DNA of 64,000 bases from Ruminococcus sp. (GTDB lineage Bacteria; Bacillota; Clostridia; Oscillospirales; Acutalibacteraceae), in NCBI GenBank assembly GCA_022768065.1, contig JALELS010000002.1, forward strand, positions 1-64,000. The letters are read 5' to 3'. Every line of letters begins with the position of its first letter. Within the stretch, counting starts at the first letter, position 1. The translations under genes were made by a program, and so were the position numbers. Shown one piece after another: positions 1-64,000 of this stretch. Under the pieces are notes generated by a model. That model saw only the letters and a list, made by a program, of their open reading frames with translations, was not told the DNA's origin and ran no database searches.

Positions 1-180
1 CTCGATATTCTCGTGCTTTACATTGCTCGGTATCTTTCCGTAAATAAAAATCTTCTGGGGGTGCAAAGCATCGATCATTGTCTGATATTCTCGCTCCCAA
101 ATTTGGAAAATCTCTGCGCTTTCTTTTACCCACATTGTCGATATGGCGACAATGCTATGCTTTGGCTCGCCGTCTAAATA
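1..180 (-). pseudogene. DUF4417-family gene fragment (cut by the window edge and truncated at its 5' end)
   Basis: The minus strand has an open frame running from the edge of the tRNA-Trp terminator to the window start. It reads in part GEPKHSIVAIST, then LHPQKIFIYGKIP. These match my recollection of the conserved core of DUF4417 proteins, which are common on phages and conjugative elements. That core normally lies well inside the protein, so about half the gene is missing upstream, and there is no ribosome binding site or start between the terminator stem and the conserved block. The 3' end lies outside the window. The position just 3' of a tRNA gene suggests the remnant of an integrated mobile element. 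Family assignment is from motif memory only. Confidence 0.55.
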
Positions 181-223
181 CCAAAAAGAAACAGTCACCA
201 AAACGGTGACTGTTTCTTTTTGG
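181..223 (-). terminator. Intrinsic terminator of tRNA-Trp, overlapping the encoded CCA
   Basis: The arms are a perfect 19-bp inverted repeat around a 5-nt loop (AAAAC). The arm nearest the tRNA begins in the encoded CCA end, and both arms are bounded by A/T runs, so it can terminate in both directions. It also forms the exact boundary with the DUF4417 fragment. Confidence 0.85.
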
Positions 224-296
224 CAGGGGCAGAAGGACTTGAACCCTCGGCACGCGGTTTTGGAGACCGCTGCTCTACCAACTGAGCTATACCCCT
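221..296 (-). tRNA. tRNA-Trp (anticodon CCA)
   Basis: The minus strand folds into a full cloverleaf. The acceptor AGGGGTA pairs with TGCCCCT, the D-arm contains AGCTCAGTTGGTAGAGC, the anticodon stem GCGGT/ACCGC carries loop CTCCAAA, and the T-loop is TTCAAGT. The 3' CCA is encoded. The anticodon is CCA, which reads UGG. The gene is 76 nt including CCA. Confidence 0.95.
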
Positions 297-430
297 ATAT
301 TAAATTCTTCCTTGCGGAAACCACTTAGCTATTATACATATATTGCATCATTTTGTCAACAAAAATTCTTGCAAAATGTTTTTCCGAAACTATATTTTTA
401 AAAGGCTTTTTAAGTTTCGTATGCAAAAAA

Positions 431-460
431 TAAAGCCGATACCGTTTGGTATCGGCTTTA
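431..460 (-). terminator. Intrinsic terminator of the CAU tRNA
   Basis: Perfect 13-bp arms (TAAAGCCGATACC and its complement) surround a GTTT loop. On the minus strand the hairpin is followed by a T-rich run, directly 3' of the tRNA. Confidence 0.85.
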
Positions 461-465
461 TTTTA

Positions 466-542
466 TGGTGGACCATCAGGGACTCGAACCCCGGACCGCC
501 CGGTTATGAGCCGGATGCTCTAACCAACTGAGCTAATGGTCC
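466..542 (-). tRNA. tRNA with anticodon CAT (Met elongator or Ile2)
   Basis: The cloverleaf has acceptor GGACCAT/ATGGTCC, D-arm AGCTCAGTTGGTTAGAGC, anticodon loop CTCATAA, T-loop TTCGAGT and an encoded CCA. The anticodon CAT fits either elongator tRNA-Met or the tRNA-Ile2 whose C34 is converted to lysidine by TilS. The GGACC acceptor resembles Firmicutes Ile2, but I cannot settle the identity from sequence alone. It is not an initiator, because the first acceptor pair is a normal G-C. Confidence 0.88.
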
Positions 543-691
543 GCATCTAAACTGCTTGACTATTATATATATAAACGGCACAATTGTCAAGAGTTAATTT
601 TTCTTTTTTTAAAATAGTTACCGTTCCGAAGTTCGCCGCCGAAACTTGCGTAAAAACGCACAATTTTATATGATTTTGACACTTTTACATA

Positions 692-719
692 TTGCAAATC
701 CGAGGATTTATTATATAAT
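692..719 (+). promoter_or_regulatory. Promoter of the ATP-grasp operon
   Basis: TTGCAA and TATAAT are separated by 16 nt, and the -10 box lies about 65 nt before the first start codon. A second TTGACA at 676-681 lies further upstream without a matching -10. Confidence 0.6.
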
Positions 720-783
720 TATAAAAACGGGCTTTTATGCAGCTCTGTTTTTGTACAAAACATACAGCAGTTGAGGTGAGACT

Positions 784-2097
784 TTGTACGGACTTATAGA
801 CCATCAGGAAGAAATAAACCGTCTTATGTCACGCTACGGCGTAAAATTCGGACTTTATAAAAACAACAAATTCAACGAACGGCTTTTTCCCTTTGACACA
901 ATACCGCGCATAATACCGAAAAACGAATTTGAATTTCTCGAAAGAGGTCTGAAACAGCGTGTTTACGCTCTTAATTTGTTTTTAAACGACATTTATTCCG
1001 ACAAAAAAATCATACGCGATAAAATAATTCCCGAAGAGTTCATATACACTTCGCCGGGCTTTTCCGCACCGTGCGACAGGCTGACTCCGCCTAAAAAGAT
1101 ATATAATCACATTTCGGGTATAGATTTGGTACAGGGCAAGGATATGTGCTGGTATGTACTTGAGGACAATTTACGTATACCCTCCGGTGCGTCATACCCG
1201 ATGATAGCGCGCGAGCTTTGCCGCAGAGCAAGTCCCGACACGTTCCAAAACAATTCGGTAGACGACAACCGCGACTACGGCGAGCTTTTGCGCCGTGTTC
1301 TCGACGATGTAAACACGGGCGGCATAAATGTAATATTAACTCCCGGAAGATACAATTCGGCATTTTTTGAACATTCGTATCTTGCAGAGCGCACCAAAGC
1401 GGTATTTGCAATGCCGCAGGACCTTTTTGTTGAGGGAAATGTTCTCTATTACAGCGAATATTCGGGTGAGAGGCGTCGCGTCGGCACGGTCTACCGCCGA
1501 ATTTCAGACGAATACATTGACCCTATGACGTTTTATGCGGGCTCTCTTCTCGGAGTGCCGCATATCATAGATTCTTACAGAGCGGGCAATGTTGCGATTG
1601 TAAATGCGCCGGGAAACGGCATAGCCGACGATAAAGGCGTATACTATTTTGTTCCGCAAATGATAAAATACTATCTCGGAGAAGAACCGATACTAAACAA
1701 TGCCGTCACCTATCTGCCGATAATAAAAAAAGATCTCGATTATATAACCGAAAATCTGTCGTCGCTCGTTATAAAAGATGTATCGGAATCCGGCGGCTAC
1801 GGGGTCATATTCGGAAACACTCTTTCCAAAAACGAACTCTCTGCCCTAAAAGAAGCCGTTAAAGCTTCGCCGCGCCGATTTATAGCGCAGGAGGTAATAG
1901 ACTTTAAAGGTCTCAAAGTTTTTGAAAACGGCAGGCAGGTCGAAAGAAAAGCGGATCTTCGCGCGTTTGTGCTCTACGGAGACGAAATAACCGTTTGGCA
2001 CAGCGGACTTACACGCTATTCGCAAGACCCCGAGTCTTTTGTTGTAAACTCATCTCAGGGAGGAGGATTTAAAGACACATGGGTATTATCTCGATAA
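784..2097 (+). CDS. Circularly permuted ATP-grasp protein (COG2308 type)
   Basis: This 437-residue protein belongs to the circularly permuted ATP-grasp (CP_ATPgrasp_2) family. Recognisable blocks are VLEDNLRIPSGASYPM near residues 125-140, the acidic VNAPGNGIADDKGVYYF stretch near 280, and VIKDVSESGGYGVIFG near 335. These enzymes are predicted amidoligases that join amino acids or peptides using ATP, and they are nearly always encoded next to an alpha-E protein and a transglutaminase, as here. The start is TTG, placed by a GAGGTG ribosome binding site six bases upstream. The stop overlaps the next gene by 19 bases, implying translational coupling. The product made is unknown. Confidence 0.9.
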   Translation: MYGLIDHQEEINRLMSRYGVKFGLYKNNKFNERLFPFDTIPRIIPKNEFEFLERGLKQRVYALNLFLNDIYSDKKIIRDKIIPEEFIYTSPGFSAPCDRLTPPKKIYNHISGIDLVQGKDMCWYVLEDNLRIPSGASYPMIARELCRRASPDTFQNNSVDDNRDYGELLRRVLDDVNTGGINVILTPGRYNSAFFEHSYLAERTKAVFAMPQDLFVEGNVLYYSEYSGERRRVGTVYRRISDEYIDPMTFYAGSLLGVPHIIDSYRAGNVAIVNAPGNGIADDKGVYYFVPQMIKYYLGEEPILNNAVTYLPIIKKDLDYITENLSSLVIKDVSESGGYGVIFGNTLSKNELSALKEAVKASPRRFIAQEVIDFKGLKVFENGRQVERKADLRAFVLYGDEITVWHSGLTRYSQDPESFVVNSSQGGGFKDTWVLSR

Positions 2098-2771
2098 AAT
2101 CCACGGACAATCTCTTTTGGCTCGGCAGATATGTGGAGCGCGTCTTTACCACTCTTCGCGTTTTTTCGGAATATTACGATAAAATGATAGACAAAGACGA
2201 AAACGCCTATATTGATTTTTGCCGCAAGCTCGGTATAGAAAACACATATTCCTACAAGCAGGAATTTATAACGAAATACCTTTTTGACGAAAACGACCCG
2301 AATTCCGTTATGAGTAATTTACTCTGCGCCTATGACAACGCCGTTGTTATGCGTAACGAGATAAGCTCCGAAACGCTGTCATATATTCAAATGGCGGTAA
2401 ATTATATGGAACAAGGCAGAGAGAGCAGCGCGCCGATGCTTAAATTGCAGGAGGTATTTGACTGCATATTTGCATTTTGGGGCAGCGCCGACGATTTTGT
2501 GGAATCGGAAACGACGAGAAACATATTAAAATTCGGCAGAAGCGTAGAAAGGCTCGATTTATATACGAGATTTTCGTTTTCTCCGTCGCTTATAAAAAAG
2601 GAATTCAGCATACTTTTAAACCGTCTTTACAAAGTCGGCGTAGACTGCAACATCGACGCTATAAATACTCTTATGAACATTATCCTTGAAAAAGACGAAT
2701 ACAGCGAATACGACCTTTATACCGTGCGCGACGAGCTGTCTAAGGTATTTATTACCGCGCCGCTGTACTAA
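2079..2771 (+). CDS. Alpha-E domain protein (COG2307 type)
   Basis: This 230-residue protein opens with ISIKSTDNLFWLGRYVERV, the signature N-terminus of the alpha-helical alpha-E (DUF403) family, and repeats a related FGRSVERLDLYTRF motif near residue 150. The family is all-helical and is believed to act with circularly permuted ATP-grasp enzymes in peptide-bond formation. Its biochemical role is not established. The length is somewhat shorter than the usual ~300 residues. The ATG is preceded by AGGAGG inside the 3' end of the ATP-grasp gene, so the two are coupled. Confidence 0.88.
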   Translation: MGIISIKSTDNLFWLGRYVERVFTTLRVFSEYYDKMIDKDENAYIDFCRKLGIENTYSYKQEFITKYLFDENDPNSVMSNLLCAYDNAVVMRNEISSETLSYIQMAVNYMEQGRESSAPMLKLQEVFDCIFAFWGSADDFVESETTRNILKFGRSVERLDLYTRFSFSPSLIKKEFSILLNRLYKVGVDCNIDAINTLMNIILEKDEYSEYDLYTVRDELSKVFITAPLY

Positions 2772-2802
2772 ATACGAGGTATAAAAGAATTTGGAGGTCA
2801 GC

Positions 2803-3579
2803 GTGAAGCATATACGATTTTTTTACAGTATGAAAATTGATTTTTCGTTCCCTGTGATAAGGCACTGCTTTTCTTTGAGGTGTTTACCCTTTGATACGCC
2901 GTCGCAGAGGATAGAACTCATAAATGTAGATATAGAGCCGCACAATATGCTTACCGAAACGACGGACGGCTTCGGCAACAGGGTGCTCACCGACAGAATA
3001 ATCGAACCTCACTCAAAATTCATCGCAATAGTTGAGGGAAAAGCGAGCATAGACTTTTCAAAGCGCGAAAAGGAAGAGCTTAACTGCATTTATAAATATC
3101 CGTCGCAGCATACGGCGCCCGGAGAAAAAATCAACGAACTCGTATCGGGGCTCGGTGATATATCGAACCTTACCATGCTTGAGACCGCACAGGCGGTTTC
3201 AAAAAGAATCGGAGAAGTATTCAGTTACAAAAGCGGCGTAACAAACATAAACACCACCGCGGAAGAAGCTCTGCACCTCGGGTGCGGCGTTTGTCAGGAC
3301 TACGCGCATATATTTTTATCGGCGGCAAGACTTTCGGGTGTTCCGGCAAGATATGTTGCAGGCATACAAAAAGGTACCGGTGAAACGCACGCCTGGGCAG
3401 AGTTTTACGACGACGGCATATGGGTCGGAATTGACCCCACGAACCACCGAATGTGCGATGAAACATACCTTGCGCTAAGCCACGGCAGAGACTTTGCGGA
3501 CTGCGGTATCAACCGCGGGCTGTTTATCGGCGGCGGCACTCAAACACAAAGCATCGTGGCTACGGTAGAAGAAATATAA
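2803..3579 (+). CDS. Transglutaminase-like cysteine peptidase family protein
   Basis: This protein of about 258 residues has an N-terminal beta-rich region of the kind paired with COG1305 transglutaminases, then the catalytic core. The core shows GCGVCQDYAHIF (nucleophile Cys), ETHAWAEFY (His) and IDPTNH (Asp), so the triad is complete. In this conserved trio the enzyme probably cleaves or transfers the peptide product made by the ATP-grasp partner. The GTG start is chosen because GGAGGT lies five bases before it. An upstream in-frame TTG would itself be part of that ribosome binding site. It has no signal peptide, so it acts in the cytoplasm. Confidence 0.9.
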   Translation: MKHIRFFYSMKIDFSFPVIRHCFSLRCLPFDTPSQRIELINVDIEPHNMLTETTDGFGNRVLTDRIIEPHSKFIAIVEGKASIDFSKREKEELNCIYKYPSQHTAPGEKINELVSGLGDISNLTMLETAQAVSKRIGEVFSYKSGVTNINTTAEEALHLGCGVCQDYAHIFLSAARLSGVPARYVAGIQKGTGETHAWAEFYDDGIWVGIDPTNHRMCDETYLALSHGRDFADCGINRGLFIGGGTQTQSIVATVEEI

Positions 3580-3596
3580 AAAAGGAGTGGTTACCC

Positions 3597-3803
3597 ATGG
3601 CTCATTGGACGAAATGTTCACATCTTTTCAGAGCAGCCGAATACGAATGCTCGCATTGCGGCAACAAAAGCGACAAACCATATTTAGAGTGTCCGCACTG
3701 CGGCTCGGAAATGACATCTTATCAAAGCTACCACAGTTATGACCCGAGTTGGATTGACGAGATGGCGGATTATGACGAGATGTTCGGTGACGATGACGAC
3801 TGA
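3597..3803 (+). CDS. Small zinc-ribbon protein, 68 residues
   Basis: Two CxxC knuckles (CSHCG and CPHCG, 16 residues apart) form a probable zinc ribbon, and the C-terminus is strongly acidic, ending in GDDDD. A good AAGGAG ribosome binding site precedes the ATG, and the gene starts 17 bases after the transglutaminase stop in the same direction, followed by a terminator. It is therefore the last gene of this operon. I do not recognise a named family. Small zinc ribbons of this shape often act as protein-protein or nucleic-acid adaptors. Confidence 0.8.
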   Translation: MAHWTKCSHLFRAAEYECSHCGNKSDKPYLECPHCGSEMTSYQSYHSYDPSWIDEMADYDEMFGDDDD

Positions 3804-3826
3804 AAAACAATTTGTTCGGACAAAAA

Positions 3827-3862
3827 AAGAATCGGGCAGAGTATATCTGCTCGGTTCTTTTC
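3827..3862. terminator. Bidirectional terminator between convergent genes
   Basis: AAGAATCGGGCAGA and TCTGCTCGGTTCTT form a 14-bp stem with two G-U pairs and a GTATA loop, with A and T runs on either side. It lies between the zinc-ribbon gene and the convergent glycosylase gene. Confidence 0.8.
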
Positions 3863-3866
3863 TCTT

Positions 3867-4364
3867 TTATCGAAGATTGTTTTTTATCACCGACCAACTG
3901 TCTGTTAACCGTTCGAGATTATATGACGCATTGGCGGGGCTTGTAGACGGCAGAGCCACGGTATCTCTGCCGACGGTATTTTTAATGTATTTATTAAACA
4001 ATCTTTCGCTTGTTTTACCGTTTGAATAAATCTGCCTTATATCGCAGTAAGACAAAATCTCTCTTATGTCATTGGGCACTGCGTTTTTAATAGAGCTGTC
4101 GGAAGAGCCTACTATATCGCAGCTTTTTATAACGTCCCAAAGCGCGATATTGTGACTTTGCAAAAGAGCGGTTTTTTCTTCGCGGGACGACGGCACCGCA
4201 CAGCCGAGTACGGCGGCGAGCACCCGCCAAAAACGATTTTGGGGATGCCCGTAGTAAAAGGATACTTCCCTTGATTTAACCGACGGGAAGGAACCGAGTA
4301 TCAAAATTTTGGAATTGCCGTCATAAATCGGCGGTATTGTGTGCAAAAGATGCTCCGAAGTCAT
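3867..4364 (-). CDS. DNA-deoxyinosine glycosylase (uracil-DNA glycosylase superfamily)
   Basis: This 165-residue protein has the hypoxanthine-DNA glycosylase form of the UDG fold. It carries ILILGSFPSVKS in the first catalytic motif, an FYYGHPQNRFW block, IALWDVIKSC, and the C-terminal LPSTSPANASY loop that contacts the minor groove. The family excises deaminated adenine (hypoxanthine) and starts base excision repair. Its ATG overlaps the permease stop codon by four bases (ATGA), so it is cotranslated with the BceAB-type transporter, an unusual partner for a repair enzyme. Confidence 0.88.
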   Translation of the reverse strand: MTSEHLLHTIPPIYDGNSKILILGSFPSVKSREVSFYYGHPQNRFWRVLAAVLGCAVPSSREEKTALLQSHNIALWDVIKSCDIVGSSDSSIKNAVPNDIREILSYCDIRQIYSNGKTSERLFNKYIKNTVGRDTVALPSTSPANASYNLERLTDSWSVIKNNLR

Positions 4365-6358
4365 TGGTTTTTATCCTCAACTATTCTGTAATAGGTTCTT
4401 GCCGTTACAGCATACACCAAAGCGTAAATAATTGCAAATACGGCTATTGTGGCAACGGTGCACCAGAAGAACAGCGTAACATTGCTGAGGTTCAGCAGTT
4501 TTAAGAGCTTTGTAATTACTTTAAATCCGAAGCAGATATGAATTACGGCTGTAACGAGCGGCAGGAAAAACACGGTGAGAACTTGGGAATGAATACTCTT
4601 TTTGACTTCTTTTTTGCTCATTCCGACATTTTGCATTATTATATAGCGCTGCTTATCGTCATAACCCTCGGAAATCTGCTTGTAGTAAATTATCAAAACC
4701 GTTGCCACAAGGAAGAGAAGTCCTAAAGTTATGCCTATAAAGAACAGACCGCCGTACAGAGACATCATATTGTCGCGTGAGGTTTCGGCACAATTCAATT
4801 CGACAGCGGAGGTCTCGCTTATATCGCAAAAAAGAAGCGATATATCTTTCATATAGCCTTTTTGCACGTCTTTGGGCGCGTCGGTATCAAATCCGTAAGC
4901 AAAACTCATATCGGTGTGAGAGGCGTCTGCACCCTCGCTTTTGTAACCCATGGAATTATATATCGACATGGCGGCTTTTTCATCGGAAACAATATAGTAG
5001 CTGTAATTTGTGGTAAACGCCGCGTAAGAATCAATGGTCGGGAAAACGCCCACGGTATGCTTTATTTTATATGTGCCGTCGCCGAATTTTACCGTACCCG
5101 AAAATACTTTTCCGCGCGGCGTATATGCCAGCACTTCGTCGCTTTGGAGCGTTTCGTTTTGACCTGTTATCCTGTTGTATTCCGACACCGGTATCAGCGT
5201 CACTATATCTACTCCGAGTCCGTCGTTGTAGTCGGGGGTTACGGTAGCCGTATAGCCGCTGTCGTTAGCATAAGACGAAAACGAGAGATAGCGATAATAG
5301 AGTTCATTTTCGCTTTCTATACCGTATTTTTTGGCTTGTGTCGTCATAACATCGGCATAATCTTTGCAATTTTCCGTCGTTGCGTTTTGCACGTCGATAT
5401 AAATATTGCGAGGATACCGCGTGCGCATAACGTCCTCCGTACCGGCATAGAGCGATACCGTGGTAGACACGGTTACAAGCACCGCGGTGGAAAGTATGCA
5501 GATACTCGCAAGTCCCGCCGCATTTTGCTTCATACGGTACATCATACTTGAAACGGAAGTAAAATGTTTTGCCTTATAATAATACTTTTTATTTTTCCTG
5601 AGAGCTTTTAATATCCATATACTGCCCGAAGAAAACAACATAAACGTCCCGACTATTACAAGCAAAACCGCCACAAAGAACGCCCACATTGCCGTTATCG
5701 GAGATTTTACGACAAGAGCTATGGTGTAGCCGGCTATAAGGCACACAGCGCCCAAAACAGCCGTTAACGCCTTTGCCTTCGGCTCTTTTTCGCCTGCACT
5801 TCCGCCTTTAAGAAGTTCAACCGGATTTGCAAGATGAATACTTAAAAGGTTATGGAAGAGATTTAAAAGCGCAACCGCTCCGAACACCAAAAGTGTAGCG
5901 TCCACCGTTGATTGACAGAATCTGAAATCGATGTCTCCGCCGAATTTCAGTATTTTAAGCAGCAGTAAAAATGTAAGCTTTGAAAAGAGTGCGCCTACGG
6001 CAATACCTGCCGCAGTTCCGAAAATATAGGTATAGGCAGTTTCGATAAAGAGAATTTTTGCTATATGGCGTTTTTCCATACCGAGAATATTATAAAGCCC
6101 GAACTCTTTTTTACGCCGCTTTATAAGGAAACTGTTTGTGTAAAACAAGAATATAGCGGAAAAAATACCGACCGTTACAAGCGCAAACGACAAAAGCAGA
6201 TGAAGAGAGTCGTTATCTACCCATTTTATGTTTGCTATTGTGCCGACCACAAAAAACATAGCCGTTGTAAATATACACGTCAAAATATACGGCACGTATG
6301 TTTTACGGTTGTTTTTAAGATTTTGAACGGCAAGCTTTGAATAGAAAAATTTATTCAT
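4361..6358 (-). CDS. BceB-type ABC transporter permease (FtsX domains)
   Basis: This 665-residue membrane protein begins NKFFYSKLAVQNLKNNRKTYVPYIL, typical of BceB permeases, written here only in outline. It has ten predicted membrane segments: one, then a first FtsX block of three, two further segments, a pair flanking a large external domain (about residues 310-530), and a final FtsX block. BceB-type transporters detect and detoxify peptide antibiotics that target lipid II-cycle intermediates and activate their own kinase. The ATG is preferred over a GTG three codons upstream because of ribosome binding site spacing. The gene overlaps the ATPase by eight bases. Confidence 0.9.
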   Translation of the reverse strand: MNKFFYSKLAVQNLKNNRKTYVPYILTCIFTTAMFFVVGTIANIKWVDNDSLHLLLSFALVTVGIFSAIFLFYTNSFLIKRRKKEFGLYNILGMEKRHIAKILFIETAYTYIFGTAAGIAVGALFSKLTFLLLLKILKFGGDIDFRFCQSTVDATLLVFGAVALLNLFHNLLSIHLANPVELLKGGSAGEKEPKAKALTAVLGAVCLIAGYTIALVVKSPITAMWAFFVAVLLVIVGTFMLFSSGSIWILKALRKNKKYYYKAKHFTSVSSMMYRMKQNAAGLASICILSTAVLVTVSTTVSLYAGTEDVMRTRYPRNIYIDVQNATTENCKDYADVMTTQAKKYGIESENELYYRYLSFSSYANDSGYTATVTPDYNDGLGVDIVTLIPVSEYNRITGQNETLQSDEVLAYTPRGKVFSGTVKFGDGTYKIKHTVGVFPTIDSYAAFTTNYSYYIVSDEKAAMSIYNSMGYKSEGADASHTDMSFAYGFDTDAPKDVQKGYMKDISLLFCDISETSAVELNCAETSRDNMMSLYGGLFFIGITLGLLFLVATVLIIYYKQISEGYDDKQRYIIMQNVGMSKKEVKKSIHSQVLTVFFLPLVTAVIHICFGFKVITKLLKLLNLSNVTLFFWCTVATIAVFAIIYALVYAVTARTYYRIVEDKNQ

Positions 6359-7118
6359 TGCTCTCACCTCTCGTTGACATTGCGGTGAGAGTATCGGAAA
6401 TTTTCTGGAACATTTCGTCGTTATCCATACTTCCGCGATAAATCTGATTGAACACCTCGCCGTCCTTTATGAACATAACTCTTTTGGCGCAGGACGCCGC
6501 CTTTGTGGAGTGTGTAACCATTAAAATGGTCTGACCCTCCTCGTTAAAATCGCCGAACAGCTTTAAAAGAGCATCGGAAGCCTTTGAGTCAAGAGCACCG
6601 GTGGGCTCATCAGCCAATACTATCTGCGGATAAGTTATGAGCGCTCTTGCCACGGCGGCGCGCTGTTTTTGTCCGCCCGAAACCTCATAGGGGAACTTTG
6701 AGAGTATTTCGGTAATACCCAATTTTTCGGCAAGAGGCTTCAGCCTCTTTACCATTTCATCGTACGGCTTGCCCGAAAGCACAAGCGGAAGAAAGATGTT
6801 GTCTTTTAAAGAGAATGTATCCAACAGATTGAAATCCTGAAATACAAATCCGAGATTATCACGGCGAAATGACGATATTTCTTTTTCGCTTATGGCAGAT
6901 AAGCTTCTGCCGTTCAAGAGCACCTCTCCGCTCGTAGGCTTATCAAGCGACGCCAAAATATTGAGCAAGGTGGTTTTGCCCGAACCCGATTCTCCCATTA
7001 TGGCGACATACTCGCCCTTTTCCACGGAAAAACTGACATTGGAAAGAGCCTGAACGTGTGCTCCGCCGAAACGGGTCGTATAAACCTTTTTCAAATTGTT
7101 TACTTCTAAAAGCGGCAT
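6351..7118 (-). CDS. BceA-type ABC transporter ATP-binding protein
   Basis: This 255-residue ATPase has Walker A GESGSGKTTL, the Q-loop in VFQDFNLLD, signature SGGQKQRAAVARAL, Walker B IVLADEPTGALDS and the H-loop at MVTHSTKAAS. It belongs to the MacB/LolD-like branch that energises BceB permeases. It is encoded directly upstream of the permease and downstream of the kinase/regulator pair. A BceR-type operator lies about 240 bases upstream of its start, which indicates induction by the paired two-component system. Confidence 0.93.
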   Translation of the reverse strand: MPLLEVNNLKKVYTTRFGGAHVQALSNVSFSVEKGEYVAIMGESGSGKTTLLNILASLDKPTSGEVLLNGRSLSAISEKEISSFRRDNLGFVFQDFNLLDTFSLKDNIFLPLVLSGKPYDEMVKRLKPLAEKLGITEILSKFPYEVSGGQKQRAAVARALITYPQIVLADEPTGALDSKASDALLKLFGDFNEEGQTILMVTHSTKAASCAKRVMFIKDGEVFNQIYRGSMDNDEMFQKISDTLTAMSTRGESNE

Positions 7119-7295
7119 AATAATTACCGTAGCCTTTCCGCTACAAATATTTCATAAACAAACACGGTTAATCCTTGCTGTAGCCGTACAAGGCGTGACG
7201 GGAATTTCGTCTGTCTCAAAATTCATAACTGAGCGACTTTAATTTTTCGGCGTGATTTTTCGCACCGAATGCTTCCCTTTGTTTATTGCACGTTC

Positions 7296-7369
7296 AGTAT
7301 ATCAAAACGGAGAATCGCAAGCCATCGAAAAGGCTTACAATTCCCCTTTTAAACTTACATTTTTGTAAG
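7296..7369 (-). promoter_or_regulatory. BceR-type operator and bceAB promoter
   Basis: The perfect inverted repeat CTTACA-TTTT-TGTAAG (7354-7369) matches TNACA-N4-TGTAA, the site I recall for BceR-like regulators. Downstream on the minus strand a TATACT -10 box (7296-7301) has only a weak -35, as expected for an activator-dependent promoter. The 258-base gap to the kinase stop otherwise holds no gene. Confidence 0.65.
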
Positions 7370-7375
7370 GAAGCG

Positions 7376-8383
7376 TTATTCCACTCCGAGGCTGACGGTG
7401 TCAAGACCCAGTTTGACCGCAGTCCCATTTCCCACTTCGGAGGTCACCGTAATTGTATGGGAGAGCTTTGTGAGTATCTTTTTGCAGAGAAAAAGCCCTA
7501 TTCCCGTAGATTTTTTATCCTCTCTGCCGTTGAATCCCGTAAAGCCCTTTTCAAAAATACGCGGTAAATCTTCGGGTCTTATCCCTATGCCCGTATCGGC
7601 AATAACAAGCGTCTTTTCGGCGTTTTTATCCATATATATTTCCACCGTGCCCTCCGAAGTATATTTCAGCGCATTGGAAATAATCTGTTCAATTACAAAC
7701 GACAGCCACTTCTCATCGGTAAGCACACGGCAGTCGATGTCGCCCACAATAACCTTTGTCTTTTTGCGCAGGAATTGTTTTCTGTATTTTTTAACCGCAG
7801 AACGCACAATCTTGCCTAAATCATAGCTTTTAATTTCGAGGTCGGAAGAGATGCTGTCGGAACGGATGTACTGAAGCACCATTTCAACATATTGCTCTAT
7901 TTTAAAAAGCTGCTCTTCAAGCTCGTCGTTTTCCGGGGAATTGCCTGTTTGCAGCAGTAGCCTCATAGCGGCTATGGGAGTTTTAATCTGATGCGCCCAG
8001 AGAGTAAAATAGTCCGCCGAATCGCTGTATTTGCGATTCATACGTGTTTCGGCGTCTGTTTTGAGTGCGGACATCTTTTCGGCAATATCGGCAAGGTCCT
8101 TTTTTACGGGATCATTATAATCCGGCAATCTGAGAACGGCATACTCCGCGTCGTTTTTAATTTTTTCGAGTCTCTTATGTTTTTTGTATACTGCGGAAAA
8201 TCGCAGAATAAATACAATAAAAAGAATTACGGCGGAGATGAGCGTCGCATACAGCACCGGCTCCGTTTCCACTCCGTAAAGCCAGAATACCGTATAAAAT
8301 ACCGCCGCCGCAAATATAAACGATAATACGGACAAAATATTGTCCGCCGTATATCCGAAAAGTGCTTTAAACCAATCTTTCAT
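7376..8383 (-). CDS. BceS-type intramembrane-sensing histidine kinase
   Basis: This 335-residue kinase has two membrane helices at residues ~12-60 with almost no external loop, as in kinases that sense through a BceAB transporter. The dimerisation helix carries ADYFTLWAHQIKTPIAAMRL with the phospho-accepting His, followed by the N-box QIISNALKYTSEG, G1 IADTGIGIRPEDL and G2 STGIGLFLCKKIL. All catalytic boxes are intact. It starts six bases after the response regulator stop. That stop is an amber codon in the same frame as the kinase. Confidence 0.92.
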   Translation of the reverse strand: MKDWFKALFGYTADNILSVLSFIFAAAVFYTVFWLYGVETEPVLYATLISAVILFIVFILRFSAVYKKHKRLEKIKNDAEYAVLRLPDYNDPVKKDLADIAEKMSALKTDAETRMNRKYSDSADYFTLWAHQIKTPIAAMRLLLQTGNSPENDELEEQLFKIEQYVEMVLQYIRSDSISSDLEIKSYDLGKIVRSAVKKYRKQFLRKKTKVIVGDIDCRVLTDEKWLSFVIEQIISNALKYTSEGTVEIYMDKNAEKTLVIADTGIGIRPEDLPRIFEKGFTGFNGREDKKSTGIGLFLCKKILTKLSHTITVTSEVGNGTAVKLGLDTVSLGVE

Positions 8384-8389
8384 AAAAAC

Positions 8390-9061
8390 CTACCTGACTA
8401 TATAACCGAGTCCCTTTTTGGTAACGATAAAGTCGCAAAGCCCGGCATCTTCAAGTTTTTTGCGAAGCCGCGTCATATTTACCGTGAGTGTATTGTCGTC
8501 AATGAATCTGTCGCTTTCCCAAAGCTTATCCATAATCATATCATGCGGAACAACCTTACCCGAATTTTCCATAAGCAACTGTAATATCTTAAATTCATTT
8601 TTTGTAAGCTCGGTTTTTTTGCCGTTAAAATCTATCGTCGCGTCATTGAGGTTGAGAATTGCACCGCCGTGTTCGATAACCGACGTTGCCCCCGAAAAAG
8701 AATACGTGCGGCGCATTACCGCCTGCACCTTTGCGGTGAGTACGCTCAAATCAAACGGTTTGGATATGAAATCGTCGCCGCCCATATTAACAGCCATAAC
8801 TATATTCATTTTATCGTTTGCCGAGGAAATAAATATTATAGGCACATTTGAAAATTTGCGTATTTCGCCGCACCAGTAAAACCCGTTAAAATACGGCAGA
8901 GATATATCAAGGAGAATGAGCTGCGGCGCAAACTTTACTACCTGTTCGGTTATATTTTTAAAGTCAACAACAAAATCCGCCTCATAATCCCACTTGCACA
9001 AATGCTCTTTAAGGGTTCTCGCTATGACCTCATCGTCTTCAATTATAAGTATCTTCTGCAT
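8390..9061 (-). CDS. BceR-type OmpR-family response regulator
   Basis: This 223-residue regulator has an N-terminal receiver with acidic EDDEV, phospho-acceptor Asp in LILLDISLPYFNGF and the conserved Lys in ISKPFDLSVL, then an OmpR/PhoB winged helix ending TKKGLGYIVR. It should bind the CTTACA...TGTAAG operator before the transporter genes. The ribosome binding site is GAAGGTG. The stop codon is TAG, which is rare in this window and shows that UAG is a genuine stop in this genome. Confidence 0.93.
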   Translation of the reverse strand: MQKILIIEDDEVIARTLKEHLCKWDYEADFVVDFKNITEQVVKFAPQLILLDISLPYFNGFYWCGEIRKFSNVPIIFISSANDKMNIVMAVNMGGDDFISKPFDLSVLTAKVQAVMRRTYSFSGATSVIEHGGAILNLNDATIDFNGKKTELTKNEFKILQLLMENSGKVVPHDMIMDKLWESDRFIDDNTLTVNMTRLRKKLEDAGLCDFIVTKKGLGYIVR

Positions 9062-9121
9062 AGTTTCACCTTCGTATGTATTTTAACACGAATACGGCGG
9101 CTTGTCGATATAAAACAAAAA

Positions 9122-9161
9122 TCGGCGCGGTATAAGACAATACTGCCAGATACTGCGCCGA
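9122..9161 (-). terminator. Terminator of the GH20-nptA-degV operon
   Basis: TCGGCGC and GCGCCGA arms, extended by weaker pairing, enclose a long loop and are followed on the minus strand by TTTTTGTTTT, just after the DegV stop. Confidence 0.7.
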
Positions 9162-9180
9162 AATGAGCGATTAAATTTTA

Positions 9181-10068
9181 TCAGTCTACTCTCTTATCGC
9201 CAAAGAAGAAGAGCGCGACGGTACCGGGACCCGTGTGAGAACCGATAACGGTGCCTACGCTGTTGATTTCGACCTTGCCGTTGAGCTTTTTGAATTTTGA
9301 CTCAACAAGGTCGGCAACGGCTCTTGCGTCGTCATAGCAGGCTGATTCGGAAATGTAGCACTTACCGCTGTAATCAAGACCGCCCTCTGCGTGCTCAACC
9401 ATACGGTTAACTATCTCTTCAATAACCTTTTTCTTTCCGCGGTACTTTGTTCTCGGTATAAGCTTACCGTTATTATCCATATTGAGAAGAGGACATATGT
9501 TGAGCATTGTACCGAAAATCTGCGCGGTCTTTGTTATTCTGCCGCCGCGATAATAGCTTGTAAGGTCGGTAGAAAAGAACCAATGATGAACATTGAGTTT
9601 ACGCTCTTCGGCAAAATCACGAACCTCTTCTATGCTCTTGCCGCTGTTTTTAAGCTCTGCCAAAGTGTCCATTAAAAGGCCGTACCCCGAGGAAGCACCG
9701 AGAGAGTCAACTATATATATTTTTCTGTCGGGATACTCCTCAAGAAGCTCGTCACGCGCAATGCAGGCGGAATTGTATACGCCCGAAAGCCCCGTCGAAA
9801 GCGAAACGTGAAGGATATCCTTGCCGTCTTTCAGAAACTCCGAAAAATACTCCTTAAACTGACCTACGTTTACCTGTGAAGTGGTGGGCTCCGCTCCGTC
9901 GGCTATTCTCTTATAGAACTCGGCAAACGGCATTGATTTTCCGAGGTCGTCGGGATATTCCTTACCGTCCATATTGAAGTGGAAGCAAACGTAATGCACT
10001 CCGATTTTGTCAAAATGCTCCTGCGAAAGGTCTGCCGTTGAACAGCAGCTTAAAATATAATCTGACAT
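9181..10068 (-). CDS. DegV family fatty-acid-binding protein
   Basis: This 295-residue protein begins SDYILSCCSTADLSQE and has the family's ligand-binding STGLSGVYNSAC motif near residue 90, plus the C-terminal GSHTGPGTVALFF block. DegV/FakB proteins bind a fatty acid and present it to a FakA kinase for phosphorylation and entry to phospholipid synthesis. No fakA is visible in this window. The ATG follows an AAGGAG site, and the gene starts 15 bases after the cotransporter gene, in one operon. Codon use is biased towards AAG, CTC and AAC, suggesting good expression. Confidence 0.9.
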   Translation of the reverse strand: MSDYILSCCSTADLSQEHFDKIGVHYVCFHFNMDGKEYPDDLGKSMPFAEFYKRIADGAEPTTSQVNVGQFKEYFSEFLKDGKDILHVSLSTGLSGVYNSACIARDELLEEYPDRKIYIVDSLGASSGYGLLMDTLAELKNSGKSIEEVRDFAEERKLNVHHWFFSTDLTSYYRGGRITKTAQIFGTMLNICPLLNMDNNGKLIPRTKYRGKKKVIEEIVNRMVEHAEGGLDYSGKCYISESACYDDARAVADLVESKFKKLNGKVEINSVGTVIGSHTGPGTVALFFFGDKRVD

Positions 10069-10082
10069 TAGATGTATACTCC

Positions 10083-11747
10083 TTAATTTTCTGTATCTGT
10101 CACCGGTAAAGTCTCCGGTATTTTGGTTTTAGGTTTGCTCTGAACGCTCCAGGCTATATTTATAGCATGATCTGCAACACGTTCAAAGTCGGTTATTGTA
10201 TTTACAAACAACATTCCCGCACGGGTTGTGCATTCGTGACTGTTAAGCCTGTCAATATGCGCCTGCTCAAAAGTCTCCTGCATATTATCGACCTGTGCCT
10301 CAAGGGAATTGAGTCTTTCCGCCGTTTGCACATTCAGGTTCTGCTTTGAAAAAGCGTCCACCGAGCCGTCAATCAGCGAAATGACGGTACTATGCATGGT
10401 TTTTAGTTCGTTTTCACCTTCCTTTGAAAGCTCTATATTTTCATTTACGCGCGACAAAGCGGCTTCCTCAAGGTTTGTCGCGTGGTCGCCTATACGCTCT
10501 ATATCGTTTATAACATGGAACAGGCGGCCGATATATTTAGCGTCCTGATAGCTTAAATCAAGAGAGTTTATCTTGACAAGCACAGGCGTTATATTGTGAT
10601 TGAGATAGTTTATTATTTTTTCGGTATGATTTACTTCGTCGAAATGCTTTATTTCTTTGTTTATAAGGTCGTTTGACGCAATATCGAAATTACGTCTTGC
10701 CAAAGAAGCCATACGCAGTACCTCTTTGCCCACCTGCACTACGGCAAGCGGAGGGGTGTTGAGCATTCTCTCGTCAATAAACTGAAGGTGCATTCCGTCG
10801 TCCTCTTTGTTCTTTTTATCGGGAACGAGAATGCAGGAAAGTTTTACGAGAGCACCGGCAAACGGGAACATTATCACCGTACTCACTACGTTAAATATGA
10901 TATGAACGAGCGATATCTGCATCATCACATTGTCGCTCATGGCCTGTATCCACTTCGTAAACGGGAGGAACATGGATATTATAACAAAGACAACCGTACC
11001 GATTACATTAAAGAGGATGTGCATAACCGCGGTTCGCTTTGAATTTGTCTTTGTACCTATTGTTGAAAGAAGCGCGGTAACGCAAGTACCTATATTCTGA
11101 CCGAAAATTATATATACCGCGAATGAAAGCGGCACAAGCCCCTGCGACGCGAGAGCCTGAAGTATGCCTACGCTTGCCGCCGAGCTCTGAATGACGCCCG
11201 TAACACCGGCGCCTATGAGTATACCTACAAGAGGATTGTTCGCATTTACTATCCAGTTGCGGAACACCTCAGAATCTTTCAGCGGGTCCATGGCGTTTTG
11301 CATAAGCTCCATACCCATAAACAGCATACCGAAGCCCGCAAGCGCCTGCCCGACATATTTCAGCGAATTCTTTTTGGCAAAAAGAATCATAAATGCGCCT
11401 ATAAAAATAGCTATCGGCGCTATACCCGTAAGATTCAGCGAGACGAGTACGCTTGTGGTGGTGGTACCGATATTTGCACCCATAATAACGCCTATCGCCT
11501 GCGTTAAATTCATAAGACCGGTATTAACAAAGCCGACCACCATAACCGTAGTTGCGGAGGAGCTTTGTATAAGCGTTGTTATGAGAAAACCCACAAGCAC
11601 CGCAAGGAAGCGGTTTTTTGTCATTTTTTCAAGCAAACGCTTAAGACGCGACCCTGCCGCGAGCTCAAGCCCCTCGCCCATCAGCTTAATGCCGTACAAA
11701 AGCAAGCCGAGACCGCCTGCAAAGGTCAGATAATTAGTAATACTCAA
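10083..11747 (-). CDS. Na/Pi cotransporter with PhoU-like C-terminus
   Basis: This 554-residue protein opens with GGLGLLLYGIKLMGEGLE and contains two QSSSAT/QSSAAS motifs (TTLIQSSSATTVMVVG and GVIQSSAASVGIL), the signature of the NptA/SLC34 phosphate carriers, within about nine membrane segments. After residue ~340 a PhoU-like helical domain follows, as usual in bacterial members. It should import phosphate (or export it) coupled to sodium. The start is TTG behind AAAGGTG. It lies between the hexosaminidase and degV genes in one transcription unit. Confidence 0.92.
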   Translation of the reverse strand: MSITNYLTFAGGLGLLLYGIKLMGEGLELAAGSRLKRLLEKMTKNRFLAVLVGFLITTLIQSSSATTVMVVGFVNTGLMNLTQAIGVIMGANIGTTTTSVLVSLNLTGIAPIAIFIGAFMILFAKKNSLKYVGQALAGFGMLFMGMELMQNAMDPLKDSEVFRNWIVNANNPLVGILIGAGVTGVIQSSAASVGILQALASQGLVPLSFAVYIIFGQNIGTCVTALLSTIGTKTNSKRTAVMHILFNVIGTVVFVIISMFLPFTKWIQAMSDNVMMQISLVHIIFNVVSTVIMFPFAGALVKLSCILVPDKKNKEDDGMHLQFIDERMLNTPPLAVVQVGKEVLRMASLARRNFDIASNDLINKEIKHFDEVNHTEKIINYLNHNITPVLVKINSLDLSYQDAKYIGRLFHVINDIERIGDHATNLEEAALSRVNENIELSKEGENELKTMHSTVISLIDGSVDAFSKQNLNVQTAERLNSLEAQVDNMQETFEQAHIDRLNSHECTTRAGMLFVNTITDFERVADHAINIAWSVQSKPKTKIPETLPVTDTEN

Positions 11748-11768
11748 ATTTTTTCACCTTTAAAACAC

Positions 11769-13334
11769 TCAGTTTTCCGCCGCTTTGCGTTTTTCGCTGA
11801 GTTTGAATTCCTTACCGTCTTCACCCATATGATATATTGTTTTGTTTACGGAAATACCGGTTTTGCCGGTTACCCTCGAATAGTTTATGTCTTTTTTGCG
11901 AAGATAAGTCTTATACCACTCAAGTCTTTTCAAAAAGTCCTTATATCTTCTGTTTTCAAGGTTGGTCCACGCAACCTCGGAAAGGGCGGCAATACGCGGA
12001 TAAATCGAAAACTCAAGTGCACGCGGAGTATCTATCCACTCGGTCCAGTTCTCCGCTTCTATTCCTATCACGCGTTGACCGGATCTGCCGAAACCTGATT
12101 TTACGATATTATATTTATACACTTTTTTGAGCGATATAACCGAATACTTGCAGTCAAAGTAGAAATACGACGTGGGAGAAAGGATTATATCACGCTTATA
12201 CGACTGCTTTTTAACTTCGCCCGAATTCGACGGCAGCCAGTACTGACACGTAATATCCGGTGAAAAGCTGTCGTTTATGCAGTCGTTCCAAGCAATGGGC
12301 GTTTTGCCGTACTTTTTAAGTATCTCGCCTATGCGAGTCATATAGTAGCCCTGAAGCTCTTTTGAATTTTTAAGGCCGTTTTTCTCTTTTACCGCACTGC
12401 ACTTGGGGCAGTCATCCCATATCTTGTGTCCCTTTGACGCCTCGTCGCCGCCGATATGGAAATGCGTACTTGTGAAGAGCGGACAAATCTCGGAAAACAG
12501 CTTGTCAATGAAATCATACGCATCTTCATTTCCCGGGCAAATTGCAGCATCGAATATGCCGTTTTCGCAAGTCGGTTTAAACTCGCGCGGCTTGCAGGCA
12601 AACTCGGGGTACGCCGCAAGTATTGCCGAAGTATGACCCGGCAAATCTATTTCGGGAATAACCTCTATATTAAGTTTTGCGGCATATGATACTATATCCT
12701 TTATTTCTTCCTGCGTATAGTAATGGAAATACTCTCCGCCGCGATGCTTTAAGCCGAGGCCCTCAAGCCCGGCATACTCTCTTTTTGAACTTATTTCATT
12801 GAGTTTCGGGAGCAGCTTGCTTTCTATTCTGAATCCCTGATCGTCGGAAAGATGCCAATGGAATTTATTTAATTTTAAAAGCGCCATATTTTGAAGCAGC
12901 TTTTTTACGGTTTCGGCACCGAAGAAGTGGCGGCACTCATCGAGCATAAGTCCCCGATATTTGAACGCAGGCTTATCGCTTATGTAAAGACAGTTTATAA
13001 CTGCCTTGCCGTCTGCCTTTTCGGACTGCATTATTATAATTTTCAGCGTAACAGCCGCGTAAAATGCTCCTGAGGAAGAGGACGCTTTTATCATTATACC
13101 GTCCGGAGAAACCGAAAGAGAGTAAGCCTCATTTTCCATTCCGGCGACCTTTTGAAATTTAATTGCACCCTCGCCTTTTACGGGCTTTGTTTTGAGATAG
13201 TCGGTAAGAAATCTGCCGGCAGAAACAAATTCGGGTGAACAAAGAACCTCGGTATTTGACGAAATTACGTATGTACCGTCCTTTGAAGTATAGTTATTCG
13301 GCTTGGGAATAATGTTATATTTAAGCATTTCCAA
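11769..13334 (-). CDS. Beta-N-acetylhexosaminidase, GH20
   Basis: This 521-residue enzyme has an N-terminal GH20b-type alpha/beta domain (residues 1-120), then the catalytic barrel. The barrel starts YRGLMLDECRHF and contains FHWHLSDDQGFRIE, IPEIDLPGH, and HIGGDEASKG with the adjacent Asp-Glu pair that orients the substrate N-acetyl group and donates the proton. There is no signal peptide, so it probably acts on imported chitobiose-like, glycan or peptidoglycan fragments in the cytoplasm. It is the first gene of the operon. A palindromic operator overlaps its promoter. Confidence 0.93.
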   Translation of the reverse strand: MEMLKYNIIPKPNNYTSKDGTYVISSNTEVLCSPEFVSAGRFLTDYLKTKPVKGEGAIKFQKVAGMENEAYSLSVSPDGIMIKASSSSGAFYAAVTLKIIIMQSEKADGKAVINCLYISDKPAFKYRGLMLDECRHFFGAETVKKLLQNMALLKLNKFHWHLSDDQGFRIESKLLPKLNEISSKREYAGLEGLGLKHRGGEYFHYYTQEEIKDIVSYAAKLNIEVIPEIDLPGHTSAILAAYPEFACKPREFKPTCENGIFDAAICPGNEDAYDFIDKLFSEICPLFTSTHFHIGGDEASKGHKIWDDCPKCSAVKEKNGLKNSKELQGYYMTRIGEILKKYGKTPIAWNDCINDSFSPDITCQYWLPSNSGEVKKQSYKRDIILSPTSYFYFDCKYSVISLKKVYKYNIVKSGFGRSGQRVIGIEAENWTEWIDTPRALEFSIYPRIAALSEVAWTNLENRRYKDFLKRLEWYKTYLRKKDINYSRVTGKTGISVNKTIYHMGEDGKEFKLSEKRKAAEN

Positions 13335-13352
13335 CGTCCCTTTCGCAAAAAT

Positions 13353-13412
13353 AATATCCTTTTGTCTCAGAAATTACCATTATGGTAATTATAGCAAAAA
13401 CAAAAGGATATT
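13353..13412 (-). terminator. Nested hairpin: spoIIR terminator candidate and GH20 upstream region
   Basis: AATATCCTTTTGT and its perfect complement are separated by 34 bases that themselves hold a 19-bp palindrome. The unit may terminate spoIIR transcription, but the same bases also carry the promoter of the GH20 gene. Confidence 0.5.
13372..13393 (-). promoter_or_regulatory. Palindromic operator over the GH20 promoter
   Basis: AATTACCAT-T-ATGGTAATT is a perfect inverted repeat that overlaps a TATAAT -10 box (13388-13393, minus strand) and covers the expected transcription start. This is a repressor-site position. The regulator is not in the window and its family is not identified. Confidence 0.55.
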
Positions 13413-13419
13413 AAAAGCC

Positions 13420-14049
13420 TTATTTCATTTTCTGCGCTAATTTCTCATAAATCTCAATTATTTTGAAACGCGGTTCAAATTTTGGGTCACTTTCTACAAC
13501 TTTAAGCTCGTCGTCGGACAAAACGTCTTTAAGTTCCGTATCATCTGAGGATTCGGCGGCAGGCAGGCACATAGGCGGAAACATAACGCACCACCAATTT
13601 TTGCCCTTTCCCTCGCCTATTATTACGCGCACAGCCTCATATTCGCCGGCAGGCAGGGTAATACGGTCATCATAAGTCCGCGTTGAAAAAAAGTCATTGC
13701 CTATTTCGAGTTTGACGTCATAATCAAACCCGTTTTCGCGTATCACTTTGCGTGCAGCCTCCTCGAGCCGCTCCTTTTGCGGAATCAACACCCTTTCGGC
13801 ATCCGCACTTGTAAGAGAGCCGTCAAATATGTCCTTTCCCTCTTTGAGTACGGCGTCGCGCACCTTGAGCTTCAAAGCCTGATCTTCGTCGCTGTTTGAA
13901 TTTGCTATTACGTGCATACGCAATACATCGCGCCTTACGTCACCGCACGACGCGGCAAAAGATACAAGGCTGAAAACCGATGTTATAACAAGCGCTACTG
14001 CTATTGATATTTCCAATCTGCGGATAAGTTTTTCTGTTTTTGTTTTCAT
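13420..14049 (-). CDS. spoIIR: Stage II sporulation protein R
   Basis: This protein of about 209 residues has an N-terminal membrane or signal helix (residues ~10-33) and the SpoIIR core: VLRMHVIANSNSDEDQALKLKVRDAVL, given here in outline, and WWCVMFPPMCLP. SpoIIR is made in the forespore, is secreted towards the mother cell and triggers SpoIIGA to activate sigma-E. An alternative ATG four codons upstream abuts the AAAGG site, so the second ATG is chosen. The gene is monocistronic and is good evidence that the organism forms endospores. Confidence 0.92.
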   Translation of the reverse strand: MKTKTEKLIRRLEISIAVALVITSVFSLVSFAASCGDVRRDVLRMHVIANSNSDEDQALKLKVRDAVLKEGKDIFDGSLTSADAERVLIPQKERLEEAARKVIRENGFDYDVKLEIGNDFFSTRTYDDRITLPAGEYEAVRVIIGEGKGKNWWCVMFPPMCLPAAESSDDTELKDVLSDDELKVVESDPKFEPRFKIIEIYEKLAQKMK

Positions 14050-14110
14050 ATGTTTTTTCATCCTTTCGTAAGGTAATTATTGGAAGAAAAATCATATTTA
14101 TACAAAAAGA

Positions 14111-14149
14111 AAAAGGAACGCGGAGAATTTTCCATACGTTCCTTTTTTT
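14111..14149 (-). terminator. Terminator of the hydrogenase cluster
   Basis: AAAAGGAACG and CGTTCCTTTT arms enclose a ~16-nt loop with long A and T tracts outside, directly after the hydrogenase stop. It could act in both directions. Confidence 0.8.
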
Positions 14150-14160
14150 GATATAATATT

Positions 14161-15591
14161 TTAAAGCTGACTCAATGCGTCGCCTATGCTCTTTTCAAGA
14201 GCTTCTTTACCGTATTTGTCTATCTCGTTCTTATCTCTTGCCTCATGGGTGAGACATCCTGCGCCGCCGATACATCCGCCGACACACGCCATACCCTCGA
14301 TAAAGTTATTTTTAAGGATTCCGCGTGACGCCTTCAAAAGAGCCGTTTTGCACTCTTCTATACCGTCGCACGGAAGCGGATCAACGGTAAAGTCGATATT
14401 CTGCTCTTTAAGAGCCTGCCCGACAGCCTCGGAAACGCCGCCGCTGCGCGCAAATATTCTGCCGTAATAGGAAGCGTTGTCAAGGACGTCTTCCGGGAGC
14501 TCGGTAAGCTCAATATCACGTGAGTCGATAAGAGCCTGAAGTTCCTCGAACGTGAGTACACAGTCCACGTATTTTGCAACTTTTTCCTGTTTTATCTCGG
14601 CTTTTTTCGCCGTACAGGGTCCTATAAAAATGACCTTTGCCGTTTCATCGGTCTCTTTTATGTACTTTGCTATTGCAGCCATGGGTGACAAATTGTGAGA
14701 AATCTTATCGGTAAGCTTCGGATAAAACTTCTTGACATAGTCAACAAATGCCGGGCAGCAAGAGCTTGTGATAAAGCCTTTTTCGGCAAGCTCCTTTGAT
14801 TCGCTGTATGCGACTATATCGGCACCGAGAGCGGCCTCAACCACGCTGTAAAAGCCGAGCTTTTTAATCGCGGTTACAACCTGACCGAGCTTCGCATACA
14901 CAAACTGACTTGCGATTGACGGAGCCACAACGGCATACACTTTATAATTTTCGCCGCCGTTACTGTCTTTTAACATTCTTATGGCGTCAAGTATAAACGA
15001 CTTGTCCATAATTGCGCCGAACGGGCAGGCATAAGAGCAGGCGCCGCAGTTTATACATTTGTTGTTATCTATCTGGGCGGGATTTTCTTCGCTGTCCGCC
15101 ATAGAAATCGCCTTTATTTTGCACGCCTTTTCACACGGTCTTGTATAATTTGAAATTGCGCCGTACGGGCAAACCTTAGCGCACTGACCGCAGTTTACAC
15201 ACTTGGTTTTGTCAATGTGCGCTTTCTGATTTTCGTCAAAAGAAATCGCACCCTTGCGGCAAGCGCCTTCACAGCGGTGAGCTATACAGCCGCGGCAGTC
15301 ATGCGATACCTGATAACCGCTTGCGGGGCACTCGTCGCATGCTATATCTATAACCTCAATTATATTGGGATTTGCCCTGTTGCCGCCGCAGGCAAGCTTT
15401 ATACGCTCGGCTACTATTGCGCGCTCCTTATATATACAGCAGCGCATTGTAGCCTTGTCACTCGTTACGGTCTTTGCTATATCGTTAAAGTTATTTGCAA
15501 GGGAAAACTCTCCCTCGTCAAATGCTATTCGCGCGACCTCACGAAGGACTTTATATTTTAAAAGCTGTACCTTCGTATCAAATTTTCTCAT
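14161..15591 (-). CDS. [FeFe]-hydrogenase, group B-like monomeric enzyme
   Basis: This 476-residue protein has a Cys-rich N-terminus with several 4Fe-4S sets (CxxCxxC clusters at residues ~100-190), then the H-cluster domain. The three H-cluster motifs are SSCCPAFVDYV, GPCTAKKAEI and MACVGGCIGGAG, and all cluster ligands are present. It should interconvert H2 and protons, with ferredoxin as the likely electron partner. The arrangement resembles the group B (HydA2) hydrogenases found beside sensory hydrogenases in Ruminococcus and Thermoanaerobacterium. It is the last gene of the four-gene cluster, 15 bases after the phosphatase gene. Direction and rate of turnover cannot be read from sequence. 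Confidence 0.88.
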   Translation of the reverse strand: MRKFDTKVQLLKYKVLREVARIAFDEGEFSLANNFNDIAKTVTSDKATMRCCIYKERAIVAERIKLACGGNRANPNIIEVIDIACDECPASGYQVSHDCRGCIAHRCEGACRKGAISFDENQKAHIDKTKCVNCGQCAKVCPYGAISNYTRPCEKACKIKAISMADSEENPAQIDNNKCINCGACSYACPFGAIMDKSFILDAIRMLKDSNGGENYKVYAVVAPSIASQFVYAKLGQVVTAIKKLGFYSVVEAALGADIVAYSESKELAEKGFITSSCCPAFVDYVKKFYPKLTDKISHNLSPMAAIAKYIKETDETAKVIFIGPCTAKKAEIKQEKVAKYVDCVLTFEELQALIDSRDIELTELPEDVLDNASYYGRIFARSGGVSEAVGQALKEQNIDFTVDPLPCDGIEECKTALLKASRGILKNNFIEGMACVGGCIGGAGCLTHEARDKNEIDKYGKEALEKSIGDALSQL

Positions 15592-15606
15592 TCAATTCAC
15601 CCTTTG

Positions 15607-16779
15607 TTAAAAATAGCTTACTTTGATCCTTTTACCCATTTTTTTCAGATATTCCGAAAGCTCCGTAACAAGCTGCATCTTGATATTAAAGTTTATGGGA
15701 AGATTGGGATTCTGATGTGCCGGATTTATTGCAGTTCCGACAAAGAAATTTATATCAGTCGCCTCCTGGAAAAGTATGCGCGCTATCTGCGACGCACCAT
15801 CCGCACGGACGCTCCAATCGGCGTAAATATCGTCATCATTAAGGTAACTCTTGGCGTACTCGAGCACTCTGCTCATTGTAATTACGCCCTCGGTAGTCAA
15901 ATCGACGCCATCAATTTCTGCTATGGGCGGTATTTCGGGGTCAAGGTATTTTAAATCCGTTTTGACCTCTTTGCCCAAAAACTCGGCGGCAAGCGTAGAC
16001 GTAGTGCCTCCGCAAACGATATGCTTGCCGTTCTTGCCGAAAAACAGCGACATCATTTTATTGACGTCTGCGGGATCTCGAGGCGGCCCCATAAGAAGAT
16101 TTACGGATTTCCGTTCGCGTATTTTCACTGCACAAACGGTAGTATCGTCGCCCGGCTTTCCACCATATAGTTTATCACACTGGTCAAGCAGTAATGATGA
16201 AAGCGTTTTTGCGGTAAAATCGGGGCGATAATACTCTTCCATAAACTCGATTATTTGGTCACGTTGCCAGCCGAAATTCATATTTTCGCCTATACCGGCA
16301 TAAACCGCTCCGTCGCTCGTAAAAATCAGCGTATCATTGAGTTTTAAGGATATTTTTGATTTATATATCATCTTACCGTCAATCTCTGCTGCGGTCTCGG
16401 GATACACAAGATTTTTGCCGTCGCGCAGTAAAATGACGTGCGGATTGTCATATTGGGCTATTTCAGCCTCTTTATTATCTATTATACGTACTATGGTAAA
16501 CGTGCTGTAAGCCACTCCGCGCACCGAACAGATAGGCAGGGTTTTCGCTATTGTGTCGACGCACATCTCAAGCGGCATATTGTTTGCAATCATAGTGGAT
16601 ATTATCTTTGAAGTCAGGGTTGAGAGAATGTTGGCTTTTACCCCCGAACCGAGCCCGTCAGCGAGCACCACAACGTAATCATCGTCGCCCTGCTCTATAA
16701 CCTCCACCATATCGCCGCACAGCTCTTCACCGTACTTGGTAAGACTCATATGGCCTATGTCTGTGCAAAGATTATTCAT
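15607..16779 (-). CDS. SpoIIE-family PP2C phosphatase (hydrogenase-associated)
   Basis: This 390-residue protein has an N-terminal PP2C/SpoIIE fold with metal-binding DYVVVLADGLGSGVKAN near residue 35 and PGDDTTVCAVKI near 210. A C-terminal ~170-residue region of unassigned function follows. Its start overlaps the PAS-hydrogenase gene by eight bases. The constant pairing of such phosphatases with sensory hydrogenases suggests that the phosphatase is an output of H2 or redox sensing, perhaps acting on an anti-sigma-factor antagonist. That output is inferred, and no partner is encoded here. Confidence 0.87.
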   Translation of the reverse strand: MNNLCTDIGHMSLTKYGEELCGDMVEVIEQGDDDYVVVLADGLGSGVKANILSTLTSKIISTMIANNMPLEMCVDTIAKTLPICSVRGVAYSTFTIVRIIDNKEAEIAQYDNPHVILLRDGKNLVYPETAAEIDGKMIYKSKISLKLNDTLIFTSDGAVYAGIGENMNFGWQRDQIIEFMEEYYRPDFTAKTLSSLLLDQCDKLYGGKPGDDTTVCAVKIRERKSVNLLMGPPRDPADVNKMMSLFFGKNGKHIVCGGTTSTLAAEFLGKEVKTDLKYLDPEIPPIAEIDGVDLTTEGVITMSRVLEYAKSYLNDDDIYADWSVRADGASQIARILFQEATDINFFVGTAINPAHQNPNLPINFNIKMQLVTELSEYLKKMGKRIKVSYF

Positions 16780-18460
16780 CTTTCAGCGACTCCTTAAGCT
16801 TAGTGAGAGCTATCTTGGTCTCGGCCGTGGTCTCGCCGAGCAGAGAAGCTATCTCCTGAACTATACGCATTTGCTTTTCGACGACCTTATCCGTTATTTC
16901 TATCGTCTGGCGGCTGAGTTCCGCTTTCTTTTCCCTTTCGGTCTCCTCGGCGGTAACGTCGCGCATAATGCACATAAGTATATGGTAAACATGGTCGTAA
17001 ACTATGGTTTCTTCGATATATTTCTTGTATTCGGCGAGATAGACGCGTTTATCGTGAATATCTCTTCCGTTTGACAAAACATCCATAAAATCAAACGGCT
17101 CCAAAATACGCACAACGGGTTCGCCCACAACATCGGAAGCGTAACGAATATTCATTATCTCCCTTGCCGCGGAATTTATCTGCTGAACCACCATATCTTC
17201 ATTCAATATAAGTATGCCGTTGGGAGTGTTGTTGAGTATATTGTCGGAGAATTTTTCTGCCTTGTCTTTAAGGAACGGAAGACACATCTCAAGATTTGCT
17301 TTTCCCTCAAAAACCGCCTGAGCCTTTTCGCGGCACGTATTGTAGCCGCAGGAACCGCAGTTCAGTTCGTCCTCGGGCTTTTGCTTACCCATTTTGCGAA
17401 GTATCTCTTCTATTGCCCTGCTGCCTGCCATATTATGCGGCGAAGCAAGATAAATGAGATTTTTTGAGAGCTCTTCTTCCTTAAAATCGCCGTGCTCAAA
17501 GTCTTTGTCGCCTGCCTCCTCGGCAAATCGGCGCACAGTTATATAGTCGCGTATCGGGGCACGATGATTTTTTTCCATAGCCGGACCGCCTATACAGCTG
17601 CCCGGACACGCGGACATTTCGATAAAGCAATGATGTATGTTGCCTTTTTCAATATCCTTTACGGCGTGAATACACGAGGACATACCGTCAACCGACATAT
17701 ATGTATAATCGTCGTTATCGCAAAGCATGGTTTTAAGTATGCCGCCTGCGGTCGGGAAAAACCTTGTCTTACCCTTTTTGACGCCGTCATCATCTGTCTC
17801 CTGCGACAAAACCGTGTCGGTTTCGGCAAGCCAGCCTGAGAGCTCCTCAAAGGTAAGAACACAATCGACCGAGCCGGGATACTCCTCAGCCTCTGCTTTT
17901 TTTGATATACAGGGACCGATAAATACCGTTTTAGCCCCCGGGTGCTCTTTTTTGAGCTTCATACAATGCGCCTGCATGGGAGATACCACTTTGGCAAGAT
18001 ACGGTATTACATCGGGAAAATGCTTTTGTACCAACAAATTTACGGTGTGACAACAGGTTGAAATAACAATATCCTGCTTTTCACCGTCAACTATTTTGTC
18101 ATACTCATCCTTTACCGTAGCGGCCCCGACGGCGGTTTCTTCAACACCCGAAAAGCCAAGCGACATAAGCGCTTTTTTCATTGCGGTAAATGACACGCCG
18201 TAATTGGCGATAAACGACGGCGCAAGGCTGACAAAAACTTCGCTGCCGCCCGACAGCAGTTCTTTTGCCTTGTAGACATCGTCGCGTATGATTTTGGCAT
18301 TTTGCGGACACGCGACAAAGCACATACCGCAAAGGATACACTCATCCTCAACGATCTGCGCCTGATTAGCCGAAAAACTGATAGATTTAACAGGACAATT
18401 CCTGATACATTTATAGCAGTTTTTACAGTTTGATTTTTTCAGCTTTATGTACCCCGCCAT
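16772..18460 (-). CDS. PAS-domain [FeFe]-hydrogenase-like protein (group C, sensory HydS type)
   Basis: This protein of about 562 residues has two N-terminal 4Fe-4S motifs (CKNCYKCIRNCPVK and CILCGMCFVACP). A hydrogenase domain follows in which the first motif reads ISTCCHTVNLL instead of TSCCP, then FIGPCISKKAE and SACPGSCIGGP. A further Cys-rich segment near residue 365, a PAS domain (~410-510) and a C-terminal helical tail complete it. This is the plan of sensory hydrogenases thought to report H2 or redox state. The ATG is chosen over a GTG three codons upstream, which is part of the AAGGTG site. Confidence 0.88.
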   Translation of the reverse strand: MAGYIKLKKSNCKNCYKCIRNCPVKSISFSANQAQIVEDECILCGMCFVACPQNAKIIRDDVYKAKELLSGGSEVFVSLAPSFIANYGVSFTAMKKALMSLGFSGVEETAVGAATVKDEYDKIVDGEKQDIVISTCCHTVNLLVQKHFPDVIPYLAKVVSPMQAHCMKLKKEHPGAKTVFIGPCISKKAEAEEYPGSVDCVLTFEELSGWLAETDTVLSQETDDDGVKKGKTRFFPTAGGILKTMLCDNDDYTYMSVDGMSSCIHAVKDIEKGNIHHCFIEMSACPGSCIGGPAMEKNHRAPIRDYITVRRFAEEAGDKDFEHGDFKEEELSKNLIYLASPHNMAGSRAIEEILRKMGKQKPEDELNCGSCGYNTCREKAQAVFEGKANLEMCLPFLKDKAEKFSDNILNNTPNGILILNEDMVVQQINSAAREIMNIRYASDVVGEPVVRILEPFDFMDVLSNGRDIHDKRVYLAEYKKYIEETIVYDHVYHILMCIMRDVTAEETEREKKAELSRQTIEITDKVVEKQMRIVQEIASLLGETTAETKIALTKLKESLKDE

Positions 18461-18493
18461 ATTATACACCTTTTTCCTTGCAACGCAAGAGTT

Positions 18494-18736
18494 TTATGAC
18501 AGCCTGTCAAGCACGTTAGTCTTAAAGAAATCCTCAACGGTATCGGGAGAAACGGAGAAGAGCTCCCCATCTACGGTAACGCTGACGCCGTTTTGGCAGT
18601 TACCCATACAGAACTTTCCGCTGAGAGTAACTTTGTCTTTGAGGTTATTGTCGTTTATGAGGTTCTGAAGCTTTTCAACGACTTCACGCGAGCCCTTAAG
18701 GTGGCAGGAGCTGCCGATGCAAACTACTACTTTCAT
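18494..18736 (-). CDS. Thioredoxin-like 2Fe-2S ferredoxin
   Basis: This 80-residue protein has the NuoE-like 2Fe-2S pattern: CIGSSC at the N-terminus and FCMGNC near residue 43. It is the first gene of the hydrogenase cluster, 33 bases before the PAS-hydrogenase, and probably passes electrons to or from the hydrogenases. The length is typical of free-standing members of this fold. Confidence 0.88.
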   Translation of the reverse strand: MKVVVCIGSSCHLKGSREVVEKLQNLINDNNLKDKVTLSGKFCMGNCQNGVSVTVDGELFSVSPDTVEDFFKTNVLDRLS

Positions 18737-18846
18737 ATTATTACAATCCCTTTCCCGTAAAACTTTGCATATGAGTTTTACTTTAATTTATTTTACCAAA
18801 ACTTAAATAAAAAGTATATAGGTTTTTTTCGGAAAATTCGCTTTTC

Positions 18847-18889
18847 ACAAACAGGTACGGAAAGAAATTTTCAAGCCGTACCTGTTTGT
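18847..18889. terminator. Strong hairpin upstream of the hydrogenase cluster
   Basis: Perfect 14-bp arms (ACAAACAGGTACGG and complement) enclose a 15-nt loop. It lies in the 470-base gene-free stretch between the phosphotransferase and the ferredoxin gene, and probably ends transcription coming from adhE and the phosphotransferase. A second inverted repeat, TGTGCTGCAA...TTGCAGCACA, lies at 18909-18958. Confidence 0.65.
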
Positions 18890-18986
18890 AATTTTATTTT
18901 GTTTTAAATGTGTGCTGCAAGTACATAAGGAAGCGACAAAACGGATTTTGCAGCACAAAACCGCCGCACTATGCCTTATTTTTTGT

Positions 18987-19082
18987 TTTTCGGCGAGATG
19001 CGATGAGAAATCTGCTTTGCGAGCCCCGACGCGTACTAAGGTACGCGAGCGGGTAAGCAAAGTGAATTTATCGCGCATAATC
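18987..19082. repeat. Palindromic repeat unit, copy A
   Basis: The unit begins TTTTCGGCGA. It can fold on itself: GCGATGAGAAAT pairs imperfectly with AATTTATCGCGC, and GACGCGTAC pairs imperfectly with GTACGCGAG near the centre. It is about 95% identical by eye to copy B, 112 bases away. It lacks the closing TCGCCGAAAA seen in copy B. Confidence 0.8.
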
Positions 19083-19098
19083 TAACCTTAAAACATTA

Positions 19099-19202
19099 TT
19101 TTCGGCGAGATGCGATGAGAAATTTGCTTCGCGAGCCCCGACGCGTAATAAGGTACGCGAGTGGGTAAGCAAAGTGAATTTATCGCGCATAATCGCCGAA
19201 AA
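19099..19202. repeat. Palindromic repeat unit, copy B with terminal inverted repeats
   Basis: This is the complete 104-base unit, bounded by TTTTCGGCGA and its complement TCGCCGAAAA. The interior is an imperfect palindrome like copy A. It has no coding capacity of its own and ends four bases from the phosphotransferase stop, so it would be transcribed into that gene's 3' untranslated region. It is MITE-like or REP-like in form. Presence elsewhere in the genome cannot be tested here. Confidence 0.8.
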
Positions 19203-19205
19203 GAA

Positions 19206-19955
19206 TCATTCGTAATCTACTACGTCTGCCCACCTCAGGAGGAAATCCCTCTCTTCGGGGTTGCCCTTAACGCTCTGAGAAGCCGCAACGATAGGGAGCC
19301 ACTTCTGAACATACTGTTTTGCGGTATCGGTCTTTTTGCAGAACTTGTCAAGATACCTGTCGGCAAGCTTCTGGTCGCCCTTGAGGCAGAAAAGAAGATA
19401 TGTTCTTGCCGCGTCCGCAGCGCCGTTACCCTGAGTTACGTGCGCCCAGTCTATTACGTAATTTACGCCGTCGTTTCCTATGATGACATTACTCGGTCTG
19501 AAATCACCGTGGCAAACCTTGTTATGGGTATGCATACCGGCAAGACGTGTATGAAGATCATAGCGAGTGGTAGCGTCAAGATCGGTCTGAGATATTTTTC
19601 CCTGCATTTTGTCCTTGAGCTTATTGAGCATAGGGCAGGTCTTGCTTAAAATACTCATCTGAATGTCTACAAAGAGGTCAAGGTATTCTTCTGTCTTGGC
19701 AGGATTTTCATCCATAAGCTGCTGAAGAGTTTTGCCCTCGATATAATCGGAAACAATAGCCCATTTTCCGTCAATCTTGCAAACCTCTATGAGTTTCGGC
19801 ATAGGAATACCGGTCTCTTCAACGCGTGATTGATTCAAAGCTTCGTTTAAGATGTCCGACTTTTTGTATTCGTCACCGAAAACTTTGATAGCTTTATCGC
19901 CGTCTCTGTAAACTGTTTTTGCGGTTCTGACTGCAATAACTTTTTTGAGTTCCAT
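19206..19955 (-). CDS. Aminoglycoside-phosphotransferase-fold kinase (TIGR02172-like)
   Basis: This 249-residue protein has a kinase-like fold. It has a nucleotide-binding N-lobe with DKAIKVFGDE, the hinge region VSDYIEGKTL, the catalytic loop VCHGDFRPSNVII (HxDxxxxN) and the metal-binding NYVIDWAHV. These residues are all intact. The family is widespread in gut Clostridia, but its natural substrate is unknown. Calling it a resistance gene would not be justified. It follows adhE by 14 bases on the same strand, so it may be read from the rex-adhE promoter. Confidence 0.82.
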   Translation of the reverse strand: MELKKVIAVRTAKTVYRDGDKAIKVFGDEYKKSDILNEALNQSRVEETGIPMPKLIEVCKIDGKWAIVSDYIEGKTLQQLMDENPAKTEEYLDLFVDIQMSILSKTCPMLNKLKDKMQGKISQTDLDATTRYDLHTRLAGMHTHNKVCHGDFRPSNVIIGNDGVNYVIDWAHVTQGNGAADAARTYLLFCLKGDQKLADRYLDKFCKKTDTAKQYVQKWLPIVAASQSVKGNPEERDFLLRWADVVDYE

Positions 19956-19969
19956 AAAATAATCCTCCC

Positions 19970-22579
19970 TTATTTACCGTAATATGCTTTGAGGTACATC
20001 TCTTTAATTTCGCTCATAAGCGGATATCTGGGGTTAGCGCCTGTGCACTGGTCATTAAACGCCTGCTCAACCATTTGGTCAAGTGTATCAAGGAAGTACT
20101 TTTCATCAACGCCGTAATCCTTAATGCTCTTTTTAATACCGATATGGTCTTTGAGCTCGTCGATTTTCTTAATGAGATTGTCGAGTTTTTCTTCGTTGGT
20201 CTTGCCCTTTACGCCGAGAGCGTCGGCAACTTCGCAATATCTTTCGAGAGTGTGCGGATGATCATACTGCGGGAAAGTACCCATCTTTGCGGGAACTTCG
20301 GCAGCATTGAAGCGAAGAACATAATCTATCAAAAGTGCGTTAGCTATACCGTGGGGAAGATGGTGGAATGCACCGAGCTTATGCGCCATTGAGTGGCATA
20401 CGCCGAGGAACGCATTTGCGAAAGCCATACCTGCCATGGTAGCGGCATTGCCCATTTTTTCACGGGCAACGGGGTCGTTGGGGCCGTTGTCGTATGCTCT
20501 CGGGAGATATTCAAATATCATCTGAAGAGCGCGGATTGCAATACCGTCGGTGTAATCGGTAGCCATTACCGAAGCATAAGCTTCAAGGCAGTGTGTAACG
20601 GCGTCGATACCCGAAGCCGAAGTCAGGCCTTTCGGAGCATTCATCATCATATCGGCGTCAACTATTGCCATATTCGGCATAAGCTCATAGTCGGCAAGAG
20701 GCCATTTAACGCCTGTGTCGGCGTCCGTGATTATTGCAAACGGAGTAACCTCGGAGCCTGTACCTGCCGAAGTAGGTATTGCGATGAAATATGCTTTCTC
20801 GCCCATTTTCGGGAATGTATAAACTCTCTTGCGGATATCCATAAAGTCCATAGCCATATCAGAGAAGTCAACGTCCGGATGCTCATACATTACCCACATA
20901 ATCTTTGCTGCGTCCATTGCGGAGCCGCCGCCGATTGCTATGATGGTATCGGGCTCAAAGTGGCGCATCATATCGGTGCCCTTGCGAGCGCACTGAAGAG
21001 TCGGGTCGGGAGCTACCTCGGAGAAGCAAGCGTGCTGTATGCCGAGTTCGTCAAGTTTATCCTCAACGGGTTTTGTATAACCGTTATTATAAAGGAATGA
21101 GTCGGTTACTATAAAGGCCTTCTTTTTACCCATAACGTCACGAAGCTCGTTGAGAGCAACGGGAAGGCAGCCTTTTTTGAAATATACTTTCTGCGGAGCG
21201 CGGAACCAAAGCATATTTTCCCTTCTTTCTGCAACAGTTTTGATATTGATGAGATGCTTTACACCGACGTTCTCGGAAACCGAGTTGCCGCCCCATGAAC
21301 CGCAGCCAAGAGTGAGCGACGGAGCGAGTTTGAAGTTGTAAAGATCACCGATACCGCCCTGTGAAGAAGGTGTATTGACAAGTATACGGCATGTTTTCAT
21401 TCTCTCGGAGAATTCCGCAAGCTTATCTTTTTCCGTAACGGCGTTAAGGTAAACGGAAGAGGTGTGACCGTAACCGCCGTCGGCTATGAGCTGCTCAGCT
21501 TTTGAAAGCGCATCCTCAAAGTCTTTTGCTTTGTACATGGCAAGTACGGGAGAGAGCTTTTCGTGAGCAAATTCTTCGGAAATATCAACGCTCTCAACTT
21601 CGCCTATCAAAACCTTTGTTGTTTCGGGGATTGTAACGCCTGCGAGCGCCGCTATCTTATATGCCGACTGACCGACTATCTTTGCATTGAGCGCACCGTT
21701 TATAATGATTGTCTTTCTGACCTTATCAAGCTCATCCTTTTTAAGGAAGTAGCATCCGCGGTATATAAATTCATCTTTAACCTTTTTATATACCTTTTCA
21801 TGGACGATGCACGACTGCTCGGAAGCGCAAATCATACCGTTATCGAATGTTTTTGAATGTATAATTGAGTTTACTGCCAAAACTATATCGGCGGTATCAT
21901 CAATAATTGCCGGAGTATTGCCGGGGCCTACGCCGAGAGCCGGTTTGCCCGACGAATATGCGGCTTTAACCATTCCGGGACCGCCCGTTGCAAGGATTAT
22001 ATCCGCCTCCTGCATAAGAAGATTTGTCATATCAAGTGACGGAACATCTATCCAGCCTATTATACCCTCGGGAGCGCCTGCTTTGACAGCGGCTTCAAGA
22101 ACGATTTTTGCAGCCTCTATTGTGGACTTTTTCGCTCTCGGGTGCGGGCTTATAATAATGCCGTTTCTGGTTTTAAGGCAGATAAGGGTCTTGAATATTG
22201 CGGTAGAAGTTGGGTTGGTGGTGGGGATAACCGCCGCAACAACGCCTATCGGCTCTGCGACCTTTTTCATACCGAACGCGCTGTCTTCCTCAATTACGCC
22301 GCATGTTTTTGTATTTTTATATGCATTGTAAATATATTCTGCGGCATAGTGGTTTTTGATAATCTTATCTTCAACTACGCCCATTCCGGTCTCTTCAACA
22401 GCCATTTTTGCAAGCGGAATTCTCGCCTTATTTGCTGCGATAGCCGCCGCTTTGAAAATCTTATCGACCTGCTCCTGAGAGTAAGTCGCAAAAATCTTTT
22501 CGGCCTCTCTGACTCTTCCGAGAAGGGCTTCGAGCTTTTCAACCGAATCGACAATCTCATGCTTGTTTTGAGTTTCCAT
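19970..22579 (-). CDS. adhE: Bifunctional acetaldehyde-CoA/alcohol dehydrogenase
   Basis: This 869-residue fusion has an N-terminal CoA-acylating aldehyde dehydrogenase (residues 1-440, catalytic Cys in NGMICASEQSCIV) and a C-terminal iron-dependent alcohol dehydrogenase (GGGSAMDAAK, then AYASVMATDYTDG with metal ligands further on in CHSMAHKLGAFHHLPHG). It converts acetyl-CoA to ethanol while oxidising two NADH, and such enzymes form spirosomes. The ATG is preferred to an upstream one because AAAGGAG precedes it and the longer form would run into rex. It lies 34 bases downstream of rex, so it is probably redox-controlled from the rex promoter. Codon use suggests strong expression. Confidence 0.95.
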   Translation of the reverse strand: METQNKHEIVDSVEKLEALLGRVREAEKIFATYSQEQVDKIFKAAAIAANKARIPLAKMAVEETGMGVVEDKIIKNHYAAEYIYNAYKNTKTCGVIEEDSAFGMKKVAEPIGVVAAVIPTTNPTSTAIFKTLICLKTRNGIIISPHPRAKKSTIEAAKIVLEAAVKAGAPEGIIGWIDVPSLDMTNLLMQEADIILATGGPGMVKAAYSSGKPALGVGPGNTPAIIDDTADIVLAVNSIIHSKTFDNGMICASEQSCIVHEKVYKKVKDEFIYRGCYFLKKDELDKVRKTIIINGALNAKIVGQSAYKIAALAGVTIPETTKVLIGEVESVDISEEFAHEKLSPVLAMYKAKDFEDALSKAEQLIADGGYGHTSSVYLNAVTEKDKLAEFSERMKTCRILVNTPSSQGGIGDLYNFKLAPSLTLGCGSWGGNSVSENVGVKHLINIKTVAERRENMLWFRAPQKVYFKKGCLPVALNELRDVMGKKKAFIVTDSFLYNNGYTKPVEDKLDELGIQHACFSEVAPDPTLQCARKGTDMMRHFEPDTIIAIGGGSAMDAAKIMWVMYEHPDVDFSDMAMDFMDIRKRVYTFPKMGEKAYFIAIPTSAGTGSEVTPFAIITDADTGVKWPLADYELMPNMAIVDADMMMNAPKGLTSASGIDAVTHCLEAYASVMATDYTDGIAIRALQMIFEYLPRAYDNGPNDPVAREKMGNAATMAGMAFANAFLGVCHSMAHKLGAFHHLPHGIANALLIDYVLRFNAAEVPAKMGTFPQYDHPHTLERYCEVADALGVKGKTNEEKLDNLIKKIDELKDHIGIKKSIKDYGVDEKYFLDTLDQMVEQAFNDQCTGANPRYPLMSEIKEMYLKAYYGK

Positions 22580-22613
22580 AGATATATAATCTCCTTTTAA
22601 GATATTACAAATT

Positions 22614-23264
22614 TTACAGCAGTTCTTTTCTGATATGAGAGGAAAGAACCGCCAACGCCGAGGCAATATTCATGTCCTGTATAAGTATGCCGGGCTCAGC
22701 CGTAAGATGAACCGGAGCGAAGTTCAAAATCGCAAGTATTCCGCTTTTGACAAGCTCATCGCACACGCTCTGGGCGCTGTCAGCCGGCACGGCTATAATT
22801 GCCAAATGCACTTTCAGTCTCTCGCAAAGTTCACTGAGCTTTCTCATAGGGAAAACGGGTTTATCTTTTTCAAAAGGGTCTTCGTCGAAATTTACCGCGT
22901 CAAACCCGGCAACTATGCGAAATCCGCATTCCGAAAAGCCGTCGTAATGAAGCAGCGAACTGCCGAGACTTCCGACGCCCACTATAACGGCATCGGTTGT
23001 GTTGTCATAGCCGAGGAAATTTTCAAGGTCCTTTATAAGCTTCGCCGTCTCATACCCTATTTTGGGCTTTCCGGCACAGGAACTGACCTTTGCAAGATCC
23101 TTTCTGACCTGAACCTCGTTAAGATCAAGGTCTGCTGCCATTTTCGGCGCGGATATGTACAAAACTCCGTCCGACGCCGCTTTTTTGAGATACGACAAAT
23201 AAAAAGGTAACCTATAAAGTGCCTGCCTTGATATTTCACGGACAGGCAAAGCCTGCTCTCGCAT
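22614..23264 (-). CDS. rex: Redox-sensing transcriptional repressor Rex
   Basis: This 216-residue protein has an N-terminal winged helix (REISRQALYRLPFYLSYL, then the recognition region LDLNEVQVRKDLAKVS). A Rossmann domain with VIVGVGSLGSSLL for NAD(H) follows, and a C-terminal swapped helix. Rex leaves its DNA sites when NADH rises, turning on fermentative genes. It sits directly before adhE, the classic target, and two Rex-box-like sites lie over its own promoter, so the operon should be autoregulated. Confidence 0.95.
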   Translation of the reverse strand: MREQALPVREISRQALYRLPFYLSYLKKAASDGVLYISAPKMAADLDLNEVQVRKDLAKVSSCAGKPKIGYETAKLIKDLENFLGYDNTTDAVIVGVGSLGSSLLHYDGFSECGFRIVAGFDAVNFDEDPFEKDKPVFPMRKLSELCERLKVHLAIIAVPADSAQSVCDELVKSGILAILNFAPVHLTAEPGILIQDMNIASALAVLSSHIRKELL

Positions 23265-23278
23265 ATCTTTGACCTCAC

Positions 23279-23356
23279 TATCAGTAATTACTTACTGATA
23301 AAATCATAGCTTATTGTTAAATGTTTGTCAATGGTAATTTGTTATTATTTTAACAT
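23279..23356 (-). promoter_or_regulatory. rex-adhE promoter with two Rex boxes and a start-site palindrome
   Basis: On the minus strand TTGACA (23326-23331) and TATGAT (23303-23308) are 17 bases apart. TTGTTAA-N4-TTGTCAA (23314-23331) lies over the -35 and spacer, and TTGTTAT-N4-TTAACAT (23339-23356) lies just upstream. Both approach the clostridial Rex site TTGTTAA-N4-TTAACAA. A perfect repeat TATCAGTAA-N4-TTACTGATA (23279-23300) covers the expected transcription start. The rest of the gap to 23542 shows nothing else clear. Confidence 0.75.
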
Positions 23357-23542
23357 TTAGTGCCATAGACAAAATAAGCATTTTTGCGCGCAGGTTTTTG
23401 TGCGAGTTTACAACTTTGTGATTTGCATATCAGACAGTATACCGTCCCCTGCAAGAGCTGTTTTTTAATAACGGTTACGCCCGCTGTACCGCAAGATGAA
23501 TATGCAAAGCCCAAAACACCTTGTTTTTATTGAGTTTGCACA

Positions 23543-23571
23543 TTTACAATAAAAAACAAAGATGTTAAAAT
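23543..23571 (+). promoter_or_regulatory. Promoter of the small membrane protein gene
   Basis: TTTACA and TAAAAT are spaced by 17 bases, 39 bases upstream of the GTG start. Confidence 0.5.
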
Positions 23572-23609
23572 ATAATTTAAATGCGTATACAAGTAAGGGT
23601 TGATGGGTT

Positions 23610-23915
23610 GTGAAAATAGTTACAATAATATGCGGTCTGCTCTTTTTGGGATTCGGTATTCCGATGGTGAGCGGCAAAGCAGAAAATTTCGCTGTAGGAA
23701 GCGCCTCTCCCGACAACGAGTTAAGGAAAAACTTTGATACAAAAAAGTTATGCAGAATATTCGGCATATATTTGATTTTCGTCGCGGTATTTACGGCGCT
23801 TTTAGGGTTCTTCTTTAACAGGGAATTCTTTACCGCCTATTTTATCAGCGTTCTTGCAGGTGCACTCATATGCATCGTAACCGTTGCGCTGACCTGCCGA
23901 AAAAAGTCCGAATAA
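23610..23915 (+). CDS. Small two-to-three-helix membrane protein (DUF3784-like)
   Basis: This 101-residue protein has a first hydrophobic helix (residues 2-20), a soluble middle containing NFDTKKLCRIFG, and two more helices (about 48-66 and 75-93) before a basic tail. The layout, and the KKLCR segment before the second helix, resemble the DUF3784 family of small Firmicutes membrane proteins. The start is GTG with a weak AAGGGT site. Function unknown. It stands alone, 80 bases before the malic enzyme gene. Confidence 0.6.
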   Translation: MKIVTIICGLLFLGFGIPMVSGKAENFAVGSASPDNELRKNFDTKKLCRIFGIYLIFVAVFTALLGFFFNREFFTAYFISVLAGALICIVTVALTCRKKSE

Positions 23916-23995
23916 TTCTGACGCAAACGTCTTATCAGGCTACATAGGACATTTGCTTTGCACAAAGTCGTAGCCGGAAAGGTCTGAATAAAAAT

Positions 23996-25168
23996 ATGGA
24001 TTACGCTAAGGAATCTCTCAAAAAACATTATGAATGGCACGGAAAAATAGAAATTAAAACACGCGCCAAGGCAGACAGCAAAGACGCACTTTCGCTCGCC
24101 TACACCCCCGGTGTAGCGCAGCCGTGTCTCGAAATACAAAAGGACATAAACAAATCGTATGAGCTCACAAGACGTTGGAACACGGTAGCTGTGGTTACCG
24201 ACGGAACGGCGGTTCTCGGTCTCGGAGACATAGGACCCGAAGCCGGTATGCCCGTAATGGAGGGCAAATGCGTTCTCTTTAAAGAATTCGGAGACGTTGA
24301 CGCCATACCGCTCTGCGTTCGCTCAAAAGACGTTGACGAGATAGTTAACTGTATTTCTCTTCTCGCCGGCAGCTTCGGCGGAATAAATCTTGAGGACATT
24401 GCGGCTCCGAGATGTTTTGAAATCGAGCGCAAGCTCAAGGAAAAGACCGATATACCGATTTTCCACGACGACCAGCACGGCACGGCAGTTGTTGTTGCCG
24501 CCGCAATAATAAATGCGCTCAGAGTTGTAAAAAAAGAACTTAAAGACTGCACGGCTGTCTTTTCGGGTGCGGGTGCGGCAGGAATAGCCATTGCCAAGCT
24601 GCTCATAGGTCAGGGAATAAAGAATGTTATTATGTGCAACAGCCACGGCATTATCTGTGACGGCGACGAAAAACTGAATCCCGCACAAAAAGAAATTGCC
24701 AAAATAACAAACAAAGAACATAAAACAGGTTCTCTTGCCGACGCTTTCAAGGGCGCGGATATATTCATAGGTGTTTCGGCTCCCGGAATTGTAACCGAAG
24801 AAATGGTTGCCTCCATGGCTAAAGACCCGATAGTTTTGCCGATGGCAAATCCCGTTCCCGAAATACTGCCCGATAAGGCAAAAGCTGCCGGTGCGGCTGT
24901 TGTAGGTACGGGCAGAAGCGACTATCCGAACCAGATAAACAATGTGCTTGCGTTCCCCGGAATATTCCGCGGCGCACTTGACTGCCGAGCTTCCGAAATA
25001 AACGAAGAAATGAAAATAGCTGCCGCAAAAGCCATAGCTTCGCTTGTCTCGGACGAAGAACTCTCTGCAGAATACATTTTACCTAAGGCGTTCGACGAAA
25101 GAATCGGCAAAACGGTTGCAAAAGCCGTTTACGACGCAGCCGTAAAATCCGGTGTATCAAGAATATAA
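23996..25168 (+). CDS. Malic enzyme (oxaloacetate-decarboxylating malate dehydrogenase)
   Basis: This 390-residue protein is the short bacterial malic enzyme. Blocks include LAYTPGVAQPC, TDGTAVLGLGDIGPEAG, the catalytic and metal-binding IPIFHDDQHGTA, and the nucleotide-binding VFSGAGAAGIAIA, with FPGIFRGALD near the C-terminus. It converts malate to pyruvate and CO2 while reducing NAD(P)+. Cofactor preference is not clear from sequence. It lacks the phosphotransacetylase-like tail of longer forms. It is monocistronic and followed by a strong terminator. Confidence 0.94.
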   Translation: MDYAKESLKKHYEWHGKIEIKTRAKADSKDALSLAYTPGVAQPCLEIQKDINKSYELTRRWNTVAVVTDGTAVLGLGDIGPEAGMPVMEGKCVLFKEFGDVDAIPLCVRSKDVDEIVNCISLLAGSFGGINLEDIAAPRCFEIERKLKEKTDIPIFHDDQHGTAVVVAAAIINALRVVKKELKDCTAVFSGAGAAGIAIAKLLIGQGIKNVIMCNSHGIICDGDEKLNPAQKEIAKITNKEHKTGSLADAFKGADIFIGVSAPGIVTEEMVASMAKDPIVLPMANPVPEILPDKAKAAGAAVVGTGRSDYPNQINNVLAFPGIFRGALDCRASEINEEMKIAAAKAIASLVSDEELSAEYILPKAFDERIGKTVAKAVYDAAVKSGVSRI

Positions 25169-25209
25169 TTACTGGTTTTGTCGCGCTATAATTAAATTTT
25201 ACTATACAG

Positions 25210-25243
25210 AAAACGCTCCGAAGATTAAACTTCGGAGCGTTTT
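25210..25243. terminator. Bidirectional terminator
   Basis: Perfect 14-bp arms (AAAACGCTCCGAAG and complement) around a 6-nt loop, between the convergent malic enzyme and ECF transporter genes. Confidence 0.9.
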
Positions 25244-25260
25244 ACTTTTAAAAATTCAGT

Positions 25261-25890
25261 TTATATTTTCTTGAGTCCTACCGACAAGCCCTTACCTATT
25301 GCAGAGCCGAGAACGGCGCACACGACAAGTTCGATAGGTGCGTTGATGCCCGCCGCTATACCTATAACGGTAGTAAGGATATTTGTAGCTCCGCCGAGAG
25401 CATTTGACTGCTCGGGCGTGAAGGTTGTATTCATAAACAGCAGAGCCAAAAAACCGAGGAAAAAGATAGTGTTAAAAGCCGAGCCGCAAATGCTTGCGAC
25501 AAGGTAATTTGCACCGTCCTTTTTAGTCTTTTTCGTCACGGCATTAAAGATAAGACCCGTAAGCCAACCTGCAAGCACACGCGGAACTACGCAAACGATA
25601 AGCGTTTTAATTACACTTATTGAAAGCAGTATTGCCCCGAATGCGCTCAGAGAAAAGCACTGAATGAAGCTTGAGACGCCGAAAACAAGTCCCAAAAAAG
25701 CTCCTGCGGCAGGCCCCAAAGTAACTGCGCCTATGATAACGGGTACCATAATAAGCGTCAGTTCAAGCGGACCGTACTTCAAATAGCCTATGGGCGTGAA
25801 GGTCATTACGGCAATAATTGCGGTAAGAAGAGCTAATTCGACTAAGCGAACAGTCTTTTGCGTTCTTGCCTTGTTTGTGGTTTTTGACAT
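25261..25890 (-). CDS. ECF transporter substrate-binding (S) component, possibly pantothenate (PanT-like)
   Basis: This protein of about 209 residues has six predicted membrane helices and the ECF S-component entry sequence VRLVELALLTAIIAVMTF. The conserved YGPLELTLIMVPVIIGAVTLGP stretch (given in outline) and a GxxxGxxFG loop follow. S-components deliver a vitamin through a shared ECF energising module, which is not encoded here. The next gene upstream is the CoA-pathway kinase coaX, so pantothenate is the most economical guess. The start is the ATG behind AAGGAGG rather than an ATG 15 codons upstream. Confidence 0.82.
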   Translation of the reverse strand: MSKTTNKARTQKTVRLVELALLTAIIAVMTFTPIGYLKYGPLELTLIMVPVIIGAVTLGPAAGAFLGLVFGVSSFIQCFSLSAFGAILLSISVIKTLIVCVVPRVLAGWLTGLIFNAVTKKTKKDGANYLVASICGSAFNTIFFLGFLALLFMNTTFTPEQSNALGGATNILTTVIGIAAGINAPIELVVCAVLGSAIGKGLSVGLKKI

Positions 25891-25975
25891 ATATAATCCT
25901 CCTTGCTGCTGCTCCGCAATGCGGATGCAACGCAAAATAATAAACTATGTAAAAACTAAGCGTTATATTCGATTG

Positions 25976-26743
25976 TTAATTTCTGTTTTTGTCATAAATG
26001 GCTTTAAGGCCATACAAAAGCAAATCATCGTCGTGGATGATATTGTGACGACAATATCCTATCACATAGGAGGAAAGGCCGCCGGTTGCGACAATGGTCT
26101 TAGGCTCGCCGAGCTGTTTTGAAAAACGGTCGAGCATACCGTCTATCATATCTGCCGTGCCGAAAATAATACCCGATTGCAAGCATTCAATCGTATTTGT
26201 GGCACAGGCGTGCGGCGGAGAAGCAAGCGAAAAAGACGGTAAAAGAGACGCCTGCCCCGAAAGAGCTTTCATTGATATCTCAACACCCGGTGCTATTGTG
26301 CCGCCGTGATACCCGCCGTGTTCATCAACTGCATATATTTTTGTGGCTGTGCCGAGATCAATAACAAATGCAGGCATTTCATAGCGAACCATTGCACCCA
26401 CAGAACCTGCAACAAGGTCCGCACCAAGCTCTGCCGGATTGTCAATTAAAATATTAAGTCCTGTTTTTACGCCCGGAGCTATAATAATAGGCTCTATACC
26501 GCAGACTTTGTTAACCGCTGTTTTTATTTTTCTTGTAAGTTCAGGAACAACCGAACTTAAAACAGCACCGTTGATTTTCGGGGGTTCCAAATTGTGCATT
26601 TTGAATATAGCGAGAAATTCAACGGCAAACTGATCGTCCGTTCTGTTGCGCTCGGTGGCAAGTCGCGAAACGAAACTTAACTTATCACCGTCAAACACTC
26701 CGAAAGTAATATTAGTATTGCCGATATCTATAGTCAGTATCAT
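25976..26743 (-). CDS. coaX: Type III pantothenate kinase
   Basis: This 255-residue protein begins MILTIDIGNTNITFGVFD, the phosphate-binding motif of CoaX, and continues with a VVPELT block. The catalytic Asp is in ELGADLVAGSVGA, and FVIDLGTATKI and GGTIAPGVEISMKAL follow. It phosphorylates pantothenate in the first step of CoA synthesis and needs a monovalent cation. It lies upstream of the ECF S-component gene in the same direction, probably as a two-gene unit. Confidence 0.94.
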   Translation of the reverse strand: MILTIDIGNTNITFGVFDGDKLSFVSRLATERNRTDDQFAVEFLAIFKMHNLEPPKINGAVLSSVVPELTRKIKTAVNKVCGIEPIIIAPGVKTGLNILIDNPAELGADLVAGSVGAMVRYEMPAFVIDLGTATKIYAVDEHGGYHGGTIAPGVEISMKALSGQASLLPSFSLASPPHACATNTIECLQSGIIFGTADMIDGMLDRFSKQLGEPKTIVATGGLSSYVIGYCRHNIIHDDDLLLYGLKAIYDKNRN

Positions 26744-26834
26744 AAATTCAGTAAAGGCACAAAACGCGCCGTTCCTTTCATATAGCTTTAAGTCTGTTAC
26801 AGCCTATATTTTAATACACAGGACAAAAAAAATC

Positions 26835-26862
26835 AAGCGGCTTTGCAAAAGCAAAGCCACTT
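26835..26862 (-). terminator. Terminator of the surface protein gene
   Basis: AAGCGGCTTTGC and GCAAAGCCACTT pair with one mismatch around AAAA and are followed on the minus strand by GATTTTTTTT, just after the stop. Confidence 0.88.
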
Positions 26863-26881
26863 GTAATAATTACAGGGTTAA

Positions 26882-27862
26882 TTATTTATCCTCTTTTTTC
26901 TTCTTGGTAAGAACAAGAGCGATACCTGCTGCAACAGCTACGCCTGCTACTGAGAAGAGAGCAACGTCGCCGGTCTGCGGAATCTTACCGGTTGAAGCCG
27001 AAGAACCGCTCTTTGAAGTTGTTGACTTCTTGGTGGTTGTTGTTGTGTCGTCACCTTTGCTTCCGCCGCCGAAGAGATTCTTAATGGTCTCAAAAGCCTT
27101 ACCGATGAAGCCCTTAACGCCGTCAATAGCGCTTGTGGTAGCCTCTGTCGGGCCTGCGGTCTCGTCATTCTTCTTAGAGATATCTTCCTGGCGAATTACT
27201 TCTGCGGAAAGAGCAGCATAAGCGCCGTCGGAAAGAGCGGGAACATACTCATCTTCTCCCTCGGGAGCCGGCTGAGTAGCATGAAGTTCATCAAGAACCT
27301 TCTGGATGTCTTCATAGTCCATTCTGCTCATTGCATTTATGATTACAGCAGCCTTTGCAGGGTTGTAAGCAGTAGGATTGCCTTCGTCATCGGGCATGTA
27401 AGGATTGTTGTCGAAATCTGTGAGAAGGTAATTCTCTATAACTTCGGCAATGTATGCTCTCTGATCATTGGTGAGAGAATCAAGAGCAGTTCTGATAGAA
27501 CCTGTGGTAGAAGGTGTACCCGGGTTCGGATTTGAACCGCCGGAGTTGCCGCCCTTGGTAAGAGCGTTAAGTATCATAATTAAAACGTCGGGTGCAACTT
27601 TACCGCTGTCGGCAAGTTTACCGAGAATGGTGATTAATTCTGCGATAACAGCCTCATCCATCTTGCCGTTGCTGTTGATGATGATGCCGACAAGCTGCTT
27701 AATGGTATCGGCAGCTCCGCCTAAATCAACATCGGGAAGAGTGATACCGCCGAGTATGTCGCCGATTCCGCCGCCGCTTGCAGTAGTGTCTTCAGCAAAA
27801 GCCGGGAGGCAGAATGAAAATGCCATCACTAAGGAAAGCAACACTGCTAAGAACTTTTTCAT
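26882..27862 (-). CDS. Secreted cell-wall protein with IPQTGD sorting signal
   Basis: This 326-residue protein has a signal peptide (MKKFLAVLLSLVMAFSFCLPAFA). A Gly/Asn-rich and helical body, a Thr/Ser-rich spacer near residues 270-290, and a C-terminal sorting signal follow: IPQTGD, a hydrophobic helix and KKKKEDK. It should be attached to the wall by a sortase. IPQTG replaces the usual LPxTG, and no sortase gene is present in the window. The body has no domain I recognise. Codon use (AAG, CTC, GGC) differs from neighbours and suggests high expression. Its own TTGACA-N17-TAAAAT promoter supports this. Confidence 0.85.
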   Translation of the reverse strand: MKKFLAVLLSLVMAFSFCLPAFAEDTTASGGGIGDILGGITLPDVDLGGAADTIKQLVGIIINSNGKMDEAVIAELITILGKLADSGKVAPDVLIMILNALTKGGNSGGSNPNPGTPSTTGSIRTALDSLTNDQRAYIAEVIENYLLTDFDNNPYMPDDEGNPTAYNPAKAAVIINAMSRMDYEDIQKVLDELHATQPAPEGEDEYVPALSDGAYAALSAEVIRQEDISKKNDETAGPTEATTSAIDGVKGFIGKAFETIKNLFGGGSKGDDTTTTTKKSTTSKSGSSASTGKIPQTGDVALFSVAGVAVAAGIALVLTKKKKEDK

Positions 27863-27915
27863 AATTAAATCCCTCTTATTTCAATTATTTGAGTTGTCAC
27901 TCATTATTTAATGAC

Positions 27916-27944
27916 ATTTTACTATATGTTTTTGCGGTTGTCAA
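27916..27944 (-). promoter_or_regulatory. Promoter of the surface protein gene
   Basis: TTGACA and TAAAAT on the minus strand are exactly 17 bases apart, 54 bases upstream of the ATG. Confidence 0.75.
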
Positions 27945-28057
27945 CTATAAAAAGAGAATATTTTTCCGCAATTTTGGTGTTTTTTTAATAATTCCACACT
28001 TTGCGGCGTCAATGTTTTAAAAAACCGATTTGATGCGGTGTTTCCGCCGATTTTGTG

Positions 28058-28086
28058 TTGACGGCAAAGGCTGACAACTATATAAT
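28058..28086 (+). promoter_or_regulatory. Promoter of the 201-residue membrane protein and shikimate operon
   Basis: TTGACG and TATAAT are exactly 17 bases apart, followed by AAAGGAGG and the ATG. It diverges from the surface protein promoter, and the intervening ~110 bases show no further feature. Confidence 0.78.
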
Positions 28087-28112
28087 GTATATAAAAATCA
28101 AAGGAGGCACTT

Positions 28113-28718
28113 ATGCGAACGGAGGAAAAAGTATTTTTCGGAATCGGAACGGCATCGTTTTTGCTTATGCTCTTTGACCTGCTTTTTGAGGTCTTTTCCG
28201 CATCGCTTTTTATAGGCTCTAAGCGGCTTATTTCTTATATCGGTATACTTATTATAGTATATGCCGTCAGCTTCACGGTCTTATGCTTTCTTGTTGTTAA
28301 AAATCACCGAGGCCGTTTTAAAAGCAAAGGAACACGGATTTTTTTAAGAGTGCTTTCGATAATAATTTGCATAATGCTTTGCCTTGCCGGTATCACAATC
28401 GACGGAATTCTATATACCGATACCGTAAAAAAAGCCACATCGGATGACAAGCGCCATACTATTATAATAGACAGCGAACCGGGCTCGGGCGAATGGAATA
28501 TGACCGTTTACAGACGGTACTCCCCTTTTCTTATGTCCGCTCGCGGAAACGGAAAAAAAGTCGTTGATATGGCAGACGAGAACGGAGATATAGACGTTGT
28601 ATGGACTGACGGCGGCTGTCTTGTAAGTTACAAGGCTTATAAAACCGATGCAACAAGCGTTGATGACACCGAAACCGTAACGCTGCGATTTTTTTACAAT
28701 GAAAAATCAGGCAAATAA
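28113..28718 (+). CDS. Membrane-anchored protein of unknown function
   Basis: This 201-residue protein has three hydrophobic helices (about residues 8-33, 42-64 and 78-99) followed by an external domain of ~95 residues containing HTIIIDSEPGSGEWNM and a DIDVVWTDGGCLVSY segment. The helix-plus-small-domain plan is faintly like DUF5412 proteins, but I would not assign it. The ribosome binding site AAAGGAGG is strong. It is the first gene of a run that continues with a DMT transporter and shikimate genes, 29 bases downstream. Confidence 0.75.
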   Translation: MRTEEKVFFGIGTASFLLMLFDLLFEVFSASLFIGSKRLISYIGILIIVYAVSFTVLCFLVVKNHRGRFKSKGTRIFLRVLSIIICIMLCLAGITIDGILYTDTVKKATSDDKRHTIIIDSEPGSGEWNMTVYRRYSPFLMSARGNGKKVVDMADENGDIDVVWTDGGCLVSYKAYKTDATSVDDTETVTLRFFYNEKSGK

Positions 28719-28747
28719 TTATACAGCTGCTTATAAGAGGTGTTTTT

Positions 28748-29620
28748 ATGTGGCTCGTTTTAGCATTTTTATCTGCCGGATTTGCCGGAATAACGGCAAT
28801 TCTTGCTAAAATCGGCTTACGGAACGTCAACTCAAATCTTGCCACGGCTCTGCGCACAATAGTTGTGCTTTTGTTTTCGTGGCTGATGGTTTTCATTGTC
28901 GGCTCCGCCTCCGGAATAAAGGAAATAAGTGCAAAAACATTTATATTTCTGATTTTATCCGGTCTTGCCACGGGTGCTTCATGGCTTTGCTATTTCAGAG
29001 CGCTCCAGCTCGGCGACGTCAACAAAGTTGCTCCCATAGACAAATCAAGCACGGTACTTACAATGATACTTGCCCTGATTTTTCTCGGAGAAAAGCTGAC
29101 CGCAGTTAAAATAATAGGTATGATTCTTATCGGCACAGGAACGTTTCTTATGATAGAAAAGAAAAAAACAGATAATTCCTCCGCCGACAAGAAGAACGGA
29201 GCTTCACTTATATATGCTCTGCTTTCCGCTGTTTTTGCGGCTTTGACCTCAATCTTCGGAAAAGTCGGCATAGAGGGTGTAGAGTCAAATCTCGGCACGG
29301 CGATAAGAACCGTGGTTGTTCTTCTGATGGCCTGGATTTTGGTCTTTGCGGAAAAGAAGCAGGGTGAAATCAAGAACATTGATAAAAAGAGCTGGCTGTT
29401 TTTGGTTCTTTCGGGATTCACCACAGGCGGCTCATGGCTTTGCTATTACGGAGCGCTGAAAGAGGGCCCGGCAAGTATTATTGCACCGATAGACAAATTG
29501 AGCATTGTTGTAACTGTTGCATTTTCATACATAATATTAAAAGAAAAGCTTTCAAAAAAGGCATTTTGGGGGCTTGTGCTGATAGTGGCGGGAACTTTGT
29601 CGCTTCTTATTAAATACTGA
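28748..29620 (+). CDS. DMT-superfamily (EamA) transporter
   Basis: This 290-residue protein has ten membrane helices in two EamA repeats. Each repeat shows the family's SGLATGASWLCYFRAL or SGFTTGGSWLCYYGAL segment followed by a VAPIDK or IAPIDK helix start, a clear internal duplication. Members export or import amino acids, nucleosides and other small metabolites. Specificity cannot be deduced. It ends 17 bases before the aroE-aroK fusion, so a substrate linked to aromatic metabolism is possible but unproven. Confidence 0.88.
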   Translation: MWLVLAFLSAGFAGITAILAKIGLRNVNSNLATALRTIVVLLFSWLMVFIVGSASGIKEISAKTFIFLILSGLATGASWLCYFRALQLGDVNKVAPIDKSSTVLTMILALIFLGEKLTAVKIIGMILIGTGTFLMIEKKKTDNSSADKKNGASLIYALLSAVFAALTSIFGKVGIEGVESNLGTAIRTVVVLLMAWILVFAEKKQGEIKNIDKKSWLFLVLSGFTTGGSWLCYYGALKEGPASIIAPIDKLSIVVTVAFSYIILKEKLSKKAFWGLVLIVAGTLSLLIKY

Positions 29621-29637
29621 TTGAAACGGAGACTCAT

Positions 29638-30873
29638 ATGTACGGACTTTTGGGAGAAAAATTAGGTCACAGCTTTTCGCCGCAGATACATGCCCTGCTC
29701 GGCGATTATAAATACAGATTGTTTGAAAAACAAAAAGATGAGCTTGACGACTTTTTTAAAAACAGAAATTGGAACGGCATAAATGTAACAATACCGTATA
29801 AAAAAGCCGTTATCCCCTACCTTGACCGTCTTTCGCCCTTCGCCGAAAAAATAGGGAGCGTAAACACGATAGTTGCCGAAAAAGACGGCACGCTCACGGG
29901 ATATAACACGGATTACGACGGGTTTTCATATTTAATTGATGTTTCCGGAATATCGGCAGAAAACAAAAAATGTCTTGTTTTGGGTTCGGGCGGCGCATCA
30001 TTAACGGTAATAGCGGTGCTCAAGGATAAAAAAGCACGCGAAATTGTCAACATTTCACGTTCGGGAGAAAACAATTACGAAAATATAGACAAACATTTTG
30101 ACGCGGACATAATCGTAAACACAACGCCCGTCGGAATGTATCCGAACAATCTAAATTCACCGTTATCGCTTGACGGATTTAAAAATCTTTCCGGTGTTCT
30201 GGATATAGTATATAATCCGCAAAAGACCAAACTGATACTTGACGCCGAAAAGCGAAATATCAAAGCGCTGAGCGGTCTTTCAATGCTTGTTGCTCAGGCG
30301 AAAAGAGCCGCCGAGTTGTTTTTGGGAACAAAAATACCCGACAGCAAAAATGACGAGATATACCGTAAGCTCTCGCTTGAGATGAAAAACATTATTTTAA
30401 TAGGTATGCCCGGTTCCGGCAAAACGACAGTCGGAAAAAGAATTGCCGCGGCTTTGAACCGCGACTTTATAGACACCGACGAAATGATAGTAAAGAACGT
30501 TGGCAAACCTATTACCGACATATTTGCAAACGGCGGAGAAAAGCTTTTCAGAAAATACGAGCACGACGCGGTGCTTGCGGCGGGCAAACTCAGCGGCAAG
30601 GTAATTTCAACCGGCGGCGGAGTTGTGGTAACGGACGACAATTTTGACGCTCTGAGACAAAACGGAACGATAATATTTTTAAACCGCAACACCTCTTATC
30701 TGCCGACAGACGGCAGGCCGCTGTCGCAGAGTAACGATCTTAACGAGATGTTCAAAAAGAGACTTCCGCTTTACAGAAAATTCTGTGATATTGAGGCGGA
30801 CGGAAATAACACGATAGAAAATGTTGCGAACAATATTTTAAAGGAGTTGCGAAATGAAAATACTTGTGATTAA
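29638..30873 (+). CDS. Shikimate dehydrogenase-shikimate kinase fusion (AroE-AroK)
   Basis: This 411-residue protein joins two enzymes. Residues 1-~255 are shikimate dehydrogenase: GEKLGHSFSPQIHALL for substrate binding, catalytic Lys in NVTIPYKKAVIPYL, Asp in NTDYDGF, and nucleotide-binding VLGSGGASLTV. Residues ~256-411 are shikimate kinase: P-loop GMPGSGKTTVGKRI, DTDEMI, STGGGVV and GRPLS. The protein therefore turns 3-dehydroshikimate into shikimate 3-phosphate. The kinase half begins with a Met-Lys that would be a normal start if separate, suggesting a simple gene fusion. It overlaps aroQ by 20 bases. Confidence 0.93.
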   Translation: MYGLLGEKLGHSFSPQIHALLGDYKYRLFEKQKDELDDFFKNRNWNGINVTIPYKKAVIPYLDRLSPFAEKIGSVNTIVAEKDGTLTGYNTDYDGFSYLIDVSGISAENKKCLVLGSGGASLTVIAVLKDKKAREIVNISRSGENNYENIDKHFDADIIVNTTPVGMYPNNLNSPLSLDGFKNLSGVLDIVYNPQKTKLILDAEKRNIKALSGLSMLVAQAKRAAELFLGTKIPDSKNDEIYRKLSLEMKNIILIGMPGSGKTTVGKRIAAALNRDFIDTDEMIVKNVGKPITDIFANGGEKLFRKYEHDAVLAAGKLSGKVISTGGGVVVTDDNFDALRQNGTIIFLNRNTSYLPTDGRPLSQSNDLNEMFKKRLPLYRKFCDIEADGNNTIENVANNILKELRNENTCD

Positions 30874-31285
30874 CGGTCCGAACATCAATATGCTCGGCAT
30901 AAGGGAGCCTGCGATTTACGGTGACAGGAATTATGAGTCCCTTATAAATCAGATAAATGCCTGGGGCACGGAACTTCATGCCGAGGTTGAATGTTACCAA
31001 TCAAACCACGAGGGCGATATAGTAGACAAAATACAGGACGCATTCGGCAAATTCGACGGTATAGTCATAAACCCGGCGGCATACACCCACACAAGCGTTG
31101 CAATACTCGACGCGCTGAAAGCCGTTTCCATACCTGCTTGCGAGGTACACATTTCGGACGTTAACGAACGTGAGGAATTCAGACACATTTCATACGCCGG
31201 TATGGCGTGTGAGGCGCACTTTATAGGGCTCGGATTTGACGGGTACAAAAAAGCGATGGAATATCTGTGTGAAAAATACAAATAA
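30854..31285 (+). CDS. aroQ: Type II 3-dehydroquinate dehydratase
   Basis: This 143-residue protein starts KILVINGPNINMLGIREP and contains CYQSNHEGDIVDKIQ, INPAAYTHTSVAI and EVHISDVNEREEFRHIS, the full AroQ active-site set including the catalytic Tyr, Asn and His. It supplies the dehydroshikimate used by the fused enzyme encoded just upstream. An AAGGAG site precedes the ATG within the aroEK coding region, implying coupled translation. Confidence 0.95.
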   Translation: MKILVINGPNINMLGIREPAIYGDRNYESLINQINAWGTELHAEVECYQSNHEGDIVDKIQDAFGKFDGIVINPAAYTHTSVAILDALKAVSIPACEVHISDVNEREEFRHISYAGMACEAHFIGLGFDGYKKAMEYLCEKYK

Positions 31286-31301
31286 AAAAGCATAAAAATA
31301 C

Positions 31302-31340
31302 ACGGAGCTGTAAGACGCACGGTTTTACGGCTCCGTTTTA
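31302..31340. terminator. Bidirectional terminator after aroQ
   Basis: ACGGAGCTGTAA and TTACGGCTCCGT pair with one G-U and are followed by TTTTAATTTT. They lie between aroQ and the convergent U32 gene. Confidence 0.85.
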
Positions 31341-31366
31341 ATTTTGGCACAAAAAATTCTTTGCAT

Positions 31367-33397
31367 TTATTCCACGCCGCGGTACAAAAGTCCGCGGGTA
31401 AATTCAATTTCGGGCGAAGAACCGTTTTGATACGCTTTGAGTACCGAACTTATCTGTTCTTTGTCCTCAGTTGTAAACTCCAAAAACACAAAGTCCGCGT
31501 TTTTGACTTCGCTCATTCTGTCAGCCATATATATGGGTCTCGAATTAAACAGTTCGGAAAATCCGTTTGTACAGCGAACCGGAAATTCTATGCCCTTTCG
31601 GTCGCGTAAGGAGGAGTTTCTGCCGCACTCGCGACAGCTTTTTCCGTTTTTTATCGGACAATTTCTTGTGAGCATAAGCGGCACTCTGCCGTAGACGCAA
31701 ATTCCGCGCCGACACTCTCCCCCAAGTGCAGACAGCTGCTTTAAAGTCATCTCATATGAGAGCACACATTCCTCCGCTCCGAGTTTTTGTATTTCGGACA
31801 GAGAAACCGAGTTGAAAATATTTAAAAACGGTCCGCCTATAATCCGAACTCCCGCCTTCTTTGCCGCTGCAACCGAATCGAGCGTATTGCAAAGAGCATA
31901 CTCTGCGCCGCTTTTTATAAGCCTTTCGACAATTTCATCGAAATTACCGAATATACCTCTCGGCAAAACAGCTCCTGCGGAATATTTTTTAAAAAGCTCC
32001 GGCTTTGAAAACAGCGGAATAAAGAGCTTATCACATTCCACATCTTCGGGAATGGCGGCTGTATCGCGGAACGAAATATACGTCTGCGGCTTTTTATTCG
32101 GCTTGCGATTTTGAATAACGATATTTGATTTGTATATACGGTACGGTGCTCTTTCTTTAAGTCTGTCGGCAAGGCGGGACAAAGCCTCCCTGCGAAGCGC
32201 GTTTATTTCTGCCGCCGACACACTCAATCCGTCGTCAATAACGATGTCGGCATCGCCGAACGAAAAGACGGTTCCGCCGCATTTTTGAAGTCTCAAAACA
32301 GCTTCATCTTTGGTGAAAGGTCTGTTTACGGCTTTTTGCGGCAAGTTTTCGGATAAAACAGTAACGCTTAAATCATTTGCGGAAGCCGTAAGACTGATTT
32401 TCTCGTCGGATTTTACAGAGAGAACAAAATGCACCTTGTAAACCGCACGTTCTTTTTCGTAAATACGTTCATATTTTTTGAGAAGCGAGGCAGTAGCTGA
32501 AGTTACATTTTCCTTTTCGCGGAACCCGAACATATTTCTGCCCAAGACATTTTCGTAATATCCCTTTGTAAATCCCGAACGTGAAAACAGCGAGCAAAGG
32601 TCGTCGGAATTCTCGTTTGAATACTCCCCCGACAGCGAATTTTTCAGAGCCGTAACAGCGGCTGCGACATACTCGGGGCGTTTCATTCTGCCCTCTATTT
32701 TAAAAGACGATATTCCCGTTTTTGACAGTATCGGTGCGTACTCGATAAGTGATAAATCTTTTAAGCTCAAATCGCGTCCCGTTCCGTTTTCCGCCGCAAA
32801 AGGAAGTCGGCAGGGCTGAGCGCACAGACCTCGGTTGCCGCTTCGCGACCCCAAAAACGCACTCAAAAGGCATTGCCCCGAGACGCACATACAAAGCGCC
32901 CCGTGGACGAACATCTCAAGCTCAATCGGCGAGTTTTCGCACAAATATTTAATCTCGTCTTTTGATAATTCGCGAGGCAAAACAGCCCGTGTAAAGCCTA
33001 AATCGGCAAGAATACGTATGCCATCCAAAGTGCCGACCGACATTTGGGTGGAAGCGTGCAGCTCTATATCGGGACAAATATCCTTTACGATGCGCGAAAC
33101 GCCAAGGTCCTGCAAAATAAGCGCATCTGCACCGCTTTTGCAGATACGCCTGACGCTTTCCTTAAGCTCCGACATTTCACTGTCTTTAACAAGAGTATTT
33201 AAGGTTATATGAACTTTAACATTTCTTTCGTGGCAAAAATCCACCGCACGCTGCAAATCGTCCCCCGAAAAATTAGAGGCATTTCTGCGCGCGTTGAAGT
33301 TACCGGTGCCGAAATACACGGCGTCCGCTCCGCTTCGTACTGCGGCAGTCAACGCTTCAAAACTGCCTGCGGGAGCCAATATCTCGGGCTTTATCAT
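31367..33397 (-). CDS. U32-family peptidase with DUF3656 extension
   Basis: This 676-residue protein starts KPEILAPAGSFEALTAAVRSGADAVYFG (outline) and carries the U32 signature HGALCMCVSGQCLLSAF followed by GNRGLCAQPCRLPF. A long C-terminal part includes the Cys set CPIKNGKSCREC. U32 proteins are now mostly linked to RNA hydroxylation (RlhA, TrhP) with Fe-S clusters, and the Cys residues fit this, so peptidase activity is doubtful. Its ATG overlaps the zapA stop (ATGA), so the two are cotranslated. The length matches the large U32/DUF3656 form of Clostridia. Confidence 0.9.
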   Translation of the reverse strand: MIKPEILAPAGSFEALTAAVRSGADAVYFGTGNFNARRNASNFSGDDLQRAVDFCHERNVKVHITLNTLVKDSEMSELKESVRRICKSGADALILQDLGVSRIVKDICPDIELHASTQMSVGTLDGIRILADLGFTRAVLPRELSKDEIKYLCENSPIELEMFVHGALCMCVSGQCLLSAFLGSRSGNRGLCAQPCRLPFAAENGTGRDLSLKDLSLIEYAPILSKTGISSFKIEGRMKRPEYVAAAVTALKNSLSGEYSNENSDDLCSLFSRSGFTKGYYENVLGRNMFGFREKENVTSATASLLKKYERIYEKERAVYKVHFVLSVKSDEKISLTASANDLSVTVLSENLPQKAVNRPFTKDEAVLRLQKCGGTVFSFGDADIVIDDGLSVSAAEINALRREALSRLADRLKERAPYRIYKSNIVIQNRKPNKKPQTYISFRDTAAIPEDVECDKLFIPLFSKPELFKKYSAGAVLPRGIFGNFDEIVERLIKSGAEYALCNTLDSVAAAKKAGVRIIGGPFLNIFNSVSLSEIQKLGAEECVLSYEMTLKQLSALGGECRRGICVYGRVPLMLTRNCPIKNGKSCRECGRNSSLRDRKGIEFPVRCTNGFSELFNSRPIYMADRMSEVKNADFVFLEFTTEDKEQISSVLKAYQNGSSPEIEFTRGLLYRGVE

Positions 33398-33783
33398 TTA
33401 GCGGAATCCGGCTCTTTTTCGGAAGAAAACAGATTTATCTGTGCCGCTCCGGCTTTTTGCTCTGTTTTAAGGCGGTCTATTTCACGCTTGTAGAAGTCTC
33501 TTTCGGACTTTGACTGAGACGCATCTTCAAGATAATCTTTTATCTGAGCACGGAGATTATCTGCACTCTGCTCGGCCTTTTTGGCGCTGTTGGCATAATC
33601 AAGCGCTATCAAAACAGCCGCCTGGTTGGTTGAAATAAACGGATTTACAGCACGAAGCTCTTTCATCTTATCGTCAATTTCGGCAGCAAGCATTGCCGTA
33701 TATTCGGGAGTTTCCTCAGTAGTGAGAGCGTAATCAACTCCGGCGATATTTACTTTAACCTTGTTTTTTTCCAAGACATTCAC
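33394..33783 (-). CDS. zapA: Cell division protein ZapA
   Basis: This 129-residue protein has the ZapA start KVNIAGVDYALTTEETPEYT and a following helix with AVLIALDYANSAKKAEQSAD, then a C-terminal coiled coil. ZapA binds FtsZ and bundles protofilaments at the division ring. The location immediately before a U32 gene is common in Clostridia. The C-terminal 30 residues are low complexity and probably disordered. Confidence 0.85.
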   Translation of the reverse strand: MNVLEKNKVKVNIAGVDYALTTEETPEYTAMLAAEIDDKMKELRAVNPFISTNQAAVLIALDYANSAKKAEQSADNLRAQIKDYLEDASQSKSERDFYKREIDRLKTEQKAGAAQINLFSSEKEPDSAK

Positions 33784-33838
33784 ACCCCTGTTTTTATTAC
33801 AAATATTATTATACTTTATATTTTAAAAAACTGCAACA

Positions 33839-34651
33839 TCATATTTTGCGGTAGACAAGTATACCGAATTCGGCGCTCACCGTAAGTTTTTCCAGCTCCT
33901 CTACCCTTTTTTGTTCTTTAACTCCGGTTTTGTAATAGTATGGAGTCATTTTAAAAAGAGAAGATATGTCCTCGCCAGAATTCAAATCAAATTTGTATTT
34001 TACGTCGATTCTGTCCGTAAAATCAAAACCGTCAAGGTATGTATCCGAAACCTCGTTTTTGTAAGGCGTATCATATGCGGCGCACTTTAACTCCCACAGA
34101 TGATTTTCAAGCGGTATCACCATTATAAAAACAGCGTCTTTTTTTAATACTCTTTTAAATTCGGCACCGCAGTACGGCGAAAAAATTTCGAGTAAAATAT
34201 CGATGCTCAAATCCGCAAAAGGAAGAGAAAAAGAACTCGCCACCGCAAAATCAACATTTTCGGCGCGCTTTGCGGCAACGGTCAGCTCGTCCTTGGAAAT
34301 ATCCGTACCGAAAACAGAAAAAAGCGGCAGTGCGTCGGCAACAGCCTTTGTGTAGTACCCTTCGCCGCAGCCGCAGTCAAGCACATTTCCCTTTTGGGCG
34401 GCATACTTCTTTACGGTGTCGCACAGAGCACGTCTCAGCGGCTCATAATAACCTTTGGATAAAAATTCCCTACGTGAAACCGTCATAAGACGATTGTCAC
34501 CGTGATTTTTTTGACTGCTGCCCGTCAGCAAATTGACATAACCGCTCTTTGCAATATCAAAATTATGTCTGTTTTCGCAAATATAACTTTTTCCGTTTTT
34601 TACAAGAGGTTTTTTGCACACAGGGCAAATAAATCCGATATTATTCTTCAC
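33839..34651 (-). CDS. 23S rRNA (guanine-N1)-methyltransferase, RlmA-type
   Basis: This 270-residue protein has an N-terminal zinc site (CPVCKKPL then CENRHNFDIAKSGYVNLL, where Cys and His bind zinc). GDNRLMTVSRREFLSKGYYEP and a class I SAM-binding motif NVLDCGCGEGYYT follow. This is the RlmA/TlrB family that methylates G745 or G748 in 23S rRNA. Members at G748 confer tylosin or mycinamicin resistance, but I cannot tell which position is modified. It overlaps the HD-domain gene by 11 bases. Confidence 0.88.
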   Translation of the reverse strand: MKNNIGFICPVCKKPLVKNGKSYICENRHNFDIAKSGYVNLLTGSSQKNHGDNRLMTVSRREFLSKGYYEPLRRALCDTVKKYAAQKGNVLDCGCGEGYYTKAVADALPLFSVFGTDISKDELTVAAKRAENVDFAVASSFSLPFADLSIDILLEIFSPYCGAEFKRVLKKDAVFIMVIPLENHLWELKCAAYDTPYKNEVSDTYLDGFDFTDRIDVKYKFDLNSGEDISSLFKMTPYYYKTGVKEQKRVEELEKLTVSAEFGILVYRKI

Positions 34652-35141
34652 AATGCTTCTCCAAATACATTTCGTCTAACAGTTTTTTGCCTGTTTCCGT
34701 CCTGAAAATATTTTTTCTTGCCGCACGGACGGCTTTTTCGTCGAGCGAATCCTCAAATGCGTTTACAATAAAATCCGCTTCAATCAAAATTCTGTAATCC
34801 GGCGACATATCATCGGTATATGTGTGATGATGCGCCACAAGAAAACACACGCGCTCAATATTGTCTTTCGGAAAACCGAGAGAAGTCATAAGTTTGCGAG
34901 CTTCGTCCGGCCCCTCTTTTTCCTGATAACAACCTGCCGTACTGCCGTATTTTTTCTCACAGATATGTATTCCGATGTCATGCACCGCAGCGGCGGAAAG
35001 TAAAACATCCTTTGTTTTTTCATCTGTTTTTTCTCCGTCGGCAATTATTTCGGAAAAGGCACACACTTTAAGCATATGGTTAATGCGTTTTACGTCTCCG
35101 TTTAAATACTTAATCATTTCGCGCGTAAGTTCTTTATTCAT
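34641..35141 (-). CDS. HD-domain phosphohydrolase
   Basis: This 166-residue protein has the HD metal-binding set: His in RINHMLKVCAFSEII, the VHDIG doublet near residue 52, and VAHHHTYTDD further on. Such proteins hydrolyse phosphate esters of nucleotides or related molecules. The substrate is unknown. The ATG is chosen because GGTGA precedes it by five bases. An open frame 31 codons longer has no such site. It is cotranscribed with the rRNA methyltransferase. Confidence 0.82.
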   Translation of the reverse strand: MNKELTREMIKYLNGDVKRINHMLKVCAFSEIIADGEKTDEKTKDVLLSAAAVHDIGIHICEKKYGSTAGCYQEKEGPDEARKLMTSLGFPKDNIERVCFLVAHHHTYTDDMSPDYRILIEADFIVNAFEDSLDEKAVRAARKNIFRTETGKKLLDEMYLEKHCEE

Positions 35142-35195
35142 TTTATTCACCGAATTTATAATACAACCGTTAAAGCAAAATAGCAATAGTCGGCG

Positions 35196-35224
35196 TTGAC
35201 AAACAGAGCTTAAAAATGTATAAT
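35196..35224 (+). promoter_or_regulatory. Promoter of tRNA-Pro
   Basis: TTGACA and TATAAT are exactly 17 bases apart, a full consensus match, about 90 bases before the mature tRNA. The leader between them holds no gene. Confidence 0.85.
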
Positions 35225-35322
35225 ATCTAAGCATTTAAGCCAAACTTAATGCATTTTATGTCGGCTCTGCTGACCGATATATCGAAATTCACAGGAATAG
35301 CAAAGTAAAAAATCAAATACAT

Positions 35323-35398
35323 CGGGGTGTAGCGCAGTTGGTAGCGCGCCTGCTTTGGGAGCAGGATGCCGGGGGTTCGAGTCCCTTCACTCCGACCA
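35323..35398 (+). tRNA. tRNA-Pro (anticodon TGG)
   Basis: The cloverleaf has acceptor CGGGGTG/CACTCCG (one mismatch-tolerant pair), D-arm AGCGCAGTTGGTAGCGC, anticodon stem CCTGC/GCAGG with loop TTTGGGA, T-loop TTCGAGT and an encoded ACCA. The anticodon TGG can read all CCN codons. Confidence 0.95.
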
Positions 35399-35404
35399 AA
35401 ATTT

Positions 35405-35446
35405 TGACCGAAAGCAAAGTTTTTTCTCTGCTTTCGGTCATTTTTT
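35405..35446 (+). terminator. Terminator of tRNA-Pro
   Basis: TGACCGAAAGCA and its perfect complement enclose a 12-nt loop and are followed by TTTTTT. Confidence 0.9.
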
Positions 35447-35593
35447 ACGCTTTTTTAGGTATTTTACCTCCGCTTTCGAGAAGAGTATTTTTTCTGCGAC
35501 CACACAATCAAATGCGGACTGAAAATTTCTTTTTCTTTGTTTACAACGGTGCAGAATTTAAGTGATATTTAAGCCCTAAAAGCAGGCATTTAC

Positions 35594-36070
35594 TTATTCG
35601 GTTTCCGTGCGAACAGTAAACACATCCGGAATATTGAAAACCTCTTTTTTCAAAAACACCGGATAAAAGTATTCATCCTTTAATTGAGCAAACTCCAACC
35701 ACTCAAAAGTGTTTATGCGATCACCTTCGTTTGTTGTGAAAATTTTGCCCCGCGATAATAAATCGGTATCTGTTATATCCATTAAAAAATAAATGCACAA
35801 TTCGTGGTAATGCAGATTATCGACATCTTCCGTAAAAAATGCTTGGTTTAGCCAAACAGGGCGGACAATCTTAGGTGTTACACCTAATTCCTCCCGAATC
35901 TCTCTGACAACGGCATTTTCCGCAGTTTCTCCTATTGCGACCCTTCCGCCGGGTAGATAGTAATACGGAGACCGTTCATCATGCATTGCTAAAATTTTAC
36001 CGTCGGAAATTATCATAGCACATACTCTGTAATTAAACTTTTCATTGCCTATCTTAAAGGAAATATCCAT
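35594..36070 (-). CDS. NUDIX hydrolase
   Basis: This 158-residue protein contains a complete Nudix box, GRVAIGETAENAVVREIREE (residues ~42-61), with LGV after it, so the metal-binding Glu residues are intact. It hydrolyses a nucleoside diphosphate linked to another group. The substrate is not determinable. The YYLPGGRV entry is the common form in small Firmicutes Nudix proteins. It appears monocistronic. Confidence 0.9.
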   Translation of the reverse strand: MDISFKIGNEKFNYRVCAMIISDGKILAMHDERSPYYYLPGGRVAIGETAENAVVREIREELGVTPKIVRPVWLNQAFFTEDVDNLHYHELCIYFLMDITDTDLLSRGKIFTTNEGDRINTFEWLEFAQLKDEYFYPVFLKKEVFNIPDVFTVRTETE

Positions 36071-36151
36071 TCGATTTTCCCCCTCTTATTTTGATGAATT
36101 GAATTGATTATATCATACAATTAAATAATAATCTACAAATAGACGCATAAC

Positions 36152-36185
36152 AGCCCACCGCCGCAGAATACTGCGGCGGTGGGCT
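36152..36185. repeat. Perfect GC-rich hairpin
   Basis: Perfect 15-bp arms (AGCCCACCGCCGCAG and complement) surround AATA. There is no T-run on either side, so a plain intrinsic terminator is unlikely. It lies in a 230-base gap between the NUDIX gene and the interrupted SDR gene, with nothing else recognisable. Confidence 0.7.
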
Positions 36186-36300
36186 TGTATATTATCTTTA
36201 TGTCGGCGTGGTGGAGTTGAGACGTTCCTTTACTTTTATTATAAGCATATATATCGGAGCGGAAACAAGGCGATATTTTGTGTGATTTAATACTTACACA

Positions 36301-37137
36301 TTATGCCTTTGTTTGCGGCTTTAACGGGCCGTAGAAATAGCTTGCCGTTGCGCCGCCGTCAATTAAAAAAGTCGAACCGCTGATAAATGCACCCTTATCG
36401 CTCATGAGAAGCTCCGCAACATTGGCGACTTCATCCGCTGTGCCCGGGCGGCCTGCCGGACAATTTGCAAACATATTCTTATAGAAGTCTCCGCGAGGAC
36501 CGTTGAACTCATCGAGCGCCAGAGGGGTTACGATAATACCCGGAGCAATGTCATTGAGCCGTGCACCGCGTTTGCCCCACTCCACCGCCTGTGCCATAAC
36601 GCGTTTTTCATTGCAGCGCTTTGCCATCTGATAGGCGTGCAGGGTATCTCGGATGTTTTCGGGCTGTAAAAAATCAAGCTTTAACAGGTCTTCTGTGGGA
36701 GTTGTGGCAAGCAGCTCATCCTGCTCGGCGGTCAGCGCAGGCATACGCTAACCCGACTGGCTTGAAATTGTGACGCCGACACCTCCGGGAGCTATGACCT
36801 TTCCCACCTCCTCCAACAGCACTGCCGTACCGTAAAGGTCGACTTTTAAAATGGCTTCAATCGGAGCCTGACTCGGGGAAACGCCTGCGGCATTTACAAG
36901 CATCTTGATTTCGCCGTACTTTTGACCCTCTGCAATCATGTTTTTAATGGAAACTCTGTCGGACAAATCCATTTCCGTGGGTACTGCATCAAAGCCTGCC
37001 TCGTTCATAATTTCGGCAGCTGCCTGTGCATTTTCAATTCTTTTATCGCCCACCACGATTTTCATACCTGCACCCATACGGCGTGCAATAGCCATACCGA
37101 TTTGCCCGGCACCTGCCCAAAGCATTACATTTTTCAT
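36301..37137 (-). pseudogene. SDR-family oxidoreductase interrupted by an in-frame amber codon
   Basis: Two open segments in one frame are separated only by TAG at 36748-36750: ...VTISSQSG, stop, RMPALTAEQDELL.... Joined, they give a ~278-residue short-chain dehydrogenase with an N-terminal GAGQIGMAIARRMG nucleotide-binding motif, LVNAAGVSP, the catalytic Ser in ISSQSG, YQMAK as the Tyr-Lys pair, and a normal SDR end ISGSTFLIDGGA. The downstream half has an ATG but no good ribosome binding site. Without suppression the gene is inactive. It starts four bases inside the flavodoxin gene, so it was coupled to it. A sequencing error cannot be excluded. Confidence 0.8.
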
Positions 37138-37649
37138 AATTTAACCTCTCTAACCCATGCGCCGAGCGCCGATTCTGCGCTGTCAACATTACTGCCGCAG
37201 ATAGCTAGACCTTTTGTGACAATTGCTCCGTGCGCGGATTTTTGAATGTCTTGCACCGTTCCCGAAAGTCCGCTGCCCTCATGGGTGCAAAACGGATGAA
37301 TCGTTTTTCCCGTAAAATCATAGTTTTCGAGAAATGTATAAACCGCCATCGGCATTGTACCCCAATAGTTTGGATAACCGATGTAAATTTCGTCGTAGGC
37401 GTCAAGATTATCGGGAAGATTCAGCACCTTAGGACGAGCTTTCTTTTGCAAATCCGCCTTTGCCTCGGCAATGCAGGTTTGGTAATTTTCGGAATACGGA
37501 TGTACCTGCTCGATCTTGAAAAGTTCGCCGTCGGTCAAATCGGCAAGCATTTTTGCCGCTTTTTCTGTATTGCCGACGGTAATACGGCGGTATGCACCGC
37601 CAAAGTAGTTTTCTCCCGCACGGGAATAAAATGCGATTAAAACAGCCAT
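37134..37649 (-). CDS. Flavodoxin-like protein
   Basis: This 171-residue protein begins AVLIAFYSRAGENYFGG, has VGNTEKAAKMLADL at the FMN phosphate site, and IYIGYPNYWGTMPMAVYTFLE plus HPFCTHEGSGLSGTVQDIQ, which are conserved in the flavodoxin_4 group of single-domain flavoproteins. It probably transfers electrons through FMN. The ATG is chosen for AAAGGAG seven bases upstream. It is coupled to the interrupted SDR gene by a four-base overlap. Confidence 0.88.
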   Translation of the reverse strand: MAVLIAFYSRAGENYFGGAYRRITVGNTEKAAKMLADLTDGELFKIEQVHPYSENYQTCIAEAKADLQKKARPKVLNLPDNLDAYDEIYIGYPNYWGTMPMAVYTFLENYDFTGKTIHPFCTHEGSGLSGTVQDIQKSAHGAIVTKGLAICGSNVDSAESALGAWVREVKL

Positions 37650-37842
37650 ATTAAATCTCCTTTCCCGTTTCATAAGCCTGTTTTATTGATGGGCGCCTGT
37701 ATGAGCTGTCTTTAAGCAAGCGAGCGCTTTCATAAGAAACCCTCTGAATCATTTATGACTATATTATAATCACAAAAAGTATGACAATCAATTTTGCTTT
37801 CGGACCTTTTAGATAAGAAAAACTTATACAAAAGCAAAAAAT

Positions 37843-37875
37843 ACTGCCGAGAAAGGTTAACGCCTCTCCGGCAGT
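37843..37875 (-). terminator. Hairpin after the LysR gene
   Basis: ACTGCCG...CGGCAGT arms with imperfect extension enclose TTAACG. A-rich sequence lies beyond, giving a T-run on the minus strand. Confidence 0.7.
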
Positions 37876-37888
37876 TTAAAACAATATA

Positions 37889-37984
37889 TTATAAATATCT
37901 GCCCGTTTTACCAAGCGGAATATCGACATCTATGTTTTTCAGGTTGTGAACTTTTGCTCCGCGAATCAGCAGCTTATCAATCAT
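37889..37984 (-). pseudogene. N-terminal remnant of a UvrA-like ATPase gene
   Basis: The frame reads MIDKLLIRGAKVHNLKNIDV, then DIPLGK. This matches the N-terminus of UvrA and UvrA-like drug-resistance proteins, just before the Walker A region. After PLGK the similarity ends and a stop follows, so only ~28 codons remain. It overlaps the LysR stop by a few bases, which suggests that a LysR-uvrA-like operon was cut by a deletion. Confidence 0.6.
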
Positions 37985-38900
37985 TTTCTGTCGTCCTATT
38001 CTCAGTGATATTATTACGGTTTTCAAATTGTGCTTTAAGCAGTTCGGCAAACTCCTCCACATAGTAACCGGAGTTGCCCTTTTTCCAAAATGCACAGTAA
38101 TTGCGCAAAATGGGTTCTTCGCCGCGCATCAACGGGAGCACGGTGACGGATGTACCTGCCGCAGATGACTTCCCTGCCCCGTCAACATGGAGAAAGCCCT
38201 TGCGCCCGATCACCATAAGTCGGGCTTCTTCTAAATTCTCCGCGTACAAGAATTCCCCGTGGAAACCGATCACATCGCGATAGTATTCCTGCTCCGTTTC
38301 CCGTTGAGCCTCGGATGTGACCAAAATGCAGGGAATATTTTTAAGTTCCGACGGTGAAATTCGCTTCATTTGTGCCGGCAGACTGTGTGCGGACAATTCA
38401 ATACAGCTGCGGCACGTTGTCAAAAGCAGATTGACATATTCATCGGAAAATGTGCGGCGCTGATCGTTAAATACAAGATCCGCTTCTTCTGTGCGAAGCA
38501 GAGAGAACAGCTCCTCGTGGTTGCCGTAAATAACGGACACTTCCACATTCGGGTGCTTTTCGGAGAAAAGCTCCAGCGCTCTGTTAAACTCTGCGCCCGT
38601 ATAACAGCGCAGATAACCGATTTTTAAAGATGCTCTGTTGCCGTTTGCTATTTTTGCCGCCTCGCTGCACATCTGCTCAAAGTCAGCCGTCAGAATTAGA
38701 CTTTTACGATAAAAATATTCGCCTGCCGGCGTAAGGGTAAACGTGCGGTTTTTGCGCTCCAAAAGTCGGAACCCCAATTCACGTTCCAATGTCTGTATCT
38801 GCTGAGAAACGGCGGATTGCGAAATAAAATTTTCCTCTGCCGCTTTTGAAAAGCTGTTCAGTCGGACAACGGACTGGAAATATTTGAGTTGTTTCAGCAT
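37977..38900 (-). CDS. LysR-family transcriptional regulator
   Basis: This 307-residue protein has a typical N-terminal winged helix (FQSVVRLNSFSKAAEENF, then SQSAVSQQIQTLERELGFRLL) and a C-terminal effector-binding region beginning near residue 90 (LKIGYLRCYTGAEFNRALE). The ligand is unknown. It is on the same strand as the flavodoxin and SDR genes, ~330 bases upstream of them, and may control them, but a terminator lies between. Confidence 0.9.
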   Translation of the reverse strand: MLKQLKYFQSVVRLNSFSKAAEENFISQSAVSQQIQTLERELGFRLLERKNRTFTLTPAGEYFYRKSLILTADFEQMCSEAAKIANGNRASLKIGYLRCYTGAEFNRALELFSEKHPNVEVSVIYGNHEELFSLLRTEEADLVFNDQRRTFSDEYVNLLLTTCRSCIELSAHSLPAQMKRISPSELKNIPCILVTSEAQRETEQEYYRDVIGFHGEFLYAENLEEARLMVIGRKGFLHVDGAGKSSAAGTSVTVLPLMRGEEPILRNYCAFWKKGNSGYYVEEFAELLKAQFENRNNITENRTTEND

Positions 38901-39082
38901 AATTTTGCCCCATTCATAGTTTTACGTTTTGCAATTACACAAACGACTTTACTGCCTTTGATTATATCACACAGCCGCAAAATATTCTATCGTCGTTACG
39001 GCACAATCTTTCTCTTTTGCAGGAATAAATAACTGCGGCGGCACATAATGTTAAATAAATATGTATATACTGGCGGCGTATT

Positions 39083-39622
39083 ATGGAACGAAAATTATCC
39101 GTTTGGCAGTTTTCGGGCTTTGCCTTTACTGCGCTTATAGGAACACTCCTGCATTTTTTGTATGATTGGACGCACCGCAGCATCGCGGCGGCCGTGTTTT
39201 CCGCCGTAAACGAATCCACATGGGAGCATATGAAGCTGTTGTTTTTCCCGATGCTTGTTTTTGCTTTGATACAACACAGATTTTTTAAAGAATATAAGGT
39301 GTTTTGGTGTATCAAGGCTTTAGGAATTTTAACAGGTCTTGCCCTCATTCCGGTGTTGTTTTACACTTACAACGGTGTGTTCGGAAAATCGCCCGACATA
39401 GTGAATATCATGATATTTTTTATTTCGGCGGCAGGCGCATTTGCCTTAGAAATGCTGTTATTTAAGAAAGGATGTCTGCATTGTAAAAAAACGCATCTGC
39501 CGTTTGCGGCAATATGCCTTATTGCAGTATTGTTTATGATATTTACTTTTTACACACCGAGAATACCGCTGTTTCGCGACCCGATTGACGGAACATACGG
39601 AATAACGACAGTCGGTATATGA
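39083..39622 (+). CDS. DUF6512-like membrane protein
   Basis: This 179-residue protein has five to six membrane helices. The conserved blocks LLHFLYDWTHRS and SAVNESTWEHMKLLFFP match what I recall of DUF6512, a family of small Firmicutes membrane proteins of unknown function. The invariant Asn-Glu-Ser-Thr-Trp-Glu-His string looks like a functional site facing the membrane. It is monocistronic and is followed by a terminator. Confidence 0.75.
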   Translation: MERKLSVWQFSGFAFTALIGTLLHFLYDWTHRSIAAAVFSAVNESTWEHMKLLFFPMLVFALIQHRFFKEYKVFWCIKALGILTGLALIPVLFYTYNGVFGKSPDIVNIMIFFISAAGAFALEMLLFKKGCLHCKKTHLPFAAICLIAVLFMIFTFYTPRIPLFRDPIDGTYGITTVGI

Positions 39623-39638
39623 AATTGCAAATTCGTAT

Positions 39639-39676
39639 AAAAGGGCTTTAAAAACCTATGTTTTTAAAGCCCTTTT
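39639..39676. terminator. Bidirectional terminator overlapping the end of the YbaK-type gene
   Basis: Perfect 17-bp arms (AAAAGGGCTTTAAAAAC and complement) surround CTAT. The right arm encodes the last residues and stop codon of the convergent editing-domain gene. Confidence 0.88.
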
Positions 39677-40203
39677 ACAGTTGTATATCTGTGATGCACC
39701 GCAGGCAGGAATTTATTTAAAACGTCAGTTGTTCTGAGCTTTAAGCTCGACGTATTTACGCAAGGATGACAGCCTAAGAATTCATATTTTAAGACGTCCT
39801 CGTCTATAAGCAAATCGACTCTGTTATCCGCATCGTTCATAAGCCCCATAACGCTTAATGAACCGGGTGATATATTCAAGAAGCTCTCCATATACTCCTT
39901 CGGTGCAAACGAAAGCCGTGAAGAACCTATTTGCGAAGAGACTGTCTTTGTATTAAATCTTTTATCGCCTTGCATCATTAAAAGATAAAATGCGGTTTTA
40001 TTGGAATTACAGAGAAGAAGATTTTTGCAGACGACTGCCGGATATAAGGCTTTGTCGATTTCTGCGCAAGCCTCCATGGTAAACGCCGCCTCGTGATCGA
40101 TACGCATATACTCTATTTTTAATTTGTCAAGCATATCATACACAGCATTTTCTTTAGGCAACCGATTTTCCGTATTTTTCGGTCTTCCGTTATAAAGATT
40201 CAA
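39664..40203 (-). CDS. YbaK/ProX-type aminoacyl-tRNA editing protein
   Basis: This 179-residue protein belongs to the free-standing prolyl-tRNA editing domain group. It shows EYMRIDHEAAFTMEAC, CKNLLLCNSNKTAFYLLMMQGDKRF (outline) with the Lys needed for deacylation, and the C-terminal LGCHPCVNTSSLKLRT. Related ProX enzymes clear Ala-tRNAPro. Its coding end lies within a terminator stem. A tRNA-Pro gene lies 4 kb away, without an obvious link. Confidence 0.85.
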   Translation of the reverse strand: MNLYNGRPKNTENRLPKENAVYDMLDKLKIEYMRIDHEAAFTMEACAEIDKALYPAVVCKNLLLCNSNKTAFYLLMMQGDKRFNTKTVSSQIGSSRLSFAPKEYMESFLNISPGSLSVMGLMNDADNRVDLLIDEDVLKYEFLGCHPCVNTSSLKLRTTDVLNKFLPAVHHRYTTVKGL

Positions 40204-40273
40204 TTAAGTCACCGCCGAAATCGGATATTTTTTGATATTTTACCACAAAATACGCTCTGTTTCAAATTGGCTA

Positions 40274-40304
40274 TTGACAACACAATAACAAGGGAGCCTA
40301 TAAT
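40274..40304 (+). promoter_or_regulatory. Promoter of the first MATE gene
   Basis: TTGACA and TATAAT are both perfect, but the 19-base spacer is two longer than ideal. It lies 32 bases before the ATG. Confidence 0.55.
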
Positions 40305-40335
40305 ATAGCATAGTTTTTGGGAGAATTGCTGTATT

Positions 40336-41691
40336 ATGGAACAAAACCTCACAAACGGCAGTGTATTTAAAAATATAATCAAATTTTCGCTGCCGTATCT
40401 TTTATCATATTTTCTGCAAACACTGTACGGTATGGCAGATCTTATAATCATCGGTCGGTTTGACGGCGTAGAGGGAACTACCGCCGTATCAATAGGCAGT
40501 CAGGTAATGCATATGCTGACCGTAATGATAGTGGGACTTGCTATGGGGTCAACCGTAAACATAGGCAGAGCCGTAGGAGCCGGCGACAGAGAAAACGCCT
40601 CTGAGAATATAGGTAATACGGTAACGCTGTTTATGTCGCTGTCGGCGGTTCTGACTGTACTTTTGCTTCTTCTGACAAAGCCTATCACGGCGGTTATGTC
40701 CACTCCGGCGGAGGCTGTAACGGGCACAATAAAATATCTTACCGTATGCTTTCTCGGCATACCGTTTATAGTAGCATACAATATAATAAGCTCGGTATTT
40801 CGCGGATTGGGCGACTCAAAAAGCCCCATGTATTTTGTGGCGACAGCCTGTGTTGTAAATATTTGTCTTGATATTGTATTTATCGGTGCTTGCGATATGG
40901 GTCCTCTCGGCGCCGCACTCGGCACTACGCTTTCGCAAGCGGTAAGCGTCATAGTTTCGCTCTTATTCATAAAAAAATCAAAGAGCAATATAAGCATTAA
41001 AAAAAGCAACTTAAAGCCGAAAAAGCGCACAATAGGCGGACTGTTGAGAATAGGTATACCCGTATCGCTTCAGGACGGATTCATACAGATATCATTTATA
41101 GTTATAACGATAATAGCAAACCGCAGAGGGCTTACCGATGCCGCCGCTGTGGGCATAGTCGAAAAAATAATCGGTTTTTTGTTCCTTGTACCCTCTTCGA
41201 TGCTTTCATCAATATCGGCTCTCGGCGCTCAGAATATAGGCGCCGGCAAACCCGAAAGAGCCGTTAAAACAATGTGGTACGCTATGTCGATTGCGGTAAC
41301 ATTCGGTGTTATCGTATCCGTCATTATGCAGTTTGCCGCAGAGCCCGTAATCGGTCTTTTCACATCGGACAAAGCTGCCATGATATCGGGCGGCAACTAT
41401 ATGCGCGGATATATTTTCGACTGCCTTTTCGGAGGAATACAATTCTGCTTCAGCGGATATTTCTGCGCAAACGGAAAATCGGAGCTGTCGTTTATACACA
41501 ACACCGTATCGATTTTGACTGTGCGGATTCCCGGGGCATACCTTATGTCAAAGCTTTTCCCGGAGACGCTTTTGCCGATGGGACTGGCGTCGGCGGCAGG
41601 GTCGCTTTTGTCCGTTTTCATTTGTCTCATTATGTTCTTTGTGCTCATGCAAAAAGATAAGAACAAATCAAAATGCAAAGCTGCAAAATAA
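40336..41691 (+). CDS. MATE-family efflux transporter
   Basis: This 451-residue protein has twelve membrane helices in two halves. It begins FKNIIKFSLPYLLSYFLQTLYGMADLIIIG (outline), the classic MATE entry, and has SVFRGLGDSKSPMYFV near residue 155 and GAQNIGAGKPERA in the second half. These transporters export drugs or metabolites using Na+ or H+ gradients. Substrate unknown. It is monocistronic between its own promoter and a bidirectional terminator. Confidence 0.93.
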   Translation: MEQNLTNGSVFKNIIKFSLPYLLSYFLQTLYGMADLIIIGRFDGVEGTTAVSIGSQVMHMLTVMIVGLAMGSTVNIGRAVGAGDRENASENIGNTVTLFMSLSAVLTVLLLLLTKPITAVMSTPAEAVTGTIKYLTVCFLGIPFIVAYNIISSVFRGLGDSKSPMYFVATACVVNICLDIVFIGACDMGPLGAALGTTLSQAVSVIVSLLFIKKSKSNISIKKSNLKPKKRTIGGLLRIGIPVSLQDGFIQISFIVITIIANRRGLTDAAAVGIVEKIIGFLFLVPSSMLSSISALGAQNIGAGKPERAVKTMWYAMSIAVTFGVIVSVIMQFAAEPVIGLFTSDKAAMISGGNYMRGYIFDCLFGGIQFCFSGYFCANGKSELSFIHNTVSILTVRIPGAYLMSKLFPETLLPMGLASAAGSLLSVFICLIMFFVLMQKDKNKSKCKAAK

Positions 41692-41704
41692 TTAAAAAAT
41701 ATAG

Positions 41705-41742
41705 AAAACGGTCTGTAAAACTTTTGTTTCACAGACCGTTTT
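41705..41742. terminator. Bidirectional terminator between MATE and trpXYZ-type genes
   Basis: Perfect 12-bp arms (AAAACGGTCTGT and complement) around a 14-nt loop, between convergent genes. Confidence 0.9.
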
Positions 41743-41754
41743 ATTGTGTAAAAT

Positions 41755-42528
41755 TCAATTACCGCATTCAATGCTTATCTTATTAAATATTTCGAGGATA
41801 TCGTCTATCGACGTATTCTTTTTATCCTCACCCGCCTTGTCAAGTATGATATTTCCCCTGTCCATCATAACAAGGCGTGTGCCGTACTCCACGGCATAGC
41901 GCAGATTGTGAGTTACCATAACAGCCGTCAGTTTTTTCTGCTTAACCACCTTATCGGTAAGCTCCATAATTATTTCCGCGGTCTTTGGGTCAAGTGCGGC
42001 GGTGTGCTCATCAAGGATAAGAAAGTCTATCGGGGTTAATGTTGCCATAATAAGTGAAACCGCCTGACGCTGACCGCCCGACAGCGAGCCCATTTTCACG
42101 TGCAATTTATCCTCAAGTCCGAGGCCGAGCGACGCGAGCTGCTCACGGTAAAAATCATACCGTTTTTTATTGAGCGCAAACGATAAGCCGAAGGGTTTAC
42201 CCTTATTGTCGGCAAGGGACATATTTTCGAGTATTGTCATATTCGGGCAATTGCCCATCGAGGGATTTTGGTACACTCTGCCGATATAGGCATAGCGTTC
42301 AAAATCTTTTTTCTTATTCACGCATTTACCGTTTATAAGAACTTCGCCTGCGTTTACGGGTATACTGCCGCATATTATATTTAGCATGGAGGTTTTTCCG
42401 CTGCCGTTTGAGCCTATTACGGAGACGAACTCACCGTCATTTACGGTAAAATTAAAATCGTCGAAAAGGCACATCTCCGTTACGAGTCCGGGATTATATA
42501 TTTTTGAAATATGCTTAAGCTCTAACAT
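41755..42528 (-). CDS. ABC transporter ATP-binding protein, tryptophan transporter (TrpZ-like)
   Basis: This 257-residue ATPase has Walker A IGSNGSGKTSMLN, signature LSGGQRQAVSLIMA, Walker B FLILDEHTAALDPK and an H-loop in MVTHNLRYAVEYG. The Walker B continuation DEHTAALDP is typical of the small group that pairs with two-domain permeases of this family. The Trp T-box upstream indicates tryptophan as substrate. It overlaps the permease gene by 14 bases. Confidence 0.9.
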   Translation of the reverse strand: MLELKHISKIYNPGLVTEMCLFDDFNFTVNDGEFVSVIGSNGSGKTSMLNIICGSIPVNAGEVLINGKCVNKKKDFERYAYIGRVYQNPSMGNCPNMTILENMSLADNKGKPFGLSFALNKKRYDFYREQLASLGLGLEDKLHVKMGSLSGGQRQAVSLIMATLTPIDFLILDEHTAALDPKTAEIIMELTDKVVKQKKLTAVMVTHNLRYAVEYGTRLVMMDRGNIILDKAGEDKKNTSIDDILEIFNKISIECGN

Positions 42529-43408
42529 TTTTCTTCACCGAACCTTTCTGGAAATTGCCGAGGACAAGTATAAGCAAGAACAAAACAGCCGTAATGAGTT
42601 TTAAGAGATTAGCCGGCAAGCCGAGGCTTATTGCAATTTGTATGCACGCTTTATAAATTACGCTGCCGAATATTACGGCGGTGGTACCCTTTATAAAGCT
42701 TACGCGCCTGAAAAGCGTTGTTCCTATAATTACCGCAGCGAGACCGAATACTATCTGACCGGTTCCCATTGTAGCGGAAAACGAGCGCTGTTCCTGACAG
42801 GCAACGGCACCTGAGAGAGCCACAAGAGCGTTTGATATTACAAGTCCGATTATTTTGATTCTGCCCTTGTCCTTTGAGAGAGAGGTAACAAGCACGCTGT
42901 TATCGCCTACCGCACGAAGTAAAAATCCGTTTTTCGTCTTAAAGTAAAGGTCAAGAAGCACCTTGCAGACTATCATTATAATTGCGGAAACGATAAGTTT
43001 TCTTAAAATAAGCGACATCGAGCCGAAAACAGACATTGTAACGGGCGACGTGAACACGGTGTCGATTTCACGTGCGATTGAGAGGTTTGAACCGGCTATC
43101 TGAAGATTTATGGAAAACAAGGCCGTCATTGTAATAATACCCGAAAGCAGGTCGCGTACCTTTAAGCGGACGTGAATAAATCCCGTGACAAATCCGGCAA
43201 GAGCTCCGACAAGAAGCGATACTAAAAGCGAGAGAAAAGGGTTTACGCCCTTCACCAGCAAAACAGCCGTTACGGCAGCTCCCAAAGGGAAGCTGCCGTC
43301 CACGGTAAGGTCGGGGAAATCCAATATTTTATATGTTATGTACACGCCGAAAGAAAGCAGGGCGTATATAAAGCCTTGAGTTAATGTGCTTATAATAAGA
43401 TCAAGCAT
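42515..43408 (-). CDS. ABC transporter permease, tryptophan transporter (TrpY-like)
   Basis: This 297-residue membrane protein has eight to nine helices and belongs to the BPD_transp_2 (branched-chain/ribose-type) permeases. It carries ILDFPDLTVDGSFPLGAAV near residue 30 and the EAA-like region GIITMTALFSINLQIAGSNL. It forms the channel for the substrate delivered by the binding protein encoded upstream, 14 bases away, in the same T-box-controlled transcript. Confidence 0.9.
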   Translation of the reverse strand: MLDLIISTLTQGFIYALLSFGVYITYKILDFPDLTVDGSFPLGAAVTAVLLVKGVNPFLSLLVSLLVGALAGFVTGFIHVRLKVRDLLSGIITMTALFSINLQIAGSNLSIAREIDTVFTSPVTMSVFGSMSLILRKLIVSAIIMIVCKVLLDLYFKTKNGFLLRAVGDNSVLVTSLSKDKGRIKIIGLVISNALVALSGAVACQEQRSFSATMGTGQIVFGLAAVIIGTTLFRRVSFIKGTTAVIFGSVIYKACIQIAISLGLPANLLKLITAVLFLLILVLGNFQKGSVKKNVRA

Positions 43409-43422
43409 TCTTTTACACTACC

Positions 43423-44388
43423 TTATTTACATTCTATTGCCTTTGCGGCTACATCCGACGGAACGGTAATTCCCATAGCTGTTGCGGCGTCGGAATTTAT
43501 ATATGTGTTATACTCCGTTACGGTTTCGTACGGAAGATCGGATGCCTTGGCTTCGCCCTTTAAAATCTCAGCAGCAAGCTTACCTGCCATTTTACCGAGC
43601 TCTATATAATCGATACCGGCAGACGCCACACAGCCTTTTTTAACCTGCTCAATTTCGCTGCCGTATACGGGAATACCTGCGGCGTTTGTCTTTTCAAGTA
43701 TTGACGGAAGAACGCCTACAACATTATTGTCGGTAAGATTTGTAATGCAATCTACATTTTTGTTTATAAGAGTATCGGCAGCCTGTGTAACGGACGCCTG
43801 GTCCGCAACGCCTATTGCCTCAATGGTAAATCCGTAGTTACCTGCTTTTTCTTTATACTCGGCAATTGCTGATACTGAATTCGGTTCGCTTGTGGTATAT
43901 ATAATTCCGATTGTTTTGGCATCCGGCTGAAGCTTTCTTATAAGCTCAAGCTGAGGGTCTACGGGGAGTTTATCGGAAACGCCCGTTATGTTGCCTGTTG
44001 TGAGACCGGCTTCACCGGGGTCTGTTATGGCGTTGAATACAACGGGAATGTTTTTATCCTCTGCCGCGGCGTAACAAGCGGTTGCCGAGGGAGTGGCTAT
44101 TGCGCACATGAGCGCGACGTTTTTGGAAGAGAAGTTATTTGCTATCTGTGTTGCGGTAGCATTGTCAAAGGAGGCGTTCTGATAATCTATTGTGTAATCC
44201 TTGCCCTCTGTGAGCCCTGCCTCTTTAAGTCCGAGCAGGAAGCCCTCACGGCAATTGTCAAGCGAAGCGTGCTCGCCGTACTGACTTATGCCTATTACCG
44301 GAACCTTATCTTTTTTTGCCGTACAGCCTACAAAGAACAATGTTATTGCCGCTAAAATTACCGCTACTGTTATTTTTATTTTTTTCAT
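43423..44388 (-). CDS. Tryptophan ABC transporter substrate-binding lipoprotein (TrpX-like)
   Basis: This 321-residue protein has a lipoprotein signal (hydrophobic helix ending LFFVGC, Cys near residue 22). The two-lobed binding protein then begins PVIGISQYGEHASLDNCREG and includes VTGVSDKLPVDPQLELIR and the hinge YTTSEPNSVSA. The family is COG2984, in which the Trp-T-box-linked members are called TrpX. Ligand specificity rests on the leader RNA rather than on binding residues that I can verify. It is the first structural gene after the leader. An AAGGAG site precedes the ATG. Confidence 0.88.
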   Translation of the reverse strand: MKKIKITVAVILAAITLFFVGCTAKKDKVPVIGISQYGEHASLDNCREGFLLGLKEAGLTEGKDYTIDYQNASFDNATATQIANNFSSKNVALMCAIATPSATACYAAAEDKNIPVVFNAITDPGEAGLTTGNITGVSDKLPVDPQLELIRKLQPDAKTIGIIYTTSEPNSVSAIAEYKEKAGNYGFTIEAIGVADQASVTQAADTLINKNVDCITNLTDNNVVGVLPSILEKTNAAGIPVYGSEIEQVKKGCVASAGIDYIELGKMAGKLAAEILKGEAKASDLPYETVTEYNTYINSDAATAMGITVPSDVAAKAIECK

Positions 44389-44433
44389 GATGACAATCTC
44401 CTTAATTTTAAAATATAAATCGGTATATAATGA

Positions 44434-44481
44434 TTATAAATTTAAAAGTCGCCATCGCCATCGTCTTAAATAATGTTTCAT
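44434..44481 (-). CDS. Trp-containing leader peptide of the trpXYZ operon
   Basis: A 15-codon ORF, MKHYLRRWRWRLLNL, follows the T-box terminator with AAGGAG seven bases before its ATG and ends 45 bases before trpX. Two of its fifteen codons are TGG, for the rarest amino acid, in an Arg-rich run. The T-box before it also senses Trp. This recalls the Trp-codon leader peptide behind the T-box of the B. subtilis at (rtpA) operon. The peptide probably senses charged tRNA-Trp by ribosome stalling. An AU-only imperfect hairpin between the peptide and the trpX ribosome binding site might be the target, but it is weak. Confidence 0.7.
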   Translation of the reverse strand: MKHYLRRWRWRLLNL

Positions 44482-44502
44482 TCTTTTCTCCTTAGAAGCA
44501 AA

Positions 44503-44762
44503 TAAAAAAAGCCTTATCCCATATATGGGACAAGACTTTGAATCCTGCGGTACCACCCAAATTGCCGGAAAAACCGACCGCTCGTTTCTTATACTGACAT
44601 ATAAGCCGCTCTGATAACGGGTACGGAACCCGTCGGCCGCTACTCACAAACGCTTTCGTGCCGCCCTCATAAGTCCATTCACTGTACTCTCCCCTGCGGT
44701 ATTTCCACCGACAACCGCTCTCTGCAAGCTTTGAGTAAAGCTACTCTTCTTAATCACAGGTT
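44503..44762 (-). promoter_or_regulatory. T-box riboswitch, tryptophan-specific (specifier TGG)
   Basis: The minus strand holds the T-box core GGGTGGTACCGCAGG (around 44543-44558), the K-turn AGAGAG, the apical GGTGGAAATACC, and the specifier region GTGAATGGACTT with TGG at 44675-44677. The terminator AAGTCTTGTCCCAT/ATGGGATAAGGCTT followed by TTTTTT occupies 44503-44538. Uncharged tRNA-Trp would pair with TGG and with the T-box bulge, favouring the antiterminator and expression of the transporter. Upstream TTGACA (44804-44809) has a weak -10 about 18 bases later. Confidence 0.93.
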
Positions 44763-44927
44763 TTTTAGATGTTGGGATTATGTTATCACGGTGTTCTTTT
44801 TTTTGTCAAGAAAAAATTTGCAATTTATTCATATATTATCAATTTTGCGTCAAAACTCCTTATGATTGTACAAATCCCGAAAATATGTTTTATTTTGCGG
44901 AATATTTAAATAAATGCAGGTCTAATC

Positions 44928-44956
44928 TTGATTTTAGTGTGACATTGTGCTAAAAT
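44928..44956 (+). promoter_or_regulatory. Promoter of the opp operon
   Basis: TTGATT and TAAAAT are exactly 17 bases apart, about 120 bases before oppB. The leader between holds no recognised element. The ~160 bases between this promoter and the T-box promoter region are AT-rich with no gene. Confidence 0.65.
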
Positions 44957-45076
44957 GTACAAATAATATCGTCACAAATATCTGTAATTTAGCAATATTT
45001 GGTTGTTTGAGACAATAATACCAAAAGGCTTGTGGGTCTTTTGAAAAAAATACACAATAAACAGGGGGTCTACCAT

Positions 45077-45994
45077 TTGACCAAGTACATCATCAAGCGT
45101 ATTGCAATGGGTTTGCTCAGCATTTTCATTGTCGCCACGCTGACCTTTTTCCTTATGAACCTTGTTCCCGGCGGTCCGTTCGTTGCGGAAAAGTCCATAA
45201 GCAAAGCCGCACAGGAAGCTCTTGCATCCAAATACGGTTTGGACAAGCCTTTATTTGAGCAATATATAACATATATTACCGATTTCATTAAAGGCGATAT
45301 GGGCGTAAGCTTGCGCCAGAGAGGAAGAACGGTATCGGATATTATTTTTTCAAAATTCCCGGTATCGGCAAGGCTCGCCGGAATAGCGGTTCTCGTCTCT
45401 CTTCTTGTAGGCATACCGCTCGGATGCCTTTCCGCTTACAACCGAGGCAAATTTGCCGATAACTTTATTATAGTCCTCGCGACATGCGGCATCGCAATAC
45501 CGAGTTTTATAAGCAGCGTAATTTTATTGTATACTTTCGGCAGTAAGCTTAACCTGCTGCCCACGGTAGGGCTTAACACGCTGTCGTCATATATAATGCC
45601 TGTGACGGCGCTGTCAATTTACCCGACGGCATATATAACGCGTCTTATGCGGTCAAGTCTTTTGGACGTTATGGGTCAGGATTATATAAGGACCGCAAAA
45701 GCCAAGGGTCTTTCAAATTTCAAAATACTCTTTAAGCACGCTCTCAGAAACGCAATTCTCCCCGTAATAACTTACGTCGGACCGATGCTTGCAAGCCTTA
45801 TGACGGGTTCGTTTATCGTAGAACAGATATTCGCAATCCCCGGTCTCGGCCGTGAATTTGTCTCGGCTATGACCAACCGCGACTACACTATGATAATGGG
45901 AACGACAATAGTTCTCGCAACGCTTATTATAATTGCAAACGTCATAGTTGACATACTTTATAAAATAATCGACCCGAGAATCAAACTTAAGTAA
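45077..45994 (+). CDS. oppB: Oligopeptide ABC transporter permease OppB
   Basis: This protein of about 305 residues is a standard OppB: TKYIIKRIAMGLLSIFIVATLTFF at the N-terminus (outline), VPGGPF near residue 35, six membrane helices, and the EAA loop DYIRTAKAKGLSNFKILFKHALRNA (outline), which contacts the ATPases. The TTG start is chosen because AGGGGGT lies seven bases before it. A GTG 15 codons upstream has no such site. It is the first gene of oppBCDFA. Confidence 0.93.
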   Translation: MTKYIIKRIAMGLLSIFIVATLTFFLMNLVPGGPFVAEKSISKAAQEALASKYGLDKPLFEQYITYITDFIKGDMGVSLRQRGRTVSDIIFSKFPVSARLAGIAVLVSLLVGIPLGCLSAYNRGKFADNFIIVLATCGIAIPSFISSVILLYTFGSKLNLLPTVGLNTLSSYIMPVTALSIYPTAYITRLMRSSLLDVMGQDYIRTAKAKGLSNFKILFKHALRNAILPVITYVGPMLASLMTGSFIVEQIFAIPGLGREFVSAMTNRDYTMIMGTTIVLATLIIIANVIVDILYKIIDPRIKLK

Positions 45995-46009
45995 GGAGCG
46001 GCATCGCCG

Positions 46010-47050
46010 ATGAATAAAAAATTTCCGAGTCTGCATTTAAAGGCGGACGATTTTGTACCGGCTACATCCACGGAAAAAGAAAGCCTTGTTGTAATGCGCG
46101 ACAGCGTCAACTTTTGGAAGGACGGATTCAGACGTCTGCGCAAAAACAAGGTTGCCATGGTAAGCCTTGTCTTTATCATACTGATAATTATTTTCGCATA
46201 CATTTTACCGAGTTTTTGGCCATACAGCTATGAGCAGCAGATAAAATACAGCGAAAACCTCGCTCCGTTCCATTACAGCGAAACGGAACAGGCGCAAATA
46301 GACGCAGGTCAAAAGGTATTCCCGCATATCTGCGGAACAGACAAGCTCGGCAGAGACTTTGCCGTTCGCCTTATGATGGGCGCAAGAATAAGCCTCACGG
46401 TAGGTCTTGTATGCGCGGCGCTTGTACTCATAGTCGGTTCGCTGTTCGGCGCAATAGCCGGTTTTGCCGGCGGCTGGGTCGATAATATTATGATGCGTTT
46501 TACCGATATTTTGTATACCATTCCCGACATTCTTTTGATAATCCTGCTTGCGACGTCCCTGAAGCCGCGTCTTGAAGCGCTCTCTGCGACGCCCGGATTT
46601 ATGTGGATGCAGAAAATGGGACCTAACCTTATAGCGATATTCATTGTGTTTGTTCTGATATACTGGGTAGGTATGGCAAGAATAACACGTTCACAAATAC
46701 TTGTACTCAAGGAATCGGAATATGTTACCGCGGCAAAGGCGCTCGGCGCGAGCAATGCGCGCATTATAAGAAAGCACCTTTTGACGAACTGCATAGGTAC
46801 TCTTATAGTAACTACGACACTTCAGATACCCTCCGCCATATTCACCGAGAGCTATTTAAGCTTCCTCGGACTCGGCGTTACGGCTCCGATGCCGTCGCTC
46901 GGTTCTCTTGCCACGGAGGCTGTTAAGGGTATGAACACCTATCCGTACCTGCTGTTTTTACCCGCGGTGCTGATAAGCGTTATCATACTCGCCTTTAACC
47001 TTCTCGGCGACGGTCTGCGCGACGCGTTTGACCCGAAGCTCAAGAACTAA
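46010..47050 (+). CDS. oppC: Oligopeptide ABC transporter permease OppC
   Basis: This 346-residue permease has a long cytoplasmic N-terminus, a first helix near residue 45, an external loop with HICGTDKLGRDFAVRLMMGAR (outline), five further helices, and the EAA loop YVTAAKALGASNARIIRKHLL (outline). These are the usual OppC features. It forms the translocation pore with OppB. The ATG lies 15 bases after oppB. Confidence 0.94.
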   Translation: MNKKFPSLHLKADDFVPATSTEKESLVVMRDSVNFWKDGFRRLRKNKVAMVSLVFIILIIIFAYILPSFWPYSYEQQIKYSENLAPFHYSETEQAQIDAGQKVFPHICGTDKLGRDFAVRLMMGARISLTVGLVCAALVLIVGSLFGAIAGFAGGWVDNIMMRFTDILYTIPDILLIILLATSLKPRLEALSATPGFMWMQKMGPNLIAIFIVFVLIYWVGMARITRSQILVLKESEYVTAAKALGASNARIIRKHLLTNCIGTLIVTTTLQIPSAIFTESYLSFLGLGVTAPMPSLGSLATEAVKGMNTYPYLLFLPAVLISVIILAFNLLGDGLRDAFDPKLKN

Positions 47051-47065
47051 AGGAGGGTAAATACT

Positions 47066-48070
47066 TTGAGTGAAAAACTTTTGGAAATAAAAGACGAGAG
47101 ACTGTCGTTCTTTACTCCCGCAGGCGAAGTTAAAGCGCTTAACGGCGTTTCGTTTTCGATGGATGAGGGCGAGGTTCTCGGTATAGTCGGTGAATCAGGC
47201 TCCGGTAAATCCGTTACAGCCTATTCTATAATGGGTCTTACCGCTTACCCCGGCAAGCTTATAGGCGGAACAATCAGATTTAACGGTCACGAAATCGAAA
47301 AAATGTCCGAAAAGGATTTCAGAAAGATAAGAGGAAACGAGGTTTCCATAATCTTTCAGGACCCTATGACGAGTCTGAACCCCGTTTACACAATAGGCAA
47401 CCAGATAACAGAGGTTATAAGGCTGCACACGGATAAAGACAAAAAACAGGCATATGAGCGTGCAAAAGAACTTTTGGAGCTTGTCGGTATAAACGAGCCT
47501 ACAAAACGACTTAAACAGTATCCGCACGAGCTTTCGGGCGGTATGCGCCAGAGAGTTATGATTGCCATAGCGCTTGCCTGCGAACCGAAGCTTTTAATCG
47601 CCGACGAACCTACAACGGCTCTTGACGTTACAATTCAGGCGCAGATACTTGACCTTATGCAGGATTTGCGCAAAAAGCTCGGAATGAGCATAATTATGAT
47701 AACTCACGACCTCGGCGTAGTAGCGAGTATGTGCGAAAAAATAGCCGTTATGTATGCAGGTCACATAGTTGAATACGGCACGGCAGACGAGATATTCTAC
47801 GAGCCGAAGCACGAATACACAAAAGGTCTTATAAAGTCCATTCCTAAACTGAATGCCGAAAACACCGAAAGGCTTGTACCGATTGAGGGTCAGCCTGTCG
47901 ATTTGCTCAATCCGCCGGCAGGGTGCCCGTTTGCGCCGAGATGTTCAAAATGCATGAAGATATGCTTAAAGCAAATGCCCCCGAAAACGGAGCTCAGCGA
48001 CACACATTACAGCCATTGCTGGCTGCTTCAGAAAGAAGAATTTGAGGAAGGAGAGAAAAACTGTGAGTGA
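47066..48070 (+). CDS. oppD: Oligopeptide ABC transporter ATP-binding protein OppD
   Basis: This 334-residue ATPase has Walker A GESGSGKSVTAYS, IIFQDPMTSLNPVYTIG, signature ELSGGMRQRVMIA, Walker B LLIADEPTTALDV and the C-terminal oligopeptide domain with CPFAPRCSKCMKIC, whose Cys residues can bind an Fe-S cluster in this family. The start is TTG after AGGAGG. It overlaps oppF by eight bases. Confidence 0.94.
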   Translation: MSEKLLEIKDERLSFFTPAGEVKALNGVSFSMDEGEVLGIVGESGSGKSVTAYSIMGLTAYPGKLIGGTIRFNGHEIEKMSEKDFRKIRGNEVSIIFQDPMTSLNPVYTIGNQITEVIRLHTDKDKKQAYERAKELLELVGINEPTKRLKQYPHELSGGMRQRVMIAIALACEPKLLIADEPTTALDVTIQAQILDLMQDLRKKLGMSIIMITHDLGVVASMCEKIAVMYAGHIVEYGTADEIFYEPKHEYTKGLIKSIPKLNAENTERLVPIEGQPVDLLNPPAGCPFAPRCSKCMKICLKQMPPKTELSDTHYSHCWLLQKEEFEEGEKNCE

Positions 48071-49058
48071 CGATAAAAAGCTTGTAGAAGTACAGCACTT
48101 ACAGCAGTACTTTCCTGCCGGAGGCAGAGGCAAAAAGAAAAAATACGTTCAGGCGGTAGACGATGTTTCGTTTTACATCAAAAAGGGCGAAACTCTCGGT
48201 CTTGTCGGTGAATCGGGCTGCGGTAAAACCACCGTAGGACGCACTCTTTTAAGGCTTTACGAGCCTACCGACGGAACAATAATATATGACGGAGACGTTA
48301 TATTTGACAAAAAGAAAAAAATTGCGGTCAATATGCTGCCCTATCGAAGAAAAATGCAGATGGTCTTTCAAGACCCGTATGCGAGCCTTGACCCGCGTAT
48401 GACGATAGGCGATATTGTAGGTGAAGCTATTGACATTCACCACCTTGCCGCCAACAAAAAAGAAAGACGCGACAGAATCATATCTCTTCTTGAGACGGTC
48501 GGTCTTAACAGCGAACACGCAAACCGCTATCCGCATGAATTTTCCGGCGGTCAAAGACAGCGAGTCGGCATAGCGAGAGCGCTTGCGGTAAATCCCGAAT
48601 TTATAGTATGCGACGAGCCCGTATCGGCTCTTGACGTGTCTATTCAGGCACAGGTCGTAAATATGTTTGAGGATCTGCAAAAAGAGCTTAATCTCACCTA
48701 CCTTTTCATAGCACACGATTTAAGCGTTGTAAGGCATATTTCAAACCGCATAGGTGTTATGTACCTCGGTAAGCTTGTAGAACTTGCCGACAGCTATGAG
48801 CTTATAGCACGAAGCGCACACCCGTACACCAAAAGCCTTATTTCGGCTATACCGGAAGCCGACCCCAAAATAGCGCGTGCTTCACACAGAATACCGCTTG
48901 AAGGAGACGTTCCGAGCCCGCTTAACCCGCCGAGCGGATGTCGTTTCAGGACACGCTGCCCGTATGCGGACGGTCTTTGCGCCGAAAAGTGCCCGGAGCT
49001 TCGCGAAATATCGGCAGGTCACTTTGCTGCCTGCCACCACCTTGATAAGGTTAAATAA
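48063..49058 (+). CDS. oppF: Oligopeptide ABC transporter ATP-binding protein OppF
   Basis: This protein of about 331 residues has Walker A GESGCGKTTVGR, MVFQDPYASLDPRM, signature FSGGQRQRVGIARAL, Walker B FIVCDEPVSALDV and the C-terminal CRFRTRCPYADGLC motif. It pairs with OppD to power peptide import. The start is GTG behind AAGGAG. A seven-codon longer frame would start inside that site. Confidence 0.93.
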   Translation: MSDDKKLVEVQHLQQYFPAGGRGKKKKYVQAVDDVSFYIKKGETLGLVGESGCGKTTVGRTLLRLYEPTDGTIIYDGDVIFDKKKKIAVNMLPYRRKMQMVFQDPYASLDPRMTIGDIVGEAIDIHHLAANKKERRDRIISLLETVGLNSEHANRYPHEFSGGQRQRVGIARALAVNPEFIVCDEPVSALDVSIQAQVVNMFEDLQKELNLTYLFIAHDLSVVRHISNRIGVMYLGKLVELADSYELIARSAHPYTKSLISAIPEADPKIARASHRIPLEGDVPSPLNPPSGCRFRTRCPYADGLCAEKCPELREISAGHFAACHHLDKVK

Positions 49059-49135
49059 GTTGTTTATTGTGCATCTGGAGCGCAATGGATATATTTTAAA
49101 GCAGCGCGAGTTGCTAAAAGAAGGAGATGTATTTA

Positions 49136-50815
49136 ATGAAAACCAGAAGACTTATTGCTGCAATACTCGCAGTTGTCATGTGTCTGTCGGCAATGGCACT
49201 CCTGAGTTCGTGCGGCAACAGCAAGAAGGACGATGCCGGTATAACGGTTCAGATAGGATCTAACCCCGAGACACTTGATCCTGCTCTCAACAGTGCTGTT
49301 GACGGCGGCAATATGCTCATCACACTCTATGAGACTCTTCTCATAATTGATGAGGACAACAAGGTTCAGCCCGGTCAGGCTGAAAAGTACACCGTAAGCG
49401 ACGACGGTCTTACCTGGACATTCACAATGCGTGACGGTCTTAAATGGTCAGACGGCACAGAGCTTAACGCAAAGGATTTCGAATATACCTTTAAGCGTCT
49501 TGCAAACGTAGAGCTTGCCGCTCCCTATGCAGAGACTGTTATCGGTATGATCGACGGCTACCAGGACGCTATCGGCAATCCGGACGATGACGGTAAAACC
49601 ACCACCACTCCCGACCCCGAAAAGCTCAACGTAGTTGCAAGCGAGGACGGCAAGACTCTTACAATCAAGCTTGCTTACCCCTGCTCTTACTTTGACAAGA
49701 TTGTTGCATTCGGTACTATGAGCCCCGTACAGAAGGCTACTATTGAAGCTAACGGCGACTCTTGGGCTACAAAACCCGACACTTATGTCTGCAACGGTCC
49801 GTACATGATTACCGAGTGGACCCCCGGTGAGCGCATAGTATGCAAAAAGAACCCGAACTACAAGGGCGGTTGGGATTCTAAGCGCATAGTTAACAACAAG
49901 CTCACATTCTTGCTTCTTGAGAACCCGAGCGCTTCTTTCACCGCATACAACAGCGGCGAGGCTCAGCTCATTAAGGACGTTCCCACAGAGGAAATTCCGA
50001 CCCTCAAGAAATCTACCGACGGCGGCGACTTCTATGTTGACACCATTCTCGGTACCTATTACCTCAATATGAACCTTAACAGAGCTCCCTTCAACAACAA
50101 GAACGTTCGCAAGGCTCTTAACCTTGCAATTGACCGTGACTACATTGCAAACACAATAATGCAGGGCACATATTCCCCCGCTTATAACTTTGTAGGTCCC
50201 GGCGTTGTTGACAATGAGGGTATGTTCTTTGACAACGCAGTTAAGGCTAACGGCGGCGAAACCTATATCAGCAAGGATTATCAGGCTAACCTCGAAGAGG
50301 CTAAAAAAGCTCTCGCAGAGGCAGGCTATCCCGACGGTAAGGGCTTCCCGACCATCACCTATTCAACAAATGACGCAGGTTACCACAAGGCTGTTGCAGA
50401 GTATCTCCAGAATGCATATGCTCAGCTCGGTATCACAATGAAGATTGACATAGTTGAATGGTCTTCATTCACTCCTCAGCGTCGCGCAGGCGATTATGAT
50501 ATGGCTCGTAACGGTTGGGTTATGGACTACAATGACGCTTCCAATATGCTTGAACTCTTTGTTTCTACCAACGGTAACAACGATGGTAAATACAACAGCT
50601 CTGCATATGACGCCGACATTGCAAACTCCAAGGTTGCAGATTCCGCAGCTCACTTTGCAGCTCTCCATGACGCTGAAAAGAACATGATGGAAGATTATGC
50701 TTGCATCCCGATTGCTTATTACAATGACTTCTGGCTCCAGAAACCCGAGCTTAAAGGCGTATGGCACAGCCCGTACGGCTACTGGTACTTCCAGTACGCT
50801 ACCCTTGAGAAGTAA
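49136..50815 (+). CDS. oppA: Oligopeptide-binding lipoprotein OppA
   Basis: This protein of about 559 residues has a lipoprotein signal peptide ending ALLSSCGN, then the SBP_bac_5 domain: GSNPETLDPALNSAVDGGN, WTFTMRDGLKWSDGTELNAKDFEYTFKR (outline), and KNVRKALNLAIDRDYIAN. It captures external peptides for the permease. Codon choice (AAG, AAC, CTC, GGT) differs sharply from the rest of the operon and suggests much higher translation, as expected for a binding protein. The ATG is placed by AAGGAG ten bases upstream. Confidence 0.94.
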   Translation: MKTRRLIAAILAVVMCLSAMALLSSCGNSKKDDAGITVQIGSNPETLDPALNSAVDGGNMLITLYETLLIIDEDNKVQPGQAEKYTVSDDGLTWTFTMRDGLKWSDGTELNAKDFEYTFKRLANVELAAPYAETVIGMIDGYQDAIGNPDDDGKTTTTPDPEKLNVVASEDGKTLTIKLAYPCSYFDKIVAFGTMSPVQKATIEANGDSWATKPDTYVCNGPYMITEWTPGERIVCKKNPNYKGGWDSKRIVNNKLTFLLLENPSASFTAYNSGEAQLIKDVPTEEIPTLKKSTDGGDFYVDTILGTYYLNMNLNRAPFNNKNVRKALNLAIDRDYIANTIMQGTYSPAYNFVGPGVVDNEGMFFDNAVKANGGETYISKDYQANLEEAKKALAEAGYPDGKGFPTITYSTNDAGYHKAVAEYLQNAYAQLGITMKIDIVEWSSFTPQRRAGDYDMARNGWVMDYNDASNMLELFVSTNGNNDGKYNSSAYDADIANSKVADSAAHFAALHDAEKNMMEDYACIPIAYYNDFWLQKPELKGVWHSPYGYWYFQYATLEK

Positions 50816-50848
50816 TTTCTCTTAAAGCTCTAAGCACAAAACGGCGAT

Positions 50849-50882
50849 CGCCCGTACCTTAACCGGTACGGGCGGTTTTTTA
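50849..50882 (+). terminator. Terminator of the opp operon
   Basis: CGCCCGTACC and GGTACGGGCG pair perfectly and are followed by GTTTTTTATA. Confidence 0.9.
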
Positions 50883-50970
50883 TACGCTTGAAAAGGCCGG
50901 TACTGTATGTTAAAATCATTAAAAGCGCCGTACACACGGTAAAACGACATATTAAAGGCGGAAAGAAAAA

Positions 50971-52140
50971 ATGAGCGTTATCGACAGATTTTTAAAATAC
51001 ATCGAATTTGAAACCACATCGGACGAAAACAGCGAGAGCATACCCTCAACCGAAAATCAAACGGTTCTTGCGGATTACCTTGTAAAAGAGCTGAAATGTG
51101 CAGGCGTTACCGACGCATACCGCGATAAATACGGCTATGTTTACGGACACATACCGGCAACCGAAGGGCTTGAAAAAAGCCCTAAAATCGGGCTTATTTC
51201 ACATATGGATACTTCTCCCGACGTCAGCGGAAAAGACGTCAAAGCAAAAATAATTAAATTTGACGGTACTAACGCACCGATGATTGATAATAAATATTGG
51301 GGCGAGGACATTATAGTTACCGACCGCACAACTCTTCTCGGCGCGGATGACAAGGCCGGTGTAGCCGAAATAATCGAGGCGTGCCGTGAAATTTGCGATG
51401 ACGCAGAGCTTTGCCACGGCAAAATTTCAATTTGTTTCACACCCGACGAAGAAATAGGCAGAGGTGCCGACAAATTTGATTTTGCGGCTTTTGACGCGGA
51501 TTTTGCATACACCGTTGACGGTGGAGAGCTTGGCGGAATCGAGTATGAAAACTTTAACGCGGCAGGTGCAAAAATAACCTTTCACGGGGTAAACACACAT
51601 CCCGGTTCGGCAAAAAACAAAATGAAAAATGCTGTTTTGTATCTTGCGGAGTTTATAAATATGCTCCCTGCCGCCGAAACTCCCGCGCACACCGAGAATC
51701 GTGAAGGATTTTATCACGTTTCATCGGTTGACGGCAATGAAAGCGAAGCCGTTCTTCATATGATAATACGCGATCACGACACTCAAAAATTTAATGAACG
51801 CAAAAAATTTGTTGCGGAGCTTGCCGATTTTTTCAATCGCAAATACGGCGAAAATACGGTTTCGGCCGAGATAAAGGACAGCTATTACAATATGCTTGAA
51901 GTTATTAAAGAGCATACAGACATAGTAGAGCGGGCAAAAAATGCAATGCGCAAAGCCGGCGTTGAGCCGCAAATTTCACCGATACGCGGCGGAACCGACG
52001 GTGCAAGACTTTCGTTTGAGGGTCTGCCCTGCCCCAACCTCTCTACCGGCGGTATGAATTTCCACAGCATATACGAGGCTGTTTCGGTAAACGCAATGTT
52101 CAAAATGGTTGAAATCATCAAAAACATTATAAGCGAATAA
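50971..52140 (+). CDS. pepT: Peptidase T (tripeptidase)
   Basis: This 389-residue M20 metallopeptidase has the zinc-binding set: SHMDTSPDVSG (His and Asp), LLGADDKAGVAEI (bridging Asp), FTPDEEIGRGADKF (catalytic Glu pair), TVDGGELGGIEYENF (Asp), and a C-terminal GGTDGARLSFEGLPCPNLSTGG containing the conserved recognition strand, then NFHSIYE (His). It cleaves tripeptides at the N-terminus. Its location right after the opp operon fits further breakdown of imported peptides. Confidence 0.94.
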   Translation: MSVIDRFLKYIEFETTSDENSESIPSTENQTVLADYLVKELKCAGVTDAYRDKYGYVYGHIPATEGLEKSPKIGLISHMDTSPDVSGKDVKAKIIKFDGTNAPMIDNKYWGEDIIVTDRTTLLGADDKAGVAEIIEACREICDDAELCHGKISICFTPDEEIGRGADKFDFAAFDADFAYTVDGGELGGIEYENFNAAGAKITFHGVNTHPGSAKNKMKNAVLYLAEFINMLPAAETPAHTENREGFYHVSSVDGNESEAVLHMIIRDHDTQKFNERKKFVAELADFFNRKYGENTVSAEIKDSYYNMLEVIKEHTDIVERAKNAMRKAGVEPQISPIRGGTDGARLSFEGLPCPNLSTGGMNFHSIYEAVSVNAMFKMVEIIKNIISE

Positions 52141-52149
52141 AAAACAAAA

Positions 52150-52189
52150 AATCCCGTGAAAGCGCTGCCGCACATTCACGGGATTTTTA
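52150..52189. terminator. Bidirectional terminator
   Basis: AATCCCGTGAA and TTCACGGGATT, perfect 11-bp arms, between convergent genes and followed by TTTTATTAT. Confidence 0.88.
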
Positions 52190-52199
52190 TTATCGGAAC

Positions 52200-52598
52200 T
52201 TAAAAATTAACCGTTTCGCTCGGTTTTGTAAACGATGAAAAAACTGCGGTGGCATTTTTAAAATAGAACACCTGTGTATTTCCGTCGTCCGGGTCATACA
52301 TAGCCTTGAGCTCGGGGTATGCCTCAAGCATTGAAACGCGCGCCTCGCGGCGGTCATCTTCAACAAGCTCACCCGACACGCGAAGCCAATCGTCGCCGTT
52401 GCAGGCACAGATTTCCACATTGCCGTTTTCGGAAATTTGCTTTGACACCGCTTTCTTTTTGCCGGTTTGTATATACAGCTTACCCTCAAAAATATGAGCG
52501 GTTCCGAAAGGACGTACACGCGGCTTGTTGCCGTCTTCGGTTGCGAGATAATAGGTTCCCGCATCTTTTAAAAATTTGCATACATCGTTAATATTCAT
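52200..52598 (-). CDS. Pyridoxamine 5'-phosphate oxidase-like flavoprotein
   Basis: This 132-residue protein has the split-barrel PNPOx fold pattern: YLATEDGNKPRVRPFGTA near residue 18, then KLYIQTGKKKAVSKQI and VEICACNGDDWLRVSGELV. Such small proteins bind FMN or F420 and reduce varied substrates. The ATG follows AGGAGG. An ATG 11 codons upstream lies before that site. Its start codon overlaps the DUF4186 gene by four bases. Confidence 0.85.
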   Translation of the reverse strand: MNINDVCKFLKDAGTYYLATEDGNKPRVRPFGTAHIFEGKLYIQTGKKKAVSKQISENGNVEICACNGDDWLRVSGELVEDDRREARVSMLEAYPELKAMYDPDDGNTQVFYFKNATAVFSSFTKPSETVNF

Positions 52599-52957
52599 AA
52601 GCTTTTCCTCCTGTATTCTTTTTCTATCCAAGCCATTAACAGGTTAACTATCCGCCGTTGCTCGTCAGAAGTCAATTCCCTGCCCTTTTCAACGTGATAC
52701 CATTTATTCAGGCAGCCCCGACAGCAGCAGGCGCAAGCGTGCTGAGCCTTAAACACGGGGTGACCGCGCATGGGCGTTTGCTTACCGTCGTTTGGTATGA
52801 CCGCCGGCGCAAGACGGTTCTTTATAAAATCCTCCGCATGTCTTTTTATGGTATCAATACCCTTTTTATCAATATAACTTATATCCTCGTCGGACAGGTG
52901 AAATCTCGCTCTGAAATCAGACTTCTGAAGCCTTGAGAGCGCTTCGTCAACAGTCAC
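52595..52957 (-). CDS. DUF4186 protein
   Basis: This 120-residue protein matches DUF4186 as I recall it: LQKSDFRARFHLSDEDISYI, GIDTIKRHAEDFIKNRLAPA, then NDGKQTPMRGHPVF and AQHACACCCRGCLNKWY. The CACCCRGC cluster with nearby His suggests metal binding. Function is unknown. It is cotranslated with the PNPOx-like gene (ATGA overlap). Confidence 0.85.
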   Translation of the reverse strand: MTVDEALSRLQKSDFRARFHLSDEDISYIDKKGIDTIKRHAEDFIKNRLAPAVIPNDGKQTPMRGHPVFKAQHACACCCRGCLNKWYHVEKGRELTSDEQRRIVNLLMAWIEKEYRRKSL

Positions 52958-53037
52958 TTTTTGCGCCTCATCTCTTACTTATACAAATCAGCATACACCT
53001 ATTTTATAAATTTTACAAGTGTCGCCGAAGAGTGCCG

Positions 53038-54354
53038 TTATCTTGACAATTTTTCTTTTTTCATCATAATAACCGAATAAACAAATACGAGCACCTCTGT
53101 TACGGGCATTGCCCACCAAACGGCGCTGCCGCCGAAAGCGACCGGTAACAAAAGTATCAGGGCACCGCTTATAACTATACCCCTTGCGACGGAAATAACA
53201 AGAGAAATCTTAGCTCTCATAATCGCCTGGAAATAGTACGTTGAATAGATATTAAACGGCAGCAGTACAAATGAAATCGCATAAATTCTGATGATTTTCG
53301 GAGCTATTGACAGCACCTCGGGGGTGGGCGTCATAAACAGCTTTATAAACACCTGCGGCATAGCCATTGCGAGGACAGTCCAAATAATACCGAAAACGGC
53401 GGCGGTTATAATGTTGTATTTCAGCATCGTTTTAATCCGCGCCGTAAGTCCCGCGCCGAAATTACGCGAAATTACGGGCTGTGCCGCCTGACCTATACCG
53501 TAAGAGCAGCACTGCACCAATGTACTTACCACAACTATCACTCCGTAAACCGCAAGTGCGTCCGTGCCGAGATACTCCATTACACGGCGGTTAAACAGCA
53601 TTGTGGCTATACCCATTGCCACGTCAACTATAAACGAAGAAAATCCGTTGACGCTTATCATTTTAAAGCTGTTAAATATTCTGCGCGGCTTTACGAATTT
53701 CAATGTATTCTTTTTGCCGATAAAATGCGTAAGCATCACAAGTACGGACATAGAAGCACCCATTGCCGTTGCGATTCCGGCGCCCTTAATGCCCATATCC
53801 AATGTGAACACAAAGAAATAATCGCCGAAAACATTAAATATGCCGCCGAAAATTACGGCTTTAGTGGCTCTGCCGGGGTCGCCGTCATTACGGAGAAACG
53901 ACGAGAGCAGATTTGTAAACACATATACGGGAACGGTGAGCTTGGGCGCTACAAGATATTGTTTGCAGAGCGGCATAAGCGCGTCGTTGGCACCGAAAAG
54001 CCTGAGAAGAGGCTCTTCAAAGACCCAGACTGCCACCCAAAGTATCAGCGAAAGCGAAATTCCGAGTATAAAAGCGGAGGTAAAATATCCGTTTGCCTCT
54101 TTTTCATCATCGCGTTCTCCCCTTGCGACGGCATAAATAACGGAACCGCCTATACCGCACAAAAGACCGAAGCTGTAAATTATATTCCATATCGGAGAAA
54201 TTACCGCCATGGCAGCCGAGCCGTCGGGTCCGTGATACTGCCCGACCATAGCCATATCAACAAGTCCGTAAATGCACGCTATCAGCGCACTTCCGAATGA
54301 AGCTATAAAAAATTTGCGGTAAAGCTTACCGACATTATCCTTTAAAAGGTCCAT
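53038..54354 (-). CDS. MATE-family efflux transporter with leader-ORF attenuator
   Basis: This 438-residue protein has twelve membrane helices. It starts LYRKFFIASFGSALIACIYG, has VDMAMVGQYHGPDGSAAMAV, SSFLRNDGDPGRATKAVIFG and the second-half GIGQAAQPVISRNFGAG, typical of the MepA/NorM-like MATE group. The 5' leader contains a complete promoter, a 20-codon ORF and a terminator that overlaps an antiterminator stem, suggesting induction by a translation inhibitor. AAGGAGG precedes the ATG. Confidence 0.92.
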   Translation of the reverse strand: MDLLKDNVGKLYRKFFIASFGSALIACIYGLVDMAMVGQYHGPDGSAAMAVISPIWNIIYSFGLLCGIGGSVIYAVARGERDDEKEANGYFTSAFILGISLSLILWVAVWVFEEPLLRLFGANDALMPLCKQYLVAPKLTVPVYVFTNLLSSFLRNDGDPGRATKAVIFGGIFNVFGDYFFVFTLDMGIKGAGIATAMGASMSVLVMLTHFIGKKNTLKFVKPRRIFNSFKMISVNGFSSFIVDVAMGIATMLFNRRVMEYLGTDALAVYGVIVVVSTLVQCCSYGIGQAAQPVISRNFGAGLTARIKTMLKYNIITAAVFGIIWTVLAMAMPQVFIKLFMTPTPEVLSIAPKIIRIYAISFVLLPFNIYSTYYFQAIMRAKISLVISVARGIVISGALILLLPVAFGGSAVWWAMPVTEVLVFVYSVIMMKKEKLSR

Positions 54355-54370
54355 AACTCCTCCTTAAATA

Positions 54371-54433
54371 TTAAAAAAGCCGGATATGGAACGGGCATTT
54401 CAGCCTGCACCTTATCCGGCTTGTTATTTCCAT
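54371..54433 (-). CDS. Attenuator leader peptide, 20 codons
   Basis: The ORF begins MEITSRIRCRLK, then CPFHIRLF, and ends in TAA within the T-run of the terminator, 16 bases before the MATE start. A GGAGG site lies about 11 bases before its ATG. The frame runs through the whole terminator. A ribosome stalled on the first codons would cover the terminator's 5' arm and allow read-through. The basic, Cys-containing sequence is not one I can place by name. Confidence 0.65.
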   Translation of the reverse strand: MEITSRIRCRLKCPFHIRLF

Positions 54434-54450
54434 ACGATAACCAGCCCTCC
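54375..54450 (-). promoter_or_regulatory. Transcription attenuator before the MATE gene
   Basis: Terminator arms AAGCCGGATA (54413-54422) and TATCCGGCTT (54377-54386) are followed by TTTTTT. An alternative stem, GGCTGGTTAT (54437-54446) with ATAACAAGCC (54418-54427), shares the AAGCC bases and cannot form at the same time. The leader ATG lies in the loop of the alternative stem. Confidence 0.75.
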
Positions 54451-54464
54451 GAGTGAGCTATTGT

Positions 54465-54493
54465 ATTGTATCAACTTTTATAATCAAAGTCAA
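54465..54493 (-). promoter_or_regulatory. Promoter of the MATE leader
   Basis: TTGACT and TACAAT on the minus strand are exactly 17 bases apart, giving a leader of about 100 bases before the MATE ATG. Confidence 0.75.
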
Positions 54494-54602
54494 GAATTTT
54501 CACAGAGCAGGAAATCTAAAATGACTGTATGTTTATAAGCCTTAATGCTACTGCCGCTTTAGATAATACACATCATATGTGCAGAATATATATAACTTGA
54601 TT

Positions 54603-54914
54603 TTACTGATTCATTTTTTCAAGTATTTCTCTGCAATATCTGATTTCGGCTTCGGAAAAAAGCGGTGCATACTTAGGGTTACAGACAGAAGCTTCCATAG
54701 ATAAGTCTAAACGCCTGTTAGCCCATAGTGTGGAAAGCCCCTCTGCCGGATTTCCCCTTTTTTGCGCATTTGCTATCAGCCGCCGTGCAGTTTCAACACC
54801 GCCATATCGTGCCAACATCTGATTAAAGCGTGTCGGATTATACCCGCACGTTTTTTTCGCCTCAATCATTTTGGACCGTAATTCTTCTTCAAATTCTATT
54901 GCCAATTTATCCAT
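54603..54914 (-). CDS. Small protein of unknown function, 103 residues
   Basis: The predicted protein is largely helical: an N-terminal FEEELRSKMIEAKK helix, a middle GYNPTRFNQMLARYGGVETARRLI segment (outline), and then AEGLSTLWANRRLDLSMEASV. The last pattern recurs in small proteins often encoded near DNA-modification or defence genes, but I know no function for it. The ATG is chosen for the AAGGCGG site. The open frame continues 31 codons upstream without one. Confidence 0.65.
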   Translation of the reverse strand: MDKLAIEFEEELRSKMIEAKKTCGYNPTRFNQMLARYGGVETARRLIANAQKRGNPAEGLSTLWANRRLDLSMEASVCNPKYAPLFSEAEIRYCREILEKMNQ

Positions 54915-55080
54915 ATAATAACCGCCTTTTATATTTTTGTTAAATTCTTTATACGACTTTCTCTTTGTTAAAACAAAACAGTCCGCCCCCACACCCAAAT
55001 GGTACACAGTAGGATTTAATACGGATTTTTAAACAAAATATCATACCAAAATCTAAGAAAAAGAGTAAGTAAAAAACATA

Positions 55081-55827
55081 TCATAATTTTTCTGCATACT
55101 CCTTGGTAAGAATCAACTCGCCGCGCCCATTTTCGGCTATACCTGCCCACTCTAAAACTGCCGCCAAAACAAATACGGGATCAAAAACAGAGTCACCTGT
55201 TTTTCGTCCGCGGTGAATTGCAACCGTTCCGACTACGGTATTTTCCTCGCAACCCGGTTCTCCGAGTTTACAGTTTCTGCCGTTTCCTTTTTTTGCGCTG
55301 CCGCTCTGTCTGTAAAGCAAATCAACAATATCGTCAAACACCGTATAATCATACGCAGGCTTAATCGGTAACTTATCGCTTGTAAATGTTGTTCCGTCCG
55401 GTTCTGCGTAAATCTCACAAGGAAGTCCTCTTGCTGTATATACGGTTACATGACCGCCGTGTTCTTTTAACTTTGCTTTGATGATTTCGGACGCGAGGTT
55501 ACTTGTATAATCTACATTCATACAACTCACATCAGGTTCCTTGGGGAACGCATCACTCGTCGCGCCGCCGAGATTTAAGGCTTCAAGCAAGTCATCCAAT
55601 TTCTTTTTAGCTGTCGGATATGATATTTGCATATCGGATTGTACCCCTTTCATATTTCCTCTGTTCTTTAAAAAAGCTGTTAGGAACTCAAGTTGATCGC
55701 TGTCGAGCAGATCAAAAGCACTAAGGTCAAATATATTTCTGAGCTCCATTCCGCAATCGGGACACCGCAGTGTAATAATTTGTAAAGCTCCGTGGCATGC
55801 GGGACATTTTGAAATAAGTCTATTCAT
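55081..55827 (-). CDS. DUF2089-type zinc-finger protein
   Basis: This 248-residue protein starts with a zinc finger (CPACHGALQ then CPDCGMEL), then the DUF2089 helical part DSDQLEFLTAFLKNRGNMKG and YPTAKKKLDDLLEALNLG, which looks like a helix-turn-helix. The C-terminal ~150 residues are an extra domain that I cannot assign, longer than the usual ~120-residue DUF2089 proteins. A perfect-consensus promoter and a long inverted repeat lie just upstream, compatible with autoregulation. Confidence 0.82.
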   Translation of the reverse strand: MNRLISKCPACHGALQIITLRCPDCGMELRNIFDLSAFDLLDSDQLEFLTAFLKNRGNMKGVQSDMQISYPTAKKKLDDLLEALNLGGATSDAFPKEPDVSCMNVDYTSNLASEIIKAKLKEHGGHVTVYTARGLPCEIYAEPDGTTFTSDKLPIKPAYDYTVFDDIVDLLYRQSGSAKKGNGRNCKLGEPGCEENTVVGTVAIHRGRKTGDSVFDPVFVLAAVLEWAGIAENGRGELILTKEYAEKL

Positions 55828-55850
55828 TTACAATCACCTCTTATGTTTAC

Positions 55851-55907
55851 ATTATATAATTAGACTACAAATTTGTCAATATAGTATTTAATGATTTTAA
55901 ATACTAT
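55851..55907 (-). promoter_or_regulatory. DUF2089 gene promoter with adjacent inverted repeat
   Basis: TTGACA (55874-55879) and TATAAT (55851-55856) are 17 bases apart on the minus strand, a full consensus. Immediately upstream of the -35, ATAGTATTTAA-TGATT-TTAAATACTAT (55881-55907) is a perfect 11-bp inverted repeat. The rest of the ~240-base gap shows only the M28 terminator. Confidence 0.75.
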
Positions 55908-56008
55908 TTTCGGATGTAAAAGGATATTTGTTTCTATTTTTTGTAAGATCTAAGAAATCCAACTAAAAATACTTCCCAACATACCGTAAATTATATGGCA
56001 AAAAAACA

Positions 56009-56041
56009 AGAGAACATATCCGGCAATGAGATATGTCCTCT
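56009..56041 (-). terminator. Terminator of the M28 peptidase gene
   Basis: AGAGAACATATC and GATATGTCCTCT pair with one mismatch and are followed on the minus strand by TTGTTTTTTT. Confidence 0.85.
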
Positions 56042-56066
56042 GATTTTCATGTAATTAACCCTATTA

Positions 56067-57491
56067 TTATACTTTTCCTATACCCAATGTATACTTATCT
56101 GCTTTTCCTATTTGATGTGCCGTCATCTCATCGAGCCGCTCCGCCAGCTTTATAAAAGTAACGGTCTGCTCATACATCAGCTGCGGGTCGAATTTTTCCA
56201 TCTCATGGGTCGGGCTTTCGGCGCACAGATAATCGGGCGACGTTACGAGTGATATTTCGGGTATTCCGACATTAAAGAACGGCTGTCCCTCGCCGAAATG
56301 CAGGAAATTGTGTCCGCGCAACGTCACGGTACGTATATGCTCTCTGTCCTTTATACACTCAAAATACACGTCATCCAGAGTTTTATTGCCTGTGTATACC
56401 TCTTCTATATCAATATCGTTCGTTTTCTGATAAACGCCGTTCACATCTTTCCATTCGGTACAGCCGAGATGTTCGGGGGTGAGCGCCGCAACTGCTTTAA
56501 TATGTCCGTGTTTTCCGTCCCAAAGCGGTTTATTGTCATACAGCCAAAGAGACGTTGCCTGATCCGACATACCGCCCGGTTTTTTGAAATTCGGGAGACG
56601 GAAATGCCCCGTTACAAACACAAATATCAACGTTCTCTGCGGCGGATGCTCTTTAAAATACTTCATCATGGCGAGCATTGACAAAGCGCCGTTTTCTTCA
56701 ACACAATTCACGCCGTCGGTATGTGTGTTTATAACAACGGCTTCATTTGGGATTACACCCTTAATTATCGAACAAAATGACTCAGATACCGCATTTTTCT
56801 CTTTTTCGGCTGTTAACACAAGTGTTGCGCTCTGCTTTTTTTCAGCCGCAGATAGAACCTTTTCTCCGTCATGGCTGTTTACCCAAAGCGCGGGAATGCC
56901 CTGATACCCGAGAATAAAGTTAAGATATTGCCCCTCAACCATTGCGTCGGACATATCCTCCCAAATGCATATTACGCCCTTTACGCCCTTTTGGGCGGCG
57001 ACTTTAAGAAACGGGAATTTCACAAAAGCCGCGGCAACGGGTCCTTTATAATATTTCGGTATGGTCGTTCCCTCGGGAAACGCTCTTTTTTGGTCAAATG
57101 CAACGCCCGAATACGTACTTTTGAAATCCTTGACCTTAACTACGGCTATCTTACCGTGGGCAATTCCGAATCCCATATGCTTTGCGTGAACTCTTACAAG
57201 CTCGCCGGTTACGCCGTTTTCATCCGTATCGCCGGAATACGGGAACGGGGAAGAAACGTGAACGTCAACATTGCCGGTATCGGTATGGAGGGTTATTGAG
57301 CTTTTTTCTGCCTGCCATCTGTCAAAAGTATAATAGTCGCTCTTAGTTTCAAATCCCATTTTATGTATCTCGTCTTTTAAAAAGGCTATAAAATCATTTT
57401 GCCCTTTTGAGCCGGTTGTTCTGGAACCGAAGCTGTTCATTTTTTTTACATTTTCCAAAAGTTCTTCTTTGGTGAAGGGATACTCCGTCAT
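56067..57491 (-). CDS. M28-family metallopeptidase-like protein
   Basis: This 474-residue protein has a protease-associated-like insert (residues ~70-215) and the M28 catalytic region with VVINTHTDGVNCVEENGALSMLAMM (outline), where His and Asp bind zinc and the Glu-Glu pair is catalytic. RTLIFVFVTGHF follows, then LHFGEGQPFFNVGIPEISLV near the C-terminus. There is no signal peptide, so it may be cytoplasmic, which is unusual for M28 aminopeptidases. It is monocistronic and divergent from the esterase gene. Confidence 0.85.
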   Translation of the reverse strand: MTEYPFTKEELLENVKKMNSFGSRTTGSKGQNDFIAFLKDEIHKMGFETKSDYYTFDRWQAEKSSITLHTDTGNVDVHVSSPFPYSGDTDENGVTGELVRVHAKHMGFGIAHGKIAVVKVKDFKSTYSGVAFDQKRAFPEGTTIPKYYKGPVAAAFVKFPFLKVAAQKGVKGVICIWEDMSDAMVEGQYLNFILGYQGIPALWVNSHDGEKVLSAAEKKQSATLVLTAEKEKNAVSESFCSIIKGVIPNEAVVINTHTDGVNCVEENGALSMLAMMKYFKEHPPQRTLIFVFVTGHFRLPNFKKPGGMSDQATSLWLYDNKPLWDGKHGHIKAVAALTPEHLGCTEWKDVNGVYQKTNDIDIEEVYTGNKTLDDVYFECIKDREHIRTVTLRGHNFLHFGEGQPFFNVGIPEISLVTSPDYLCAESPTHEMEKFDPQLMYEQTVTFIKLAERLDEMTAHQIGKADKYTLGIGKV

Positions 57492-57527
57492 TTTGTCGGC
57501 CTTCTTTCAAAATTTTTGGGACAAACC

Positions 57528-57570
57528 GTGAAAAAGTGTTGATAAATAAGCTCTTTTGGGACTTTTTCAC
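57528..57570. repeat. Inverted repeat in the M28 leader
   Basis: GTGAAAAAGT and ACTTTTTCAC are separated by 23 bases, 40-80 bases before the M28 ATG. TCCCAAAA occurs twice nearby on the minus strand. No T-run follows. It is probably a leader RNA stem or an operator. Confidence 0.5.
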
Positions 57571-57709
57571 AGTCAAATTCAAAGAGATTGTAACACAATA
57601 AACTAAAGTTTTCAACAACGGGTTAAACCTATCTTGAGGACGCCGAAATTCTTGAATTAACGACCGCTGTAAAGTATAATATGAAATACAATTTAAACGG
57701 AGCGTGCGT

Positions 57710-58837
57710 ATGAAAAAGAATTTTGATAATAAATGGTACAGCGATGAATTTTTAAACGAATTAAAAAATACCGCCTACCGGGAAACAGACGGAAATTTAA
57801 CTTACACGGTTAAGTATGCGCCCGACGCCGTATCCAAATACGGCATAGATCCGCGTATGCTCGGCGGTCCCATAGGCAAAATGGCAAAGTATCTTAAAGC
57901 AGTACCCGATTTTGTTTTTAACCGAATTCATATGAGGATAAATTCAAAGTCTCTTGAATTTTTCAGAAAAGGGTGCGACAGAATATCCTATGCGAACTGC
58001 CACATTAACGGCGTAAGCCTTAAGGACGCGCATATAAAATCCGCCGACGGATTTAAAATACCGATAAGGATTTACAAAAATCCCGATTGTGAAAAAACAA
58101 GGGCTCTGCTTATATTTATTCACGGGGGCGCGTTTGTAGGAGGATCTCTTGAACCTTATGACGAGAGCTTAAAAATGTTCGTCGACAAATTCGGTATAAA
58201 AGCGGTAAGCATAGCCTATCGGCTTTTGCCCGAAAACGCCTACCCTGCTCCATATAACGACTGCTTTGATGCAGTCGATTACATAAGTAAAAATACCGAC
58301 GAATTCGGCGTTGACAAAGACAAAATTTTCATATGCGGTGACAGCGCCGGAGGAAACATAGCTCAGGCATGCACAACAAAATACAGGGGAACCGATGTAA
58401 TCAGAGCACAGCTTCTTTTGTATCCCACGCTCAATGCTTTCGGATTTACCGACAAGTATTACAGAAAGGGTCTTTCGGATTACACCTTTGAGCCTACTCA
58501 AAAGGCGCTTTCAAAGGGCGTTGTCAGGCAAATGCAAATGCTGACAAATTGCAATTTAAAGCAAATAGGAATAAACTCGCCCGACGAATATAACAACCCG
58601 TACAGTTATTCGGCAGGCGGAAACGCACCTACTTTCATCACCGCAGGCGCGCTTGATTACCTGAAAAAGGACGCAGTTGCCTGGGCACACAAATTAAAAG
58701 ACGCAGGGGTAAAACAAGAACTCGTAATCTACAACGGTCTCGGCCACGGATATCTCAACGCAACCGGCGTATTCCCACAGGCAGAGGACGTCATAGACGA
58801 AATGGGCAAATTCATATATACGATTTTGGGAGAGTAA
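57710..58837 (+). CDS. Alpha/beta hydrolase, hormone-sensitive-lipase type
   Basis: This protein of about 375 residues has an N-terminal cap (~1-130) and the HSL-type hydrolase core. The core shows the oxyanion motif IFIHGGAFVGGS, nucleophile Ser in ICGDSAGGNIAQ, Asp in AGALDYLKKDA and His in NGLGHGYLNATG. It should hydrolyse carboxyl esters. The substrate is unknown. The ATG lies seven bases after GGAG. An in-frame GTG two codons upstream is too close to that site. Confidence 0.9.
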   Translation: MKKNFDNKWYSDEFLNELKNTAYRETDGNLTYTVKYAPDAVSKYGIDPRMLGGPIGKMAKYLKAVPDFVFNRIHMRINSKSLEFFRKGCDRISYANCHINGVSLKDAHIKSADGFKIPIRIYKNPDCEKTRALLIFIHGGAFVGGSLEPYDESLKMFVDKFGIKAVSIAYRLLPENAYPAPYNDCFDAVDYISKNTDEFGVDKDKIFICGDSAGGNIAQACTTKYRGTDVIRAQLLLYPTLNAFGFTDKYYRKGLSDYTFEPTQKALSKGVVRQMQMLTNCNLKQIGINSPDEYNNPYSYSAGGNAPTFITAGALDYLKKDAVAWAHKLKDAGVKQELVIYNGLGHGYLNATGVFPQAEDVIDEMGKFIYTILGE

Positions 58838-58891
58838 CCACAGAATTTTAGTTCGGCTAAGTTCTCGCGAAACTTTTGAACAAAGAAAAAG

Positions 58892-58927
58892 TGCCCGAAT
58901 ATTGCCGTAAAAAGCAGTATTCGGGCA
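58892..58927 (+). terminator. First hairpin after the esterase gene
   Basis: TGCCCGAATA and TATTCGGGCA pair perfectly around a 16-nt loop and are followed by AAAAAA, so it may act mainly on the minus strand. Confidence 0.6.
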
Positions 58928-58935
58928 TAAAAAAT

Positions 58936-58966
58936 AACCTCGGAACACGAATGTTCCGAGGTTTTG
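58936..58966. terminator. Second hairpin, bidirectional terminator
   Basis: AACCTCGGAACA and its perfect complement surround CGAA, with A- and T-rich flanks. It lies at the boundary between the GC-richer core and the AT-rich island. Confidence 0.8.
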
Positions 58967-59019
58967 TCTAATCACTATAAAATAGATTTTTTGTTTATTT
59001 TCAATAGGAATACGAACCC

Positions 59020-59033
59020 GTGCAAGCTTGCAC
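59020..59033. repeat. 14-bp perfect palindrome at the island boundary
   Basis: GTGCAAGCTTGCAC reads the same on both strands and lies just before the first decayed gene of the AT-rich island. Its role is unknown. Confidence 0.5.
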
Positions 59034-59044
59034 AGAGTTAATTA

Positions 59045-59423
59045 TTATGATTGCTCTTCTCGTGAATCGATATTATTTCTACCGGTATATTTACCTGATA
59101 ATATTGCTATTTGCGTTTCAAGTTCTCTAATCAATTGCAAGTCACTAGCCTCCGCTAATAGTATTTGCGGCATAATAAATTGCGACATAAATATCTTAGC
59201 AACTGATGTATCTCTTTTTCTTAACTCTACTATTTTCTCTATAGCGTTTTTTCTGTCTAAAGGTCCATTGTCATAATAATCTTGATTGCCCTTCGTTAAT
59301 ATCTTTCAAATTTGAGATATTATTGTGCAATATATCGAGCAATTTTTCTTGCTCATAATGTTCTGAAAACCAATCAAGAACATTGCCAAGAATTTCATTT
59401 TGTCTTACATTTGAAATATCCAA
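59045..59423 (-). pseudogene. Frameshifted small gene of unknown function
   Basis: A TTG start behind GGGGG opens a frame reading LDISNVRQNEILGNVLDWF... for 50 codons. After a one-base shift near 59290 it continues as NQDYYDNGPLDRKNAIEKI and ends ...NNIDSREEQS before TAA. Together these give ~126 residues, mostly helical. The 379-base length is one more than a multiple of three. I do not recognise the family. It overlaps the NlpC/P60 fragment by 19 bases. Confidence 0.55.
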
Positions 59424-59728
59424 TTTGAATTAACCCCCGTTTCTTCAATGTAGTTAATATATGGAATTTTAAGCCAATGTGTCCAACCGCTTGAAGTAAT
59501 CGGAGTTTTGATTACACCATCGTATGCATTCGCTGCGTGAATTACACAACCGTTTCCGATATACACACCTATATGCCCTTGATGCCATACCGCTATGCCG
59601 GGTATATCAGACAAGGTACTTATAGGTCCTTTTTCAACAGCAGCATTAAACATACCGTCAGCAGTTACATCTTTCATTTCATTTGTTCCGTACTTAATAG
59701 TTCCGCTTGTTTCGTCATATCCAACTGT
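59405..59728 (-). pseudogene. C-terminal fragment of an NlpC/P60-type peptidase
   Basis: The frame reads GTIKYGTNEMKDVTADGMFN, then SDIPGIAVWHQGHIGVYIGN and VIHAANAYDGV. This is the His-containing C-terminal half of phage- or ICE-type NlpC/P60 cell-wall peptidases. Similarity begins right after a TGA at 59729-59731 and the catalytic Cys part is missing. A short version could start at an internal ATG overlapping the DUF4238 stop, but it would lack the nucleophile. Confidence 0.7.
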
Positions 59729-60198
59729 TCACGATACTTCTCAGAGCGATAAGCTAAATCATGCAGAAATATAATCAGCTTCCGCATATTTGTTTCATTA
59801 TATAATGCTTCGTGGTTGGTGCTTATCAAATCAAGTATTTGGGAAACATCTGCCTCCATACGAGAGAGTCCTTTTTCCACAAACTGTCCATCTGCTGCAT
59901 CAATGATAGAGATAGAAGAAGGATACAGTTTTAACATTTCTTCTAGAGCGTTCTTCAGTTGTTCCTTTTCCGCATCATAGAAATATCTCTTCGCAGCATA
60001 GTTTTCGGGTCGTTGACGAGTTAATATGCTATCTGTCATCAAGTTCCAAACACAGATTCTTTTCTGGTCTGGAGCAAAACGTTTCATATACATTCTCGGA
60101 ACATAATGTTGGTTTTTCACTTTGCCGCTCAAAATAACACCTTCTAAAGAACAACCAATCGACTGCTGATTAAAATCGGTTGCTTGTTGATTGATCAT
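59674..60198 (-). CDS. DUF4238 protein, probably truncated
   Basis: This 174-residue protein contains KNQHYVPRMYMKRFA near residue 27 and ICVWNLMTDSI, the DUF4238 signature, followed by EALYNETNMRKLIIFLHDLAYRS (outline). Usual members are ~250-350 residues. Here the last ~18 residues are read from the NlpC/P60 fragment in another frame, so the C-terminus has been lost at a junction near 59720-59730. DUF4238 proteins are found in many genomic islands and have no settled role. Two ribosome-binding and start options are weak. Confidence 0.72.
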   Translation of the reverse strand: MINQQATDFNQQSIGCSLEGVILSGKVKNQHYVPRMYMKRFAPDQKRICVWNLMTDSILTRQRPENYAAKRYFYDAEKEQLKNALEEMLKLYPSSISIIDAADGQFVEKGLSRMEADVSQILDLISTNHEALYNETNMRKLIIFLHDLAYRSEKYREQLDMTKQAELLSTEQMK

Positions 60199-60287
60199 TA
60201 TACAAAATATTTATTATGAATTTCCCACAACTAGTATATACACCAATACAGGCAACCACTTATTCTTGTGCACATTTTTTCAAATCC

Positions 60288-60734
60288 TTATAGGTCTATC
60301 TTTTCTGGGTTGTATAAAATCTCAATAGACTTATCGGTATTTACACCTAATATAAAGTTTACTAGATGGGCGGATTCTTCGGATTTTTCTTTATGTTTAT
60401 CTGTTGGCAGACCTATACCATAGAATATGTTATCTATTTCATAATCAGAAAGCAATTTATCTATGGCATTTGTATATTGATTATCCACAATCAATTCATT
60501 GACTTTTTTATAGTCTGGGAAATAAAACCTATCTTTGTTTTCAAAAAATAAAGAAATATTGTTTTTTACGGCTACTATGTCGGGAATAATTGAGTCTTTA
60601 TTCTTTTCGCTATCAGCATTGTTAGGATGCAAAACCCTGCCTGTACCACTTTGTGGAAAATCGAAACAAACGATATGCCAGCCACTATCGGTCAAATACT
60701 GTAGTAATGCTTTTGTAACTTGTTCTTCGGTCAT
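60288..60734 (-). CDS. PD-(D/E)XK nuclease, putative restriction endonuclease beta subunit
   Basis: This 148-residue protein shows IIPDIVAVKNNISLFFENKD near residue 55. Its PD, then E-N-K thirteen residues later, is a canonical PD-(D/E)XK metal site. An N-terminal helix-strand pair (TEEQVTKALLQYLTDSGWHI, SGTGRVL) completes a minimal nuclease core. Its ATG overlaps the stop of the larger gene by one base (TAATG), with GGAGGG upstream, so both are made together. Nuclease role and pairing with the cytosine methyltransferase are inferred. No named family is recognised. Confidence 0.68.
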   Translation of the reverse strand: MTEEQVTKALLQYLTDSGWHIVCFDFPQSGTGRVLHPNNADSEKNKDSIIPDIVAVKNNISLFFENKDRFYFPDYKKVNELIVDNQYTNAIDKLLSDYEIDNIFYGIGLPTDKHKEKSEESAHLVNFILGVNTDKSIEILYNPEKIDL

Positions 60735-61906
60735 TACGCATCCCTCCAAAGTGATCCATCAGGAAATAAGATTGCGTCAGCAAAGTAGAAAAAAACTCTT
60801 ATATGCTTAACTTTAGAATAAGTAGAACCATATCTAACTTGCATCAAATAGCGAGGGATATCCTTATTTTCTAATTCGTTATAATCTTTGGTTAATAGAT
60901 TGTGTCGTTCGCTATTTTTAACATCGTTAAAGAAATCGTTAATAGAAGAATTATTTTCGTTAATGACATTTATAGTTCGATTTTCAATATCAATTTCCAC
61001 TTTGCCAAATACTAAAATCAGATTATTTCTTCTATCTTCAAAAGTTTTCCCTTCTCTACATTTCAAGTAATCAATAGCGGCCAAAGCACCTGGATATGGA
61101 TCGCCTCTGAAGTGTGCATTAACTTGATAAATGGCCGTATTTTCTCTTGAACGCAACAATTCACCAATGGAATAGCGAGCATCCTCATATCTAGATAAAT
61201 AATTAATCAGATATTCAGAAGGTATCATTTGCACAGCTGATATGGGAGACATATCATTGATGGTACGTCCGTTTGCTTTAGCAAAAAACTGCTCTTGCAT
61301 TCTGTTACGCTGGTCACGAATAGTGATATTTCGCAAAAGTCTTTCTCGACCTGCTAACACGCCATATGTTTCGGTTGATACGATGACCTCGTCAATAGCT
61401 GCAAACATCTGAATCATATTATTGTCAGAGGAATCCGGACACCCAGAATAATTAATAATATCAGCATCGTACTTTAGACCTTTTTGTACTAAGTGTGGAG
61501 CTTCTTGAGGATTGTTTAAATAATTAGTTATGTCCGACGGAAAATAATAGAGAAGTGCTGGAATATCATAAATACTCATAACAGATTCAAGTGCTTGAAA
61601 AATAGCAGGATTAATAACATCCCATCGAGGAGATGCGTTGCGTCTTGTTATTATCGCTCCTTCAGGATAAATATAGAAAGCAGGAACACTATTTTCGACA
61701 GCAGCCGCTATTCTGGCAAAACGCTGAAATGCATTGTGACCAGTACCAGCCTCAGTTGTAACTTCAATAGAAAAAATAGGTTCGTTGTCTTTTTCTACAA
61801 TAAGATCAGGTGCATCAAGATACAAAATCTTTCTAATATGGTCGGGCATTGTATGGAAACGAGTCGGATTATTGGCATCGCTTTCATACATTTTATTTTT
61901 TATCAC
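60734..61906 (-). CDS. Putative restriction endonuclease alpha subunit, probably with an upstream nonsense codon
   Basis: This protein of at least 390 residues carries YLDAPDLIVEKDNEPIFSIE followed by VTTEAGTGHNAFQRFARI near residues 30-60. This is a PD...E pattern where Thr takes the place of the usual Lys, so it may be a degenerate nuclease or a recognition subunit. The listed start is GTG with a weak AGGATAA site. The frame stays open 21 codons further (YSTESFADFIINHTSLSQQD) to a TAG at 61970-61972, and four codons beyond is an ATG with AAAGGA overlapping the methyltransferase end. The native gene very likely started there. AT-rich and probably transferred. Confidence 0.65.
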   Translation of the reverse strand: MIKNKMYESDANNPTRFHTMPDHIRKILYLDAPDLIVEKDNEPIFSIEVTTEAGTGHNAFQRFARIAAAVENSVPAFYIYPEGAIITRRNASPRWDVINPAIFQALESVMSIYDIPALLYYFPSDITNYLNNPQEAPHLVQKGLKYDADIINYSGCPDSSDNNMIQMFAAIDEVIVSTETYGVLAGRERLLRNITIRDQRNRMQEQFFAKANGRTINDMSPISAVQMIPSEYLINYLSRYEDARYSIGELLRSRENTAIYQVNAHFRGDPYPGALAAIDYLKCREGKTFEDRRNNLILVFGKVEIDIENRTINVINENNSSINDFFNDVKNSERHNLLTKDYNELENKDIPRYLMQVRYGSTYSKVKHIRVFFYFADAILFPDGSLWRDA

Positions 61907-61976
61907 ATTATCCTGTTGAGAAAGTGAGGTGTGATTAATAATAAAATCAGCAAAACTTTCTGTACTATACTAAACT

Positions 61977-63173
61977 CTATACATTTTCTTTTTCCTTTCT
62001 TCTGATATCTTCCGCAATTGGGAGAGCCAAATTGTAAACAAGAAGCGGTGGCACAGCATTACCAGTTTGTACGCGCTCTTGCACAATACCGCCAAGAAAA
62101 ACATAGCTGTCAGGGAAACTCTGAATTCTTGCTCTTTCTCTTATAGTAAGTCCTCTCGGCTGAGTAGGATGTCCAAATTGGAATTGTGGACGAATGCCAC
62201 CTGCAAGCTGTGTAGGACTTGGAGCGTTTTCACGTAAACGAATTCTTTGCTTGAATTTTGGATACATTGGTTTGCCGGGTTCGGTTGATGCAATCCTATT
62301 GATTGTTTCTTGTGGATGATTAGGAGAAATATGATTGCTTAATTTTTTAGGGGGAGTAATGCTTTCTATTTTTCCTTTACCCTTCATTAATTTTTGATAT
62401 TCGCTTTTAGCGGGTTTAGTGTACTTGCAAATTTCTTCGTTATTGTCTAGTTCTGGAAGATCCGAAATAGCTTCACGAACGGTACGATAATTGTTTTTAA
62501 ATTTACCAACAGGAAAGATGTATTCAGAGGTGAGTCCTCTTGCTTGTTTAACACCAACAAAAATCAGTCTTTGACGAATCTGAGGGACACCGAAATCTGC
62601 AGCATTTAATAAATCTACTGTTGTGGTATATCCAAGCGAATTCATAAACGCTTTAATATCTTTTTCAAATTGTCCTCCAGCAGTACTTCTCATACCCGAT
62701 ACATTTTCAAGAATTATATAATCAGGATCAAACTCTTTGACAAACTTCATGTACTCCAAAAACAAGAAATTACGCTCGTCATTATCATTGTGTTTTCTAT
62801 TGGCAATAGAAAAACCTTGGCAAGGTACTCCGCCGGTTATTAAATGAACTTTGTTAATTCCTTTGTTTTGGAGTAATTCTTTAATTTTATTAGGCTCTAT
62901 CTTTGTAATATCTCCTAAACATCCAATGGCATTGGGATGATTATAAGACCATGTACGCATAGCGGGTTCAAAATGATCTATGCCAAGTACTGATTCAAAT
63001 CCATCCCAAGAGCAACCAACCGCAAAACCGCCTGCTCCGCAAAATAAATCAATCATAGTAAGTTTGTTTTTGTCATGCTTGAATTTATCAAGATTAAAGA
63101 ATGTGATGTCATCATCACATAAGTAAGAACTTTTTTCTACAGGAATGTCCTTATTCCAAATATTTGATACCAT
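61977..63173 (-). CDS. DNA (cytosine-5)-methyltransferase
   Basis: This protein of about 398 residues has all main m5C motifs. They are I (TMIDLFCGAGGFAVGCSWDG), IV with the catalytic Cys (GGVPCQGFSIANR), VI (DYIILENVSGM), VIII (GVPQIRQRLIFVGV), a short target-recognition stretch (~230-300), and IX/X (TIRERARIQSFPDSY, VQTGNAVPPLL). It should methylate a cytosine in a short DNA site and protect it from the nuclease genes that follow. The specificity is unknown. The ATG is chosen over a TTG three codons upstream, which lies within the AAGGAG spacing. The stop is TAG. Confidence 0.93.
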   Translation of the reverse strand: MVSNIWNKDIPVEKSSYLCDDDITFFNLDKFKHDKNKLTMIDLFCGAGGFAVGCSWDGFESVLGIDHFEPAMRTWSYNHPNAIGCLGDITKIEPNKIKELLQNKGINKVHLITGGVPCQGFSIANRKHNDNDERNFLFLEYMKFVKEFDPDYIILENVSGMRSTAGGQFEKDIKAFMNSLGYTTTVDLLNAADFGVPQIRQRLIFVGVKQARGLTSEYIFPVGKFKNNYRTVREAISDLPELDNNEEICKYTKPAKSEYQKLMKGKGKIESITPPKKLSNHISPNHPQETINRIASTEPGKPMYPKFKQRIRLRENAPSPTQLAGGIRPQFQFGHPTQPRGLTIRERARIQSFPDSYVFLGGIVQERVQTGNAVPPLLVYNLALPIAEDIRRKEKENV

Positions 63174-63295
63174 CTTGATCAACTCCTTATTCTATAATAT
63201 CTATCATAATTTGCAAAATTCGCACTAATGGTGCCAATGAACTGTGGCTTGAGGAAAAGATATATGCGGGATAATAAGATTTTAAATTTATAAAT

Positions 63296-64000
63296 TCAAA
63301 CCAAAACTTCCCATTTGCCGTAGCGTTTTCCGCTTTCACGGCGGATATAGTTTTTATCCTGCAGGGATTTCATAATTCGCTTTATTGTTGCAATAGATTT
63401 TCCGGTTGCTTCTACAAGTTCTTGCTGTTTGATAGTCGGGTTCTTTGCAACCAATTCTAAAACTGCAAGTTCCTCTAAAGTGCAGTCTAAAGTATCAAAT
63501 TGATACTTTGGAACTTTTGGGTTGATACTTTGGGAATCGTTCTCCACATAATCAATGTGCATATATCTGTTCTTTAGTTCATAGTTGGTATCTAACAAAA
63601 GATTTGAAAAGAACATTTCCAAAAACTTAGTTGTGGAATGGACGCCCTTTTGCAGGTTATTGTAATTAGCACGAACCAAAGCGTTGCGGAAATACCAAGA
63701 ATATTTCTCGAATGCGTCGTTATTTACGCTAAAACCGAATGTTTTCATATATTTTATCATAAATACGGCAGTTGCACGGGTGTTTCCCTCGCTGAATGGG
63801 TGAATTTGCCATATATCTGAAGCAAATTTAGCCAAATGCTTTACAGCCGCGTCAACCGACAAACCTTCGTAAGAAAACTGTTTTTCGTTAGCAAAGTCAT
63901 AATCCAAAGTTTCTTTAATACTGTTCCAATCCGCATAAATGACGGTATCGCCGTTCAGTACCCACTCTTTCTTTGTGATGTTGTACTGCCTGACTTGTCC
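63296..64000 (-). CDS. Fic-family protein with C-terminal winged helix (5' end beyond window)
   Basis: The visible 234 residues are in one open frame to the window end. The Fic active-site motif HPFSEGNTR, with catalytic His, lies in FASDIWQIHPFSEGNTRATA (shortened), so AMP-transfer activity is possible. A C-terminal winged helix (LVAKNPTIKQQELVEATGKS, IKRIMKSLQDKNYIRRESG) suggests DNA binding or self-regulation. No inhibitory helix is visible in the part shown. The N-terminus and start are outside the window. It is on the same strand as the restriction-modification genes and adjacent to them. Confidence 0.9.
   Translation of the reverse strand, partial: GQVRQYNITKKEWVLNGDTVIYADWNSIKETLDYDFANEKQFSYEGLSVDAAVKHLAKFASDIWQIHPFSEGNTRATAVFMIKYMKTFGFSVNNDAFEKYSWYFRNALVRANYNNLQKGVHSTTKFLEMFFSNLLLDTNYELKNRYMHIDYVENDSQSINPKVPKYQFDTLDCTLEELAVLELVAKNPTIKQQELVEATGKSIATIKRIMKSLQDKNYIRRESGKRYGKWEVLV

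Follow-up and report, generated by a model that had tools for sequence, protein, structure and literature searches.

A tryptophan T-box followed by a CGA-UGG leader frame precedes tryptophan genes of many Clostridia and suggests a two-step tryptophan sensor

In a 64,000-nucleotide stretch of a Ruminococcus sp. genome (GenBank GCA_022768065.1, contig JALELS010000002.1, positions 1 to 64,000; hereafter the window), a trpX-like operon is preceded by a tryptophan T-box and, past the T-box terminator, by a short open reading frame (ORF) in which a Trp codon directly follows the arginine codon CGA. Many Clostridia have the same pair of elements ahead of tryptophan genes, and this recurrence suggests that two-step sensing of tryptophan is widespread. 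At the first step, uncharged tRNA-Trp would let transcription past the T-box terminator; at the second, when Trp-tRNA is scarce, a ribosome would wait at CGA-UGG of the leader ORF, usually at codon 8, and raise expression of the next gene, while a ribosome that passes fast would not. By this second gate, leaky read-through of the T-box would not be converted to protein. From the arrangement of the sequences we infer the stall at the Trp codon, the sign of its effect and its route, and we hold this two-step reading of the locus to be fairly probable.

The features of the locus are collected in Table 1. A sequence-only reading of the window had proposed a complete T-box with a TGG specifier, and this was borne out: the leader scored 111.2 bits with Rfam, above the gathering score, UGG was aligned at the specifier place and an intrinsic terminator lies past the core. 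The same reading had described, past this terminator, a 15-codon ORF with its own AAGGAG and two Trp codons, as is indeed found: the AAGGAG begins fourteen bases past the terminator stem, the Trp codons lie at 44460-44458 and 44454-44452 (minus strand), and a second CGA-TGG copy follows the first in frame. A short Trp ORF with a Shine-Dalgarno (SD) site thus lies between the T-box terminator and the gene, the arrangement of the rtpA tandem. CGA accounts for 44 of the 597 Arg codons in the long frames of the window. A promoter-like site adjoins the T-box upstream; such sites number 4 in the region and 3.0 in shuffled sequences.

Table 1. Features of the trpX-like locus, in coordinates of the window
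Feature	Position	Strand	Basis or remark
Promoter-like site TTGACA-18-TAACAT	44780..44809	minus	consensus match only
Trp T-box leader (Rfam RF00230)	44523..44766	minus	111.2 bits vs gathering score 93
Specifier codon UGG, context GAA-UGG-AC	44675..44677	minus	at specifier place in Rfam alignment
T-box core GGGUGGUACCGC of antiterminator	44547..44558	minus	sequence
Intrinsic terminator stem of T-box, then T-run	44508..44539	minus	
Shine-Dalgarno AAGGAG of leader ORF	44488..44493	minus	sequence
Leader ORF MKHYLRRWRWRLLNL, 15 codons + stop	44434..44481	minus	sequence and relatives
Core CGA-TGG-CG, codons 7-9 (Trp = codon 8)	44456..44463	minus	
Shine-Dalgarno AAGGAG of trpX-like gene	44398..44403	minus	pairs with stretch past second Trp codon in predicted fold
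trpX-like substrate-binding protein (PF04392, ABC_sub_bind)	43423..44388	minus	
Permease (BPD_transp_2), trpY-like	42515..43408	minus	
ATPase (ABC_tran), trpZ-like	41755..42528	minus	

The only NCBIfam match of the binding protein is TrpX, at 242.9 bits, which falls short of the 390-bit cut-off; we therefore keep to the cautious name "trpX-like". The substrate of the operon is likely tryptophan and its role likely tryptophan uptake. The window also contains genes for tRNA-Trp (CCA) and tRNA-Met (221-542, minus strand). Its genome encodes a further homologue of the binding protein (G000:C23:70951-72206, locus L117; 33% identity) behind another T-box, which at 91.2 bits narrowly misses the cut-off and is followed by no Trp ORF.

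Recurrence of the leader was assessed in a sample of 80 loci among the matches listed for trpX homologues, taken regardless of leader; 3 had too little upstream DNA, and with the window added 78 were judged. A T-box was present in 51 of the 78 loci, and 31 of these 51 carried past the T-box core an ORF with an ATG, an SD site and an in-frame CGA-TGG; among the other 20, no further ATG-SD ORF had Trp at any of codons 4-20. The sequence-only reading had asked whether relatives conserve the ORF with its Trp codons against a background of drift; in this unselected sample the outcome is positive, with the ORF retained in 31 of the 51 T-box loci, although 20 lack it. Two further loci (L040 and L084) have both an Rfam T-box and the ORF. 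T-box calls in the locus counts were made with a short pattern; when Rfam was run on 20 loci, the T-box was above the gathering score in 12, and a rerun of 7 of the remaining 8 at a lax threshold found it in 6, so that the T-boxes of L194 and L101 were unconfirmed by Rfam among these 20.

Three pattern searches were also made. The order search (SD, ATG, 15 bases, CGATGGCG; 394 genomes) returned 50 places in 48 genomes, against 6 with a reversed control; among the 42 of these 50 places that were read, a T-box core was upstream in 29 and absent in 13. The class search (391 genomes), in which the Arg codon 7 was left free and in whose draw the window and some others recur, returned 26 places against 13 with the reversed control: here a T-box was upstream of 14 of the 15 places with CGA (window included) and of 0 of the 11 with other codons. 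The phylum search (348 genomes) returned 19 places against 7 for its control; T-box cores in L196, L197, L198 and L204, all outside the class, appear genuine, and the leader element seems to be rare beyond the class.

How these places may be read depends on the patterns. All three fix codon 8 as Trp and require CG in codon 9. The order and phylum searches also require CGA as codon 7, whereas the class search leaves that codon open (MGN) and requires Lys or Arg as codon 6. Therefore codon-8 Trp, CGA and CG in the 43 pattern-found leaders are no evidence, and the evidence for the features of the motif comes only from the unselected trpX sample (30-31 leaders) and from the free codon 7 of the class search. 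An SD site was likewise a condition for the collected leaders, and its presence there is not independent evidence. The collection gave 84 rows for 78 loci, and the final set comprised 73 leaders, 30 trpX-sampled and 43 pattern-found. Left out were L122 (the window), L186, L192 and L198 (second copies of L169, L180 and L081) and L194, which is without an Rfam T-box and resembles a match inside a gene; L040, L042 and L084 carry the ORF and failed the collection filters. A TGG specifier candidate was present by a loose pattern in 68 of the 73 leaders, and UGG stands at the specifier place in the Rfam alignments of the window, L128, L182 and L144.

Behind the 43 pattern-found leaders lie 23 trpB-like genes, 13 trpX-like genes, one TrpB-like gene, one ECF S component and 5 uncalled genes; behind the 30 trpX-sampled leaders, 27 genes were called trpX (by way of sampling) and 3 were uncalled. 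The trpB of L137 scored 525 bits with TIGR00263 (cut-off 392), and the gene product of L126 exceeds the cut-off of the TrpB-like family. The ECF-type S component (L144, 1583-2080), whose substrate is perhaps Trp or a related compound, stands behind the same leader and a T-box that scored 88.1 bits at the lax threshold. Judged by its relatives, the ORF of the window is not a chance frame, and the series of T-box and Trp leader peptide first noticed in this one leader is supported by the comparison.

In the trpX sample, which was unselected by leader, Trp was codon 8 in 25 of 30 leaders; the outliers had it at positions 7, 7, 7, 4 and 18, all in frame with the start. The typical peptide consists of M, three mostly hydrophobic residues, Thr/Ser/Gly and Lys/Arg/Phe, then R-W-R. 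Codon 9 was Arg in 26 of the 30, and across the 73 leaders it was CGA in 26, CGT in 17, CGC in 13, CGG in 13, TGT in 2, TGC in 1 and CAA in 1, its third base having been unconstrained in every search. Of 66 distinct leaders, 43 have Leu at codon 4, where column shuffles gave a mean of 31.5 (0 of 2000 shuffles reached the observed count); in the trpX sample the count was 12 of 25, against 8.1 (9 of 2000). Synonymous change was frequent at codons 4 and 5. The peptide was less well conserved in the trpX sample, where codon 3 did not reach significance (177 of 2000 shuffles) and codons 3 and 6 showed less synonymous change than expected. At codons 4 and 5 the peptide is thus moderately conserved.

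Drift was compared in 7 hand-picked pairs of relatives, all with the motif. The T-box part was 77-96% identical and codons 2-6 were 56-100% identical, while in the 6 measurable pairs the interval from ORF to gene was 40-83% and the SD with gene start 66-100% identical; the core was 88-100% identical, partly through selection of the pairs. Between the window and L031, identity was 85% in the T-box part, 56% in codons 2-6, 100% in the core and 58% in the interval. The interval between Trp codon and gene SD contained 20% C and 12% G, against 12% C and 18% G in 43 control upstream regions (not genome-matched); a ribosome at codon 8 would sit upstream of this C-rich interval and leave it exposed.

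Several other explanations of the ORF were weighed against the two-step reading. In the B. subtilis anti-TRAP operon, the leader peptide rtpLP has about ten codons, three of them for Trp, with a stop close to the SD site, and by the rtpA rule the terminating ribosome covers the next SD site, while starvation stops it earlier. The sequence-only reading had carried the logic of that operon over to the window, as direct control of a transporter with two-step sensing of uncharged tRNA-Trp. The order of parts is identical (UGG T-box, terminator, short Trp ORF with SD, gene), yet the window has 45 nt between the stop and the ATG of the trpX-like gene (44388) and 30 nt between the stop and the SD of that gene. 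Among 64 loci, the stop-to-gene distance ranges from 79 nt to overlap (4 nt in 7 loci and 26 nt in one), with the stop codon unconserved. Because the position of the stop codon varies freely, the rtpA rule does not apply; that part of the earlier proposal was not borne out, and we give an exact rtpLP-type device little probability. In L134, no stop closes the leader ORF ahead of the trpX-like gene; the ORF continues in frame into the gene, which has its own SD. The usual role of Trp leader peptides, as in E. coli trpL, is transcription attenuation, in which the ORF would control a second terminator ahead of the gene. A terminator-like site between ORF start and gene was present in only 2 of 65 loci (L070 and L147), none was listed between ORF and gene in the window, and 52 of 73 loci have such a site in the 100 nt just before the ORF. 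With 63 of 65 loci lacking it, a second terminator past the ORF was rejected; by sequence, classical attenuation is largely excluded, and we give it hardly any credence. A small protein acting in trans would account for the SD site and the partly conserved N-terminal part, but past codon 9 neither length nor sequence is conserved (9 to 45 residues, plus one read-through), and its chances seem to us very slim.

Two explanations concern the motif itself. The nascent peptide might arrest the ribosome in the manner of TnaC or the macrolide leaders, sensing free tryptophan or another ligand, with Trp needed as a residue. The amino acids at codons 4 and 5 are conserved through synonymous change, in keeping with such arrest, and R-W-R resembles the Arg-Leu-Arg of a uORF before hflX and antibiotic leader peptides, as the available text of PMC8632094 describes them. 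Yet behind a T-box the Arg codon before Trp is always CGA where it was left free, which a purely peptide-based signal would not need, and a stall at high tryptophan would have to repress, whereas at least 37 nt separate the Trp codon from the gene SD downstream; we consider peptide arrest unlikely. Alternatively, CGAUGGCG could serve as an RNA target of a protein or small RNA, with the ORF incidental, as CGATGG is common to the 31 ORFs of the trpX sample. Against this, the frame from the SD-bearing start is kept with Trp at positions 4, 7, 8 and 18, second CGATGG copies occur in frame in 5 loci and in the other two frames in 0 and 0, and synonymous changes prevail at codons 4 and 5. The full complement CGCCATCG occurred in 0 of 73 leaders and shorter parts of it in 0 or 1 of 73, which bears only on a partner within the leader. 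An RNA site is thus, in our estimate, quite improbable.

Relatives with TRAP offer a further comparison. Four trpX loci (L034, L037, L041 and L058) have a T-box and no ORF. Their last 75 nt before the gene contain 8, 10, 8 and 4 UAG/GAG triplets respectively, against 0 to 5 in the other loci, among which L058 is not exceptional. The genomes of all four have a TRAP gene. The presence of TRAP alone is not decisive, because the ORF-bearing loci L039, L042, L043 and L048 (four tested genomes) have it as well. TRAP (PF02081) was not found in the genome of the window, which is 96.81% complete, nor in those of L031, L046 and L050. A TRAP-like site of UAG/GAG repeats seems to replace the ORF in L034, L037 and L041 and, more weakly, in L058, as if a second Trp-responsive element were wanted at the place behind the T-box. 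TRAP site and ORF would then be two unlike devices for one task at an equivalent place.

Under the two-step reading, the waiting ribosome could act by two routes. By the one, a ribosome at codon 8 would cover about codons 2-12 and release the next SD from pairing with them; by the other, it would protect the RNA from decay. Protection, which needs no geometry, would fit the variable spacing. For SD release, the predicted fold of the window has GAUGGCGACUUUU, which holds the second Trp codon, paired with the SD and with the bases that lead up to the trpX start; this stretch would be covered by a ribosome waiting at codon 8 or 10, and the predicted accessibility of the gene SD rises on stalling from 0.32 to 0.63. 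A predicted gain above 0.25 was obtained in 8 of 64 loci (the window and 7 others), and the mean gain over the 64 was 0.067, against 0.032 in shuffles (t = 2.0). As a rule the gene SD was not hidden: its predicted accessibility averaged 0.50, and 0.53 in shuffles. Mean release was equal for a ribosome at the stop and at the Trp codon (0.55 and 0.56, 52 loci), and the fold of the window did not surpass shuffles in stability (z = -0.31). Between the Trp region and the gene start, cognate partners paired only slightly better than permuted ones (-4.66 vs -4.34, sd 0.15); for SD plus ORF, the values were -8.66 for cognate and -8.26 for permuted partners (sd 0.29). Predicted pairing of codons 2-6 with the SD surpassed plain shuffles (t = -3.4) and did not go beyond synonymous-codon shuffles (t = -0.7). 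Hiding of the SD by codons 2-6 is strong in L036, L038, L068 and L197; as a general device it was rejected, being overall not beyond what the peptide imposes. By these predictions, SD opening is possible in some loci and unproven in most. The overlaps of ORF and gene and the read-through of L134 would also permit coupling of the opposite sign.

CGA is read in bacteria through inosine and decoded slowly. A tentative extension of the two-step reading, which we would not put beyond a minority chance, sees in CGA-UGG-CGN (codons 7-9) a cassette made for stalling, in which the P-site CGA, the A-site Trp codon and the charged R-W-R peptide would jointly heighten sensitivity to a small fall in Trp-tRNA. 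Such leaders might then form a class of tRNA-charging sensors that need no terminator or dedicated RNA fold and, across Clostridia, provide a second gate downstream of T-boxes. According to the available part of PMC11805395, decoding of CGA-CGA pairs in the his leader of Salmonella is slow; no test of CGA-UGG was found there.

The order of parts of the anti-TRAP operon recurs ahead of uptake and synthesis genes in many Clostridia, with CGA before UGG fixed where the search left that codon free. Trp T-boxes of such bacteria may have to be read as often two gates, not one. Moreover, the dozens of natural leaders provide a set for testing codon context against ribosome stalling under amino-acid limitation.

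To our knowledge, a T-box and a Trp leader peptide in series have one precedent, the anti-TRAP operon of B. subtilis, and a full-text search of the literature found, in the passages it covered, no report of a T-box with a CGA-UGG Trp leader. In the erm translational attenuators, a ribosome stalled in a short ORF frees the start site of the next gene. The leader described here would differ from these attenuators, which are named in the available text of PMC11264731, in that a hungry codon and not a drug is the proposed signal and a hiding stem is predicted in a minority of loci. In Streptococcus suis, trpX is under control of a Trp T-box with Trp-dependent expression (PMC9382623, available text); a UGG T-box and terminator before trpXYZ are common to both, and no leader peptide is mentioned in that text. 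Tandem T-boxes before trp operons of Bacillota (PMC12452182, available text) are likewise two Trp sensors in series, but both are T-boxes there, and neither "leader peptide" nor "uORF" occurs in the main text of that paper. The trpB motif SRC-39-1, which Firmicutes and Fusobacteria have ahead of trpB and of an amino-acid-type ABC transporter, is described as at least two hairpins with terminator and antiterminator, with 0 occurrences of "T box", in the available text of PMC11109978; compared by description and without alignment, it might overlap the Clostridia leader. The nearest likeness is to the B. subtilis at operon, in which a tRNA-Trp T-box is followed by translational control via tRNA-dependent ribosome stalling (PMC11255114, available text, citing Chen and Yanofsky 2003 and 2004). 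The Clostridia leaders share this succession, with stalling proposed here from sequence. On the other hand, they precede transport and synthesis genes directly instead of anti-TRAP, the gene in the window being trpX-like and its genome without a TRAP match; and unlike rtpLP, they usually have one Trp codon, in CGA-UGG context and mostly at codon 8, with the spacing from stop to SD free.
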